A stretch of DNA of 64,000 nucleotides. It comes from Bradyrhizobium sp. CCBAU 53351. GTDB taxonomy: Bacteria; Pseudomonadota; Alphaproteobacteria; Rhizobiales; Xanthobacteraceae. The translations under genes were made by a program, and so were the position numbers. Below the pieces are notes generated by a model that was not told the DNA's origin, did no database searches, and saw only the letters and a list, made by a program, of their open reading frames with translations. The stretch spans positions 3,313,501-3,377,500 of the forward strand of contig NZ_CP030059.1 in the NCBI RefSeq assembly GCF_015291745.1, written 5' to 3'. Numbering within the stretch: the stretch's first letter is position 1; every line of letters begins with the position of its first letter. Of the stretch, positions 1 through 64,000 are shown piece by piece.

Positions 1-1017
1 GCGTTGATTGCGTTGATGGTGCTGGTCGGCGGCGCGACCCGGCTGACGGAATCCGGCCTGTCGATCGTCGAATGGAAGCCGGTCACGGGCAGCGTGCCGC
101 CGCTGTCGGAGGCGCAGTGGACCGAGGCGTTCGAGGCCTACAAGAAGATCCCGCAATATCGCGAGCTCAATGCCGGCATGAGCCTGTCGGAGTTCAAGGA
201 GATCTTCTGGTGGGAATGGAGCCACCGTTTGCTCGGCCGCTTCATCGGCGTCGCCTATCTCCTGCCGTTCCTGTTCTTCCTCTGGCGAGGCGGTCTCTCC
301 GGTGAGTTGAAGCGCCGGCTCTGGTTGCTGTTCGCGCTTGGCGGCCTGCAGGGCGCAGTGGGCTGGTGGATGGTCGCCTCGGGCCTGACGGAACGGGTCG
401 AGGTGTCGCAATATCGGCTGGCGACGCATCTCTTGCTCGCGCTCCTGATCTTCGCCGGCATCGTCTGGACCGTGCGGCGGCTCAAGGAACGGCCGCAGAT
501 CGCAGCCCCGGTTCGGCTGCGCTTCACGAGCGCGCTGCTTCTGGTCGTGACGCTGGTGCAGATCTATTTCGGCGCGCTGGTCGCAGGCCTGCGCGCCGGC
601 CGCGCCTACAACACCTGGCCGCAGATCGACGGCGCATTCATTCCCTCGGCCGAGCGGCTGTGGTTCGAGACGCCGTGGTGGCGCAACATGTTCGACAATG
701 TCCTGACGGTGCAGTTCGAGCACCGCATGACGGCCTATGCACTGTTCGTGCTGGCGCTGCTGCACGCGATCGACGCGGTGCGCTCGCGCGCAGGCGCGGC
801 CGCGGGCGGGGCGCTGTGGCTGTTCGCTGCGGTGAGCGTGCAGGCGGTGCTCGGCATCCTCACGCTGCTCAATCAGGTGCCGATCGATCTCGCGCTGTCG
901 CACCAGGCGGTCGCGATCGCCGTGCTGACGCTTGCTGTGATGCAGGTGGAACGGCTTGCGTCGCGGCAGTCCGCGCAGGCGCAGCCGCGCGCGGTTCCGG
1001 TTAGCCAGGCCGGCTGA
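1..1017 (+). CDS. ctaA: Heme A synthase (CtaA/COX15), 5' end cut off by window
   Basis: This integral membrane enzyme oxidises the C8 methyl of heme O to give heme A for aa3-type cytochrome oxidase. The frame is open from base 1, so the true start lies upstream; 338 codons are present, and the family is about 350-360 residues, so roughly 20 N-terminal residues are missing. The N-terminal [13 protein letters not shown] motif is the family signature. The four conserved heme-binding histidines are visible in [25 protein letters not shown] and LSHQAVAI, each in or beside a hydrophobic helix, in the two-fold repeated arrangement of the family. The stop at 1015-1017 is followed by a convergent gene, so this gene ends its transcription unit. 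Identity is secure; only the start is unknown. Confidence 0.93.
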
Positions 1018-1022
1018 TCAGG

Positions 1023-1364
1023 TCAGCAATAGCCGTAGATGCCGCACGCGTAGGGCAGCCGCCAGAAATAATCGACCTGCTTCCCGCCGTAATACGCGCC
1101 CTGATAGTCGTAATCCCAGGGGCGGCCGTAATAGCCCGGCAGCGTGTGCGACCCCGGCAGCAGCGGGGTGCCCGGCAGGTTGCGGATGTAGCTGCCGACG
1201 CCATAGGCCGGTGAGATCAGCGCATCCGGATCGGTCTCGACCCAAACCTTGGGCGGCTCTTGCTGCGCGGCGGCCCGCCGCTTCGGCGTGGCCGGCAAGT
1301 CCGCAGCGATCGCGCTTGAAACCGTCAGCATCGCGGCAAGGGCAGGCACCATCCAGCGCAGCAT
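1023..1364 (-). CDS. Small secreted protein of unknown function
   Basis: I do not recognise a named family. The protein of 113 residues starts with a clear signal peptide (MLRWMVPALAAMLTVSSAIAA, cleavage probably after the AIAA). The mature part has a basic PKRRAAAQQ stretch, then a Tyr/Gly/Pro-rich region ending in CGIYGYC, with two cysteines that could form a disulfide. An upstream in-frame ATG at 1394 would add ten charged residues before the signal peptide, so the ATG at 1364 is preferred. It converges on ctaA with only five bases between the stop codons. Periplasmic or exported location is inferred from the signal peptide. Confidence 0.65.
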   Translation of the reverse strand: MLRWMVPALAAMLTVSSAIAADLPATPKRRAAAQQEPPKVWVETDPDALISPAYGVGSYIRNLPGTPLLPGSHTLPGYYGRPWDYDYQGAYYGGKQVDYFWRLPYACGIYGYC

Positions 1365-1480
1365 CGTCGGCTCCGAATCAAAGGGGCGATCCAACGACGA
1401 TGTATGGGGCAGATATGGTTAATGATCGTTAACTGACGGTCGCCGAAGCGGCCGTCGGGCGCGCGTGAGCAACGGAATTC

Positions 1481-1517
1481 CGTAGCCCGGATTGCGCTTC
1501 GCTTCATCCGGGCTACG
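1481..1517. repeat. Dispersed palindromic repeat, probable metY terminator
   Basis: Perfect inverted repeat CGTAGCCCGGAT / ATCCGGGCTACG separated by a GC-rich loop that also reads as a short inverted motif. It lies nine bases beyond the metY stop. Similar GTAGCCC or GTAGGGC elements recur at 13201, 14787 and 16078 in this window, so it is a repeat family member as well as a likely rho-independent-like hairpin (no strong T run). Confidence 0.6.
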
Positions 1518-1525
1518 AGAGGAAC

Positions 1526-2806
1526 CTAAGCCCCCAGCGCCTGTTCCAGGTCCGCGATCAGGTCTTCCTTGTCCTCGATGCCGATCGAGAGCCGCACCAC
1601 GTCAGGACCGGCGCCGGACTTCACCTTGGCGGCGTCGTCGAGCTGGCTGTGCGTGGTCGAGGCCGGGTGGATCACCAGCGAGCGGGTATCGCCGACATTG
1701 GCGAGGTGCGAGAACAGCTGCAGCTTCGACACCAAATTGACGCCGGCGTCATAGCCGCCCTTCAGGCTGAAGGTGAACACGGCGCCCGCACCCTTCGGCG
1801 CGTATTTGCGGGCGAGCTGGTTGTACTTGTCGCTTGGCAGGCCCGCATAGCTCACCGAGGCCACCGCCGGATGTCCCGCGAGAAATTCGGCGACCGCTTT
1901 CGCATTGTCGCAATGCTTCTGCATGCGCAGCGGCAGCGTCTCGATGCCGGTCAGGATCATGAAGGCGTTGAAGGGCGACAGCGCGGGGCCGAGATCGCGC
2001 AGGCCCAGCACGCGGCAGGCAATCGCGAAGGCGAAATTGCCAAAGGTCTCCTGCAGGCGGATGCCGTGATATTCGGGCCGCGGCTCCGACAGCATCGGAT
2101 ATTTGCCACCCGTCGACCAGTCGAAGGTGCCGGCATCGACGATGATGCCGCCGAGCGAATTGCCGTGACCGCCCAGGAATTTCGTCAGCGAGTGCACGAC
2201 GATGTCGGCGCCGTGGTCGATCGGGCGGATCAGATAGGGCGAGGCCAGCGTGTTGTCCACGATCAGCGGCACACCCGCTTTCCGCGCGACCGTCGAGATC
2301 GCCTCGATGTCGGTGATGCTACCGGCGGGATTGGCGATTGACTCGATGAAGATGGCTTTCGTGCGCGGCGTCACCGCACGCTCGAAGCTCGCGATGTCAT
2401 CGGGATCGGCCCACACCACGTTCCAGCCGAAGCTCTTGAAAGCGTGCGTGAACTGGTTGATCGAGCCGCCATAGAGCTTTCGTGCGGCGATGAACTCGTC
2501 GCCGGGCTGCAGCAATTGCTGGAGCACCACGACCTGGGCAGCATGGCCCGAGGCCACCGCCAGCGCGGCCGTGCCGCCTTCGAGGGCCGCGACGCGCTCT
2601 TCCAGCACCGCGTTGGTCGGGTTGCCGATGCGGGTATAGATGTTGCCGAATGCCTGCAGGCCGAACAGCGAGGCGGCGTGGTCGGCGTCGTTGAAGACGA
2701 ACGAGGTTGTTTGATAGATCGGAGTCGCGCGCGCGCCGGTGGTGGGGTCGGGCTGTGCACCGGCATGCACGGCGAGGGTTGAAAATCCCGGAAGGCGATC
2801 GCTCAT
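1526..2806 (-). CDS. metY: O-acetylhomoserine sulfhydrylase (aminocarboxypropyltransferase)
   Basis: This PLP-dependent cytosolic enzyme makes homocysteine (or methionine) from O-acetylhomoserine and sulfide (or methanethiol). The 426-residue length is typical of MetY and longer than MetB/MetC (about 390). Family marks visible are the N-terminal ATRAIHAG-like FSTLAVHAGAQPDPTTGARATPIYQTTSFVF, the SGHAAQ loop that contacts the phosphate, VDNTLASPYLIRPIDHGADIVVHSLTKFLGG with the PLP-binding lysine in SLTK, and the C-terminal HPASTTHSQL. The ATG at 2806 is the only sensible start. It is a single gene; the palindrome at 1481-1517 lies just after its stop. The 139 bases upstream were checked for a SAM-II riboswitch without a convincing match. 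Confidence 0.92.
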   Translation of the reverse strand: MSDRLPGFSTLAVHAGAQPDPTTGARATPIYQTTSFVFNDADHAASLFGLQAFGNIYTRIGNPTNAVLEERVAALEGGTAALAVASGHAAQVVVLQQLLQPGDEFIAARKLYGGSINQFTHAFKSFGWNVVWADPDDIASFERAVTPRTKAIFIESIANPAGSITDIEAISTVARKAGVPLIVDNTLASPYLIRPIDHGADIVVHSLTKFLGGHGNSLGGIIVDAGTFDWSTGGKYPMLSEPRPEYHGIRLQETFGNFAFAIACRVLGLRDLGPALSPFNAFMILTGIETLPLRMQKHCDNAKAVAEFLAGHPAVASVSYAGLPSDKYNQLARKYAPKGAGAVFTFSLKGGYDAGVNLVSKLQLFSHLANVGDTRSLVIHPASTTHSQLDDAAKVKSGAGPDVVRLSIGIEDKEDLIADLEQALGA

Positions 2807-2945
2807 TGAGGGCGTCCTGTTCTTGTGGCCTGAAAATCGCGCGGCATGCTGATCGGCGCCGCGCTCGCCGTCAAGGCACGACGTCAGATCGGAATGATCT
2901 TGCTACGCATTGTCGCGTTCGCGAAATGAATCCTTCGCGATTGCG

Positions 2946-3557
2946 TCAGCTTTGCTCGCTCTTGTTTTTGGCGGCCCGATCGGAGGCCGCGGTGTCGCCG
3001 CCGCCGACACTCATCCGATTGAGGGATAGCCGCATGCCTTGCGTTGGTGCCGGCGCGCGCTTGGAGCTGAGCGTGCGCGAATTCACGCCCATCCAGGAGA
3101 TCTCGGAAGACAGGCGGCCATATTCGATCTTGGGGCAGCGGTTCATCACCACCTTGATACCGACGGATTCCGCCTTCGCCGCCGCGGCGTCGTCACGCGC
3201 GCCGAGCTGCATCCAGATCACCTTGGGCAGCGGATCGAGCGTGAGCGCCTCTTCGACCACGGGCATGATGTGGCTGGAATTGCGGAAGATGTCGATCATG
3301 TCGACGGGGCGGCCGATGTCCGACAACGAGGCGACGAAGGGCTTTCCGAGCAGCTCCTTGCCGACATGGCCAGGATTGATCGGGATCATGTCGTAGCCGC
3401 GCTGCGCCAGATATTTGAACGCGAAATAGCTCGGCCGCACGTTGACGGGCGAGGCGCCGACCATCGCGATCGACTTCACGCTGTTGAGGATGCTGCGGAT
3501 GTAATTGTCGGGATAGGCGTCGTGGTTCATTTTCGTCTTTTTCTTTTTGTCACTCAT
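2946..3557 (-). CDS. CoA-binding (Rossmann) domain protein, YccU-like
   Basis: A 203-residue protein with a CoA_binding_2 fold, related to E. coli YccU and to the N-terminal part of succinyl-CoA ligase alpha. The nucleotide-binding motif is SIAMVGASPVNVRPSY near residue 30, followed by GYDMIPINPG and the VIWMQLGA strand. The core ends near residue 150; the last fifty residues (Ser/Arg/Ala-rich) are a nonconserved tail. Its ATG overlaps the stop of the enoyl-CoA hydratase upstream (ATGAGTGA junction), so the two are translationally coupled, which suggests a linked role in acyl-CoA handling. An alternative ATG lies nine codons downstream. Substrate unknown; CoA binding is inferred from family. 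Confidence 0.8.
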   Translation of the reverse strand: MSDKKKKTKMNHDAYPDNYIRSILNSVKSIAMVGASPVNVRPSYFAFKYLAQRGYDMIPINPGHVGKELLGKPFVASLSDIGRPVDMIDIFRNSSHIMPVVEEALTLDPLPKVIWMQLGARDDAAAAKAESVGIKVVMNRCPKIEYGRLSSEISWMGVNSRTLSSKRAPAPTQGMRLSLNRMSVGGGDTAASDRAAKNKSEQS

Positions 3558-4374
3558 CCCGCCATGTCGGCGTGCGCTTCTCGATGAACGCGCCGATGCC
3601 TTCCTCGGCGTCGCGCGCCATCATGTTCTCGGTCATTACCTCTGCCGCATAGCGATAGGCGTCCGCAAGGCTCATCTCGACCTGGCGGTAGAACGCCTCC
3701 TTGCCGAGCTTGACGGTGTAGGCGGATTTCAGCGCGACCTGCTGCGCGAGCTCGATCGCGGCACCAAGCTCGGTACCGGCCGGCACCACGCGGTTGACGA
3801 GGCCGATCTCGCGGGCGCGCTCGGCCGTTACAGGCTCTCCCGTCAGCAGCATCTCCATGGCCTGCTTGCGCGGGACGTTGCGCGACAGCGCCACCATCGG
3901 GGTCGAGCAGAACAGGCCGATGTCGACGCCCGGCGTGGCGAACTTCGCGTCCTCCGACGCGATCGCAAGATCGCAGCTGGCGACGAGCTGGCAGCCGGCC
4001 GCGGTCGCGATGCCCTGGACGGAGGCGACGACGGGTTTCGGCAGATGCACGATCGCCTGCATCATCGCGCTGCAGGCATTCATCATCTCGGCGAAGAAGG
4101 CGCGGCCGCGATCGGGATCGGTGCGGCGCGCGGTGAGTTCCTTCATGTCGTGGCCGGCCGAGAAAGCTGGGCCGTTGGCCGCGATCACGACGCCGCGGAC
4201 CGCCTTGTCGTTGCGGATCTCGTCGAGCTCTGCATGCAGGCTGGCGATCATCGCCGCCGACAGGCTGTTGCGCGCGGCGGGCCGGTTCAGCGTCAGGACC
4301 GCGATGGGACCTACGGTCTCGCGCAGCAGGATCGGCGGTTGCGGGGAGGGGGCGCGGGCAGCCTTGACGGACAT
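3550..4374 (-). CDS. Enoyl-CoA hydratase/isomerase family protein, ECHDC3-like, catalytic glutamates absent
   Basis: A 274-residue crotonase-fold protein. The oxyanion-hole motif FSAGHDMKEL and the second motif GIATAAGCQLVASCDLAIA are clear. In classical enoyl-CoA hydratase the two catalytic glutamates sit in GGGCE and PEI; here these places read AAGCQ and TPGVDIG, so both glutamates are replaced. This matches the ECHDC3-type subgroup rather than a beta-oxidation hydratase, so hydratase activity should not be assumed. The ATG at 4374 is preferred over 4437 because the additional N-terminus is non-homologous in character. Forms a two-gene operon with the CoA-binding protein downstream and is divergent from the thioesterase at 4461. 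Confidence 0.85.
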   Translation of the reverse strand: MSVKAARAPSPQPPILLRETVGPIAVLTLNRPAARNSLSAAMIASLHAELDEIRNDKAVRGVVIAANGPAFSAGHDMKELTARRTDPDRGRAFFAEMMNACSAMMQAIVHLPKPVVASVQGIATAAGCQLVASCDLAIASEDAKFATPGVDIGLFCSTPMVALSRNVPRKQAMEMLLTGEPVTAERAREIGLVNRVVPAGTELGAAIELAQQVALKSAYTVKLGKEAFYRQVEMSLADAYRYAAEVMTENMMARDAEEGIGAFIEKRTPTWRDE

Positions 4375-4460
4375 TGACGCGATTTCCGCTAAATGATTGC
4401 AATTGGATGACGCAGATAACTTAATGTAACAGGGCAAGCGAAGCGAGGGTGGGAAACGGC

Positions 4461-4889
4461 ATGGCGTCAGCGAAAATGAGCGTGGCAGAGGTCGAGCAGT
4501 TCCTCCGTCACGAATTCCCTCAGGCCTTCAGCGGCGACGACATCACGATCGAAAGCGCCGACGGCCAGACCTGCCTCTTGCGGCAGCGCTACAGCGAAAG
4601 GATGCTGCGGCCGGGCGGCACCGTGTCCGGCCCGACGCTGATGGCGCTGGCCGATTTCGCCATGTACGTGGTGCTGCTGTCCGCGATCGGGCCGGTCGGG
4701 CTCGCCGTGACCACCAATCTCAACATCAACTTCCTGCGCAAGGGCCAGCCCGGCCAGGACGTGCTGGCCGAGGCGCGCCTGCTCAAGCTCGGCAAGCGGC
4801 TGGCGGTCGGAGAGGTGAAGCTGCTGTCCGGCACCTCGCCCGATCCGATCGCGCATGTCACCTCGACCTATTCCATTCCAACTATTTGA
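4461..4889 (+). CDS. PaaI-family hotdog-fold thioesterase
   Basis: A 142-residue single-domain hotdog protein, the usual size for PaaI/YiiD-type acyl-CoA thioesterases. The motif RPGGTVSGPTLMALADFAMY covers the conserved helix with the catalytic Asp in the DFA position, and TTNLNINFLRKG is the conserved strand. The ATG at 4461 has a GGGTGGGA stretch just upstream; a GTG at 4449 is an alternative adding four residues. Divergent from an ECHDC3-like protein, so the locus is probably concerned with acyl-CoA clean-up or degradation; the natural substrate cannot be read from sequence. Confidence 0.85.
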   Translation: MASAKMSVAEVEQFLRHEFPQAFSGDDITIESADGQTCLLRQRYSERMLRPGGTVSGPTLMALADFAMYVVLLSAIGPVGLAVTTNLNINFLRKGQPGQDVLAEARLLKLGKRLAVGEVKLLSGTSPDPIAHVTSTYSIPTI

Positions 4890-4961
4890 GCTTTTCGCAG
4901 GTAATATAGCACCATATTTTTAACCTATTGATATTGCGGTATTAATTTCCGTCTACGGGCA

Positions 4962-4990
4962 TTGACCGTTGCGCGTCTCTTCTCTAGAAA
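4962..4990 (+). promoter_or_regulatory. Candidate housekeeping promoter of rplM-rpsI
   Basis: TTGACC at 4962-4967 and TAGAAA at 4985-4990 are separated by 17 bases, a good fit to the sigma-70-type arrangement, with predicted start near 4997 and a 50-base leader to rplM. The call is by eye only. Confidence 0.45.
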
Positions 4991-5001
4991 ACGGCGCAGT
5001 C

Positions 5002-5020
5002 CGGCGCGGTGTTCGCGCCG
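5002..5020 (+). promoter_or_regulatory. Leader hairpin upstream of rplM
   Basis: A perfect 7-bp stem CGGCGCG / CGCGCCG closes a GTGTT loop, between the predicted promoter and the rplM start codon. In E. coli the rplM-rpsI leader is a binding site for autogenous control by L13; a similar role here is inference from position. Confidence 0.35.
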
Positions 5021-5047
5021 ATGCTCCCCGTCCACGGAAACTCTGAC

Positions 5048-5512
5048 ATGAAAACCTTTTCGGCAAAGCCGGCTGAGGTGACGAAGAAGTGGGTGCTGAT
5101 CGACGCCAAGGGTCTGGTCGTCGGCCGCCTCGCCACCATCGTTGCCATGCGCCTGCGCGGCAAGCACCTCCCGACCTACACCCCGCACGTTGATTGCGGC
5201 GACAACGTCATCATCATCAACGCGCAGCATGCGGTCCTCACCGGTCGCAAGCGCGAGCAGAAGACCTATTACAAGCACACTGGCTATGTAGGCCACGTCA
5301 AGGAGCGCACCGCGCGCCAGATCCTCGAGGGCAAGCATCCCGAGCGCGTGCTCGAGAAGGCCGTCGAGCGCATGATCCCGCGTGGCCCGCTCGGTCGCGT
5401 GCAGATGGGCAACCTCCGTGTCTACGGCGGGGCCGATCATCCGCACGAGGCGCAGCAGCCCGAGAAGATCGACATCGCCAAGTTGAACCGCAAGAACACG
5501 AGGGCCGCATAA
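5048..5512 (+). CDS. rplM: 50S ribosomal protein L13
   Basis: L13 is an early-assembly protein of the large ribosomal subunit that contacts 23S rRNA. The 154-residue protein begins [15 protein letters not shown] and contains the family signature around [17 protein letters not shown], the [23 protein letters not shown] region, and the conserved MIPRGPLGR motif. The start at 5048 gives the standard family length; an upstream in-frame ATG at 5009 falls inside the leader hairpin and is rejected. The ribosome binding site is weak (CGGAAA), which would suit autogenous translational control. rpsI follows one base after the stop, the usual rplM-rpsI operon. Confidence 0.98.
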
Positions 5513-5513
5513 C

Positions 5514-5993
5514 ATGGCCGAATCCATCCAGTCGCTCGACCAGCTCTCGCAGCTCAAGACGGCGGCGGCGCCCGACGCGCCCAAGCACGAGAAGAAGGTC
5601 GACAAGTTCAATCGCGCCTATGCCACCGGCAAGCGCAAGGACGCGGTCGCCCGCGTGTGGATCAAGCCGGGCGCCGGCAAGGTCACCGTCAACTCGCGCG
5701 AGGTCGAGGTCTATTTCGCCCGTCCCGTGCTGCGCATGATGATCGAGCAGCCGTTCTCGGTGGCCCAGCGTTCGGGCCAGTACGACGTGATCTGCACGGT
5801 TGCCGGCGGCGGCCTGTCCGGCCAGGCCGGCGCAGTCCGTCACGGCATCTCCAAGGCGCTCACTTACTTCGAGCCGGAGCTGCGCTCCGTGCTCAAGAAG
5901 GGCGGCTTCCTGACCCGCGACTCGCGCGTGGTCGAGCGCAAGAAGTACGGCAAGGCCAAGGCCCGCCGGTCCTTCCAGTTCTCGAAGCGTTAA
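5514..5993 (+). CDS. rpsI: 30S ribosomal protein S9
   Basis: S9 lies in the head of the small subunit and its C-terminal tail reaches the P-site tRNA. The 159-residue protein has an alphaproteobacterial N-terminal extension of about 35 residues (charged, [20 protein letters not shown] marks the start of the core). The S9 signature [15 protein letters not shown] and the basic C-terminus ending [11 protein letters not shown], with the terminal Lys-Arg that touches tRNA, are all present. It is the second gene of the rplM operon, and a strong terminator follows at 6041. Confidence 0.98.
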
Positions 5994-6040
5994 TCGCTTC
6001 GGTCACATTCGCCGCGAAAGCGGCTTCAATGAGATGCAAA

Positions 6041-6066
6041 AGGGCGCTGATTTCAGCGCCCTTTTT
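6041..6066 (+). terminator. Rho-independent terminator of rplM-rpsI
   Basis: Stem AGGGCGCTGA / TCAGCGCCCT with a two-base loop region followed by TTTTT; it lies 47 bases after the rpsI stop. Confidence 0.85.
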
Positions 6067-6222
6067 GTTGTTCGTTTGTACGCAAATTGATGGCGTGTTT
6101 CCGGAAAACTTAGGCGTCCGCGAAAACCTGAATGGAACTCGCCGCACCTAGCGTTGCCTTCGGAAGGGCGCGCAAATCGGATGTGCCGATCGCGTAACTG
6201 CTATGTTCTAGAGGGGGCCGAC

Positions 6223-7443
6223 ATGATGTCGCTCGATAGCATCACGCTCTATTTGGTCGCCACCATGGTCGCCGCACTGCTCGGCGCCATGATGGTGTTT
6301 TTCGGCAAGCAGGAGAACAGCCCCGCGCTGAAATGGTGGGGCACCGCCTATTTGCTCGGTGCCGCCTCCGTCGCGTTATGGACTGCGGCCGGCGACAAGC
6401 TGGGCCCGCATCTCTATCTCGCGTTAAATGCGGTCGGCTTCGTAGCCTGCGGCATGGTGTGGAATGCGGCGCGCGTCTTTCACGGCCGCAAGCCGAATTG
6501 GCCGGGCCTCGTGCTCGGCGCACTGGCCTGGGTCGCCACCGTCACGCTGCTCGATCCCGCGGCGTCCATGCTGCGGATGATCGCCGGTGCCGGCATCGTC
6601 TCGGTCTATGCGGCGCTGACCGCCAGTGAGCTCTGGACCGAGCGGCGCAAGAGCCAGCAGCGCCGCTGGGCGGCCTTCGTCGTGCCGGTGATGCACGGCT
6701 GCGTGTTGATGCTGCCGATCCTGATCGGCAGCTTCCTGCGCCCGCACGATGCAGGCTTCTCCTCGAGCATCTGGGTCACCGTGTTCGCGGTCGAGCTCAT
6801 CCTTTACGCCGTCGGCACCGTCTTCGTGATCTTCATGCTGGTGTCCGAACGCACGGTGACTGCGCACCGGACCGCCGCGTCGACCGATCCGCTGACCGGC
6901 ATGCTCAACCGCCGCGGCTTCTCGGAAGCCTGCGGCCGCGTCATCGAGCGCGAGGCCAAGGCCGGACGTCCCGTGACCGTCATGATCTTCGACATCGATC
7001 ATTTCAAGTCGATCAACGATCGCTTCGGCCATCCCGCCGGCGACGAGATGCTGAAGCTGTTCTCGACCGTCGTCGTCAGCAATTTGCGCATCACCGACCT
7101 GTCGGGCCGCATCGGCGGCGAGGAATTCGCAGCGCTCCTGCCGTGCTCGCTGGAGGAGGGCGTGCTGGTCGCCGAGCGCGTGCGCGAGGCGTTCGAGACC
7201 TCCGGCGTCGTGGTCGACGAAGGTCCGGTCGACACCACGGTCAGCATCGGCGTCGCCGGTGGGCCGGCCGGCACCGAGCTCGAGGTGCTGCTGGCCTCGG
7301 CCGACACCGCGCTCTACCAGGCCAAGCGCGGCGGCCGTAACCGGGTCGAGGCGGCGGAGGAGCTGCCGTTGTCGCTGGAGAACTGGCGCCGCCAGAGCGC
7401 CGCGCGGACCGCTGCGCCACAGGCGCGGCCGGCCACCGCCTGA
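6223..7443 (+). CDS. Membrane-bound diguanylate cyclase (GGDEF)
   Basis: This 406-residue inner-membrane protein is predicted to make cyclic di-GMP from two GTP. The first 220 residues hold about six to seven hydrophobic helices (beginning SITLYLVATMVAALLGAMMV), with no recognised sensory domain. The GGDEF domain follows: DPLTGMLNRRGF, FDIDHFKSINDRFGH, and the active-site loop GRIGGEEF, a functional GGEEF variant. An inhibitory I-site RxxD (RITD) lies five residues before it, so product inhibition is expected. No EAL domain is present. The start at 6223 is chosen for the strong GAGGGGG ribosome binding site seven bases upstream. It stands alone after the rpsI terminator, so what it senses is unknown. 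Confidence 0.88.
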   Translation: MMSLDSITLYLVATMVAALLGAMMVFFGKQENSPALKWWGTAYLLGAASVALWTAAGDKLGPHLYLALNAVGFVACGMVWNAARVFHGRKPNWPGLVLGALAWVATVTLLDPAASMLRMIAGAGIVSVYAALTASELWTERRKSQQRRWAAFVVPVMHGCVLMLPILIGSFLRPHDAGFSSSIWVTVFAVELILYAVGTVFVIFMLVSERTVTAHRTAASTDPLTGMLNRRGFSEACGRVIEREAKAGRPVTVMIFDIDHFKSINDRFGHPAGDEMLKLFSTVVVSNLRITDLSGRIGGEEFAALLPCSLEEGVLVAERVREAFETSGVVVDEGPVDTTVSIGVAGGPAGTELEVLLASADTALYQAKRGGRNRVEAAEELPLSLENWRRQSAARTAAPQARPATA

Positions 7444-7504
7444 GGCACAGAGGCGGCACCCGCGGTAATGCTCTGTTTACCATTCGATCCCTACCATTGC
7501 GGTC

Positions 7505-7744
7505 ATGGAATCGATCCGTCGAGAGAACCCGCAAGCCGCCCTGATGTCGCTCGAAGCCGCTGCGGCCTCGGCACGCAGCGGTTTCGCCTGCCTGTTCTCG
7601 ACCGCGGATGAATATGAGAGCGCGCTGATCACCGAGCGCCGCGCGCAGGGACGCTACGCGCAGAGCCGCCGCAGCTATTGGCCGCTTGCGCTGTTCGTCG
7701 GTTGCGCCCTCATCGTGGCGGGCACGGTCCTGCTGCTGGTCTGA
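7505..7744 (+). CDS. Small membrane protein of unknown function
   Basis: A 79-residue protein not assigned to any family. The first 58 residues are soluble with an Ala-rich helix and several Arg residues (RRAQGRYAQSRRSYWP), followed by one C-terminal membrane helix (LALFVGCALIVAGTVLLLV) reaching the end of the protein, a tail-anchored layout. It follows the diguanylate cyclase by 61 bases on the same strand and ends before a strong terminator at 7769, so the two may be co-transcribed. Support comes from codon pattern, an ATG and the terminator. Confidence 0.6.
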   Translation: MESIRRENPQAALMSLEAAAASARSGFACLFSTADEYESALITERRAQGRYAQSRRSYWPLALFVGCALIVAGTVLLLV

Positions 7745-7768
7745 GAGAGCTGCGTTTTTGAGCCGACC

Positions 7769-7793
7769 AGGGCGCCGTTTCGGCGCCTTTTTC
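7769..7793 (+). terminator. Rho-independent terminator
   Basis: Stem GGCGCCG / CGGCGCC with a TTT loop, followed by TTTTTC; 27 bases after the stop of the small membrane protein. Confidence 0.85.
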
Positions 7794-7846
7794 TTTGTCG
7801 CCGGCTGCGCTAGACACGCCCATCGAACAAAAATGGGTGGAAACCG

Positions 7847-8143
7847 ATGATCACCGAGATCGCGCAAATCGACGTCAAGCCGGGCAGCGAAAAGGACTTT
7901 GAGGCCGCCGTCGCCAAGGCCAAGGCCGCCTTCGGCCGCTCCAAGGGGTTTCACGGCTTCGAATTGCACAAATCGATCGAGAAGCCGCAGCGCTACCGGC
8001 TGATGGTGAAATGGGCGACGCTGGAAAACCACACCGTCGATTTCCGCGGCTCGGAGAATTTCACCGAATGGCGCGGTCTCGTCGGCCAGTATTTCGCCGC
8101 GCCCCCGGAGGTCGAGCACACCGAGACCGTTCTGACGACTTGA
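7847..8143 (+). CDS. Antibiotic biosynthesis monooxygenase (ABM) domain protein
   Basis: A 98-residue dimeric alpha-beta barrel (ABM) protein. The pattern MITEIAQIDVKPGSEKDFEAAVAKA, then RSKGFHGFELHKSIEKPQRYRLMVKWATLENHTVDFRGSENFTEWRGLVGQYF, follows the ABM family strand-helix order, with the conserved W near FTEWR. Members include quinol monooxygenases, heme-degrading enzymes and many uncharacterised proteins, so a precise reaction cannot be given. It is a single gene after a terminator. The gene end is followed by a dispersed inverted repeat. Confidence 0.75.
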   Translation: MITEIAQIDVKPGSEKDFEAAVAKAKAAFGRSKGFHGFELHKSIEKPQRYRLMVKWATLENHTVDFRGSENFTEWRGLVGQYFAAPPEVEHTETVLTT

Positions 8144-8168
8144 GGATTACGCCGCGTCTTGTTGTTTG

Positions 8169-8216
8169 AGCATGATCTTCTCGGAAAACCGCTGCACACT
8201 TTTCCGGATCATGCTG
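8169..8216. repeat. Dispersed inverted repeat (GCATGATC type)
   Basis: Inverted repeat with outer arms AGCATGATC (8169-8177) and GATCATGCT (8208-8216) and inner partly paired CGGAAAA / TTTTCCG. Elements of this sequence are widespread between Rhizobiales genes. The right arm overlaps the last codons of the PerM-type gene, whose TGA stop lies inside it. Confidence 0.7.
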
Positions 8217-9348
8217 CGAGCGGCGGCGCCTCATATGTCTTGAAATGGTCGATCATGACCTTGGCGATGGCGACCAGCGGCAGCGCCAGCGCCAGGCCCC
8301 AGATGCCGAACACGACGCCGAGCACGATCTGGAACGCGAACAGCGTGGCCGGCGGGATGTCCAGCGCCTGCCGCTGCAGGATCGGCGTCAGCACGTAGCT
8401 CTCCATGGCGTGCACGCCCATAAAGAGCAGGAAGGCCGACAGCGCCGGGATCCAGCCCGAGGCGAGGCTCGCCAGCACCACGATGACGCCGGCGATGATG
8501 GCCCCCACGGTCGGGATGAAGGCGAGCAGGCCGGCCTGAATTCCCAGGATGAACGAGCCGGGAATGCCGATGAGGGCAAGCCCGATCCAGGTCACCACGC
8601 CGACCGCGAGCATGACGATGATCTGCGCGATCAGCCAGCGCTCGAGCGTCTCGGCGATGCGGTCGATGATGAGGGTGACGCGGGTGCGGTGCCTGGCCGG
8701 CGCCAGGAACAAGAGGCCGTCGTGATAGACGGCGGGCTGGGCGGCGAAGGCGAAGCCCAGGAACAGCACGATGAAGATGTTGCCGACACCGTGGATGGTG
8801 CCGAGCAGCAGCTTGAAGGTCTGGCTCACGATCGCACCGCCGCTGGAGGCCAGCGCGCCCGCGCCGGGCAGGGCACCGCGCGAGGGCGTCGCCGGCGCGG
8901 GCGTCGTCTCCGCCGGCGCCGTGGTCGCGGAATCGGCTGCGCCGTTACCGAGATCGAAGAAGCTGGTGTCGATGCCGTGGCTGTCGAGGAAGGACCTGAC
9001 ATTGGCCAGCTGCGACTTGAGGGTCTTGCTCAGCAGCGAGGCCTGCTCGGCAATGGTGGCGCCGCCGAGATAGGCGATGCCGGCGAGCATCAAAGCGAGC
9101 GCGACGCAGACGATCGCGAGCCGCACCGCATGGGGCAGGGGCACGCGGCGGCCGAGCGCGATCGTCAGCGCGTTGAGGCCGAGACCCAGCAGCATGCCAG
9201 TGAAGATCAGCAGCAGGGTGGCGGCGAAATACCAGGTGAAGGCGAGCAGCGCGGTGAACAGCACGACGCCGATGCCCCCGACCGAAATCGCCCAAGCCTG
9301 ATCTCGAGCAAGGTCGCCGCGGGTCCGGGAGCGTTCATCTTGGGACAT
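8209..9348 (-). CDS. AI-2E (PerM/YdiK) family transporter
   Basis: A 379-residue polytopic inner-membrane protein of the AI-2E exporter superfamily. About seven to eight helices are seen: two near residues 20-70, one near 75-100, then a soluble Ala/Pro/Thr-rich loop (residues 130-165, unusually low in complexity), followed by a second membrane half with the conserved GIPGSFILGIQAGLLAFIPTVGAIIAGV and PILQRQALDIPPATLFAFQIVLGVVFGIWGLALALPL motifs. Members are reported as AI-2 exporters or Na+/H+ antiporters; the substrate here is unknown. The ATG at 9348 is taken; a GTG two codons earlier is possible. It is divergent from the next gene with start codons only about 26 bases apart. Confidence 0.85.
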   Translation of the reverse strand: MSQDERSRTRGDLARDQAWAISVGGIGVVLFTALLAFTWYFAATLLLIFTGMLLGLGLNALTIALGRRVPLPHAVRLAIVCVALALMLAGIAYLGGATIAEQASLLSKTLKSQLANVRSFLDSHGIDTSFFDLGNGAADSATTAPAETTPAPATPSRGALPGAGALASSGGAIVSQTFKLLLGTIHGVGNIFIVLFLGFAFAAQPAVYHDGLLFLAPARHRTRVTLIIDRIAETLERWLIAQIIVMLAVGVVTWIGLALIGIPGSFILGIQAGLLAFIPTVGAIIAGVIVVLASLASGWIPALSAFLLFMGVHAMESYVLTPILQRQALDIPPATLFAFQIVLGVVFGIWGLALALPLVAIAKVMIDHFKTYEAPPLAA

Positions 9349-9374
9349 GGTCACTTCGGGATCCTTTTCAGCGC

Positions 9375-10190
9375 ATGGCGCGCCGCACTCTCTCGATAAA
9401 CGCAGCTGCGATCAAGACCGCGTCAACGCGCTGGTTTGACGGCGGCGCGCTGACGGTGCAGAGCGGTGAGGGCAACAATGGGGGCGGTTTGAGCTTCATC
9501 AGCAAATGGGCGGGTCTGCTCGGGCTTCTGGCCGTGATCGTGATCGGCGACCAGATCCGGATCAACCGGCCCGGCCACAAATATCGCCTCACGGTCGAGG
9601 TGACGACGCCTGAGGGCATCAAGACCGGGTCCGGCATTCTCGCCGTCGTGCCCGACCGCAACTATAACCGCGGTGGCCGTACCACGATGCGCGGGGAGGC
9701 GGTGTTCGTCGATCTCGGCGGCAAAGGCAGAAATCTGGTGGCCTTGCTGGCGCATCGGCAGGACGCCAGGCTGGATTTCGACGACATCAACTATGTCGCG
9801 CTCCGTGCCTACGGCGCCGCGCGTGGCAACCGCGTCTCGTTCAGCGATATCCACCGGCAGACCGGAATCGTTTCGGTGCAGGGCGACCTCGTTCCGGTGC
9901 TCGTGAGTTTTGGCGATCCCAGCGATCCCACGACCGCGCGTCCCGTTGCCGGCGACCATGCGAAGGCGGTTCTGGGCGAGGGCTATGCGATCCGTGGTCT
10001 TAACGCCGAGATCGTGCCCAACGGATTTTGGCCGATTGATTTCGGTGGGCCGCTCGGGGAGCCCGTGACGCGCGGCATCGACGCCAAGCTGCCCTGGCTG
10101 GCCGCGCCTGGCGACGGCGCGGCAACCGCCCTGAAGGCCGCCGGCCTGCCCGCGGGAGGCGAGGCCAGGGAGGCATTTACGCGAAAATAG
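9375..10190 (+). CDS. Conserved hypothetical membrane-anchored protein
   Basis: A 271-residue protein I do not recognise. It has a 40-residue Gly/Ser-rich N-terminal segment, one hydrophobic helix (SKWAGLLGLLAVIVIGDQI), and then an extracytoplasmic-looking beta-rich part. Motifs such as YRLTVEVTTPEGIKTGSGILAV and VRFGDPSDPTTARPV suggest a beta-sandwich; the type II membrane topology is an inference. The start codons of this gene and the divergent PerM gene are about 26 bases apart, so promoters must lie inside coding sequence or the annotated N-terminus is too long. No better in-frame start with a ribosome binding site was found. Confidence 0.6.
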   Translation: MARRTLSINAAAIKTASTRWFDGGALTVQSGEGNNGGGLSFISKWAGLLGLLAVIVIGDQIRINRPGHKYRLTVEVTTPEGIKTGSGILAVVPDRNYNRGGRTTMRGEAVFVDLGGKGRNLVALLAHRQDARLDFDDINYVALRAYGAARGNRVSFSDIHRQTGIVSVQGDLVPVLVSFGDPSDPTTARPVAGDHAKAVLGEGYAIRGLNAEIVPNGFWPIDFGGPLGEPVTRGIDAKLPWLAAPGDGAATALKAAGLPAGGEAREAFTRK

Positions 10191-10280
10191 CATTGCCGTC
10201 CCGCGATCCCTTCTGTTGAATTTGTTCCCTTCGAGGGGCATGTTTGGGGAATCTTCTTTCGGAGAGGCGCGGAACGACAG

Positions 10281-11054
10281 ATGAGAAAGCCGGTCGTCGG
10301 CGTGATCGGGAATTCCCATCGCGTCGAAAATCGATTTCAGGTCCAGATGGTGGGCGAGCGCAATTTGCGCGCCGTGGCCGAGGTCTCCGGCGGCTTACCG
10401 GTGATGTTCGCTGGAGCCCCCGATATCACCGATATCGCGGCCCTGCTCGACACCGTGGACGGCATTATCCTCACCGGCGCGCGGGCCAACGTGCACCCGA
10501 CCCGTTTCAACGTCGACCCCTGCGAGAAGCACGAGCCCTACGACATCCACCGCGACGAGGTGGCGCTGGCGCTCTCGGTCGCCTGCGTTGCCCGCGGCAT
10601 TCCGCTGTTCGGCATCTGCCGCGGCCTGCAGGAGATGAACGTCGCCTTCGGCGGCTCGCTGCATCCCGAGATCCGCGAAATTCCCGGCCGCATGAACCAC
10701 CGCATGCCCAGGCTCGAGAATGGCGAGATCCATCCCGACCCGACCGTCGTGTTCGCCGACCGCCACGACGTCGACCTGACGCCGGGCGGGGCGTTCGCGA
10801 GGCTTCTCGGCTGCGAGAAGATTAGGGTCAATTCGCTGCATGGGCAGGGCATTCTCGAGCCCGGCAAGCGCGTGCTGATCGAGGGCATCGCCGAGGACGG
10901 CACCATCGAGGCGATCCGGATCGCGGAAGCCCCGACCTTTGCGCTCGGCGTGCAATGGCACGCCGAATACGATCCCCAGCACAATCCGATCAACCGCAAG
11001 CTGTTCGAGGCGTTCGGCGAAGCGCTGCTCGCGCGGCAGAAGGCGGCGGCGTAA
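10281..11054 (+). CDS. Gamma-glutamyl-gamma-aminobutyrate hydrolase family (peptidase C26, PuuD-like)
   Basis: A 257-residue class I glutamine-amidotransferase-fold hydrolase; the typed member PuuD releases GABA from gamma-glutamyl-GABA in putrescine catabolism. The nucleophile elbow is FGICRGLQEMN with the active-site Cys, and the catalytic His is in ALGVQWHAEY. LTGARANVHPTRF is the substrate-loop region. The start at 10281 has a GGAGAGG sequence about 20 bases upstream, and no better alternative. It stands alone, with no puu genes nearby, so the substrate is uncertain; other gamma-glutamyl amides are possible. Confidence 0.85.
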   Translation: MRKPVVGVIGNSHRVENRFQVQMVGERNLRAVAEVSGGLPVMFAGAPDITDIAALLDTVDGIILTGARANVHPTRFNVDPCEKHEPYDIHRDEVALALSVACVARGIPLFGICRGLQEMNVAFGGSLHPEIREIPGRMNHRMPRLENGEIHPDPTVVFADRHDVDLTPGGAFARLLGCEKIRVNSLHGQGILEPGKRVLIEGIAEDGTIEAIRIAEAPTFALGVQWHAEYDPQHNPINRKLFEAFGEALLARQKAAA

Positions 11055-11060
11055 CGCATC

Positions 11061-11223
11061 TCTCGCTCGCATGTCCCGGACGCGCTGCAGCGCTCTTGCG
11101 CTTCTGCGCAGAGCCGGCCCAGCGGAGGCGCACTCGCTGATAGGTCGGCCCCGGCTCTGCAGCACACCACCCCGGACGAGCTCCGCATCGGCCGGGCCGC
11201 TGCGCTGCGTCCGGGGCACGAGA
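11061..11223. repeat. Long imperfect inverted repeat (CCCGGACGC type)
   Basis: TGTCCCGGACGCGCTGCAG near the left end and GCGCTGCGTCCGGGGCA near the right end are inverted copies flanking about 120 bases of GC-rich sequence with further internal pairing. It looks like a dispersed intergenic repeat of the Bradyrhizobium group; no ORF is supported inside. Confidence 0.55.
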
Positions 11224-11247
11224 GTGCGGGTGGGACGCTCGCTCCAC

Positions 11248-11329
11248 GTCATTGCGAGCGCAGCGAAGCAATCCCTGAATCTCTCGGCGGAGGCAGCCTG
11301 GATTGCTTTGTCGCGGGCTCCTCGCAATG
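11248..11329. repeat. Dispersed inverted repeat (CATTGCGAG / CTCGCAATG type)
   Basis: GTCATTGCGAGCGCAGCGAAG then CAATCC on the left pairs with GGATTGCTTTGTCGCGGGCTCCTCGCAATG-type sequence on the right, around a 25-base centre. The arms are an obvious inverted pair (CATTGCGAG / CTCGCAATG). This is a common intergenic repeat form in Bradyrhizobium-like genomes. Confidence 0.7.
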
Positions 11330-11569
11330 CCGGAGCAAGGTGCACTGTCCGCATCCTCCAACTCTCGGCTCAATAGCAGACTCGCCTTCTCGCGGCGCGT
11401 ATCGCCCGAGGCTTGCTGTCGTTCGGCGTCCTCGAAAGATCAGAGGACGCAGGGAAGGCCGGGTGCCGGTAATCTTTTTATGGAGAGGCTTGACCCGGTG
11501 TTTTTTCCTGACGCCTCGCGGGGGCTCGATTTCGGTCCGCAGAAAAATTGAGAAATGTCTGCCTAAACA
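11330..11569. other. Rest of repeat-rich intergenic gap, no gene seen
   Basis: This part of the 515-base gap between the C26 hydrolase and the convergent cyclase holds no ORF with convincing coding character. It contains GTCCTCGAAAGATCAGAGGAC, an imperfect inverted sequence, and a T-rich stretch (AATCTTTTTATGG). It may be another repeat or a small RNA locus, but nothing in it proves that. Confidence 0.4.
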
Positions 11570-12373
11570 TCACCCCGCGAGCTTTACGACATAGGCGTCG
11601 ATAAGGTCGGCATAACCCTTGAGACGCAGACTGCGCCGCTCGGCCGCCATGCCGGTCGATGCGTCGCCCCAGACCGCCGAGCTGATGACCATCTCGCCGC
11701 CTTTTGCCGCTGCCACCAGACGTGCGCAGAAATTCATGGGGTCTCCGAGCGCGGCAAACTGGTAGTTGCCGTCCTCCACACCGATCGAGCCGACAAAGGT
11801 CCTGCCCGTATGTACGCCAACGCCGATGGACAGCCAGGGGCCGGCGGGATCGTCATGGCCGGTCGCGCGCAGAAGCGCGAGCCCGGCCTTGACCGCGAGC
11901 CGGCGGTAGTCACTGCCCGAAATACCGGGTGGAAAAATTCCGATCACCTCGTCGCCGACCATCTTGTCGACCACGGCATCGGTCGCCGCGAAGACGTGGG
12001 TCGCCACGCGGAAGAAACGTTGCATCAGCGCGGCAAATTCAGTTGGGCCGATGCGGGCAGCAAGCTCGGTCGATCCGCGCACGTCGGCATAAAGCATTGC
12101 GATCTCGATCTCGGCGCCGCCGCGCTCCTTGGCGAGCACTGTCTCGCACTGCTCGCAGATGTGCGGATTGCGCCGCCACGGCCGAAAGCCGGCAAGCCGC
12201 AACGCCGGCGCCGTGAAGCCGTCGAAACCGACGCAGCAGAGCCGGCAGCGGTTGTCCGCGGTCGGCGACAGCATGCGCATCACCGCGCGGCCGCGGCGGA
12301 GCGAGGGGTGCTCGCCGGCCAGCATCTGCTGCCAGAACGCGTTGCGATCTCGTTCGTCCCTGGGGTCCGACAT
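11570..12373 (-). CDS. Class III adenylate/guanylate cyclase with N-terminal Cys cluster
   Basis: A 267-residue cytosolic protein predicted to form cAMP (or cGMP). Residues 43-76 carry C43, C46, C47 and C73, C76 in a CxxCC...CxxC pattern that resembles a zinc ribbon or an Fe-S or redox site. The cyclase domain starts near 90: the two metal-binding Asp residues are in LYADVRGST (D97) and VGDEVIG (D141), GVGVHTGRTFVGSIG follows, and ALGDPMNFCARL gives the purine-binding and transition-state region (Asn and Arg present). All key catalytic positions look intact. Related proteins are called adenylate cyclase in Bradyrhizobium. A hairpin covers the ribosome binding site (12374-12403). Single gene, convergent with the C26 hydrolase across the repeats. 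Confidence 0.85.
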   Translation of the reverse strand: MSDPRDERDRNAFWQQMLAGEHPSLRRGRAVMRMLSPTADNRCRLCCVGFDGFTAPALRLAGFRPWRRNPHICEQCETVLAKERGGAEIEIAMLYADVRGSTELAARIGPTEFAALMQRFFRVATHVFAATDAVVDKMVGDEVIGIFPPGISGSDYRRLAVKAGLALLRATGHDDPAGPWLSIGVGVHTGRTFVGSIGVEDGNYQFAALGDPMNFCARLVAAAKGGEMVISSAVWGDASTGMAAERRSLRLKGYADLIDAYVVKLAG

Positions 12374-12403
12374 CTAACTTCTCGTTCGATCGCCCGAAGT
12401 TAG
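12374..12403 (-). promoter_or_regulatory. Hairpin directly in front of the cyclase start codon
   Basis: On the minus strand CTAACTTC (12403-12396) and GAAGTTAG (12381-12374) form a perfect 8-bp stem around a 14-base loop, and the ATG follows at once. The likely ribosome binding site GAGAAG lies within the right arm, so the stem would hide it; alternatively it is a protein-binding dyad. Confidence 0.45.
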
Positions 12404-12579
12404 TCTGTTCCATCCTAGTCCGTGGGCGGCAAGCCGGCAACGAGCCTTGTGCGCCATCGCGGTGGCTCAGTTGCTCGCGATCTGCGATTGCCTCAGCGGG
12501 CTGCGATGATGTTCAGTTGTACCGAACCGACCGAGTAGCTACCTTTTCGCATGGTTCTCAAGTTCGGAATTGCATCCAG

Positions 12580-13191
12580 ATGATACGGAGCCTGATTGCC
12601 ACGACCTCCTTTCTGCTCGTCTGTCCCGTACATGCCCAAACCGCGCCGCCGCAGGAAGGCGCCATCACCTGTGTCACGCCCGTGGCACCCGAGGACACCG
12701 AACGGAGCCTGAAACAGCGCTACGGCAAGGACGCCGTGGTGCAGCAGCTGCCCGGCGCCGAAGGCGAGACCTACAAAGGCGTCGTGCTGTTCCCGAAGGC
12801 GCGGGACCGCCGCATCGAGGTCGCCTTCACCGACGACAAAGCCGGCCGCGCCTCCGGCTTGACCTTGCGCGACGCAGGCAAGACCAGCCTGTGGACCATC
12901 GCCGGCATCACGATCGGATCGAGCCTTGCCGACGTGCAGAAGGCCAACGGCAAGCCATTCCTCGTCAGTGGCTTCGAATGGGACTATGGCGGCTTCGTCA
13001 CCGACTGGAAAGGCGGCGCGCTTGCGCGTCCGATGCAAGGCGGCTGTCGGGTGACGATCCGCTTCGGCGGCAAGAGCGGCGCGCCGAGGTCGCTGTCCGG
13101 CGACGGCGTGAAGGCAGCATCCGACAACGCGGCGCTGGTGAAATGGGCCCCCGTCGTGACCGAGATCGGCGTGAATTTTCCGGACAAGTAG
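12580..13191 (+). CDS. Secreted protein of unknown function
   Basis: A 203-residue protein with a signal peptide (MIRSLIATTSFLLVCPVHAQ, cleavage after HAQ) and a periplasmic domain. I do not recognise the family. The mature part has two cysteines (near GAITCVTP and MQGGCRVTI) that could pair, and a conserved-looking GITIGSSLADVQKANGKPF segment reminiscent of small periplasmic modules where a short strand-helix pair (xIxxGSSxxxVxxxxGxP) recurs. The start at 12580 is chosen because it begins the signal peptide; an earlier in-frame ATG lies in non-coding-like sequence. A repeat follows its stop. Confidence 0.65.
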   Translation: MIRSLIATTSFLLVCPVHAQTAPPQEGAITCVTPVAPEDTERSLKQRYGKDAVVQQLPGAEGETYKGVVLFPKARDRRIEVAFTDDKAGRASGLTLRDAGKTSLWTIAGITIGSSLADVQKANGKPFLVSGFEWDYGGFVTDWKGGALARPMQGGCRVTIRFGGKSGAPRSLSGDGVKAASDNAALVKWAPVVTEIGVNFPDK

Positions 13192-13200
13192 GATGTGAGC

Positions 13201-13234
13201 GCGTAGGGCGGATGAGCCGAAGGCGTAATCCGCC
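13201..13234. repeat. Dispersed palindromic repeat (GTAGGGCGGAT type)
   Basis: GCGTAGGGCGGATGAGCCGAAGGCGTAATCCGCC: arms GGCGGAT and ATCCGCC around GAGCCGAAGGCGTA. The same pattern with GGTGGGTT arms is present at 16078-16112, which makes it a repeat family in this genome. Confidence 0.7.
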
Positions 13235-13381
13235 GTCTTGGGTCGAACGCCGTGCATTTGGCGTAAACCAATCAGTAGGAATTGGTCCGGCCTGATTTTT
13301 GCGACTCTGATTTGTTCTTTGAGAACGAAGTGGAGTCAGATGCGGAACGAAAGCTGACGGATCCGACTCGCAAGATCTGTC

Positions 13382-14359
13382 CTACGCCGTCCGCTCCATT
13401 CGCCGCGCGCGATAGGCCTGCGGTGACATCAGGGTCAATTTCCGGAACGCCTTGCGAAAGCTGCTTTCGTCCTCGTAGCCCGTCGTGCGCGCGATGGTCT
13501 TGACCGGCTGCGTCGTCGTCTCCAGCAGCGTGCGCGCGTGCTCGACGCGGCGGCGCATGATGAAGGCTTGCGGCGGCTCGTGCGTGAGCTCCTGAAACTT
13601 CCGGTTCAGCGTGCGCTCGCTGAGGCCGAGCGCGCCGGCAAGGCGCTTGACGGTCATCGGAGCCTTGCCGGTGCGGCGAACCAGGAGGTCCGCCCTGGTC
13701 AGCAGCGGGTCCTGCGAGAGCAGATAGCCGACCGGCATGAAGATCGACTGGGTGCGCTGGGCCGTGTCGATCACGACGTAGTCCGCGCATAGTTTTGCGA
13801 TCTCCTTGCCTTCGACCATCGCGATCAGCCTGAGCAGGAGATCGACCCACGACATCGGGCCGGCCGCGCAGACGATGCGGTCAGCCACGGTGATGACGGC
13901 GTCGGCGGCGAGGTCGATGCTGGGATGTCGCTGCCGCAATTCGCCTTGCAGCCACCAGGTGATGGTGGCGCGGCGGTGGTCGAGCAGGCCGGCGCCGGCC
14001 AGCAGGAATACGCCGCTGCAGAATGCGCCGATCAGCCGGCCGTTGGCGTGCTGCTGCCGGAGCCAGGCGCCGGCCCGGGCATATTGCGGTTGCAGCCGCG
14101 CCGCCGTGACGTGATCGACGAGATTGCCGGGGACGAGGATTGCATCGAAGCGCGTGCGCTGTCCGATCGCGCCGTCGACCGCGATCATCTGGCCGCCGCC
14201 GGCGCGCACCGCTCTGCCGTCGAGCGAGAGCGTCTGCCAGCTGAAGCGGGGTTTTGCGCCGCTCTGCTGCATGACGTGATTGGCGAGCGACAGTATGTCG
14301 GCGACGCCGGCGATCGCCGAATGCATGCAGCCTTCCACGGCCAGAATTGCAAGCTTCAT
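13382..14359 (-). CDS. GlxA-type transcriptional regulator (DJ-1/PfpI domain plus AraC helix-turn-helix)
   Basis: A 325-residue regulator. Residues 1-170 are a DJ-1/PfpI-like (class I glutamine amidotransferase-like) ligand domain, with IGAFCSGVFLLAGAGLL holding the Cys-containing elbow. Residues 220-320 are an AraC-type DNA-binding domain with two helix-turn-helix motifs: RLAGALGLSERTLNRKFQ and PVKTIARTTGYEDESSFRKAFRKLTLMSPQAYR. It is divergent from the tautomerase gene at 14511, with 151 bases between starts, which suggests control of that gene and of itself. The ligand is unknown. Confidence 0.88.
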   Translation of the reverse strand: MKLAILAVEGCMHSAIAGVADILSLANHVMQQSGAKPRFSWQTLSLDGRAVRAGGGQMIAVDGAIGQRTRFDAILVPGNLVDHVTAARLQPQYARAGAWLRQQHANGRLIGAFCSGVFLLAGAGLLDHRRATITWWLQGELRQRHPSIDLAADAVITVADRIVCAAGPMSWVDLLLRLIAMVEGKEIAKLCADYVVIDTAQRTQSIFMPVGYLLSQDPLLTRADLLVRRTGKAPMTVKRLAGALGLSERTLNRKFQELTHEPPQAFIMRRRVEHARTLLETTTQPVKTIARTTGYEDESSFRKAFRKLTLMSPQAYRARRMERTA

Positions 14360-14510
14360 GAGACCTCCAGATGGGACGGCTCGATCCTATCCGATCTGCG
14401 CGCCGCGATGTGGCGGGAATTGCCCGATCTCTGTCTTATCCGCCACTGCCTTGGCGGTCGCGTTCGGGTCACTCTGCCGTCGTCGTCACGCGACATGATT
14501 GGAGAAAGAC

Positions 14511-14774
14511 ATGCCTTACGTCACCATTTCCACCGTCCGCGGCATCCTGGACGCCGCGCAGAAGAAGCAGCTGCTCGAACGCGTCACCGACCTCCTGGTC
14601 GAGGTCGAGGGGCAGGGCAGTGCGGACTTCCGCCGCAACGTCTGGGTCCGGATCGAGGAGCAGGAGCCCACGCACTGGTCGCTTGGCGGCATGCAGCCGA
14701 CCGCCGAGATCATTGCCGGCACGTTCGGTGCGATCGGCGCGGACGGACTGCGGCTTGCGCGGCCGAAGCCGTAA
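14511..14774 (+). CDS. Tautomerase family protein (4-OT like)
   Basis: An 87-residue protein of the tautomerase superfamily. Proline 2 (MPYVTIST), which becomes the N-terminal catalytic base after Met removal, is present. The RxxxW-type middle (RRNVWVRIEEQEPTHWSLGG) fits the family. The start at 14511 is set by GGAGAA five to ten bases upstream and by the need for an exposed Pro; an upstream TTG at 14499 is rejected. Divergent from the GlxA regulator. Substrate unknown, but tautomerases often act on aromatic-degradation intermediates or related oxo acids. Confidence 0.8.
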   Translation: MPYVTISTVRGILDAAQKKQLLERVTDLLVEVEGQGSADFRRNVWVRIEEQEPTHWSLGGMQPTAEIIAGTFGAIGADGLRLARPKP

Positions 14775-14786
14775 TTGCCTGGGCGG

Positions 14787-14856
14787 GTAGGGCGGAGCGG
14801 GACGCATCTCGACACGACCGGCGAGATGATGTCTGGCAGTACCTTACCCGCCCTAC
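14787..14856. repeat. Dispersed inverted repeat (GTAGGGCGG / CCGCCCTAC)
   Basis: Arms GTAGGGCGG at 14787-14795 and CCGCCCTAC at 14848-14856 flank about 50 bases, between the tautomerase and the asparaginase. Same outer motif as the repeats at 13201 and 16078, but with a longer centre. Confidence 0.65.
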
Positions 14857-14926
14857 GTGTGCCGCCCATCTTCGGCCCCATTGCGCGGTTTCGAATAGCC
14901 TGCCGGGGACAGCAGGAGGATATTCG

Positions 14927-16066
14927 ATGATCAGCGACGCCGCCACATCAGCCCCTCACCGGCCTGGCCGGATATCGGGACTTGCCATTCCACTGCTGGC
15001 CTTCGCGCTCTGGTCCGGCTGCATCGGCGCGGCAGCGCTGGCCGCCGAGCCGGGCAAGGATGCTCCGGCTGGCGGCCTGCCGCGCATTCTCGTGCTTGCG
15101 ACGGGCGGCACCATCGCAGGCCAGGCCGACGCGCGCGCGACCGGCGCCTACAAATCCGGCCAGATCACGGGCGAGCAGCTGATGCAATCGGTGCCGGGCC
15201 TGGACAAGCTGGCGAAGCTCAACGCCGAGCAGATCTCGTCGATCGGGTCCCAGGACATGAACGACGAGGTATGGTTCGCGCTGGCCCGCCGCATCCAGGA
15301 TGCTTTCGATAAGAACGAAGCGGACGGCATCGTCATCACCCATGGCACCGACACGCTGGAGGAGACCGCGTTCTTCCTCGACAATGTGGTGCGCGGCGAC
15401 AAGCCGGTGGTGATCGTCGGCTCGATGCGGCCGGCCACGGCAGTCAGCGCCGACGGCCCCGGCAATCTCTACGAAGCCGTGCAGGTCGCCGCCGATCCGC
15501 GCTCGCGCGGGCGCGGCGTCATGGCTGTGCTGAACGACAAGATTCAGGGCGCGCGCTCGGTCACCAAGACCAACACCACCAGCATCGAGACGTTCAGCTC
15601 CGCCAATGACGGCCCTGTCGGCTATGTCGACACCGCCGGCGGCATCCGGTTCATGACCCAGGCCGCGAGCCTCAGGCGCGCGACCTATCCGCTGCCGGCT
15701 GGCGAGCAATTGCCGCGCGTCGCAATCGTCTACTCGCACGCCAACATGGACGCCGTCCCGATCGAGGACGCCATTGCGCACGGCGCCAAGGGCATCGTGC
15801 TGGCCGGTGTCGGCGACGGCAACACCTCGAAGCCGGCGCTCGATGCGCTCGAGGCGGCGGCGAAGAAGGGCATCATCGTGGTTCGCTCCACGCGGGTTCG
15901 TTCCGGCTTCGTCACGAGGAATGTCGAGGTCGACGACGACAAGAACGGTTTTGTGGTGTCCGAGGACCTCAATCCGCAGAAGGCCCGCGTACTCACTCAA
16001 TTGCTGATCGCGGGCGGCGTCACCGCGCCGGCCGAGCTGCAGAAAGCGTTCACGGCGACGTGGTGA
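14927..16066 (+). CDS. Type II L-asparaginase, periplasmic
   Basis: A 379-residue amidohydrolase releasing ammonia from asparagine (or glutamine). An N-terminal hydrophobic stretch (GLAIPLLAFALWSGCIGAAALAAEPG) is a signal peptide. The mature enzyme shows both active-site signatures: RILVLATGGTIAGQAD with the nucleophile Thr in TGGTI, and GIVITHGTDTLEETAFFLDN with the second Thr-Asp pair in HGTDT. The type II form is the usual periplasmic high-affinity class. The start at 14927 has an AGGAGGA ribosome binding site seven bases upstream. It converges on glnA across a shared terminator (16151-16178); the nitrogen theme links them. Confidence 0.92.
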   Translation: MISDAATSAPHRPGRISGLAIPLLAFALWSGCIGAAALAAEPGKDAPAGGLPRILVLATGGTIAGQADARATGAYKSGQITGEQLMQSVPGLDKLAKLNAEQISSIGSQDMNDEVWFALARRIQDAFDKNEADGIVITHGTDTLEETAFFLDNVVRGDKPVVIVGSMRPATAVSADGPGNLYEAVQVAADPRSRGRGVMAVLNDKIQGARSVTKTNTTSIETFSSANDGPVGYVDTAGGIRFMTQAASLRRATYPLPAGEQLPRVAIVYSHANMDAVPIEDAIAHGAKGIVLAGVGDGNTSKPALDALEAAAKKGIIVVRSTRVRSGFVTRNVEVDDDKNGFVVSEDLNPQKARVLTQLLIAGGVTAPAELQKAFTATW

Positions 16067-16077
16067 GGGGACGTAAC

Positions 16078-16112
16078 GCGTAGGGTGGGTTGGCCGAAGG
16101 CGTAACCCACCA
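16078..16112. repeat. Dispersed palindromic repeat (GTAGGGTGGGTT type)
   Basis: Arms GGTGGGTT and AACCCACC around GGCCGAAGGCGT; second copy of the family seen at 13201, 12 bases after the asparaginase stop. Confidence 0.7.
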
Positions 16113-16150
16113 TTGCTCGCATCCGAAAAGACAGAAGAGGTGCCCAAACG

Positions 16151-16178
16151 AAAAGGCGCTCCTTTCAGAGCGCCTTTT
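16151..16178. terminator. Bidirectional rho-independent terminator (asparaginase and glnA)
   Basis: AAAAGGCGCTC / AGAGCGCCTTTT is a near-perfect hairpin with A and T tails on both sides, placed between two convergent genes and able to end both transcripts. Confidence 0.8.
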
Positions 16179-16203
16179 GCTTGTCGCAGAAAGTCCGGGC
16201 CGC

Positions 16204-17613
16204 TTAGCCCGAATAGTACATCTCGAACTCGACCGGGTGCGGGGTCATTTCGAAGCGGGCGACTTCGGTCATCTTCAGCTCGATATAGGCGTCGATGAAG
16301 TCGTCGTCGAACACGCCGCCGGCCTTGAGGAAGCCGCGGTCCTTGTCGAGGTTTTCGAGTGCCTCGCGCAAGCTGCCGCAGACGGTCGGGATCTGCTTCA
16401 GCTCTTCCTTCGGCAGGTCGTAGAGGTCCTTGTCCATCGCCGGACCCGGATCGATCTTGTTCTTGATGCCGTCGAGACCGGCCATCAGCATCGCGGCGAA
16501 GCCGAGATAGGGGTTGGCCATCGGATCGGGGAAGCGCACCTCGACACGCTTGGCCTTCGGCGAAGCGGTGTAGGGAATGCGGCAGGAGGCCGAGCGGTTG
16601 CGCGCGGAGTAGGCGAGCAGCACGGGGGCCTCGTAGCCCGGGACCAGACGCTTGTAGGAGTTGGTCGACGGGTTGGTGAAGGCGTTGATTGCCTTGGCGT
16701 GCTTGATGATGCCGCCGATGTAGTGCAGGCAGGTCTCCGACAGGTCGGCGTATTTGTTGCCGGCGAACACCGGCTTGCCGTCCTTCCAGATCGACTGATG
16801 CACGTGCATGCCCGAGCCGTTGTCGCCGAAGATCGGCTTCGGCATGAAGGTGGCGGTCTTGCCGTAGATGTGCGCGACCTGGTGGATGCAGTATTTGTAG
16901 ATCTGCATGTGGTCGGCCATCAGCGTCAGCGTGTCGAACTTCATGCCGAGCTCGTGCTGGGCGGAGGCGACCTCGTGGTGGTGCTTCTCGACCTTGACGC
17001 CCATCTTGGCCATGGCCCCTAACATTTCGGAGCGCATGTCCTGCACCGAATCCTGCGGGGGAACGGGGAAGTAGCCGCCCTTGGTGCGGATGCGGTGGCC
17101 GAGATTGCCGCCTTCATATTCGGTGTCGGAGTTGGTGGGCAGCTCCGAGGAGTCGAGACGGAAACCGGTCTTGTAGGGCTCGGCCGAATAGCGCACGTCG
17201 TCGAACACGAAGAACTCGGCCTCGGGGCCGACGAACACGCTGTCGCCCACGCCCATCGACTTCACCATGGCCTCGGCCTTCTTGGCGATGCCGCGGGGGT
17301 CGCGGTTGTAGGGCTCGCCGGTGGTCGGCTCGAGCACGTCGCAGGTGATGACCATCGTGGTCTCGGCGAAGAACGGGTCGATCGTCGCGGTGACCGGATC
17401 GGGCATCAGGCACATGTCGGACTCGTTGATCGCCTTCCAGCCGGCGATCGAGGAGCCGTCGAACATCGTTCCTTCGGCGAAGATGTCTTCATCGATCATG
17501 CTGACGTCGAACGTCACATGCTGCCACTTGCCGCGCGGATCGGTGAAGCGCAGGTCGACGTACTTGACGTCGTTGTCCTTGATCGATTTCAGGACGTCTT
17601 TGGCGGTCTTCAT
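16204..17613 (-). CDS. glnA: Type I glutamine synthetase (GSI)
   Basis: This cytosolic dodecameric enzyme joins ammonia to glutamate using ATP. The 469-residue length and motifs are GSI-beta type: [29 protein letters not shown], the ATP-binding [19 protein letters not shown], and the [20 protein letters not shown] region. The adenylylation site is Tyr398 in DLYDLPKEE, so activity should be turned down by adenylyltransferase under nitrogen sufficiency. glnB is directly upstream on the same strand with 151 bases between; a small hairpin (17704-17721) sits in that gap. A good AAAGGGG ribosome binding site precedes the ATG. Confidence 0.98.
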
Positions 17614-17703
17614 GCATACCCCTTTTGGCTCTGCGGGTCGGTTTCCAGATGAGCAAAATTATTCTCGCTCGGGCGAGTTTTGCGCGACCGCACAAACGAA
17701 ATC

Positions 17704-17721
17704 AGGCCGCCGAAGCAGCCT
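17704..17721 (-). terminator. Short intercistronic hairpin between glnB and glnA
   Basis: Minus-strand AGGCTGC-TTCG-GCGGCCT stem followed by GATTTCGTTT. It is a weak terminator or attenuator by shape and could reduce glnB read-through into glnA. Confidence 0.35.
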
Positions 17722-17764
17722 TCATTCTAGTCGGAGTGTCGCAAAATTCGGGATAGCACCCGGC

Positions 17765-18181
<417 letters not shown>

Positions 18182-18270
18182 CTATGCCGGGAGTCCTGAC
18201 CTGTCCGGCAACAACGGCCGGCGACACCCTGATAAACGCCAGTGAGCACGACAAACCGAAGCGGCTTCCT

Positions 18271-18290
18271 CGAAAGCAGGGTCTATGCCA
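18271..18290 (-). promoter_or_regulatory. Candidate sigma-54 (RpoN) promoter of glnB
   Basis: Minus-strand TGGCATAGACCCTGCTTTCG has the invariant GG and GC exactly ten bases apart and matches TGGCAC-N5-TTGCT at all but two positions. The start site would be near 18262, giving a leader of about 160 bases to glnB. From memory, B. japonicum glnB is reported to be driven from tandem promoters with NtrC control, which fits. Confidence 0.6.
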
Positions 18291-18357
18291 AGTTGCAAAT
18301 GCCCTGATTATTGGAGCGTTATCAGCCTTTTAACGAGCATCTCTGAATGGTGACGCC

Positions 18358-18417
18358 GATCTGCACAAAATACCGAAGACTACGAAATAGGCAAACGGTT
18401 CAATATGTGTGCAGATC
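18358..18417. promoter_or_regulatory. Inverted GATCTGCACA / TGTGCAGATC arms, candidate NtrC enhancer
   Basis: Perfect 10-bp inverted arms at 18358-18367 and 18408-18417, each holding a TGCAC/GTGCA core as in NtrC half-sites, with 40 bases between. They lie about 100-155 bases upstream of the predicted sigma-54 start, the normal enhancer distance. The wide spacing is not that of one standard NtrC site (17 bp). Confidence 0.4.
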
Positions 18418-18484
18418 CTTGTTCCCCGCGTCGGATCGGCGCGGAAGATGCCTGTTGAAAAGGCGATTGTACTAGGGAAGTGGC

Positions 18485-19984
18485 ATGGAAGTTCTGACCA
18501 ACGCCGAAATGCAGCGCGCGGACCAGCTCGCCATCGCGGCCGGCACCCCCGGCTTCAAGCTGATGCTGAGCGCGGGCCAGGCGGTCGCGGAGGCCGCCCA
18601 GGCGCTGGTGGAGGAGGGGCCGATCCTGATCGTGGCCGGTTCCGGCAACAATGGCGGTGACGGTTTTGTCGCAGCCGCCGAGCTCGCCGCCCAGGGACGG
18701 GAGGTCTCGGTGATCGCCATGTGCGAGCGCGAGCAGCTCCAGGGAGATGCGGCCTCCGCCGCGCGCGGCTGGAAGCACCCGCTGCTCCCGTTCAATCCGC
18801 AGGCGATCGGAAAGCCTGCGCTGATCATCGACGCGCTGTTCGGCGCGGGCCTCAGCCGGCCCGTCGAGGGCGAGGCGCGCGCGATGATCGAGGCGATCAA
18901 CGCCAACGGCGCCGTGGTGCTCGCCATCGACCTGCCGAGCGGCATCAACGGCACCAGCGCGGCCGTGATGGGCGCGGCGGTGAATGCCGCCGAGACCGTC
19001 ACCTTCTTTCGCAAGAAGCCGGCGCACTTGCTGCTGCCGGGCCGGATGCATTGCGGCCGCGTGCGCGTCGCAGACATCGGCATCGACGCGCAGGTGCTGG
19101 ACGAGATCGCGCCGCAGACCTTCGAGAACGATCCGGAGGTCTGGGGCGCCGCCTTTCCGATACCGCGCATCGATGGCCACAAATACGCGCGAGGGCACGT
19201 GCTGGCCATCTCGGGCGATGCCGCGGCAACCGGGGCGGCGCGGCTCGCCGCGCGCGGCGCGCTGCGGGCAGGGGCGGGCCTCGTGACGCTGGCGAGCCCG
19301 CGCGATGCACTCGCGATCAACGCGGCTGCGCTGACGGCGGTGATGGTTCGCCCCGTCGACACCGTGGTCGAGTTCGGCGAGCTGCTCGGCGACAAGCGCT
19401 ACGGCACCTGCATCATTGGCCCCGGCGCGGGCATCGGTGAGCGCACTTGCGATCTCGTCCACACCGCGCTGAGCGCGCAGCGCCACCTGGTGCTCGATGC
19501 CGATGCGCTGACGAGCTTTGCTGCAACCCCCGAGCGCGTGTTCGAATCGATCAAGTCCTCAGGTGACAACGCGGTGGTGCTGACGCCGCATGAAGGCGAG
19601 TTTCCGCGCCTGTTCTCCGACCTCAGCAACAAATTTCCGGGCCGTTCCAAGCTGGAGCGTGTGCGCGCTGCCGCCGAGCGCTCCGGCGCCGTCGTGCTCC
19701 TGAAGGGGCCGGACACCACGATCGCCGCCCCCGATGGCCGCGCCACCATTGCCGCCAACGCGCCGCCCTGGCTCGCCACCGCCGGCGCCGGCGACGTCCT
19801 CTGCGGCATCATTGCCGGCCTGCTCGCGCAGGGCGTGCCGGCGTTCGAAGCCGCCAGCATCGGCGTCTGGATGCACGGCGAGGCGGCACGCGAAGCCGGG
19901 CCGGGACTGATTGCGGAGGACCTCACCGAGACGCTGCCAGCCGTGCACCGGCGGATCTATGACGCGCTGGGGGTGGAGTACTGA
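18485..19984 (+). CDS. nnrD: Bifunctional NAD(P)H-hydrate epimerase / ADP-dependent NAD(P)H-hydrate dehydratase
   Basis: This 499-residue housekeeping repair enzyme restores damaged hydrated NAD(P)H. The N-terminal YjeF (epimerase) domain covers about residues 1-210 with MEVLTNAEMQRADQLAI, VAGSGNNGGDGFVAA and the DALFGAGLSRPV loop. The C-terminal dehydratase domain (about 225-490, ribokinase-like) has LDADALTSFA, TPHEGEF and the NAPPWLATAGAGDVLCG motif that binds ADP phosphate. The fused form is the common bacterial arrangement (E. coli YjeF, also named Nnr). It is divergent from glnB and not obviously linked in function. Confidence 0.95.
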   Translation: MEVLTNAEMQRADQLAIAAGTPGFKLMLSAGQAVAEAAQALVEEGPILIVAGSGNNGGDGFVAAAELAAQGREVSVIAMCEREQLQGDAASAARGWKHPLLPFNPQAIGKPALIIDALFGAGLSRPVEGEARAMIEAINANGAVVLAIDLPSGINGTSAAVMGAAVNAAETVTFFRKKPAHLLLPGRMHCGRVRVADIGIDAQVLDEIAPQTFENDPEVWGAAFPIPRIDGHKYARGHVLAISGDAAATGAARLAARGALRAGAGLVTLASPRDALAINAAALTAVMVRPVDTVVEFGELLGDKRYGTCIIGPGAGIGERTCDLVHTALSAQRHLVLDADALTSFAATPERVFESIKSSGDNAVVLTPHEGEFPRLFSDLSNKFPGRSKLERVRAAAERSGAVVLLKGPDTTIAAPDGRATIAANAPPWLATAGAGDVLCGIIAGLLAQGVPAFEAASIGVWMHGEAAREAGPGLIAEDLTETLPAVHRRIYDALGVEY

Positions 19985-19988
19985 GCAC

Positions 19989-21305
19989 TCACTCCACCGC
20001 GTACCACCGCACCAGCCGTGGTGCGGCCCAGTCGGTGGCGACGGATTCGAGCAGCCAGCGGCCGGGCGCGGTCGCCGCGAAGGCGATGCGGTGGGTCTGG
20101 CCGGGTTCGATCGCGAGCGTGTCGAGCCAGTAGGGCTTCCAGCCGTCGTCGAGCTTGTCGAGCAGCCGGAAGGGGAGACCGTGCAGATGAAAGACGGTCG
20201 TGACGGGGGCGGGGTTCTTCAGGGCGAGCACGACGGTGCGGCCAGTCCTGGCCCGGAAGACGGGGGCGGAAGCGGTGGAGAAATTCACAGGCCGCGCCCA
20301 GCCGGCGTCGGGGGGCCCGAGCGCGACATCGAACCGCAGGGCGCCTCTCAAGTCGAGCCTCTCGGGAAGGTCGTTCGACGGGAGCGGCTGCGGCGGCGCC
20401 AGCGGAACGCGCCGCTCCAGCTGGTCCGAGATCTTGAGGCTGCCGATCGGTTGCGCCGCCTTGCCGTCATGCAGCACGAACTGGGCTGATGCCGCCGCAT
20501 CCACGACGGCGTCGGCGCGTGCGCCGGGCGCCAGCACCAGGGCGCCATTGCGCGCCGAAAACGGCTCGGCCGGCTGTCCGTCCAGGGCCAGCACGCGGAC
20601 GTCGTAGCCTTCCAATTTGATAGCGAGAACAGTGCGTTGAGAGCCGTTGATAAAGCGCAGCCGCAGCCGTTGATGGCCCGAGGCTGAGAGTTCGAATGAA
20701 GTCTGCCCGTTGACCGTATAGAGCGGTGTCGCGTCCTTCGGGTCCTGGCCCGGTGGGACAGCGGTGCCATCCGGCCTCAGGCGCCATTCCTCGATCAAAA
20801 GCACTTCGTCGCGGTCGGCGGCAACCGGGCTGGTCTCGGCTGCGATGACCGGAAGCGGGCGCGCGGGATGCTTCAGGCCATCCTCGAACAGGCGGAAGTC
20901 GGCCAGCAAGGTTCCGGCGTTAGGCACTGAAATAATTGACGTTTCGACCGCATTCGGTGGGGCGGGCGCGCGCCCCCGCAGCGGGTCGGTCGTCACGGGG
21001 CCGTTGAGGCCGTACCAGACTGGCGCAAGTGGCACAGGAAGGTCGTTCTGAAACACCACTTCGCAACGGTCGCCACGCCTCAGACGGACGTCCCGGAGAT
21101 GGCTTGCGGCGGCCAGCTCCCAGATCGGTGTAGCCGGCTGTCCTGGTTTGAGAGACAGGGTGGACGCCCTTGCCTGAAGGGCGAGCTGGGCGGTCACGGG
21201 CGGGGTTGCCCCGCCCACCATCGCACCGGCTGCGGACGCTCCAAGCCCGGCCAGAAGTCCGGCCAGAACCTCGCGCCGATCGGGGTGAAAGATCCGCGGT
21301 TTCAT
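19989..21305 (-). CDS. Multicopper-oxidase-fold protein lacking copper ligands (FtsP/SufI-like), Tat-exported
   Basis: A 438-residue three-cupredoxin protein with a twin-arginine leader (PDRREVLAGLLAGLGASAAGAM). The fold is recognised from DVRLRRGDRCEVVFQNDL, NGQTSFELSASGHQRLRLRFINGSQ and VFHLHGLPFRLLD. The copper centres are mostly missing: the usual IHWHG near the first domain reads PVWYGLNG, and the C-terminal HCHIxxHxxxGM reads LLESVATDWAAPR, so neither the type 1 nor the trinuclear site can be complete; one HxH remains. Active oxidase function is therefore unlikely. E. coli FtsP/SufI is a similar copper-free division protein, a possible comparison only. Confidence 0.8.
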   Translation of the reverse strand: MKPRIFHPDRREVLAGLLAGLGASAAGAMVGGATPPVTAQLALQARASTLSLKPGQPATPIWELAAASHLRDVRLRRGDRCEVVFQNDLPVPLAPVWYGLNGPVTTDPLRGRAPAPPNAVETSIISVPNAGTLLADFRLFEDGLKHPARPLPVIAAETSPVAADRDEVLLIEEWRLRPDGTAVPPGQDPKDATPLYTVNGQTSFELSASGHQRLRLRFINGSQRTVLAIKLEGYDVRVLALDGQPAEPFSARNGALVLAPGARADAVVDAAASAQFVLHDGKAAQPIGSLKISDQLERRVPLAPPQPLPSNDLPERLDLRGALRFDVALGPPDAGWARPVNFSTASAPVFRARTGRTVVLALKNPAPVTTVFHLHGLPFRLLDKLDDGWKPYWLDTLAIEPGQTHRIAFAATAPGRWLLESVATDWAAPRLVRWYAVE

Positions 21306-21459
21306 GAGGCAATCCGGACCACGCCGCGCTGGATAAGTCCAGCCGCCGTGCCTACTTCAAGCCTGCCTCCATCAGGCCATTTTTTTGCTGCGAACAGTCA
21401 GGCACATGCTATAAGCCCGGCCGCCCGCGGCATCGCGGCCGGTCTTGATGCAACTTCAC

Positions 21460-21544
21460 GCGGGCGTGGCGGAACTGGTAGACGCGCTGGATTTAGGTTC
21501 CAGTGACGAAAGTTGTGGGGGTTCGAGTCCCTCCGCCCGCACCA
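21460..21544 (+). tRNA. tRNA-Leu (TAG anticodon)
   Basis: Acceptor stem GCGGGCG / CGCCCGC, encoded discriminator A and CCA end, a long class II variable arm, and the TTCGAGTCC T-arm. The anticodon stem CTGGA / TCCAG closes the loop TTTAGGT with TAG at 21494-21496, reading CUA and possibly other CUN codons. It lies upstream of tig on the same strand. Confidence 0.97.
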
Positions 21545-21719
21545 AGCGCTTATCGCGTTTGCACGGATTACGAGGGCCTGCTTTCGCGCGGATGTCTGTC
21601 CGCTGGGAGCCGGTCCGATTGAAGCACCGGCGTTGAGGCGTTTGCCTTGCGCCGTATCGATTAATGACAGCGTCCCGACGCATGCGCGCCGGGACCGAAC
21701 GAGAAGAAGATTGGACGCC

Positions 21720-23081
21720 ATGCAGGTCACAGAGACCCTCTCGGAAGGTTTGAAGCACGAGTTCAAGATCAGCGTTCCCGCGTCTGATCTCGACGCCAAG
21801 GCCGGCGCCAAGCTCGTCGACCTCAAGGACAAGGTCCGTATCAACGGCTTCCGTCCCGGCAAGGTGCCGGTCGCTCACCTGAAGAAGGTCTACGGCCGCT
21901 CGGTGATGGCCGAGACCATCGACCAGACCATCCGCGACACCAATACGCAGCTGTTCTCCGAGCGCGGCTTCCGCCTTGCGACCGAGCCGAAGATCACCAT
22001 GCCGAGCGAGCAGGCCGAGGTCGAGGAGCTCCTCAGCGGCAAGACCGACCTGACCTACACGGTCGCGATCGAGGTCGTGCCGTCGATCGCGCTCGCCGAC
22101 TTCAAGACCTTCGAGGTCGAGAAGCCCGTCGCCGACGTCACCGACGCCGACGTCGACGAGGCCATCAAGCGCATCGCCGATACCAACCGCACCTTTGCCG
22201 ACAAGGGCGAGGGCGCCAAGGCCGCCTCGGGTGACCGCGTCACCATCAACTTCAAGGGCAGCATCAACGGCGAGGTCTTCGAGGGCGGCACCGGCGAGGG
22301 CATCCAGGTCGCCATCGGCTCCAACACCTTCATTCCCGGCTTCGAGGAGCAGCTGATCGGCATCGGCGCGGGCGAGACCCGCACGCTGAAAGTGTCGTTC
22401 CCGAAGAACTACATGAACGAGAAGCTCGCCGGCCAGCCGGCCGAGTTCGAGACCACCGCGACGCTGATCGAGGCGCCGCAGGACCTCGCGATCGACGACG
22501 AGTTCGCCAAGACGCTTGGCCTCGAATCGCTGGACAAGCTGAAGGAAGCCGCGCGCGAGCGTCTGGTCGCCGAGTTTGCCGGTGCGACACGCCAGCGCGT
22601 CAAGCGCGCCTTGCTCGACCGCCTCGACGAAGCGCATCGCTTCGAGGCACCGCCCTCGCTGGTCGACGAAGAGTTCAATCTGATGTGGAACTCGGTCAAG
22701 GCCGAGATGGATTCCGCCGGCAAGACCTTCGCCGACGAGGACACCACCGAGGACAAGGCCAAGGAAGAGTACCGCAAGATCGCCGACCGCCGCGTGCGGC
22801 TTGGCCTCGTGCTGTCCGAGATCGGCGAGAAGAACAAGATCACGGTGACCGACGATGAGGTCGGCCGCGCCGTGATCGAGCGCGCGCGCTCGATGCCGGG
22901 CCGCGAGAAGGAGGTCTGGGACTATTACCGCAGCAATGCCCAGGCGTTGGCCCAGCTCCGTGCACCGATCTATGAGGACAAGGTCGTCGACTTCATCCTC
23001 GAACTCGCCAACGTGACCGAGAAGAAGGTCTCCCGCGAGGACCTCTACAAGGACGACGAGGCGGAAAAGACCGCAGCCTAA
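21720..23081 (+). CDS. tig: Trigger factor
   Basis: A 453-residue ribosome-bound chaperone and peptidyl-prolyl isomerase. Residues 1-110 form the ribosome-binding domain, with the tail signature GFRPGKVP (here [19 protein letters not shown]). The FKBP-type PPIase domain (about 150-250) has [24 protein letters not shown] and [25 protein letters not shown]. The C-terminal helical arms follow. The ATG at 21720 gives the usual start [15 protein letters not shown]; longer in-frame reading would run through tRNA-Leu and is rejected. Next genes are clpP, clpX and lon, a proteostasis block; a terminator at 23118 separates it. Confidence 0.97.
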
Positions 23082-23117
23082 GAGGTTGAGTCAGCCATCC
23101 ATTAAGAATGATCTGCG

Positions 23118-23157
23118 AAGAGGCCCAGCTAGCCAGATGGCCGGCTGGGCCTCTTTG
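23118..23157 (+). terminator. Rho-independent terminator of tig
   Basis: A 12-bp stem AAGAGGCCCAGC / GCTGGGCCTCTT with a 14-base loop, followed by TTT. It lies 36 bases after the tig stop. Confidence 0.8.
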
Positions 23158-23207
23158 TGCGAATCAGCTTCAACTGCCCGACGGATTAAGCCTTAATGCG
23201 CTCCGCA

Positions 23208-23234
23208 CTTGTCAGAAGCGAATTGGGCTATATC
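23208..23234 (+). promoter_or_regulatory. Candidate heat-shock-type promoter of clpP
   Basis: CTTGTCA followed by a 14-base spacing and CTATAT-C (23228-23234) resembles the RpoH pattern CTTG-N-CNATAT, 128 bases before clpP. Weak by-eye match; supported only by the role of the gene. Confidence 0.3.
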
Positions 23235-23361
23235 TGTCGATACGCCTTCTACCTCTACCCAAGTTCCTGCATCACACGACGTCCACTCGCCCTTCCGGCA
23301 AATCCAGCCAAGCTGGCAAGCCTTCCCGGCGATGTCCGTCTCCGAAAACCCTAGGTGACTC

Positions 23362-23997
23362 ATGCGCGATCCGGTTGAAACCTACATGAACCTCGTGCCC
23401 ATGGTGGTCGAGCAGACCAACCGTGGCGAGCGCGCCTACGACATCTTCTCGCGCCTCCTGAAGGAACGCATCATCTTCCTGACCGGGCCGGTCGAGGACG
23501 GCATGTCGACGCTGGTCGTCGCCCAGCTCTTGTTCCTCGAGGCGGAAAATCCGAAGAAGGAAATCTCGATGTACATCAACTCGCCGGGTGGCGTGGTGAC
23601 GTCGGGGCTTGCGATCTACGACACCATGCAGTTCATTCGTCCGCCGGTCTCGACGCTGTGCACGGGGCAGGCCGCCTCGATGGGCTCGCTGCTGCTCGCC
23701 GCCGGCGAGAAAGACATGCGCTTCTCGCTGCCGAACGCGCGCATCATGGTGCACCAGCCCTCCGGCGGCTTCCAGGGCCAGGCCACCGACATCATGCTGC
23801 ACGCCCAGGAAATCCTGAACCTGAAGAAGCGGCTCAACGAGATCTACGTCAAGCACACCGGCCAGACCTACAAGGCGATCGAGGACGCGCTGGAGCGCGA
23901 CAAGTTCCTGACTGCGAACGACGCCAAGGAGTTCGGCCTGGTCGACAAGGTCATCGACAAGCGTGCTGAGGAGCCGGCAGCCGCGAAGACCCAGTAA
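23362..23997 (+). CDS. clpP: ATP-dependent Clp protease proteolytic subunit
   Basis: The tetradecameric serine protease core that works with ClpX (downstream) and ClpA. Of 211 residues, the triad is Ser106 (GQAASMGS), His131 (IMVHQPSGG) and Asp180 (ERDKFL); the neighbouring [10 protein letters not shown] is typical of ClpP. The short N-terminal segment before [14 protein letters not shown] may be a propeptide. clpX begins 457 bases downstream, so the two may be separate transcription units. Confidence 0.98.
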
Positions 23998-24454
23998 CAC
24001 TACTGGGGTGGACGGCGATCTCTCGGCAAGGCCCTGGGACCGCCGGTTACCTTTCAGGTTGCGTTCACGCTATGGACGCGTGTGCGCATCGCAAAACGCA
24101 GTTTTGCGCCCTGCGACAGGCAGAAAGTTCCGCTTTCGTGCTTGTTTTTCGTGGCAATCCAGCAACGCCGCGGTGATTTCGGTCACTTCGCCCGTGCCAA
24201 GACCGGAAATCACGGTATTGTCACGGGTAGCCGGCGACCCCCGATTAGCGAATTCTTGATAGTCGGGTGACAGCATGGTTGGCTACGAATGATCGGCTAT
24301 GATCGCGGAGAATCGAGCGACCGTGATTCGCACGGGATGTAATGCGTAGGGTCTTTTTTGGTACGGAATTTGCTCTACTTAAGCTTCATGCCGGCCATCG
24401 TGTCGGAATGGAGCGATCGAGCGGAACGGGATCGAACCGCGGACGGAGACATGA
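23998..24454. other. Intergenic gap clpP-clpX with one hairpin
   Basis: No supported gene in 457 bases; the ORFs overlapping it have no recognisable product. A perfect 8-bp stem CGCAAAAC / GTTTTGCG (24090-24097 and 24101-24108) lacks a T run and may be a processing or regulatory stem. An AT-rich region with TTTTTT before TGGTACGG near 24355 and the GAGACATGA-type end before clpX suggests a clpX promoter region, but no clear boxes stand out. Confidence 0.4.
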
Positions 24455-25726
<1,272 letters not shown>

Positions 25727-25766
25727 TCCGGCGGCGCTGGAACGCTCCAATCGTACCTGCAAATTG

Positions 25767-25791
25767 GGCTGCGGATCATATCTCCGCAGCC
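25767..25791 (+). terminator. Hairpin after clpX
   Basis: Perfect 9-bp stem GGCTGCGGA / TCCGCAGCC around a 7-base loop, 40 bases after the clpX stop. There is no T run, so it may be a weak terminator or a transcript-stabilising stem. Confidence 0.5.
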
Positions 25792-25849
25792 GGTGTTGCG
25801 TCGCTTACCGCGTTGCGTAAGCGCCTGATGGCGCGCGTCTTTCAATGAC

Positions 25850-25880
25850 TTGACACCCCCCGGGTCGATAGCCACCTAAT
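25850..25880 (+). promoter_or_regulatory. Candidate promoter of lon
   Basis: TTGACA at 25850-25855 (preceded by C as in CTTGAC) and CCTAAT at 25875-25880 with 19 bases between. It is a possible sigma-70 or heat-shock promoter 170 bases upstream of lon; the remaining gap 25727-26049 holds no gene. Confidence 0.35.
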
Positions 25881-26049
25881 GTCGGCGGCGAGCGAAAATT
25901 CTCTTCCAGATTCGCCTCAGTTCCGATCCGGCGAGCCGGTCCAACTCGAAAGGGACCGATCGGTCTTGCGGATCACCTCGGCACCTTGTGGCGGTTGCGC
26001 GTGAGCGGAGCGGACTGCGTGCAGGGGGGCAAAGCAAAAGGAAAAGGCC

Positions 26050-28473
<2,424 letters not shown>

Positions 28474-28494
28474 GCCATCGCAAAAGATGATAAG

Positions 28495-28518
28495 ACGGCG
28501 CCTTCGGGCGCCGTTTTT
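28495..28518 (+). terminator. Rho-independent terminator of lon
   Basis: Stem ACGGCGCC-TTCG-GGCGCCGT followed by TTTTT; 22 bases after the lon stop. Confidence 0.88.
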
Positions 28519-28574
28519 GTTTTGGGGCAAGGCATGCCGGTGGAGAAGGCATGGCGGTGGAGGGGGAGAGGGCG

Positions 28575-28979
28575 ATGCAGATCGACGGGCAATGCCATTG
28601 CGGCAAGATCACCTATCAGGCCGAGGTCGACCCCGAGGCCGTGTCGGTGTGCCACTGCACTGACTGCCAGACCCTGACCGGCTCGCCGTTCCGGGTGACC
28701 GCGATCTGCGGCGCGGCGGACGTCAAGCTCACTGCCGGCACGCCAAAAATCTACGGCAAGCGCGGCGACAACGGCCGGATGCGCTTCCAGCACTTCTGCG
28801 CCGACTGCGGTTCCCCGCTGTTCACCAGCGGCGAGGGCGAGGCGGCCGATGATTGGGGCATCCGCTGGGGCTCCATCCGCCAGCGCGACAAGCTGCGGCC
28901 TGTCAGGCAGATCTGGTGCCGGTCGGCGGCGGTGTGGATCGACGCGGTGCCGCTGCTGCCGGGAAGGCCAGGGGATTGA
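28575..28979 (+). CDS. GFA (glutathione-dependent formaldehyde-activating / CENP-V) family protein
   Basis: A 134-residue zinc-binding Mss4-like protein. All zinc-ligand motifs are present: CHCGKITY near residue 6, CHCTDCQTLTGSPF near residue 30, and FCADCGSPLF near residue 75. The type member binds S-hydroxymethylglutathione formation; most members are uncharacterised, so the reaction is not asserted. The ATG at 28575 has a GGGGGAGAGGG stretch just upstream; a start at 28551 is rejected as it is weaker. It follows the lon terminator and precedes tRNA-Val. Confidence 0.82.
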   Translation: MQIDGQCHCGKITYQAEVDPEAVSVCHCTDCQTLTGSPFRVTAICGAADVKLTAGTPKIYGKRGDNGRMRFQHFCADCGSPLFTSGEGEAADDWGIRWGSIRQRDKLRPVRQIWCRSAAVWIDAVPLLPGRPGD

Positions 28980-29030
28980 GATGGCGCGGGCCTGGCCTGC
29001 CGAGCCGTAGCCCGCGAAGCGAGCGAAGGC

Positions 29031-29107
29031 TGGTGGGCGGTCACGGATTCGAACCGCGGACCCTCTCGGTGTAAACGAGATGCTCTAACCAGCTGAGCTA
29101 ACCGCCC
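29031..29107 (-). tRNA. tRNA-Val (TAC anticodon)
   Basis: Read on the minus strand: acceptor GGGCGGT / ACCGCCC with encoded ACCA end, D-arm TAGCTCAGCTGGTTAGAGC, anticodon stem TCTCG / CGAGA with loop TTTACAC (anticodon TAC), and T-arm TTCGAATCC. All arms pair. Confidence 0.97.
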
Positions 29108-29327
29108 CACGGCGCCTCTTTACCGCCTTGGTGGGTGCCGGAGCAAGGGCCGAGCGCCGCCCCAAATCGCAGTTTGGTCCGAGGTTTTTCGCCAGGCACG
29201 AGCAGCCCTGCAACGGGCTCCGCTGCAGGGCACGCTCGGTCATCGCGTGAATCCCGGATCCGGCCGGTGGTCCATCTGCCGTGCTCGCGGGCGCTGCGAC
29301 CTCTCGGCCGGGAACCCCGCCTGATTG

Positions 29328-29690
29328 TCAGGCTGTCTTGGTGAACATCGTCAGGACGCCGTCGGCGATGTTAATCGCGACGACTTGAGACGAGCTCAGG
29401 CCCTTGGCCTTGAGGACCGAGGCTGCCTGCGGCGTGGCGTCGATGGACTGCCGAAGCGACTGGATGTCCTTGTCGCTCGTGTGCGCTACCAGCTCATCGA
29501 CTTTCGCGCGCACCGCCGGCTGCAATTCCTTGACGTCGACGACCTCGATGCTTCGGATCACCGTGCTGGACTGAGCGGAGGGCTGTTCCGTGCCGGCTTG
29601 CGGCGATGCTCCCTGTGCCTGCACGAGAGCAGGTGTTCCGAGCGAGAGAGCTGCAACGACGACGGATGCGGTAAATCTGCGCATGGGCAT
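29328..29690 (-). CDS. Small secreted protein of unknown function
   Basis: A 120-residue protein with a signal peptide (MPMRRFTASVVVAALSLGTPALVQA, cleavage after VQA). The mature part begins with an Ala/Gln/Ser-rich linker and ends in a helical region (AAVLKAKGLSSSQVVAINIADGVLTMF-like) that resembles the small periplasmic modules seen in Bradyrhizobium. No named family. The ATG at 29690 has AAAAGG upstream; the reading frame stays open to 29927 but the added part has no signal-like content. It lies opposite to the tRNA side and next to the acyltransferase, on the same strand. Confidence 0.6.
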   Translation of the reverse strand: MPMRRFTASVVVAALSLGTPALVQAQGASPQAGTEQPSAQSSTVIRSIEVVDVKELQPAVRAKVDELVAHTSDKDIQSLRQSIDATPQAASVLKAKGLSSSQVVAINIADGVLTMFTKTA

Positions 29691-29832
29691 GCCTTTTCCA
29701 GTTTGAGGAATGGCAAAACCTATCGGCGAAATCTGGTTGGCATCTGATTCCGATGTGGCCGTTCGGTGAAACCAATGCGGCCGCAATGCGCAGAGGCGAG
29801 CCGCGCTGCGTCGCCGCTTGCCGGCGCCAAAG

Positions 29833-30921
29833 CTATCGTGCTGCCAAGTCCTGCTGAAGGTCCTGCCGGGCGACCTCGCCCGGGGCAGCGCCGGCGGGAT
29901 GTTGGACCGCTGGCTTAGATTGACCAAGCCAGGCGAGCGGATTGGTCAGGAAGCGGGTCAGCGGCTTGATGGTGGGTTTTTCGACCAGCACGTAGACCAT
30001 CCAGGCGATCGCAGCGAGAAACGCGGGAAGGACGAACGCGCGGATCAGCATGTCGCCCGTGGAGTCACGGCCCACATGCGCCCAACGCAGGATCATCATC
30101 CCGACGTCCTGATGGATCAAATAGAGCGGATAGCTGATGACGCCGATGAAGGCGAGGGCGCGACAGGCGCGCGGCAAGACGTGGTCGTAGCGCACGGCAA
30201 GATAGACGGCGGCCGTGCCGGACCACAGCAGCAGCGACCGGTACATCTCGATCGGGACGGACGGCTGCTTGACGTTGAATTTCAGGTGATAGAGCTCGAC
30301 GGAGAATGCCACGAGAATTCCCGCGATCGCCTCGCCAGTGCGTCCCCTGACGAGGGCCGCGACGCTCATGCCGGCGATGAAGAACGGGAAGAAATCGTTG
30401 GAGGTGTAATATTCGGTGCTGGTCGTCAGGGTCCGGAAGATGGTCACTGCACACAGCAATGCCAGCAGGCGATGCTTGAGGCCCAATGCCATCATCAGAA
30501 AGCAGAAGACGTAGAACTGAAATTCGATCTGCAATGACCAATAGGCGCCGTCAGGCAGGTTATAGTTCACCTGCAGGACGTTGAGCGTCGGAAGCGCGAT
30601 CAGCGTGTAGACGTAATGGACCCATTTCAGCCCGCGGCCGGGCTCGACCAACTCGGGCGCGAGAATCTTGAACAGCGTCGTCAGGAAGCCGCAGACGATC
30701 AGCGCGGGCAGCAGGCGGCCAAGCCTCTTGGCGTAGAAATGCCACGCCGTTTGCGACGTCTCGACGCTGAACGCGATGCAATAGCCGCTGATGATGAAGA
30801 ACAGCAGGACGCCGAACGTGCCCCGGTTGAAAGCCTGCATCGGGACGAAGTGGTACAGCAGCACCCAGATGATGGAGATGGCGCGCAGGCAATCGACGCC
30901 GACCGATCGTTCCGATTTCAA
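29833..30921 (-). CDS. Acyltransferase 3 family membrane protein
   Basis: A 362-residue polytopic inner-membrane O-acyltransferase (OafA/ExoZ/NodX type). The signature near the N-terminus is present: GVDCLRAISIIWVLLYHF with the catalytic His, and GTFGVLLFFIISGYCIAFSV. About ten helices follow, ending with LRPLYHQDVGM-like IHQDVGMMIL and SQP-type C-terminal sequence. Such enzymes acetylate or succinylate exopolysaccharide, lipopolysaccharide or Nod factor; the substrate is unknown. The start is set at TTG 30921 because GGAGAGGAGAAAGG precedes it by a few bases; a GTG at 30951 would place this site inside the gene. Divergent from the methyltransferase. Confidence 0.85.
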   Translation of the reverse strand: MKSERSVGVDCLRAISIIWVLLYHFVPMQAFNRGTFGVLLFFIISGYCIAFSVETSQTAWHFYAKRLGRLLPALIVCGFLTTLFKILAPELVEPGRGLKWVHYVYTLIALPTLNVLQVNYNLPDGAYWSLQIEFQFYVFCFLMMALGLKHRLLALLCAVTIFRTLTTSTEYYTSNDFFPFFIAGMSVAALVRGRTGEAIAGILVAFSVELYHLKFNVKQPSVPIEMYRSLLLWSGTAAVYLAVRYDHVLPRACRALAFIGVISYPLYLIHQDVGMMILRWAHVGRDSTGDMLIRAFVLPAFLAAIAWMVYVLVEKPTIKPLTRFLTNPLAWLGQSKPAVQHPAGAAPGEVARQDLQQDLAAR

Positions 30922-31089
30922 CGCCTTTCTCCTCTCCGGGCGACTTAACACAGCGCCTTACGGTTGTGTCAACTTGGCGCGCATCGGGCGGCCGTTCCGG
31001 CGCCCGGCTGAAATCGGCCTTGCGGCGGGCAACGACATGCGGATAAGCCTTTTGGGCAGAACGGGATCGGTACTTTTGCGGAGAGCTTG

Positions 31090-31950
31090 ATGCAACAACC
31101 CAGCGGACACGAGCAGAACGCCGATCAGATCGCCTATTGGAACGGGCCGAGCGGACAACGCTGGGCGGATCGCCACGCGGCCCAGGAGAGCCTGCTCGGC
31201 CCCATCGCCGACGTGCTGATCGACCGCGCCAGGTTGAAGCCCGGCGAGCGTGTTCTCGACGTCGGCTGCGGCTCCGGCGCGACGACGTTTGCGTTCGCGA
31301 AGGCGGTGGCGCCCGACGGTTTTGCGCTCGGCCTCGACGTGTCCGAGCCGATGCTGTCCCAGGCGCGCGCGTTCGCGCCAAAAGGCCTGCCGCTCGATTT
31401 CGTGCTGGCGGACGCGACGGTCCATCCGTTCGAGCCGGCAAGCTTCGATCTGCTCGCCTCGCGCTTCGGCGTGATGTTCTTCGCCGATCCCGTCGCGTCC
31501 TTCACCAATCTCCGCCGTGCGCTGAAGCCGTCAGGACGGCTCACCTTCGCGTGCTGGCGCGAGCCGAAAGAGAATCCGTGGATGATGGCGCCGCTGATGG
31601 CGGTGTACAAACACGTGCCCAAGATGCCGCCGGTCGGGCCGGAGGAGCCGGGTCCGTTCGCCTTCGCCTCGGAGGAGCGCGTGATGCGCATCCTCGAGGG
31701 AGCCGGCTTCACCGCCGTAGCGATGGAGCCGCACAATCTTGCGATGGACGTCGCCATCGGCGGCGGTCTCGATGCCGCGGTGGACGGCGCGCTCCAGATC
31801 GGCCCGGCCAGCCGTGCGCTGCAGGGCCATCCGCCGGAAACCTACGCGGCGGCCAAAGCCTCAATCCGCGACATGCTCACGCCGTTTCTGAAGGGGCAGA
31901 GCGTGGCGTTGCAGGGTGCGATCTGGATCGTGACGGCGAAGGCGGGGTAG
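31090..31950 (+). CDS. Class I SAM-dependent methyltransferase
   Basis: A 286-residue soluble methyltransferase of the UbiE/COQ5-like group. The SAM-binding glycine motif is VLDVGCGSGATTFAFA; motif II lies in LDVSEPMLSQARAFA, and ASRFGVMFFADPVASFTNLRRALKPSGRL is the post-motif III region. The substrate cannot be read from sequence. The ATG at 31090 has GGAGA upstream (TTG at 31087 is an alternative). It is divergent from the acyltransferase, which suggests linked surface or lipid modification, but this is only positional evidence. Confidence 0.8.
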   Translation: MQQPSGHEQNADQIAYWNGPSGQRWADRHAAQESLLGPIADVLIDRARLKPGERVLDVGCGSGATTFAFAKAVAPDGFALGLDVSEPMLSQARAFAPKGLPLDFVLADATVHPFEPASFDLLASRFGVMFFADPVASFTNLRRALKPSGRLTFACWREPKENPWMMAPLMAVYKHVPKMPPVGPEEPGPFAFASEERVMRILEGAGFTAVAMEPHNLAMDVAIGGGLDAAVDGALQIGPASRALQGHPPETYAAAKASIRDMLTPFLKGQSVALQGAIWIVTAKAG

Positions 31951-31984
31951 GGCTGCTTCGCGAGGCTGGTGCAGCAACGGGCCC

Positions 31985-32965
31985 TCACACCACATCATCG
32001 GGGGCCAGTGCACAGCCATTGTCCGGATGCGTCTCGATCTGGAGCGTGGTGTGGCCGATGCGGAAGGATGTCTTCAGGAGCTGCGCCGTCTCCATCAGGA
32101 ATGCGTCGGCGGTGCCGGCGGGCATCACGAGGTGGCAGGTCAGCGCCGTCTCGGTGGTGGAGATCGGCCAGACGTGGAGATCGTGGATGGCGGATACGCC
32201 GGGCCGCGCCAGCAAAAATGCCCTGATCGCGGCAAGGTCCGTCCCTTTGGGCGCGGCCGCCATCGACATGTCGATGGAGCCGCGCAAGAGGCTGGTGGTG
32301 CTCCAGAGGATGGTTAAGCAGATGACGAGGCTGGTGACGGGATCGAGCCAGAGCCAGCCGGTCCAGATGATCAGCGCGGCCGAGACGACGACGCCGAGCG
32401 ATACCGCGGCGTCAGCAGCCATGTGCAGACAGGCGCCCTCGATATTGATGTCGTCCTTGCGCCCGCGCGCGAACAGCATCGCGGTGAAGCCGTTGATGAG
32501 GATGCCGATGCCGGCGACCACCATCACGGTGACGCCTGCGACCGGCTCCGGCTGGCGCAGGCGCAGGATCGCCTCCCAGCCGATGGCACCGGTCGCGACC
32601 AGCAGGAACACCGCGTTGGCCAGCGCCGCCAGGATGGTGGAGGCGCGAAAACCGTAGGTGAAGCGGCCGCTCGGCGCGCGCTGCGCCGCGATCGAGGCGC
32701 CCCAGGCCACGACCAGGCCGAGCACGTCGGACAAATTATGGCCGGCATCGGCAAGTAGGGCGGTGGAGTTGCCGAGATAGCCGTAAATTGCCTCGGCCAC
32801 GACCAGCGCGGTGTTGAGCGTGATGCCGACCGCGAACGCCTTGCCGAAATTGGCGGGGGCATGGACATGTGCGTGGCCGTGCCCATGACCATGGTCGTGG
32901 CCATGATCATGCGAATGGCCGGCATGATCATGGTGATGATGACCGTGATGGTCGTGGCCGCCCAA
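31985..32965 (-). CDS. CDF-family cation efflux protein with His-rich N-terminus (CzcD/DmeF-like)
   Basis: A 326-residue inner-membrane exporter of divalent metal ions (Zn, Co, Ni, Cd range). The first 38 residues hold about 17 His in HDHHGHHHHDHAGHSHDHG-type repeats, a cytosolic metal-chelating tail. Six helices follow, with the two HxxxD metal sites ADAGHNLSD and HMAADAAV (site A of the CDF family); the cytosolic C-terminal domain has VSAIHDLHVW. The start codon is TTG at 32965, two bases past the czcA stop, with GGGGAG in the right place; no other in-frame Met exists before the membrane part. Last gene of the metal efflux operon. Confidence 0.9.
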   Translation of the reverse strand: MGGHDHHGHHHHDHAGHSHDHGHDHGHGHGHAHVHAPANFGKAFAVGITLNTALVVAEAIYGYLGNSTALLADAGHNLSDVLGLVVAWGASIAAQRAPSGRFTYGFRASTILAALANAVFLLVATGAIGWEAILRLRQPEPVAGVTVMVVAGIGILINGFTAMLFARGRKDDINIEGACLHMAADAAVSLGVVVSAALIIWTGWLWLDPVTSLVICLTILWSTTSLLRGSIDMSMAAAPKGTDLAAIRAFLLARPGVSAIHDLHVWPISTTETALTCHLVMPAGTADAFLMETAQLLKTSFRIGHTTLQIETHPDNGCALAPDDVV

Positions 32966-32967
32966 TT

Positions 32968-37152
<4,185 letters not shown>

Positions 37153-37156
<4 letters not shown>

Positions 37157-38427
37157 CGTGCGCTCTCCCGCGCCAGCGTGAAGGGATTGCCGACGAGGCC
37201 TTCGATGGTCGCAACGCCGGCATGGAAATTCTGCAGGGCCTCCTGCTCGCGCAACCGCGCCTGGGTGACGCTGGCCTGGGCATCGAGCACCTCGAGCAGA
37301 GTGAAGCGGCCCTGGCCGTAGCCTTGCGAGATGGCCTCGGACGCCTCGACGGCCTTGGGGATCGCGGTCTCACGCAGCACCGCGAGCTCGCGCAGCGATC
37401 CCTGCAGGGAGTCGTAGGCGCGGCCGGCAATCACAATCAGCGTGTTGCGGTTGGCATCGCGCTCGGCTTTGGTCTTGGCGAGGCTTTCCTGCGCCGAGAG
37501 GATATTGCCCTGGTTCTGGTCGAACACGGGGATCGGCACCGAGACGGTGAGGCGCGCCGCGTCGTCATTGGTCTCGTTGAAATGGCGCCAGCCGGCCGCG
37601 ATCCGCACGTCCGGATAGGGCTTGAGCCGCGCCAGCAGCAGCTCGGCATTGCGCTGGGCAAAGACCGCGGTCCAGCGCACCAGCTGCGGATTGGCGTCGA
37701 TGGCGGCGACGACGGACTGGAACGTCGGCGGCTTGCCCATGGTGTCGAGCCGGCCGGAGACCTCGCCGAATTTCGCGGACGGATCGCCCATCAGCACGGC
37801 CAGCTCGCGCCGGGCGCTCGCCAGGGTCGCCTTGAAGCGTTCGCGGTCGGCCTTCACCAGGGCGGAGGCGACCTCGGCGCGGCCGGTCTCGGCCGGGGAG
37901 GAGGCGCCGGCCTCGACGCGGCGGCGCAAGAGCGGCGTCAGGCGGTCGATGGCGGTGATCTGCTCATCGAGGATCTGGATGCGGCGCTGCGCGCCGAGCA
38001 CACTGAGGAAGGCGATCGCGGTCTCCGACAGCACCTCCAGCCTGACGGCCTTGCGCTGGATCGCGGCGACTTCGACACCGGCCGCTCCGGCCGCGATCCG
38101 CGCGTCGCGCTTGCCGAACAGCTCGAAGGCCTGGCTGATCTGGAGGGTGGTCTCGGCCGATCGCGTCCCGCGATATTTGCCGGAGCCGAATGAATCGTCC
38201 TGCTCGTAGGTCAGTTCCGGATTGAGCAGCGCGCCGGCCTGGATACGCTGGCCCGTGGCGATGCCGACATCGCGTTCCGCCGCCGTCAGGCGCGGGCTCG
38301 CGGCCAGCGCGCGCGACAGCGCGCTTCGCATCGTCAAAGTCTGGGCGTGCGACGGTGCAAGCGCCGATCCTGCAATCAGACACGCCGCCGCGCACGCCAG
38401 GCGCGCGGCCATTCCCCTGCGAAACAT
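37153..38427 (-). CDS. czcC: Outer-membrane efflux channel, TolC family (CzcC)
   Basis: A 424-residue outer-membrane trimeric channel. After a signal peptide (ACAAACLIAGSALAPSHA) two repeated OEP halves are present: the QISQAFELFGKRDARIAAG helix region and SVPIPVFDQNQGNILSAQESLAKT, the latter a standard TolC-family motif. It supplies the exit duct for the CzcBA pump. The gene starts the coupled C-B-A-CDF series; the small His-rich protein gene lies 55 bases upstream on the same strand. Confidence 0.92.
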
Positions 38428-38482
38428 GAAATCGACCTGTGAAGGATGAACCTAATGGGCGCGGAACGCCCGACCAATCCGT

Positions 38483-38914
38483 TCAGGCAATATGCTTGGG
38501 AGGGGGAGAGTCGGTATCGGTGATGATTCCGGCGAGCCGGGAGGCATGTTGCGGGTGCGTTGCCGGCACCGGCGCGACCGACACGGCCGATGGCGCCGGC
38601 TGCGTGACCGTCAGCGAGAAGCAGCCATGGCAATGATGCCCGCCGATGGCCTTGTGATCGCCATGGCCCGTGGTGCCGTCGACGACGGCGGCGATCTCCG
38701 AGCCACCGCCGGGCGTGGTGACGTCGATATCGTGCGATCCGTGCAGCGCGCCCGCGAGCAGATAGATGACCGCGATCAGCACAGACAGCAGCCCGCGCCA
38801 ATTGCGCGGACGGCATGTTCCGGAAAGCTGGCGGTTCGCAGGCACGACGTCACTTCTGGTTGCGGTCGATGTTCGGCCTAGCATGGCGGCAGGAACAGTG
38901 TCGACCCGCAACAT
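38483..38914 (-). CDS. Small His-rich membrane protein at head of metal efflux operon
   Basis: A 143-residue protein without a recognised family. One predicted helix (GLLSVLIAVIYLLAGALHG) is followed by an extracytoplasmic segment rich in His: DIDV, TGHGDHKAIGGHHCHGCFSL, so HxH and HCHGC can bind metal; a Pro/Ala-rich tail ends in PPPKHIA. Leading the czcCBA-CDF operon, it is comparable in position to CzcI/CnrY-like small periplasmic metal proteins, but no homology is claimed. The ATG at 38914 is assumed; 38884 is an alternative ten residues later. Function is inferred only from composition and context. Confidence 0.6.
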   Translation of the reverse strand: MLRVDTVPAAMLGRTSTATRSDVVPANRQLSGTCRPRNWRGLLSVLIAVIYLLAGALHGSHDIDVTTPGGGSEIAAVVDGTTGHGDHKAIGGHHCHGCFSLTVTQPAPSAVSVAPVPATHPQHASRLAGIITDTDSPPPKHIA

Positions 38915-39326
38915 TGTTACGTCCGGGGAACAATTGCCGCAGCAGCGCGGCCGGCGCGATCACTCACTGGCGGGCGATAATGCGTCGGTGCGAGGCAGTG
39001 GTTTCAATGATGGCAGTGCGGATCGGTTCGGCAACGTGTCTGCCATGGTCGGCCTTTACGGTTAAGGTGGCGCGACTGCTCTCCATCGCCCGCTCCAGCC
39101 ATTTGATGGCTTCATAAGACGGGCGAGGGGAGAGATTGCCCCATCGCAAACGCGAAGGCCCCAGCCGGCAACTGACCGGCTGAGGCCTTGTGCTCACAAT
39201 CTCATCCTTCGGACTCGAACAATCAACGCGCATCCGGCCGGTTCGTTCCGCAACGGATGCCGAATTTAGGAACGTTCCTCCTGTCTTCTGATTAGCGAGC
39301 AGAAACGTGTTGAGGAGGATGGGACT
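38915..39326. other. Intergenic gap with one hairpin and a candidate promoter
   Basis: A 412-base gap between the divergent metal efflux operon and the 24-residue peptide. It holds a strong hairpin at 39155-39189 (AAGGCC and CCAGCCGG pairing with CCGGCTG and AGGCCTT) without a T run, and the candidate stress promoter at 39269-39293 below. No convincing ORF lies within. Confidence 0.45.
39269..39293 (+). promoter_or_regulatory. Candidate general-stress (EcfG-type) promoter
   Basis: GGAAC at 39269-39273 is an exact EcfG -35 element and lies in a 12-bp palindrome AGGAACGTTCCT. The -10 position 16 bases on is GATT, only half matching CGTT. The distance to the small ORF is right, but the call is weak. 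Confidence 0.3.
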
Positions 39327-39401
39327 ATGGACGGACTGATTTACCTGATCGGCTTGATCGTCGTGATCATGGCGGTGCTGTCGTTCTTCGGCCTGCGCTG
39401 A
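39327..39401 (+). CDS. 24-residue membrane peptide
   Basis: An open frame encodes MDGLIYLIGLIVVIMAVLSF plus FGLR, a single membrane helix with a basic C-terminus. A strong GAGGAGG ribosome binding site starts 15 bases upstream, the hydrophobic content is continuous from the third residue, and the next gene begins ten bases after the stop. This small-peptide/membrane-protein pair is the sort of arrangement often missed in annotation. Function unknown; it might act on, or with, the 295-residue neighbour. Direct evidence for translation is lacking. Confidence 0.6.
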   Translation: MDGLIYLIGLIVVIMAVLSFFGLR

Positions 39402-39411
39402 GAGGACGACA

Positions 39412-40299
39412 ATGGAAACGCTCGTACGGGAAGACATGATGGAGGGCGGCGTGACGGCCGCCGATGGACGCCGGGCCATCCAGTGGAGCTCGGTGTTCGC
39501 AGGCGCTCTCGCCGCTGGCGCAATGTCGTTCATCCTAATCGGCTTTGGCGTCGCGGTTGGCCTCGGAGTCAGCTCGGCCTCGCCGACCTGGCGCGATGCC
39601 TCGGCGGCGCTGGCGCTGCTGTCCGGGCTGTACCTGATCATCCAGGCGATCATCAGCTTCGGCTTCGGCGGCTACATCGCCGGACGGACGACGCGACCGG
39701 CGCCCGCGCTGGCGACGATCGAAGATGACGGCGAGCGGCGGGACGGCCTGCACGGGCTGACCGCCTGGGCCTTGGCCGTGCTGGCCGGCGCGGCTCTGCT
39801 CGCGCTGCTGGGCGCTGCCGCGATCGACCGTTCGCCGATGCGCAGCTCAGCCAGCAATACGTCCGCAGCCGAGCCTCTGCTAAGCTATGAGCTGGACAGG
39901 CTGTTCCGCGCACCTCGCCGCGCGCCGAACATCGATCTGAGGGAAGCGCGTGCTGAGGCCGGACGCATTCTGATGACGTCGTCCAGCCACAGCGGCGTCA
40001 GCACCGATGACCGGACCTATCTGGTGCAGCAGGTTGCTGGTCTGACGGGGCTGCAGGCCCCCGACGCCGAACGGCGCGTCGATGCGCTGATTGCGGATTC
40101 AAAGACCGCCATCAACCGTGCGCGGCGCAACTCGATCATCGTGGCGTTCTCGGTCGCAGCCGCGACCCTGATCGGCGCCGCGGTGGCGTGGGCTGCGGCG
40201 GTGGCCGGCGGACGACACCGCGACGGTGAGCCATTGCCGAACTGGATGGCGAGCTCGAACCGCTTCCATCGCAATCCGCGCGCGATGCCGGTGCCATAA
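39412..40299 (+). CDS. Membrane protein of unknown function, paired with small peptide
   Basis: A 295-residue inner-membrane protein. Four hydrophobic segments are seen: FAGALAAGAMSFILIGFGVAV, SAALALLSGLYLIIQAIISFGF, LAVLAGAALLALLGAAA, and a C-terminal AFSVAAATLIGAAVAWAAAVAGG. Between helices three and four lies a soluble part of about 130 residues (Arg-rich, with AEAGRILMTSSS and DRTYLVQQVAGLTGL). No family recognised. It starts at 39412, ten bases after the 24-residue peptide, with GAGGACG before the ATG, so co-translation is likely. Regulation by the general stress sigma factor is a hypothesis. Confidence 0.65.
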   Translation: METLVREDMMEGGVTAADGRRAIQWSSVFAGALAAGAMSFILIGFGVAVGLGVSSASPTWRDASAALALLSGLYLIIQAIISFGFGGYIAGRTTRPAPALATIEDDGERRDGLHGLTAWALAVLAGAALLALLGAAAIDRSPMRSSASNTSAAEPLLSYELDRLFRAPRRAPNIDLREARAEAGRILMTSSSHSGVSTDDRTYLVQQVAGLTGLQAPDAERRVDALIADSKTAINRARRNSIIVAFSVAAATLIGAAVAWAAAVAGGRHRDGEPLPNWMASSNRFHRNPRAMPVP

Positions 40300-40307
40300 A
40301 TTCTAAA

Positions 40308-40337
40308 CATATGGCCGGGCGCAAGCCCGGCCATATG
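40308..40337 (-). terminator. Perfect 13-bp inverted repeat, probable pepT terminator
   Basis: CATATGGCCGGGC-GCAA-GCCCGGCCATATG is a perfect 13-bp inverted repeat. It lies between convergent genes; on the minus strand it is followed by TTTAGAATTT, so it probably ends the pepT transcript and possibly the plus-strand one. Confidence 0.6.
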
Positions 40338-40354
40338 CGCGCCTGTAAGACACG

Positions 40355-41605
40355 TCAGGCCTTCTCTTCCCAGATCATCGCCAGATGGACGATGGTCTGC
40401 ACCGCCTTTTCCATGTCCTGCCGGCTGACCCATTCCAGCCGGGAGTGAAAGGCGTGCTCCCCGGCAAAGATGTTGGGGCAGGGCAGGCCCATGAATGACA
40501 GGCGCGAGCCGTCGGTGCCGCCACGGATCGCGGTGCGCATCGGGCGCAGGCCGGCACGGCGGATCGCCTCGATGGCGTATTCGAGTACGTGCGGGTGACG
40601 GTCGATCACCTGCTTCATGTTGCGGTATTGCTCGCGGACTTCGAGCTTGTAGGTCGAGCGCGGATAGTCCTTCATCACGTCCTTGACGATGGTCTCGAGC
40701 AGATCCTCTTTCTCCTTCAGCCCTTCCTCGGTGAAGTCGCGGACGATGAAGGACAGCGTCGCCTGCTCCAGCGCACCCTCGATGCCGATCGGATGCAGAA
40801 AGCCCTGCTTGCCCGAAGTGGTCTCCGGCGAGCAGCCTTCTTTGGGCAGCCGCTCGACGATGGCAGCCGCGATCTTGATCGCGTGCTCCATCTTGCCCTT
40901 GGCATAGCCGGGATGAGCGCTGACGCCTGATATGGTGATGGTGGCGCCGTCGGCCGAGAAAGTCTCGTCCTCGACGCAGCCGGCGCTTTCACCGTCCATG
41001 GTGTAGGCGAAATCGGCCCCCAGCTTCTTCAGGTCGACATTGTCGACGCCGCGGCCGATCTCCTCGTCCGGCGTGAACAGGATCTTGATGGTGCCGTGCT
41101 TGACGTCGGGATTGTTGATGAAGAACTGCGCGGCATCCATGATCTCGGCGACCCCGGCCTTGTTGTCGGCGCCCAAGAGCGTCGTGCCGTCGGTGGTGAT
41201 GATGTCGTTGCCGATCTGGTTCTTCAGCGCCGGATGTTCCGTGAAGCGGATCACCTGGCTGGTGTCGCCCGGCAGGGCGATGTCGCCGCCGCGATAGTTC
41301 TTCAGAACTTGCGGCTTCACGTCCTTGCCGGTCACGTCGGGCGAGGTGTCCATGTGCGAGCAGAAGCAGATCACCGGCACCTTCTTGTCGGTGTTCGCCG
41401 GGATCGTTCCATAGACGTAGCCGTATTCGTCCAGATGCGCGTCGGCGACGCCCATGGCCTTGAGCTCGGCCGCGAGGACGCGGCCGAGCTCCTTCTGCTT
41501 CTCGGTCGAGGGCGAGCGCGGGGAGGCCGGATCGGACTGGGTGTCGATGGTGACGTAGCGCAGGAAGCGCTCGGTCACGGTATGCGAAAAGGTGAGGGAG
41601 GACAT
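40355..41605 (-). CDS. pepT: Peptidase T (tripeptidase)
   Basis: A 416-residue cytosolic zinc aminotripeptidase of family M20B. The zinc ligand motif CFCSHMDTSPDVTG and the catalytic TDGTTLLGADNKAGVAEIMDAA, FTPDEEIGRGVD with the catalytic Glu and DGESAGCVEDETF are present, followed by HPGYAKGKM in the dimerisation lid and PIRGGTDGSRLSFMGLPCPN near the C-terminus (RGGTDG is a family hallmark). Length fits the family. It stands alone; its terminator is the perfect repeat at 40308. Confidence 0.97.
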   Translation of the reverse strand: MSSLTFSHTVTERFLRYVTIDTQSDPASPRSPSTEKQKELGRVLAAELKAMGVADAHLDEYGYVYGTIPANTDKKVPVICFCSHMDTSPDVTGKDVKPQVLKNYRGGDIALPGDTSQVIRFTEHPALKNQIGNDIITTDGTTLLGADNKAGVAEIMDAAQFFINNPDVKHGTIKILFTPDEEIGRGVDNVDLKKLGADFAYTMDGESAGCVEDETFSADGATITISGVSAHPGYAKGKMEHAIKIAAAIVERLPKEGCSPETTSGKQGFLHPIGIEGALEQATLSFIVRDFTEEGLKEKEDLLETIVKDVMKDYPRSTYKLEVREQYRNMKQVIDRHPHVLEYAIEAIRRAGLRPMRTAIRGGTDGSRLSFMGLPCPNIFAGEHAFHSRLEWVSRQDMEKAVQTIVHLAMIWEEKA

Positions 41606-41707
41606 TTCTGGTCAAACCGCCGGGTCAGGGGAAGAGAGGCGGTATACCAGAAAGCGGGCCGCGTTGCGGCCGGAACGAGATGAGATCAGGCCTAACGAAA
41701 CGTTGCC

Positions 41708-42052
41708 TCAGATCGCCTCTTTCAGTTCCTTCACGGGGCGGAAGGTGACCTTCTTGCTGGCCTTGATGTGGATCGGCTCGCCGGTGGCGGGATTGCGCCC
41801 GGTGCGGGCGGCGCGCTTGCGGACCTGGAGGATGCCGAGCCCGACGATGCGGACGCGGTCGCCCTTCTTCAGGTGCTTGGCGATCAAATCGACCATGTCG
41901 GTCAGGACCGCCTCGGCGTGCTTTTTCGACAGGTCCTGGCTCTCGGCGATATCGGCGGCGAGATGCTTGAGCGTGATGGTGGCGGGAGCGGCGGCCTTTT
42001 TCGCCGAATCCTTCTTAGCCAAATCCTTCTTAGCCAAATCCTTCTTAGCCAT
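41708..42052 (-). CDS. HU/IHF-family DNA-binding protein with lysine-rich N-terminal extension
   Basis: A 114-residue histone-like protein. The N-terminal 25 residues are Lys/Ala-rich (MAKKDLAKKDLAKKDSAKKAA), built by 15-base tandem repeats. The HU core follows: TLKHLAADIAESQDLSKKHAEAVLTDMV, the RIVGLGILQVRKRAARTGRNPATGEPI arm that enters the DNA minor groove, and IKASKKVTFRPVKELK. It is the HU form with a histone-H1-like tail. The start at 42052 is preferred over 42067 as the tail repeats begin at Met-Ala-Lys-Lys. Single gene. Confidence 0.9.
   Translation of the reverse strand: MAKKDLAKKDLAKKDSAKKAAAPATITLKHLAADIAESQDLSKKHAEAVLTDMVDLIAKHLKKGDRVRIVGLGILQVRKRAARTGRNPATGEPIHIKASKKVTFRPVKELKEAI
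42011..42050. repeat. 15-base tandem repeat encoding Lys-Lys-Asp-Leu-Ala
   Basis: Two perfect copies of CTTCTTAGCCAAATC (42011-42025, 42026-42040) plus a partial third to the start codon (42041-42050), and a degenerate copy before (CCTTCTTAG type). It makes the lysine-rich tail of the HU-like protein and could change length by slippage. Confidence 0.85.
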
Positions 42053-42239
42053 GACTGGCCTCCTCAATGACAGGGAAGCCCCGGAAAAACCGGAAAACGT
42101 ATGGGGATCCCTCTAAGTCCTGGAAGGCGTAGACGATTCGGGCACGGGCTGACTATGGCCAGAGGTTCCCGGCCTTTGCGGGCAAAGCCGCGAAAGGGGG
42201 CGAAAGGTTTGAGGTAACACTATGAAGGGATTGCCAAAA

Positions 42240-42316
<77 letters not shown>

Positions 42317-42423
42317 GTGGTTCGCTCGATGCGCGCGGAACGAGGGGGGAATTAAAGGCGGGGCTGGGTGAAGTCAAGGACGTTGCGCTTCGCCGGTGCA
42401 TCTCCGCTTAAGCATTGCTCTGG

Positions 42424-42454
42424 AAAACGAAAAAGGCCGCCCGAAGGCGGCCAT
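42424..42454 (-). terminator. Rho-independent terminator of the 67-residue gene
   Basis: On the minus strand GGCCGCC-TTCG-GGCGGCC followed by TTTTTCGTTTTCC. It lies directly after the stop of the small membrane gene (42478). Confidence 0.85.
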
Positions 42455-42477
42455 GGGTCAGCCCGGAAGAGGGCGTA

Positions 42478-42681
42478 TCAGCGAATCTCCGAGGTCCCGG
42501 CGCTCGTCACCACCACCGGCTTGCCGGCTTTGATCACGTGGGTGGACTGAGCGGTCTGGCTATAATCGGCATTGGTACGGGCTGCGATCCCGAAGCCGGC
42601 CACCATGATGCCGGCCACCAGCGCCACCACCACGATCTTCAGGTGGGTCGCACGATCAGCAGAGTGAATTGAGTGGTTCAT
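42478..42681 (-). CDS. Small membrane protein of unknown function (67 residues)
   Basis: A 67-residue protein with a soluble start (MNHSIHSADRATHLK), one helix (IVVVALVAGIMVAGFGIAA), then RTNADYSQTAQSTHVIKAGKPVVVTS. Position and shape are typical of small Bradyrhizobium proteins with the C-terminal half outside. GGGAGG before the ATG at 42681 supports this start; a longer in-frame reading to 42933 has no such site. A strong terminator follows. Function unknown. Confidence 0.65.
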   Translation of the reverse strand: MNHSIHSADRATHLKIVVVALVAGIMVAGFGIAARTNADYSQTAQSTHVIKAGKPVVVTSAGTSEIR

Positions 42682-42811
42682 CTGAGCCTCCCGACGGGCT
42701 TTGCCGCCGTCTATGGCTCCTGTCTTAAAGACCGTCTGTTTCCGGATGGTTTCGCGGGTTCCGCAAAATGGTTTCATTAATGCGTTCGCCAGGCTTGCGG
42801 TGGATAAGGTC

Positions 42812-44107
42812 TCAGGCCGCCGCCCTCTCGATATCGGCCCGGATCGACCGCGCCGCCCAGATGAAGAGCAGGGCGCCGAGCGTGGTCGTGACCGCCGCGG
42901 AGAGCAGGGAATAGCGCACGGCCTCGGCGCCATAGCTGCCCTTCAAGGCATCGTTGACCATGCCGACCGCGAGCGGGCCGACGCCCTGGCCGAAGCAGGT
43001 GGCGGTGAGCGCGATCAGCGCGGAGGCGAGTGCCCGCATGCTGGGCTTGGCCACGGTCTGCGCGATCGCGAAGATCGGCCCGAGATGGAAGCCGACCAGG
43101 AACGAGGTCAGCGCCAGCATGGCCACCATCATCGCAAAGTTCTGCGTCAGCATGCTCAGCGCGAACACCGGGCCGGCCAGGCCGGAGGTGACCGCGGGCG
43201 CCCACAGCTTCCAGCGATCGTCGCGCCGGCTGATTTGGGCGACCACGAAGCCGCCGAGCAGGGTGCCGGCCATGCCGGCGAGCCCCTTGAAGGTGCCGGC
43301 ATAGGTGCCGATCTCGGCGCTCGACAGATGGTGCACGCGTGCGAGGAATGGCGGGATCCAGGCCGCGGTCGCATAGTTCGTGTAGGTGGTCAGGCAGAAG
43401 CCGATCAACACGATGATGAAGCTGCGCTGCGAGGCGAGGAAGCGCAGCGTCGGCCCCAGCGGCTCGGGCACGAAGCTTTCCTGCATCGCCCCGCGCTTCG
43501 GCTCGGAGATCGTCAGCCACAGGACCAATGCGAGCAGGATGCCGGGCAGGCCGGCGACATAGAACGCCATCCGCCAGCCATAGTGCTGGTTGACGTAGCC
43601 GCCGACGAAATAGCCGAGGAAGACACCGAGATAGGTGCCGATGGCGTAGATGCCGAGCGCGCGCGGACGCTCGTTCTTGGCAAAGAGATCGGCGACGATC
43701 GACTGCGAGGCGGGGGAGCCGGCGGACTCGCCGATGCCGACGCCGATGCGCGCCAGCGCCAGCGACGTCAGGCTGGTGGCCGCGCCGCACAGCGCCGTCA
43801 TCGCGCTCCAGAACGCAAAGGCGACAGCCACGATGTTGCGCCGGTTGAGCCGGTCGGCGACGCGCGCGATGGGAATGCCGAGCAGGGAATAGAACAGCGC
43901 GAAGCCGAAGCCGGCGAGCAGGCCCATCATGGTGTCGCTGAGCTGGAACTCCTTCTTGATCGGCTCGATCAGGACGTTGAAGATCGTGCGGTCGAGGAAG
44001 TTCAGCGCATAGATGATGGTGAGCAGGCCCAGCACGTAATAGCGCCGCGGCGAGGGCGTGGCCGCAGCAGCCGTTTGCACCGACATCTGTGATGTCACAT
44101 CGACCAT
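42812..44107 (-). CDS. MFS transporter, spinster-like
   Basis: A 431-residue twelve-helix inner-membrane transporter. It belongs to the spinster-type MFS group: YALNFLDRTIFNVLIEPIKKEFQLSDTMMGLLAG near the N-terminus, then GIPIARVADRLNRRNIV (MFS signature loop between helices two and three) and ARIGVGIGESAGSP. Downstream of and co-directional with the Rieske oxygenase (61 bases between), so it probably carries the oxygenase substrate into the cell. The ATG at 44107 has GGTGGA before it; a TTG at 44119 is an alternative. Confidence 0.9.
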   Translation of the reverse strand: MVDVTSQMSVQTAAAATPSPRRYYVLGLLTIIYALNFLDRTIFNVLIEPIKKEFQLSDTMMGLLAGFGFALFYSLLGIPIARVADRLNRRNIVAVAFAFWSAMTALCGAATSLTSLALARIGVGIGESAGSPASQSIVADLFAKNERPRALGIYAIGTYLGVFLGYFVGGYVNQHYGWRMAFYVAGLPGILLALVLWLTISEPKRGAMQESFVPEPLGPTLRFLASQRSFIIVLIGFCLTTYTNYATAAWIPPFLARVHHLSSAEIGTYAGTFKGLAGMAGTLLGGFVVAQISRRDDRWKLWAPAVTSGLAGPVFALSMLTQNFAMMVAMLALTSFLVGFHLGPIFAIAQTVAKPSMRALASALIALTATCFGQGVGPLAVGMVNDALKGSYGAEAVRYSLLSAAVTTTLGALLFIWAARSIRADIERAAA

Positions 44108-44168
44108 CGCGTCCACCAATTTGTCTTTGTTATCGTTGTCGATCCAGCTCTTGTCTTGAGCCGGTTGC

Positions 44169-45359
44169 TCAGCCTTCGCGGATGTAGTTCCCCGCTTCGA
44201 ATGCGACCGGCGGCGCGCTTTGATCGAACGAGACGCCGATCGGATCGCGGCCGGCTTCCATCGCTTCGAGCTGGTCGCACAGCATGCGCCGGATCATGAG
44301 GATGCCGCGGTCGCTCTGGCCGAAATGCTCTTCCGAATGAACGGTGACCTCGCCCTGGCCGACCTGGGCCTCGTAGTCGCCCGGAAATTGCTGGTGCTCT
44401 TGCTCGGTCATGTCCCACCAGAACTTGCCGTTGAACTTCGAGCGCATGCGGCTGATGTCGCCGGAGTTCTTGACGCGGCCGGCGACATAGATCCGGAACG
44501 AGGTGTCATCGATCGGAAGCACCCAGCCGATCGATTCGACGCGGGCGAACTGCGCGACGCGCGGGTTCGGCACCACGCGCAAGGTCGGCAGCGCGGCTTC
44601 GGTGACGCGATAGAAAACCTTGCCGTCGTCCTGCTTGCGGATCGAGCGCACGGCGATGCCGCGCGGCGTCTTGTCGAACTTCACCTCCGGGATCGAGGCC
44701 ATCATGTTGGTGAATTGCGGCCCCGAGAACGAGCCGTGCAGCACCGGGACATGATAGGGATCGACCACGTTCTCGAAATGCTGCAGCCAGTTGCAGGGGA
44801 TGATGGCGGGGCCGCCGCCGCCGATCGAGGAATCGTCGGCCTCGACGAACTCGCCATCGTCCATCTGCTCGAGACATTCGTAAGCCGGCAGCACGGGACG
44901 TTTCTCGGCCGGCCCCATATAGGCGAAGATCAGGCCGTAGCGCTCCTCGACCGGATACCAGGGCTGGCGTACCTTGTCCTTGTACGGAGCGCCATCGGGC
45001 TCGCAGGGCTGCTCCAGGCAATGGCCTTCGGTATCGAATTTCCAGCCGTGATAGCAGCAGCGGATGCCGTCCTCCTCGACCTTGCCGTAATAGAGCGTGG
45101 TGCCGCGGTGACAGCAGCGGGCGTGCAAGAGCCCGGCGCGCCCGTGCTTGTCGCGAAACAGCACCAGATCCTCGCCCAGCGTGCGCACCTTTTTCGGCGT
45201 GTCGGTGGCATCGCTGATCAGTCCGACCGGGTGCCAGTAGCGGCGCAGCAGCTCGCCCATCGGCGTGCCGCGCACGACCGAGGTCAGCTCGGTGCGGCTG
45301 TGCGCCGGCTTCATCGCATAGGCCGTGCCGAGATCGCGATCCCGCTGAGTGATGGTCAT
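44169..45359 (-). CDS. Rieske aromatic ring-hydroxylating oxygenase, alpha subunit
   Basis: A 396-residue terminal oxygenase predicted to hydroxylate or demethylate an aromatic substrate. The Rieske [2Fe-2S] ligands are in ARCCHRGTTLYYG and IRCCYHGWKFD (Cys-x-His and Cys-x2-His). The mononuclear iron site is NVVDPYHVPVLHG (Asn/Asp-x2-His-x4-His). The start at 45359 is chosen for GGGAGG before the ATG; an upstream frame to 45443 lacks such a site. No reductase or ferredoxin gene lies nearby, so electrons must come from elsewhere. MarR regulator divergent; MFS transporter downstream. Substrate not readable. Confidence 0.9.
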   Translation of the reverse strand: MTITQRDRDLGTAYAMKPAHSRTELTSVVRGTPMGELLRRYWHPVGLISDATDTPKKVRTLGEDLVLFRDKHGRAGLLHARCCHRGTTLYYGKVEEDGIRCCYHGWKFDTEGHCLEQPCEPDGAPYKDKVRQPWYPVEERYGLIFAYMGPAEKRPVLPAYECLEQMDDGEFVEADDSSIGGGGPAIIPCNWLQHFENVVDPYHVPVLHGSFSGPQFTNMMASIPEVKFDKTPRGIAVRSIRKQDDGKVFYRVTEAALPTLRVVPNPRVAQFARVESIGWVLPIDDTSFRIYVAGRVKNSGDISRMRSKFNGKFWWDMTEQEHQQFPGDYEAQVGQGEVTVHSEEHFGQSDRGILMIRRMLCDQLEAMEAGRDPIGVSFDQSAPPVAFEAGNYIREG

Positions 45360-45452
45360 GCTGGTCCTCCCGCTCCGGCCCATGGGGCCGTGCGCATTCT
45401 TGCGCCCTGCCTGGAGTGAAAAATAGTTCGATGACAATGTCAACGATCTTCT

Positions 45453-45473
45453 AAATGCCTCTTAGAGGCATTT
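45453..45473. promoter_or_regulatory. Perfect 21-bp dyad, probable MarR operator
   Basis: AAATGCCTCT-T-AGAGGCATTT is a perfect 10-bp-arm dyad with a single central base, in the 166-base gap between the divergent oxygenase (45359) and MarR (45526) starts. Its length and symmetry fit a MarR dimer site that could block both promoters. Confidence 0.75.
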
Positions 45474-45525
45474 GATGAGCCGACCGGCGCTTGGCAGGTC
45501 TCGGCTTTCTTGGCAGAGGTGGGTC

Positions 45526-46041
45526 ATGAGTCAGACCGAAGGCAGGGGCGGGGCGACGTCGCCCGCATTGGACGAGAGCGAACCGTCGGCCCCGATCACC
45601 GTGATGCTGTCGTCGCGACTGATGGTGCTTGCCAATCTGCTCAAGCGCGGCGCGATCCTGCGCTACAAGCGCCTCACCGGATTGTCCTCGGTCGAGTTCG
45701 GTCTCGTCGCCTCGCTCGGCCGCCGGCCGCCGATGAGCGTGGCGCGGCTCGCCGAGGCCGTCGGCCAGGACAAGGGACAGATCAGCCGTGCGCTCGCCAA
45801 TCTGCTCTCGCGCAAGCTGATCGCGAAGACCGCAAATCCAAAAGACAGCCGCGAGGTGCTGATCTCGCTCACCCCTGCGGGTCTCGCCGCGCATGATGCG
45901 ATCGTCGAAGGCGCGCAGGAACGTAACCGCCGCTTGCTCGAGCAACTGAGCGAAGCCGAGTTCAACACGCTGCTGGCGCAGGTCGACCAGCTCACGGCGA
46001 TCGCCGCCGAGATGCTCGAGAGCGAGAAGAGCGCGCGCTGA
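45526..46041 (+). CDS. MarR-family transcriptional regulator
   Basis: A 171-residue winged-helix dimer. The DNA-binding segment is MSVARLAEAVGQDKGQISRALANLLSRKLIAKTANPKDSREVLISLTPAG, with the wing DSREVLI-typical of MarR; the dimer helices flank it. It is predicted to bind the perfect dyad at 45453 and to repress the divergent oxygenase-MFS operon until an aromatic ligand arrives. The ATG at 45526 has GAGGTGGG upstream; an earlier in-frame ATG at 45472 lies inside the operator. Confidence 0.88.
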   Translation: MSQTEGRGGATSPALDESEPSAPITVMLSSRLMVLANLLKRGAILRYKRLTGLSSVEFGLVASLGRRPPMSVARLAEAVGQDKGQISRALANLLSRKLIAKTANPKDSREVLISLTPAGLAAHDAIVEGAQERNRRLLEQLSEAEFNTLLAQVDQLTAIAAEMLESEKSAR

Positions 46042-46073
46042 TTTTCGCGGCCATCTCCGGACTTCCTGGATCG

Positions 46074-46097
46074 CTTCTAAGAGTCCTTCTAAGACCT
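46074..46097. promoter_or_regulatory. Two 12-base direct repeats CTTCTAAGA upstream of TonB receptor
   Basis: CTTCTAAGA at 46074 and again at 46086, a period of 12 bases, between the MarR stop and the TonB receptor. TTCTAA is the half-site of the Irr iron-control element; it also occurs once next to the MarR dyad (CTTCTAA at 45448). Regulator unknown. Confidence 0.35.
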
Positions 46098-46203
46098 TTT
46101 CAATTAGGGGATTTTCGCGCGCTCCCATAAGCGTCACGTCGAAGCGCATGCCGTCCGGGGACAGGCGGCATCACGCATCGAACATGCAGTTTGGGGTGGC
46201 GCG

Positions 46204-48471
46204 TTGAACAGTCTGGGAATGCTGCGGTCGGCCGTGTTGGCGACCGCGTCCGCTTTGGTTTTGATGCCGCAGGCATCGCTTGCACAATCTTCCGCGCAGA
46301 GTGGCGCAACGAGCCTGCCGGCGGTGACCGTCACCGCGCCGGAGGCCCGCCGCCGCGCGGCCGCAACTCCCCAGCGCCGCGTGCCGCGCTCCTCGGTGCA
46401 GGCCGCCAACAGGAACAAGCCCCAGCCGCAGCGCGATGTCGGCTTCGTCGAGACGCCGCGCGGTCCGGTGAACGGCTACGCCGCCGGCCGCAGCTCGTCC
46501 GGCACCAAGACCAACACGCCGATCATCGAGACACCGCAATCGGTGTCGGTCATCGGCGCGGAGCAGATCCGCGACCAGAAGCCGAACAAGCTCGACGAGG
46601 TGCTGCGCTACACCGCCGGTGTGCGGGCCGGGACCTTTGGCGCGGATACGCGCAACGACTGGTGGCTGATCCGTGGCTTCAAGTCCGACGATGTCGGGCT
46701 GTTCCTTGACGGCATGCAGCTGTTCTACACGTCTTATGCGAGCTGGAAGCTCCAGCCGTCCAACATGGAGCGCGTCGAGGTGCTGCGCGGTCCGTCGGCG
46801 GTGCTCTATGGCGGATCGAGCCCGAGCGGCATCGTCAACGTCATCAGCAAGATGCCGCCGGCCGATCCGATCCGCTACGTCGAGACCGGCGTCAACAATT
46901 TCGGCAATGCCTATGTCGGGTTCGATTTCGGTGGGCCGGTCGCGACGCAGCCTCAGGATGGCAAGCTGTTCTACCGCGTCGTCGGCCAGGTGCAGAACGG
47001 CCCGACGCAGGTCAACTTCACGGCCGACAACAACTACTTCATCGCACCGTCTGTGACCTGGAAGCCGGATGCCGACACAACGTTCACGGTGCTGGCCTCG
47101 GCTTCGAAGCAGGACACCCGCGGCATCAACTTCCTGCCCTATGTCGGTACGGTGACGAATGCCTCCTATGGCAGGATTCCGACCAGCTTCTTCGGCGGCG
47201 ATCCCAGCGTCGACAAGTTCACGCGCGAGCAGGAGATGCTCGGCTACCAGTTCGAGCGCCATCTCACCGATGACCTCACGTTCCGGCAGAACGCGCGGTT
47301 TGCGCATATCGACCTGACCTATCGCGGCTATGTCGGCAACGATGCCAATCAGGCGACCGCCACATTCAATCGCTACAATTGGTATGCGAAGAACACGGCC
47401 AATCAGGCCGATCTCGACAACCAGCTCGAATATCGCTTCAACACCGGCCCGGTGAGGCACACCATGCTTTTCGGTGTCGATCTGAAGGGCTATCAGATCG
47501 ACGATTACCAGGCCTTCGGGTTCGGCGTGCCCTCGATCAGCATCTTCAATCCCGTCTACGGCGGAGCCGAAACGCCGCTGCCGACCACGCCGTTCCGCAA
47601 CTTCCTGATTACGCAGAAGCAGGCCGGCACCTATCTCCAGGACCAGATGAAGCTCGGCGATTTCACGCTGGTCCTGAGCGGGCGGAATGATTGGGTCGAG
47701 ACGACGCAGGACGCCCGCGACACGGGCGCCAGTGTCGACAGCCGCAACGACAGCAGGTTCAGCGGTCGCGCGGGACTGATCTACAATTTCGACAACGGCA
47801 TTGCGCCCTACGTCTCCTACTCGACCAGCTACAATCCGATCATCGGACTCAACGCGCAGAACAAATTGTTCCTGCCGGAGGCGGGCAAACAGGCCGAGAT
47901 CGGTGTGAAGGTCGCACCAAAGGGGTTCGACGGCTATTTCACGGTCTCGGCCTTCGACCTGGTCCGTCAGAATGTCGCGACGACGCTGCCGGGCAGTGTT
48001 CCTGTCCTGCAGAACCAGACCGGTGAGGTCACGTCGCGGGGCATCGAGCTCGAGGCTGTTGCGAACCCCACGAAGGAGCTGAAGCTGGTCGGCGCCTTCA
48101 CGGCCTATCATCTGTTCAACAGCCGGGATCTCGATCCGTCCCTGGTCGGCAAGACACCGACCAACACGCCCGAGCTGCTGGTCTCCGGCTGGGCGGACTA
48201 CACCTTCAAGGACGGACCGCTCGAGGGCTTCGGCTTCGGCGGCGGCGTCCGCTACATCGGCTCGTCGTGGGCCGATACGGCCAACACCCTCGAGGTCCCT
48301 GCAGTGGTGCTCGGCGACCTCGCGCTCCACTACGAATGGCAGAACTGGCGTACCGCCTTCAACGTCATCAACCTGACCGACAAGATCTACGTCGCGAGCT
48401 GCGCGTCGGCCACGTCCTGCTTCTACGGCGACCGCCGGCGGGTCACCGCCAGCGTTTCCTACAAATGGTGA
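46204..48471 (+). CDS. TonB-dependent siderophore receptor
   Basis: A 755-residue outer-membrane beta-barrel receptor for a ferric siderophore (FhuA/FoxA type). After a signal peptide (SAVLATASALVLMPQASLAQ) the plug domain has TPIIETPQSVSVIGAEQIRDQKPNKLDEVLRYTAGV, then the FERGEVLRGPSAVLYG motif (here VEVLRGPSAVLYGGSSPSGIVNVISK). The barrel ends in FYGDRRRVTASVSYKW with an aromatic terminal residue, as outer-membrane insertion requires. The N-terminus holds a long basic linker (residues 35-80). The start is TTG 46204 after GGGGTGG, or ATG 46219 five codons later; both keep the signal peptide. No siderophore synthesis gene is adjacent. Confidence 0.9.
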   Translation: MNSLGMLRSAVLATASALVLMPQASLAQSSAQSGATSLPAVTVTAPEARRRAAATPQRRVPRSSVQAANRNKPQPQRDVGFVETPRGPVNGYAAGRSSSGTKTNTPIIETPQSVSVIGAEQIRDQKPNKLDEVLRYTAGVRAGTFGADTRNDWWLIRGFKSDDVGLFLDGMQLFYTSYASWKLQPSNMERVEVLRGPSAVLYGGSSPSGIVNVISKMPPADPIRYVETGVNNFGNAYVGFDFGGPVATQPQDGKLFYRVVGQVQNGPTQVNFTADNNYFIAPSVTWKPDADTTFTVLASASKQDTRGINFLPYVGTVTNASYGRIPTSFFGGDPSVDKFTREQEMLGYQFERHLTDDLTFRQNARFAHIDLTYRGYVGNDANQATATFNRYNWYAKNTANQADLDNQLEYRFNTGPVRHTMLFGVDLKGYQIDDYQAFGFGVPSISIFNPVYGGAETPLPTTPFRNFLITQKQAGTYLQDQMKLGDFTLVLSGRNDWVETTQDARDTGASVDSRNDSRFSGRAGLIYNFDNGIAPYVSYSTSYNPIIGLNAQNKLFLPEAGKQAEIGVKVAPKGFDGYFTVSAFDLVRQNVATTLPGSVPVLQNQTGEVTSRGIELEAVANPTKELKLVGAFTAYHLFNSRDLDPSLVGKTPTNTPELLVSGWADYTFKDGPLEGFGFGGGVRYIGSSWADTANTLEVPAVVLGDLALHYEWQNWRTAFNVINLTDKIYVASCASATSCFYGDRRRVTASVSYKW

Positions 48472-49205
48472 AGGGAGGGTGAGGACAGGGAAGGGCAGTC
48501 TCGTGCCTGCCTGATCGCGTCCTCCTCCTGCCCTGCCGACCGGACGACCGCGGATCTTCCGTTGGGGAGATCGATGAGCTCCAGGCAATGCCCCCCGGCC
48601 GGAAGCTCATGCGAGCGCGGCGCGTGCAACGACCCAGCAAGTCGCCGCCGCGCTCGCGGTCGGCCGTACTGCACTATAACGCAGACGATGTGGTTCTCGC
48701 CGGAGGCAGGACCGATCCTGCCCTGATGCATGGCTCGTCTGATCACTTGCGCCTGTGGATAGGTGACTTGCTGCAACCCAACGTGGCTCACGGCTGCGAC
48801 AATCACCGGCTCCCGGGCGTCGTTGCTGCCGCAGACGGCCAGCCACTATGTCGACGGGGTGACAGTCGGGGTTCCTGAGGTCGGCCTTATCCCCGGTTGG
48901 GTGCGCCGCCGCACCCGAAAACCCGGCGTTTTTCTCGGGCGATCCATGGCAAATCGCTGCCGCAGCCCGTGCGCCGCAATCTCCGGACCGCTGTCCTTTG
49001 AAAACCGGCGGCCGCCCTTGCTGGCCCTGCCGATCTGCTCCATACCAGCGCGGGGTGATTCCGGGATTTTCACCGTGCTGGGGGCGGCAAAGGGCCTGAA
49101 AAGAGCGTGTCTTGCGCCCATTGGTGCACTGCGCTAAGGCTCAGAACAATTCCAAATCGGACGAATCCGTGGCTGTCCCGAGGCTGCGGGAAAAAGGGCT
49201 CGCCA
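48472..49205. other. Longest intergenic gap, no supported gene
   Basis: This 734-base gap lies between the TonB receptor and nuoA. A minus-strand GTG-started frame of 115 residues (48459-48806, ending SLHHL) has no recognised product and overlaps the TonB stop by 13 bases, so it is not called. Most of the rest is GC-rich without clear hairpin terminators. The last 100 bases, with GTCTTGCG and GCGCTAAGG spaced like promoter boxes, may hold the nuo promoter, but not convincingly. Confidence 0.4.
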
Positions 49206-49571
49206 ATGAGCGGCATTCTGCAGAACTATCTTCCACTCGTCGTCTTCATAGGTGTCGCGGGCCTTATCGGCCTCGTGCTGCTGATCGCGCCCTTCATCGT
49301 GGCGTTCCAGCAGCCGGATCCGGAAAAGCTGTCGGCGTATGAATGCGGTTTCAACGCCTTCGACGACGCGCGCATGAAGTTCGACGTCCGCTTCTACCTG
49401 GTCGCCATCCTCTTCATCATCTTCGACCTCGAGGTGGCGTTCCTGTTTCCGTGGGCGGTGGCGTTCGGCAAGCTTGGCGCGACCGGCTTCTGGTCCATGG
49501 TGGTGTTTCTCGCCGTGCTGACGGTCGGGTTCGCCTATGAATGGAAGAAGGGAGCACTCGAATGGGATTGA
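49206..49571 (+). CDS. nuoA: NADH-quinone oxidoreductase subunit A
   Basis: A 121-residue three-helix membrane subunit at the junction of complex I arms. It starts [20 protein letters not shown], contains [22 protein letters not shown], the family signature, and ends in [10 protein letters not shown]. An upstream in-frame start at 49107 would add residues with no homologue-like content. Overlaps nuoB by ten bases (ATGGGATTGA). First gene of the 14-subunit operon nuoA to nuoN. Confidence 0.97.
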
Positions 49572-50149
49572 ACCCTGCATCGTCCGCGGGTCCGGTCGTC
49601 GCGCCGGCCGCCAAGGGCATCCTGGATCCCTCGACCGGCAGGCCGGTCGGGGCCAATGATCCGTTCTTCCTCGAGGTCAACTCCGAGCTGTCCGACAAGG
49701 GCTTCTTCGTAGCCGCGACCGACGACCTCATCACCTGGGCTCGCACCGGCTCGCTGATGTGGATGACCTTCGGTCTCGCCTGCTGCGCGGTCGAGATGAT
49801 GCAGGTGTCGATGCCGCGCTACGACGTCGAGCGCTTCGGTTTCGCGCCGCGTGCCTCGCCGCGCCAGTCCGACGTGATGATCGTCGCGGGTACGCTGACC
49901 AACAAGATGGCGCCGGCGCTGCGCAAGGTCTACGACCAGATGCCCGAGCCGCGCTACGTCATCTCGATGGGCTCCTGCGCCAATGGCGGCGGCTATTATC
50001 ACTATTCCTACTCGGTCGTGCGCGGCTGCGACCGCATCGTTCCGATCGACATCTACGTGCCGGGCTGCCCGCCCACGGCGGAAGCGCTGCTCTACGGCGT
50101 GCTGCTGCTGCAGAAGAAGATCCGGCGCACCGGCACCATCGAACGCTAA
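49562..50149 (+). CDS. nuoB: NADH-quinone oxidoreductase subunit B
   Basis: A 195-residue soluble subunit that carries the N2 [4Fe-4S] cluster next to quinone. Ligands are in [18 protein letters not shown] (adjacent cysteines), [17 protein letters not shown] and [14 protein letters not shown]. The N-terminal 30 residues are a variable alphaproteobacterial extension. The start at 49562 is inside the nuoA end, giving translational coupling. Confidence 0.98.
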
Positions 50150-50160
50150 GGTTTTACGTC

Positions 50161-50775
50161 ATGGACGACGCCAAGCTCGACGCCCTGGGGCAGACGATCG
50201 TTAGCGCGCTTCCGGGCGCCGCCACCGGTCATTCGGTGGCCTTCAACCAGCTGACGGTTGATGTCGAGGCCAGCAAGATCGTCGAGGTGGTCAAGTACCT
50301 CCGCGACGATCCGAACTGCCGCTTCGTCAACTTCACCGACATCACGGCCGCCGACTATCCGTCGCGCGAAAAGCGCTTCGACGTGATCTATCACTTCCTG
50401 TCACCGACCTTGAACGCGCGCATCCGCCTCAAGGCCCAGGCCGACGAGACCACGCAGGTGCCGTCGCTGATCGAAATCTTCCCCGGCGCCGACTGGTTCG
50501 AGCGCGAGGCCTACGACCTCTACGGCGTGTTCTTCGTCGGCCATCCCGACATGCGCCGCATCCTCACCGATTACGGCTTCGAGGGTCATCCGCTGCGCAA
50601 GGACTTTCCGACCACCGGTTTCGTCGAGGTCCGCTACGACGACCAGGAGAAGCGGGTGGTGTACGAGCCCGTGCGTCTGAACCAGGAATTCCGCAAGTTC
50701 GATTTCCTCTCGCCATGGGAAGGCGCGGACTATCCGGTCCTCCCGGGGGATGAAAAAGCGGGGCCGAAGGTCTGA
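50161..50775 (+). CDS. nuoC: NADH-quinone oxidoreductase subunit C (30 kDa)
   Basis: A 204-residue peripheral subunit of the connecting arm. The family signature [27 protein letters not shown] region and [37 protein letters not shown] is present. Separate nuoC and nuoD genes (not fused as in E. coli). It starts 11 bases after nuoB. Confidence 0.98.
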
Positions 50776-50777
50776 TC

Positions 50778-51974
50778 ATGAACGAGCAACCCGAACAGCT
50801 TCGCAATTTCACCATCAATTTCGGACCGCAGCATCCGGCGGCGCACGGCGTGTTGCGCCTGGTGCTGGAGCTTGACGGCGAAGTCGTCGCGCGCGTCGAT
50901 CCGCACATCGGTCTCTTGCATCGCGGCACCGAGAAGCTGATCGAGCAGAAGACCTATCTGCAGGCGATCCCGTATTTCGACCGGCTCGACTACGTCGCGC
51001 CGATGAACCAGGAGCACGCCTTCTGCCTCGCCGCCGAGAAGCTGCTCGGCATCGAGGTGCCGCGCCGCGGCCAGCTGATCCGCGTGCTCTATTGCGAGAT
51101 CGGCCGCATCCTGTCTCATCTTCTCAACGTCACCACGCAGGCGATGGACGTCGGCGCGCTGACCCCGCCGCTGTGGGGCTTCGAAGAGCGCGAGAAGCTG
51201 ATGGTGTTCTACGAGCGCGCCTCGGGCAGCCGTATGCACGCGGCTTACTTCCGCGTCGGCGGCGTGCATCAGGATCTGCCGCAGAAGCTGGTCGACGACA
51301 TCGAGGCCTGGTGCGATCCGTTCCTGAAAGTCGTGGACGATCTCGACCGGCTGCTCACCGCCAACCGCATCTTCAAGCAGCGCAACGTCGACATCGGCGT
51401 GGTGCCGCTGAAGGAGGCCTGGGAGTGGGGCTTCTCGGGCGTGATGGTGCGCGGCTCGGGCGCAGCCTGGGATTTGCGCAAGTCGCAGCCCTACGAGTGC
51501 TACGCCGAGATGGATTTCGACATTCCGATCGGCAAGAACGGCGACTGCTACGACCGCTATCTGATCCGCATGGAAGAGATGCGCCAGTCCGTGCGCATCA
51601 TGAAGCAGTGCATCCAGAAGCTGAACGCGCCTGAAGGCAAGGGGCCGGTTGTCGTCGAAGACAACAAGGTCGCGCCGCCGCGCCGTGGCGAGATGAAGCG
51701 CTCGATGGAAGCGCTGATCCACCACTTCAAGCTCTACACTGAAGGCGTCCACGTGCCGGCCGGCGAGGTCTACGCCGCGGTCGAGGCGCCGAAGGGCGAG
51801 TTCGGCGTCTATCTGATCTCCGACGGCACCAACAAGCCGTACAAGTGCAAGATCCGCGCGCCGGGCTTTGCGCATCTGCAGGCCATGGACCACATCTGCC
51901 GCGGCCATCTGCTCGCCGACGTCTCGGCGATCCTCGGCTCGCTCGACATCGTGTTCGGAGAGGTCGATCGGTGA
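50778..51974 (+). CDS. nuoD: NADH-quinone oxidoreductase subunit D (49 kDa)
   Basis: A 398-residue subunit that builds the quinone-binding pocket with NuoB. Signature [21 protein letters not shown] and [20 protein letters not shown] near the N-terminus; [18 protein letters not shown] in the middle; the C-terminus ends DIVFGEVDR, the standard ending. Its TGA stop overlaps the start of an FkbM-family methyltransferase by one base (TGATG), an unusual junction for complex I operons, where nuoE normally follows. Confidence 0.98.
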
Positions 51975-52939
51975 TGGGGCAGCAGGCGCCAATCCAGTTT
52001 GACCGCGCCTCGGGGGCCCTGGAAGGGGCCAACCTGTGGGAGCGGACGGCTGCCTTGGCGCTGGTGACGGGATCGAAGATCTCCTCGCACTTCTCGCATA
52101 TGGGCTACATCGCCTGCGCGAATCTGCTGCGGAAGACGCTGCCCGAGCGCAACATCGCGATCAGGCTCAATCCCGACGCCGTGTTCGAATTCCCCTATGG
52201 CGACGGCTATTGGAGCAAGCTGCTCAACCGTTCCTACAATTACGAGGACGAACTCGAGCTCTTGTTCGCCGACTCCATCGACGTCGACTACACCTTGCTC
52301 GATTGCGGCGCGAACTACGGCTACTGGTCGGTGCTGGTCTCGAGCAAGCCGTTCGGCTCGCACAAGGCGATCGCGATCGAGCCGTCGGGGCAGAACTACC
52401 CGAAGCTCGTCAACAACGCGCGCGTCAACGGCAATCGCTTCGACACCATGAAATGCGCGATCGGCGCCGTCCGTGGCACCGCGCGGCTGTCGGGCACAAA
52501 GCACGAGGCCTTCAGCATCGCGGGCAATCCGTCGGCGGGCGGCGAGGAGGTGCCGGTCATCTCGCTCGACAACCTCATCGACGACGGCAAGGTTCCTGCC
52601 AGCGGCAAGTACCTGATCAAGCTCGACGTCGAGGGCGTCGAGATCGAGGCGATCAAGGGCGGCGCACGGCTGCTCCAGGCCGACAGCGTCATCATGTGCG
52701 AGGAGCACGGCAGCGACCGCAATCACTCCGTGTCGCGCTTCATCCTCGAACAGACCCCGCTGAAGCTGATCGTGTTCGATCCGCGCAGCAACCGGATGGA
52801 GACCGTGACCGAACTGTCGATCCTCGACCGCATCAAGGTCTCGACCCACGTCGGCTACAACGTTTTCGGCACCGCAAGCGCATTCTGGCAGGACAGGATC
52901 GAAGCCCTGAATGCCAAAACCGCGCGCCGCATGCAGTGA
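51974..52939 (+). CDS. FkbM-family methyltransferase inserted in the nuo operon
   Basis: A 321-residue SAM-dependent methyltransferase not found in standard nuo operons. The SAM-binding region reads YTLLDCGANYGYWSVLVSS, then AIAIEPSGQNYPKLVNNARVN, and YLIKLDVEGVEIEAIKGGARLL is the FkbM signature. FkbM enzymes methylate O atoms on sugars or secondary metabolites, but the family is broad. Its first Met overlaps the nuoD stop (TGATG), so ribosomes ending nuoD can start here; nuoE follows 12 bases after it. Base composition is like its neighbours, so it is not obviously recent. The target is unknown; protein methylation of a complex I subunit is a hypothesis. Confidence 0.85.
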   Translation: MGQQAPIQFDRASGALEGANLWERTAALALVTGSKISSHFSHMGYIACANLLRKTLPERNIAIRLNPDAVFEFPYGDGYWSKLLNRSYNYEDELELLFADSIDVDYTLLDCGANYGYWSVLVSSKPFGSHKAIAIEPSGQNYPKLVNNARVNGNRFDTMKCAIGAVRGTARLSGTKHEAFSIAGNPSAGGEEVPVISLDNLIDDGKVPASGKYLIKLDVEGVEIEAIKGGARLLQADSVIMCEEHGSDRNHSVSRFILEQTPLKLIVFDPRSNRMETVTELSILDRIKVSTHVGYNVFGTASAFWQDRIEALNAKTARRMQ

Positions 52940-52951
52940 GAGATTGAAGAG

Positions 52952-53563
52952 ATGTCCGTTCGTCGATTAGCACCGAAGGAAGTCCAGCCCGCGAGCTTCG
53001 CGTTCACGGAGGAGAACCTCGCGTTCGCCAAGCAGCAGATCGCGAAATATCCGGCGGGACGTCAGGCCTCCGCGGTCATCGCCATTCTCTGGCGTGCGCA
53101 GGAGCAGCACGACGGCTGGGTCTCGGAAGCCGCGATCCGCGTCATCGCCGACATGCTCGACATGCCCTATATCCGCGTGCTGGAGGTTGCGACCTTCTAC
53201 ACGATGTTCCAGCTCGCCCCGGTCGGCAAGAAGGCGCACGTCCAGGTCTGCGGCACCACGCCGTGCCGGCTGCGCGGCGCCGAGGATCTGATCCACGTCT
53301 GCGAGCACCGCATCCATCACGAGCCCTTCCATCTGTCCAAGGACGGCAATTTCAGCTGGGAAGAGGTGGAGTGCCTGGGCGCCTGCGTGAACGCGCCGAT
53401 GGTGCTGATCGGCAAGGACACCTATGAGGACCTGACCAAGGAAAGCTTCGGCAAGGTGCTCGACGGCTTCGCTTCGGGCAATCCGCCCAAGCCCGGTCCG
53501 CAGAACGGCCGCCAGTTCTCGGCGCCGATCACCGGGCCGACCACGCTGAAGGAGATCACCTGA
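52952..53563 (+). CDS. nuoE: NADH-quinone oxidoreductase subunit E (24 kDa)
   Basis: A 203-residue thioredoxin-like [2Fe-2S] subunit. The four Cys ligands are in [14 protein letters not shown] (Cys-x4-Cys) and [11 protein letters not shown] (Cys-x3-Cys). It carries an alphaproteobacterial C-terminal tail of about 40 residues ([18 protein letters not shown]). Its stop overlaps the next small gene start by one base (TGATG). Confidence 0.97.
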
Positions 53564-53769
53564 TGCGTGATCTCTCGTCGCAGGCCATGCAGGGGAGCGG
53601 TGCCGTGAAGAAGTGGGGCTTCATCGCGATGCATGCGGCGGTTGCGGCCGCCTTCATTTTCCTGCTGCAGCGTTTCAGCCTGAACGCGTCGCTGGAATCC
53701 AGTCTGCTCTGGGCGCTGACCTTTGCCGTCTGCGCCGCCGGACTTGCCTACAAGCAGACCATTCGTTGA
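53563..53769 (+). CDS. 68-residue membrane protein between nuoE and nuoF
   Basis: A small protein of 68 residues with two short hydrophobic stretches (FIAMHAAVAAAFIFLLQRF and LLWALTFAVCAAGLAYK) and a soluble N-terminus ([19 protein letters not shown]). No known family or complex I subunit matches. It is coupled to nuoE by a TGATG overlap and followed by nuoF 15 bases later, so it must be made in step with the complex. It may be an alphaproteobacterial accessory or assembly subunit; this is inference from location only. Conserved Cys in the second stretch is single. Confidence 0.7.
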   Translation: MRDLSSQAMQGSGAVKKWGFIAMHAAVAAAFIFLLQRFSLNASLESSLLWALTFAVCAAGLAYKQTIR

Positions 53770-53784
53770 TCGGAAAGCACTGAT

Positions 53785-55110
<1,326 letters not shown>

Positions 55111-55115
55111 GAGAC

Positions 55116-57191
55116 ATGACCAAGCTCATCATCGACGGCAAAGAGATCGATGTCCCCGCCGAATACACGCTGCTTCAGGCGTGCGAGGCGGCCGGCGCCG
55201 AGATTCCGCGCTTCTGCTATCACGAGCGGCTGTCGATCGCCGGCAATTGCCGGATGTGCCTCGTCGAGGTGAAGGGCGGCCCGAAGCCGGTCGCGAGCTG
55301 CGCCTGGGGCGTGCGCGACTGCCGTCCGGGGCCCAAGGGTGAGCCGCCGGAAATCTCCACGCGTTCGCCGATGGTGAAGAAGGCGCGCGAAGGCGTGATG
55401 GAATTCCTTCTGATCAACCATCCGCTGGACTGCCCGATCTGCGACCAGGGCGGTGAGTGCGATCTGCAGGACCAGGCGATGGGCTATGGTGTCGACACCA
55501 GCCGCTTCGCCGAGAACAAGCGCGCCGTCGAGGACAAATATCTCGGCGCGCTGGTCAAGACCTCGATGAACCGCTGCATCCAGTGCACGCGCTGCGTCCG
55601 CTTCTCGGCGGAAGTCGCAGGCGCCCCGGAGATGGGCGCCACGGGGCGCGGCGAGGACATGGAGATCACGACCTATCTCGAGCACGCGCTGACCTCGGAA
55701 TTGCAGGGCAATCTCGTCGACATCTGCCCGGTCGGCGCGCTGACCTCGAAGCCCTATGCTTTCGCGGCACGCCCCTGGGAGCTCGGCAAGACGCAGTCGA
55801 TCGACGTCATGGACGGCGTGGGCTCGGCGATCCGCGTCGACACCCGCGGCCGTGAGGTGATGCGCGTGCTGCCGCGCATCAACGAGGCCGTGAACGAGGA
55901 ATGGATCTCGGACAAGACCCGCCACGTCGTCGACGGCCTGCGCACCCAGCGGCTCGACCGGCCCTATGTCCGTGAGGCCGGCAAGCTGCGCGCGGCGAGC
56001 TGGACGGAGGCCTTTGCCGCGATCGCCGCCAAGGCGGCGCGTACCGACGGCAAGCGCATCGGCGCGATCGCCGGCGATCTCGCCGGTGTCGAGGAAATGT
56101 TCGCGCTGAAGGATCTGCTCGCCAAGTTCGGTTCTGGCAATCTGGCGGTGCAGGGCGGCGACGCCTTCGACCCCGCGCTCGGCCGCGGCTCCTACATCTT
56201 CAACCCGACGCTGGCGGGCGTCGAGCAGGCGGATGCGCTGCTCATCATCGGCGCGAACCCGCGGAAAGAAGCGGCCGTGTTCAACGCGCGCATCCGCAAG
56301 CGCTGGCGTGCCGGCGGCTTCAAGGTCGGCGTGATCGGTGCCAAGCCCGATCTGACCTACGATTACGATCACCTCGGCGCGGGCACCGAGACGCTCGGTG
56401 AGCTCGCGGCCGGCAAGCACTCCTTCATGGACGTGCTGAAGAACGCCAAGAATCCGATCATCCTGGTCGGCGCGGGCGCGGCCGCCCGTCACGACGGCGC
56501 GGCCATCCTCGCAGCTAGCGCCAAGCTCGCGCTCGATGTCGGCGCGCTCAAGGACGGCTGGAACGGCTTTGGCGTGCTGCACGAGAGCGCCTCCCGCGTC
56601 GGTGCGCTCGACATCGGCTTCTCCGCAACGGGCGGCGGCCTCAATGCCGCGCAGATGACGACGTTCGGCACGCTCGACCTCTTGTTCCTGCTGGGGGCCG
56701 ACGAGATCAACGCGCCGGATGGCACCTTCGTCGTCTATATCGGCACCCATGGTGACCGCGGCGCGCACCGCGCCGACGTGATCCTGCCGGCGGCCGCCTA
56801 TACCGAGAAGTCCGCGATCTACGTCAACACCGAAGGTCGCGTGCAGATGACGGGCCGCGCCGCGTTCCCGCCGGGCGAAGCCCGCGAGGACTGGGCGATC
56901 GTCCGCGCGCTGTCCGAGGCGCTCGGCAAGAAGCTCGGCTACGACTCGCTGGCGCAGCTGCGCCAGGCGATCTTCAAGGCCGTGCCGCATTTGATCCGTC
57001 TCGACCAGATCGAGGCTGGCTCGGCCGACCAGATCAAGAAGCTGGCGGGGAAGGGCGGCTCGCCGGAGAAGGCGCCGTTCAAGCCGCTGGTCGAGGACTT
57101 CTATTTGACCAACCCAATCGCGCGTGCGTCCGCCGTGATGGCGGAATGCTCGCGCCTCGCCTCCGGGCACATGCTGACCGCAGCGGAGTGA
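55116..57191 (+). CDS. nuoG: NADH-quinone oxidoreductase subunit G (75 kDa)
   Basis: A 691-residue iron-sulfur subunit. The N-terminal part carries three clusters: a [2Fe-2S] site in [22 protein letters not shown], the His-Cys [4Fe-4S] site in [18 protein letters not shown], and a ferredoxin-type [4Fe-4S] in [13 protein letters not shown] and ICPVGAL. The rest is a molybdopterin-oxidoreductase-like fold without Mo ligands, ending SGHMLTAAE. Length is as in Bradyrhizobium-type NuoG, shorter than the E. coli form. Confidence 0.98.
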
Positions 57192-57201
57192 GCGTGATCT
57201 G

Positions 57202-58269
57202 ATGGAATTCTTCGAAAGCGCATTCTGGACCGGTTTCCTCTGGCCGCTGATCATCATGATCGCGGAGAGCGTCTTGGTGCTCGTCGTCCTTCTGGTGGCG
57301 ATCGCCTACATCCTGCTGGCCGACCGCAAGATCTGGGCGGCGGTGCAGATCCGGCGCGGCCCGAACGTGGTCGGCCCCTGGGGCCTGTTCCAGTCCTTCG
57401 CTGACCTTCTGAAGTTCGTGCTGAAGGAACCGATCATCCCGGCCGGCGCCAACAAGGGCGTCTTCCTGCTGGCGCCGCTGGTGTCGTGCGTGCTGGCGCT
57501 CGCGGCCTGGGCGGTGATCCCGACCAATCTCGGCTGGGTGATCTCCGACATCAATGTCGGCATCCTCTTCATCTTCGCGATCTCGTCGCTGTCGATCTAC
57601 GGCATCATCATGGCCGGCTGGTCGTCGAACTCGAAGTATCCGTTCCTGGCCGCGCTGCGCTCGGCGGCGCAGATGGTGTCCTACGAAGTCTCGATCGGCT
57701 TCGTCATCATCACGGTGCTGCTCTGCGCCGGCACGCTGAACCTGTCGGCCGTCGTCGAGGCCCAGCACGTCCGCGGCCTTGCCAGCCTGATCGGGCTGCC
57801 GCAGCTCACCATCCTGAACTGGTACGTCTGGCCGCTGTTCCCGATGTTCGTGGTGTTCTACGTCTCGGCGCTGGCGGAAACCAACCGTCCGCCTTTCGAC
57901 CTCGTCGAAGCGGAATCCGAGCTGGTCGCCGGCTTCATGGTCGAATACGGCTCGACCCCGTATCTGCTGTTCATGCTCGGCGAATACGTCGCGATCGTCA
58001 CGATGTGCGCGATGGCGACGATCCTGTTCCTCGGGGGCTGGCTGCCGCCGGTGGATCTGCCGCCCTTCAACTGGGTGCCGGGCATCATCTGGTTCTCGCT
58101 GAAACTGTTCTTCATGTTCTTCCTGTTCGCGATGGCAAAGGCGATCGTGCCGCGCTACCGCTACGACCAACTGATGCGCCTCGGCTGGAAGGTGTTCCTG
58201 CCGCTGTCGCTGGCGATGGTGGTCATAGTGGCGGGCGTGTTGCAGTTCGCCGGCATCGCGCCGAAGTGA
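57202..58269 (+). CDS. nuoH: NADH-quinone oxidoreductase subunit H
   Basis: A 355-residue membrane subunit that forms the quinone tunnel entrance. It has eight to nine helices with [30 protein letters not shown] (family signature one), the acidic loop [26 protein letters not shown] (signature two), and [22 protein letters not shown] near the end. Directly follows nuoG. Confidence 0.98.
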
Positions 58270-58277
58270 GGGCCGTC

Positions 58278-58772
58278 ATGGGTATCAACGTCAACGCCAC
58301 TGCACGCTCGCTTCTGCTGTCGGAATTCGTCTCGGCGTTCTTCCTCGCCATGCGCTATTTCTTCCAGCCGAAGCCGACACTGAACTATCCGTTCGAGAAA
58401 GGCCCGATCTCGCCGCGCTTCCGCGGCGAGCATGCGCTGCGCCGCTATCCGAACGGCGAAGAGCGCTGCATCGCCTGCAAGCTGTGCGAGGCGATCTGCC
58501 CGGCGCAGGCCATCACCATCGAGGCCGGCCCGCGCCGCAACGACGGCACCCGCCGCACCGTGCGCTACGACATCGACATGGTGAAGTGCATCTATTGCGG
58601 CCTCTGCCAGGAGGCATGTCCTGTGGACGCCATCGTCGAAGGCCCGAACTTCGAGTTCGCGACCGAGACCCGCGAGGAACTGTTCTATGACAAGGCCAAG
58701 CTGCTCGCCAACGGCGACCGCTGGGAACGCGAGATCGCGAAAGCGATCGAACTCGACGCGCCGTACCGGTGA
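58278..58772 (+). CDS. nuoI: NADH-quinone oxidoreductase subunit I
   Basis: A 164-residue 8Fe ferredoxin-like subunit (N6a, N6b). Both cluster motifs are complete: [19 protein letters not shown] and [19 protein letters not shown]. It begins with an amphipathic anchor [17 protein letters not shown]. The start at 58278 is after the nuoH stop by eight bases; a longer frame in nuoH is a shadow. Confidence 0.98.
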
Positions 58773-58781
58773 GGTGAGGGC

Positions 58782-59420
58782 ATGATCCTTCCCGCGCTGT
58801 TCTTCTATCTCTTCGCCGGCGTCTGCGTCGCCTCGGCGGTGATGGTGATTGTCTCGCGCAATCCCGTGCACTCCGTGCTGTACCTGATCCTGGCCTTCGT
58901 CAACGCATCGGGCCTGTTCGTGCTGATGGGCGCCGAGTTCCTCGGCATGATGCTGATCGTCGTCTATGTCGGCGCGGTCGCAGTGCTGTTCCTGTTCGTG
59001 ATCATGATGCTCGACGTGGATTTCGTCGAGCTGCGCGAAGGTTTCATCCAGTATCTGCCGGTGGGCCTCGTGATCGGCGGCATCTTCCTGTTCGAATTGC
59101 TGCTGACCGTCGGTGCCTGGATCATCAACCCGACCCTGAGCAAGACGATTACGGCGCCGATCCCGACCAACGTCTCCAACACCGAGGCGCTGGGCTTGGT
59201 CCTCTATACGAAGTACATCCACTACTTCCAGCTTTCGGGCATGGTGCTGCTGGTCGCCATGATCGGCGCCATCGTGCTGACGCTGCGCCACAAGGCGAGC
59301 GTGAAGCGGCAGGACATCAACGTTCAGAACGCGCGCACGCCCGAGATGGCGATGGCGATGCGCAAGGTGGCGCCGGGGCAGGGGCTCTCGGATGCCGATG
59401 CGGCGGAGTGGGTAAAATGA
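58782..59420 (+). CDS. nuoJ: NADH-quinone oxidoreductase subunit J
   Basis: A 212-residue five-helix membrane subunit. It begins [22 protein letters not shown] and holds the conserved [28 protein letters not shown] segment with a pi-bulge helix typical of NuoJ. The C-terminal 45 residues are cytosolic. Its stop overlaps nuoK (ATGA). Confidence 0.97.
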
Positions 59421-59725
59421 CGATCGGGCTCGGACATTACCTGGCGGTCGGCGCGATCCTGTTCACGCTCGGGATCCTAGGCATCTTCCTGAACCGCAAG
59501 AACATCATCGTCATCCTGATGTCGATCGAGCTGATCCTGCTCTCGGTCAACATCAACCTCGTGGCATTCTCGACCTTCCTCGGCGACATCGTCGGCCAGG
59601 TCTTCGCGCTGCTGGTGCTCACCGTCGCAGCCGCTGAAGCCGCGATCGGTCTCGCCATCCTGGTGGTCTATTTCCGCAACCGCGGCTCGATCGCGGTTGA
59701 GGACGTCAATCTGATGAAGGGCTGA
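59417..59725 (+). CDS. nuoK: NADH-quinone oxidoreductase subunit K
   Basis: A 102-residue three-helix subunit related to MrpC. Two conserved membrane Glu residues are present ([18 protein letters not shown] and [17 protein letters not shown]), needed for proton translocation. Start at 59417 gives standard length and overlaps nuoJ by four bases. Confidence 0.98.
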
Positions 59726-59733
59726 GCTCTCAA

Positions 59734-61818
59734 ATGGTTCAGGCAATCGTTTTCCTGCCTCTGCTGGGCGCCATTCTGGCAGGGCTCATCGCCCTGGCCG
59801 GCGCGCATGCCCGCAACCCCTCGGGCGACGAGCTCGATCATCATGGCGACCATGGTCACGGCGATGCGCACGCTTCGGCCGCCCATGATTCACACGGACA
59901 CGACGATCACGGCCATGACGGCCACGGCCACGGCCACGGCCCGGCCGAGCCGGCCGCGGCCGGCTCGCGCGCTGCCGAGCTGATCACCACCGGGCTGCTG
60001 TTCGTCTCGGCCGCGCTGTCATGGATGACGCTGGTCGATGTCGGCTTCATGCACCACGACGCCCGCATCCAGCTGCTGCCCTGGATCTTCTCCGGCGACC
60101 TCCAGGTCTGGTGGACGCTACGGGTCGACACGCTCACCGCCGTGATGCTGGTGGTGGTCACGACCGTGTCCTCGCTCGTGCACCTCTATTCCATCGGCTA
60201 CATGGACGAGGATCCGAACCGGCCGCGCTTCTTCGGCTATCTCAGCCTGTTCACCTTCGCCATGCTGATGCTGGTGACCGCGGACAACCTCGTGCAGCTG
60301 TTCTTCGGCTGGGAAGGCGTGGGTCTCGCCAGCTACCTCCTGATCGGCTTCTGGTACCAGAAGCCGTCGGCGAATGCCGCGGCGATCAAGGCTTTCGTCG
60401 TCAACCGCGTCGGCGACTTCGGTTTTGCGCTCGGCATCTTCGCGGTCTTCATGCTGGTCGGCTCGACCGATTTCGAGACGATCTTCCATGCCGCGCCCGG
60501 CCTCACCGGCAAGACCATCGACTTCCTCGGCTGGCACGTTGACGCGCTGACCCTGACCTGCCTCCTGCTGTTCATGGGCGCGATGGGCAAGTCGGCGCAG
60601 TTCCTGCTGCACACCTGGTTGCCGGACGCGATGGAAGGCCCGACCCCTGTGTCGGCGCTGATCCACGCCGCGACCATGGTCACCGCGGGCGTCTTCATGG
60701 TGGCGCGCCTGTCGCCGCTGTTCGAGCTCGCCCCGACAGCCCAGGCCGTGGTGATGTTCTTCGGCGCGACCACGGCGTTCTTCGCCGCGACCATCGGCCT
60801 CGTCCAGAACGACATCAAGCGCATCGTCGCCTACTCGACCTGTTCGCAGCTCGGCTACATGTTCGTGGCGATGGGAGCAGGGGCCTATTCGGTCGGCATG
60901 TTCCATCTGTTCACGCACGCCTTCTTCAAGGCGCTGCTCTTCCTGGGTTCCGGCTCGGTGATCTACGCGATGCACCACGAGCAGGACATCCGCAACATGG
61001 GCGGCCTCTGGAAGAAGATCCCCTACACCTATGCGGTGATGGTGGTCGGCACCCTTGCGCTGACCGGCTTCCCGCTCACGGCCGGCTATTTCTCCAAGGA
61101 CGCCATCATCGAAGCGGCCTACGCCTCGCATAATCCGTTCGGGGTGTACGGCTTCCTGATGACGATCGTCGCCGCCGGCCTGACCTCGTTCTACTCCTGG
61201 CGCCTGATCTTCAAGACATTCCACGGTGAACCGCATGACGAGCATCACTACGAGGCCGCGCATGAGGCCCCGCTCTGGATCCTGATCCCGATCGGCGTGC
61301 TCGCGGTCGGCTCGTTCGTTGCCGGCTTGCCGTTCAAGGAGCTGTTCGCCGGTCACGGCGTCGAGGAATTCTTCCGCGAGTCCGTGAAGATGAACCCGCA
61401 TATCATCGAGGAGATGCACCACATCCCCGAGACCATCGCGTTCCTGCCGACGGTGATGATGGTGCTGGGCTTCCTCGTCTCGTACCTGTTCTACATCCGG
61501 CGGCCCTATCTGCCGGTCGAGCTCGCGAACACGCAGCCGATGCTGTACCAGTTCCTGCTCAACAAATGGTACTTCGACGAGCTCTACGACATCATCTTCG
61601 TCCGTCCGGCGAAGTGGATCGGCTATCAGCTCTGGAAGAAGGGCGACGGCTTCATCATCGACGGCCTCGGCCCCGACGGCGTCTCGGCCCGCGTGCTGGA
61701 CGTCACCCGCAACGTCGTGAAGATCCAGACCGGTTATCTCTATCACTACGCATTCGCCATGCTGATCGGTGCCGCCGGCCTGATCACCTGGTTCATGTTC
61801 GGCTTTGGAGGCCAGTAA
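59734..61818 (+). CDS. nuoL: NADH-quinone oxidoreductase subunit L with His-rich insertion
   Basis: A 694-residue antiporter-like subunit at the distal end, with the long lateral helix at the C-terminus. Core motifs: [20 protein letters not shown] with the key membrane Glu, [21 protein letters not shown], and the [15 protein letters not shown] helix. An unusual loop at residues 30-75 is packed with His and Asp ([20 protein letters not shown] and [15 protein letters not shown]), placed between the first and second helices in the periplasm or cytosol. Its presence in a proton pump is unexpected; metal binding is possible. Stop directly abuts nuoM. Confidence 0.97.
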
Positions 61819-63327
61819 ATGACGACCTGGCCCATCCTATCGGTCACCACGTTCCTGCCGCTGGTCGGCGCGCTGATCGTCTACTTGAGCCGCGGCGATG
61901 ACGAGGCGGCCAAGCGCAACTCGCGCTGGATCGCGCTCTGGACCACGCTGATCACCTTCGCGGTGTCGGTGATCCTGGTCATGCGCTTCGACCCCAGCAA
62001 TCCCGACTTCCAGTTCGTCGAGAAGGCGAACTGGCTCGCGACCGGGATCACCTACCACATGGGCGTCGACGGCATCTCGCTGCCGCTGGTGATCCTCACC
62101 ACCGCCGTGATGCCGTTCTGCATCATCGCGAGCTGGAAGGCGATCAGCATCCGCGTCCGCGAATACATGATGGCGTTCCTGATTCTGGAAACGCTGATGA
62201 TCGGCACCTTCTCGGCGCTCGATCTCGTGCTGTTCTATTTGTTCTTCGAAGGCGGCCTGATCCCGATGTTCCTGATCATCGGCGTCTGGGGCGGCCCGCG
62301 CCGGGTCTATGCATCGTTCAAGTTCTTCCTCTACACGCTGCTCGGCTCGGTCCTGATGCTGCTCGCCATCATGGCGCTGTACTGGAACGGCGGCACCACT
62401 GATATCCCGACCCTGATGCACACCGCCGTGCCGCGGTCGTTGCAGACCTGGGCTTGGCTGGCGTTCTTCGCCTCCTTCGCGGTGAAGATGCCGATGTGGC
62501 CGGTGCACACCTGGCTGCCGGACGCGCACGTCGAAGCGCCGACGGCGGGCTCGGTGGTCCTGGCCGCGATCCTCCTGAAGATGGGCGGCTACGGCTTCCT
62601 GCGCTTCTCGCTGCCGATGTTCCCGCTGGCCTCGCACGATTTCGCGCCGTTCGTGTTCACGCTCTCGGCCATCGCCATCATCTACACCTCGCTGGTGGCG
62701 TTGATGCAGGAGGACATGAAGAAGCTGATCGCGTACTCCTCGGTCGCGCATATGGGCTTCGTCACCATGGGCATCTTCGCCGGCACCATGCAGGGCGTCG
62801 CCGGCGGCGTGTTCCAGATGATCTCGCACGGCATCGTCTCCGGCGCGCTGTTCCTCTGCGTCGGCGTCGTCTACGACCGTCTGCACACCCGCGAGATCGC
62901 GGCCTATGGCGGCCTCGTCAACCGGATGCCGCTCTACGCGATGACCTTCATGGTCTTCACCATGGCCAATGTAGGTCTGCCCGGCACGAGCGGCTTCGTC
63001 GGCGAGTTCATGACGCTGCTCGGCACCTTCAAGGTCTCGATCCCGACGGCGTTCTTCGCCAGCTTCGGCGTGATCCTTTCGGCGGCCTATGCGCTGTGGC
63101 TCTATCGCAAGGTCGTGTTCGGCGCGATGGTCAAGCCGTCGCTGGCGAGCATGAAGGATCTCACCTTGCGGGAGTGCGTGATCCTGTTCCCGATGATCGC
63201 GCTGACGATCCTGTTCGGCGTCTATCCCAAGCCGGTGCTCGACATGTCGGCCGCCTCGGTCCAGCAACTCGTCAACAATTACAACACCGCTGTGACGGCC
63301 GTGAAGGCCGCCGCACTGCTCCAGTGA
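61819..63327 (+). CDS. nuoM: NADH-quinone oxidoreductase subunit M
   Basis: A 502-residue antiporter-like proton-pumping subunit with 14 helices. The key Glu is in [22 protein letters not shown]; the conserved Lys is in [30 protein letters not shown], and [17 protein letters not shown] follows. Its ATG directly follows the nuoL TAA with no gap. Confidence 0.98.
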
Positions 63328-63349
63328 TCGGGCAGGTCAGGATATCGCC

Positions 63350-64000
63350 ATGAGCTTTGAGACTGCAGGTTATCAACTGGCGCCGGTGCTGCCCGAGATC
63401 GTGCTGGCGATCGGCGCCATGGCTCTGCTGATGCTGGGCGCCTATCGCGGGCAGGGGACGACCGGCGCGATCACCTCGCTGGCCGTGGTGCTCCTGGTCG
63501 TGGTCGGCGTGCTCGAATACATGCTGCCCGCGGGCAAGCAGGTGACCTTCGGCGGCAGCTTCATCGTCGACGATTTCGCGCGCTTCATGAAGATCCTGGC
63601 CCTGATCGGCTCGGCGGTGACGCTGGTGCTGTCGACCGAGTTCCTGTCGGATCCGTCGCGCCGCATCTTCGAATATTCCATCCTGGTGCTGCTTTCGACG
63701 CTCGGCATGATGGTGCTGATCTCGGCCGGCGATCTGATCTCGCTCTATCTCGGCCTCGAGCTGATGTCGCTGGCGCTCTACGTCGTCGCCGCCTCCAACC
63801 GCGACAACGCCAAGTCCACCGAAGCCGGCTTGAAGTATTTCGTCCTCGGCGCGCTGTCCTCGGGCATGCTGCTCTACGGCGCCTCGCTGATCTACGGCTT
63901 CACCGGCACGGTCAGCTTCACCGGCATCGCCGCGGCGGCGACGGTCTCGAATGTCGGCCTGGTGTTTGGCTTGGTCTTCCTGCTCGTCGGCCTCTGCTTC
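63350..64000 (+). CDS. nuoN: NADH-quinone oxidoreductase subunit N, 3' end beyond window
   Basis: First 217 codons of the third antiporter-like subunit; the family is about 475-490 residues, so over half is missing. Seen are the N-terminal helices (APVLPEIVLAIGAMALLMLGAY), the key Glu-bearing segment SLYLGLELMSLALYVVAASN and the EAGLKYFVLGALSSGMLLYGAS helix. The start at 63350 is 22 bases after nuoM. This is the expected last nuo gene. Confidence 0.97.
   Translation, partial: MSFETAGYQLAPVLPEIVLAIGAMALLMLGAYRGQGTTGAITSLAVVLLVVVGVLEYMLPAGKQVTFGGSFIVDDFARFMKILALIGSAVTLVLSTEFLSDPSRRIFEYSILVLLSTLGMMVLISAGDLISLYLGLELMSLALYVVAASNRDNAKSTEAGLKYFVLGALSSGMLLYGASLIYGFTGTVSFTGIAAAATVSNVGLVFGLVFLLVGLCF

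Follow-up and report, generated by a model that had tools for sequence, protein, structure and literature searches.

The window, a stretch of 64,000 nucleotides from Bradyrhizobium sp. CCBAU 53351 (genome of 8.34 Mb in two contigs), carries a nuo operon in which a gene for a methyltransferase of 321 residues, referred to here as X, lies between nuoD and nuoE (Table 1). X matches the FkbM methyltransferases in both Pfam (Methyltransf_21, PF05050, 47.6 bits with a cut-off of 22.7; its sole Pfam match at E 0.001) and NCBIfam (fkbM_fam, TIGR01444, 74.1 bits with a cut-off of 37.7), as an earlier note on this DNA had proposed. The one-base overlap between nuoD and X and the 12-base distance to nuoE, also described there, were read in the sequence: the A shared by the nuoD stop codon TGA (51972-51974) and the X start codon ATG (51974-51976) forms the overlap. 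The description of the two genes as fused needs to be corrected, because nuoD and X are separate reading frames.

Table 1. Features of the nuoD-X-nuoE region, in positions of the window
Feature	Position	Strand	Basis
nuoD (49-kDa subunit)	50778-51974	+	Pfam Complex1_49kDa, 409.9 bits
GGAGAGG, Shine-Dalgarno-like, within the nuoD end, 10 nt 5' of the X start	51957-51963	+	recognized by eye, putative
TGATG junction of nuoD stop and X start	51972-51976	+	sequence; TGATG at 78/81 loci, TAATG at 2
X (FkbM-type SAM-dependent methyltransferase, 321 aa)	51974-52939	+	PF05050, TIGR01444
DCGANYG, X residues 110-116	52301-52321	+	D110, G112, A113, G116 in 41/41 rows; N114 in 40/41
KHE, X residues 176-178	52499-52507	+	K176 in 33/41 rows (mostly K to R), H177 in 40/41, E178 in 39/41
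DVEG, X residues 218-221	52625-52636	+	D218, G221 in 41/41 rows; V219, E220 in 40/41
EEHGSDRNH, X residues 243-251	52700-52726	+	E243, H245, D248, H251 in 40/41 rows each
nuoE	52952-53563	+	Pfam 2Fe-2S_thioredx, 178 bits; ATG 12 bases past the X stop

The interval between nuoD and nuoE was scanned and contains no promoter-like and no terminator-like site. Two plus-strand terminator-like sites were found in the region 48900-54000, at 53635-53652 and hence 3' of nuoE, and the four sites detected in this region in all correspond to the shuffle expectation (3.8). Ribosomes that end nuoD would restart on X, and the protein would be synthesized in parallel with complex I and share its expression. 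The GC content of X (0.631; GC3 0.894) is within the range of nine nuo genes (0.613-0.678; GC3 0.873-0.936). Measured against the pooled nuo genes, its codon usage fits a little less well (0.741) than that of any of the nine (0.595-0.733) but better than that of a nearby TonB-type gene (0.856). The neighbor-like composition and long residence claimed in the earlier note are borne out, and X is an old resident of the nuoD-nuoE slot.

The arrangement is real and not due to chance, since the gene order nuoD-X-nuoE was present in 80 of 80 loci, namely the best 80 of 226 relatives in named genomes, and since the stop/start overlap is kept in 80 of 81 loci when the window is included. The exception is B. 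liaoningense SZCCT0399 (L030), where an insertion of about 310 bases (approximately 4685-4994) separates nuoD and X; its 3' end repeats the end of nuoD and its start resembles, by eye, a secreted small protein. All but one of these best 80 relatives are titled Bradyrhizobium. A record titled Frankia sp. RB7 (L074) has a Bradyrhizobium-like nuo operon that falls inside Bradyrhizobium on the nuo tree, and this record is probably mislabeled or mixed.

X belongs to a distinct FkbM subfamily of SAM-dependent methyltransferases and is apparently catalytically intact. It shares with the family, for which 2py6 is a solved relative, the segment DCGANYG, which we take to be the SAM-binding motif, and DVEG, presumably the FkbM family motif. 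Its subfamily differs from other FkbM proteins in the near-invariant HE and EEHGxDxxH stretches, in about 100 residues N-terminal of the domain and in having the nuo operon as its main home. These motifs persist in relatives down to 35% identity. The AF2 model (pLDDT 91.5, pTM 0.91) has the class-I Rossmann methyltransferase fold and resembles small-molecule O-methyltransferases such as COMT, a likeness of fold at 10-12% identity that is not substrate specific. The 50 Foldseek matches listed were generic methyltransferases, and a sequence search of solved structures gave two weak matches (E 0.048 and 0.11). The dN/dS ratio of 0.130 across the genus indicates that X is under purifying selection. 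We know of no member of this FkbM subfamily with a tested substrate.

At a threshold of 1e-40, an X-like match was found in 235 of 265 genomes of the genus (225 of the 251 of good quality); these figures count matches, of which at least two, those of G1047 and G1051, are weak (1e-86 and 2e-89), and linkage to nuoD in the genus was established on the best 80 relatives mentioned above. At the family level, 71 X-like matches occur in 61 of 159 genomes. As many as 51 of them, from 16 genera, adjoin nuoD, including every match of 60% identity or more (45 matches), and 20 were counted elsewhere, including the copy of G849, which was tallied as unlinked though its NuoD place was absent from the listing. 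Ten genomes possess only an unlinked copy and eight a linked and an unlinked one. The earlier note had held that scattering of the gene elsewhere in relatives would speak against its proposal, and these 20 matches represent such scatter, whereas the other 51 keep their place. In the order, 97 of 397 genomes had a match at 1e-5, mostly weak and confined to the methyltransferase domain, and 28 of the 33 matches above 150 bits adjoin nuoD. No Nuo match was present in the 11-18 kb read around each of the five remaining loci (L110, L111, L121, L122, and L125). Outside the family, 11 of 14 matches above 150 bits adjoin nuoD at 35-44% identity, two of which (L105 and L106) are separated from it by about 270 nt. 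NuoD itself was found in 383 of the 397 genomes and X beside it in 28; X therefore does not strictly co-occur with complex I, and the majority of complex I operons in the order lack it.

In the class, for which the top five candidates per genome were scored, 5 of 385 genomes had a match at 1e-40, two of them belonging to the genus and three lying outside the order (157-218 bits); no Nuo match was detected in the 14-17 kb read around each of these three. The source names of X-related proteins include Pannonibacter, Roseibium, Bauldia, Mesorhizobium, Pseudaminobacter, and Methylobacterium, which are names alone, irrespective of linkage. A very divergent FkbM protein with overlapping ends occupies the nuoD-nuoE slot of G918 (L186, 3358-4275), with 38% identity to X over residues 58-293 and 35% over residues 11-292 in a second comparison, and an independent entry of a related gene into this slot is possible. 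The copy of G845 (L185, 2970-3938) starts 309 nt past the nuoD match and has lost many motif residues (N114S, H177/E178 gapped, E243K, H245R, and H251R), and it may be inactive.

On a quick Nuo tree of 36 operons, at least seven changes of carrier state are required, and the X data reject the grouping of f28 with f1 (p-AU 0.0047) and, weakly, that of the three f16 rows (p-AU 0.042), in a test whose groups were picked after viewing the trees and with long branches present. A single vertical descent of X was consequently discarded. Given these changes and the conflict between the X and Nuo trees, transfer and loss are indistinguishable, and the patchy spread in the order would reflect either numerous losses or the transfer of X into the slot, which may have involved recombination in the conserved flanking sequences. 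On the X tree of 41 rows, whose root is not inferred, four changes account for linkage to nuoD, compared with a mean of 12.5 after shuffling. The deep branches are those of linked rows, so that the unlinked copies look derived and linkage to nuoD looks like the background state. Both groups look like one kind of enzyme, as no column that is at least 93% conserved among the linked rows dropped to 60% or less in the unlinked rows. K176 is an arginine in the five copper-type rows and in L108.

Fifteen of the 20 unlinked family loci were fetched (all except G785, G869, G849, G821:C4, and G905:C30), and two types account for most of them. Seven loci with 43-47% identity (L121, L170-L173, L181, and L182) form a copper type: all hold Cu-oxidase genes, most have CopC and CopD, six of the seven contain OpgC, and L171 and L172 have a GNAT/FemAB gene too, as identified with Pfam or NCBIfam on L121, L171, L181, and L182 and by tblastn on the others. 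Copper-type X was also found on four conjugative plasmids, those of Bradyrhizobium sp. PSBB068, Rhodopseudomonas sp. BAL398, and Afipia carboxidovorans OM5 and OM4. On the two plasmids read, copper genes and OpgC surround the X paralogue, which lies in copper-resistance clusters (L190, 6971-7957 of CP069301.1; L191, 6965-7942 of NC_015685.1); OM5 has two GNAT genes as well, and in L191 the paralogue overlaps a GNAT gene by 4 bases. In the second type, represented by five loci with 51-58% identity (L122 and L176-L179), the X copy adjoins an ATP-grasp-type gene that is 49-70% identical to that of L178; the family match is weak (CPSase_L_D2, just above cut-off in L122, L176, and L178), and carbamoyl-phosphate-synthase-like NCBIfam models score this gene far below their cut-offs. 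No obvious partner gene was seen in L174, L175, and L180. Among four distant kin, L125 is located near Wzy_C and an epimerase, and L126 adjoins a GT4 glycosyltransferase. The scanned neighbor in L127 had no Pfam match, and inspection of L110 and L111 by eye revealed no adjacent glycan gene.

Thirty of the 265 genomes of the genus lack an X match. The search for nuoD covered 18 of the 20 no-match genomes listed, two that are less than 75% complete being set aside, together with G1047 and G1051, and recovered it in 19 of these 20 genomes, the exception being G1051. At all 19 main nuoD loci, including that of G1047, nuoE begins 43-46 nt past the last nuoD sense codon, and the intervening bases have the form TGATGATGTCCGCATCCGCACCGCGCGC..TGAGAG, with TGACGATG in three rows. 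The 3' part of this remnant matches the X terminus found in carriers, for example L096 (CGCGCGCAATGAGAG), and its 5' part retains the X start in 16 rows; the remnant is therefore read as a deletion rather than an ancestral gap. A nuoD-E-F tree of the 19 deletion and 31 carrier rows requires one deletion change (support 94/99; 96% of bootstrap trees) and places B. lablabi SZCCT0422 as the nearest carrier. According to this tree and the common scar, X was lost once and cleanly in one Bradyrhizobium clade that kept its nuo operon. Six deletion genomes have nuoA to nuoM, which are about as close to the window in identity as the genes of carriers, and these lineages thus keep a complex I operon without X. 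The residue changes of the clade were considered and rejected: 26 Nuo sites are fixed in seven family carriers and changed in all six deletion genomes compared, of which only NuoM V91 and NuoG L413 are also conserved in every outside carrier, and both are hydrophobic changes. A partial loss is seen in G815 (L183, 4700-5311), in which X appears shortened in frame within the nuo operon, residues ~123-217 being unmatched.

Since gene neighborhood is the only direct evidence for a role in complex I, a positional control was performed on 35 nuo operons (15 carriers and 20 non-carriers), in which gaps of at least 260 nt were searched for ORFs and 20 of the ORFs listed were scanned with Pfam, four of them without a match. 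A 23S_rRNA_IVP gene (PF05635), which we take to encode a small non-enzyme protein, occupies the nuoC-nuoD slot of at least 7 of the 35 operons (L133, L134, L137, L147, L154, L158, and L159), from four families. GFA genes are found in the same slot of three operons, and a pentapeptide-repeat gene, a CMD protein, a DUF3291 gene, and an HTH gene in other nuo slots. The 23S_rRNA_IVP gene is comparable to X as an unrelated gene that recurs in one fixed slot in the same order, although that slot is a different one. Recurrent unrelated guests in a fixed nuo slot are ordinary in this order, which lowers the weight of the position of X for a complex I role but does not remove it.

The reading that we prefer, with a probability of about 0.45, is that X is a long-resident and active SAM-dependent O-methyltransferase that is expressed with nuo and acts on something other than complex I, the probable target being an envelope glycan or a small molecule. 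Because one branch of the genus deleted X cleanly and kept the operon, X is more likely to be a lodger in the operon than a part of complex I. The enzyme would use SAM to methylate a hydroxyl (or carboxyl) group, most likely on a sugar in an envelope glycan or in the precursor of one, the glycan being the weakest step of this proposal. Glycan chemistry has been ascribed to FkbM methyltransferases, and such a target is suggested by the envelope or glycan genes near several unlinked relatives (OpgC and GNAT, and Wzy_C or GT4 in distant kin). Against this hint, 5 of the 15 unlinked loci fetched are of the ATP-grasp type and three stand alone, and glycan neighbors were found for two of the four distant kin. 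Against a target outside complex I altogether, linkage to nuoD is the commonest state (51 of 71 matches, all 45 at 60% identity or more, and 4 changes versus 12.5), which is more than a casual lodger needs. If this likelier case holds, even overlap with nuoD and recurrence in a single slot throughout an order do not imply that a gene serves complex I, and X would represent an uncharacterized FkbM subfamily that is also carried in copper-resistance clusters on conjugative plasmids.

It is less likely, though this is the foremost alternative and a live one, that X methylates a subunit of the Q module (NuoB, C, or D) or an accessory subunit beside nascent NuoD and tunes assembly or quinone chemistry, acting besides MidA. 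The conserved place, the stop/start overlap, and a linkage that persists outside the family at identities as low as about 35% (11 of 14 matches above 150 bits) argue for this possibility, and there is a mitochondrial precedent for methylation of a NuoD-type protein by an unrelated enzyme: NDUFAF7 is reported to dimethylate Arg-85 of NDUFS2, and the mark is present in Paracoccus denitrificans and absent in E. coli despite a conserved arginine (PMC3829151, PMC3750175). NDUFAF7/MidA (PF02636) is, like X, a SAM methyltransferase with a link to NuoD, which is proven for NDUFAF7 and positional for X; it differs in belonging to another Pfam family, to which X does not belong, and in being encoded by a separate gene elsewhere in the genome. 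NDUFAF5, a methyltransferase-fold hydroxylase of NDUFS7/NuoB, is a further methyltransferase-like complex I factor. The source genome has its own PF02636 gene (G000:C1:1227651-1228355), a member of this family was detected in 36 of 37 genomes, irrespective of the presence of X, the one miss being a 93%-complete carrier (G359), and the HRG motif that is equivalent to the bovine Arg-85 site is present in NuoD of 36 of 36 operons. X is therefore not a stand-in for NDUFAF7/MidA, and the parallel drawn in the earlier note does not hold in this form. No convincing residue tracked the presence of X among 4195 columns of 13 Nuo subunits, for which 11 outside-family carriers and one consensus of five family rows were compared with 20 non-carriers; the best frequency difference (0.67, a valine at NuoA 13) looks like noise.

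Together with this lack of a carrier-specific residue, the deletion clade with its unchanged operon, the unlinked copies with ten genomes that have only those, and the non-carrier majority of the order speak against a complex I target, and the NuoD-modifying role put forward earlier gains no support from them. All these points are indirect, since each of them is compatible with a mark that is dispensable and sits on a residue conserved throughout. The more specific version, in which the co-translated FkbM enzyme O-methylates (as an ester or ether) a nascent Q-module or accessory subunit, seems unlikely, somewhat more so than the general idea. If X acts on complex I, the modification would be new for the bacterial enzyme, and the deletion clade would be its natural control, a ready comparison that makes such a target testable. 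An O-methyl mark would in addition make X the first FkbM enzyme with a protein substrate, and bacterial complex I would have a second methylation, independent of the known one. Among the papers listed in a literature search, none looked like a report of an X-type gene in nuo operons.

It is improbable that X acts on a small molecule or lipid of respiration (a quinone head group, a hopanoid, or a phospholipid) that supports complex I. Such a target would explain both the location in nuo and the absent Nuo covariation, a function of the copper-locus copies in protecting respiration would fit, and the fold is like that of COMT, if not specifically so. However, the scanned neighbors of the unlinked copies, which are a part of all neighbors, include no quinone or lipid gene, and a fold match at 10-12% identity is silent on the substrate. 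That X is a hitchhiker with no selected function, kept as its removal risks the operon, would agree with the patchy distribution, the clean deletion, the shortening in G815, the motif changes in G845, and an operon rich in guests, but is very improbable in view of the dN/dS of 0.13 across the genus, the motifs kept at 35% identity, and the X-like match in 235 of 265 genomes. The rest of the weight lies with other explanations, the preferred reading remaining that of an enzyme with a target outside complex I.

Some genomes were also found to possess a second nuoD that is 86-91% identical to that of the window (L144, 15303-16499, in G270; L211 in G1019; L145 in G171). No other Nuo match occurs in the stretch read of L144 and L211, and a NuoB match was present in L145.
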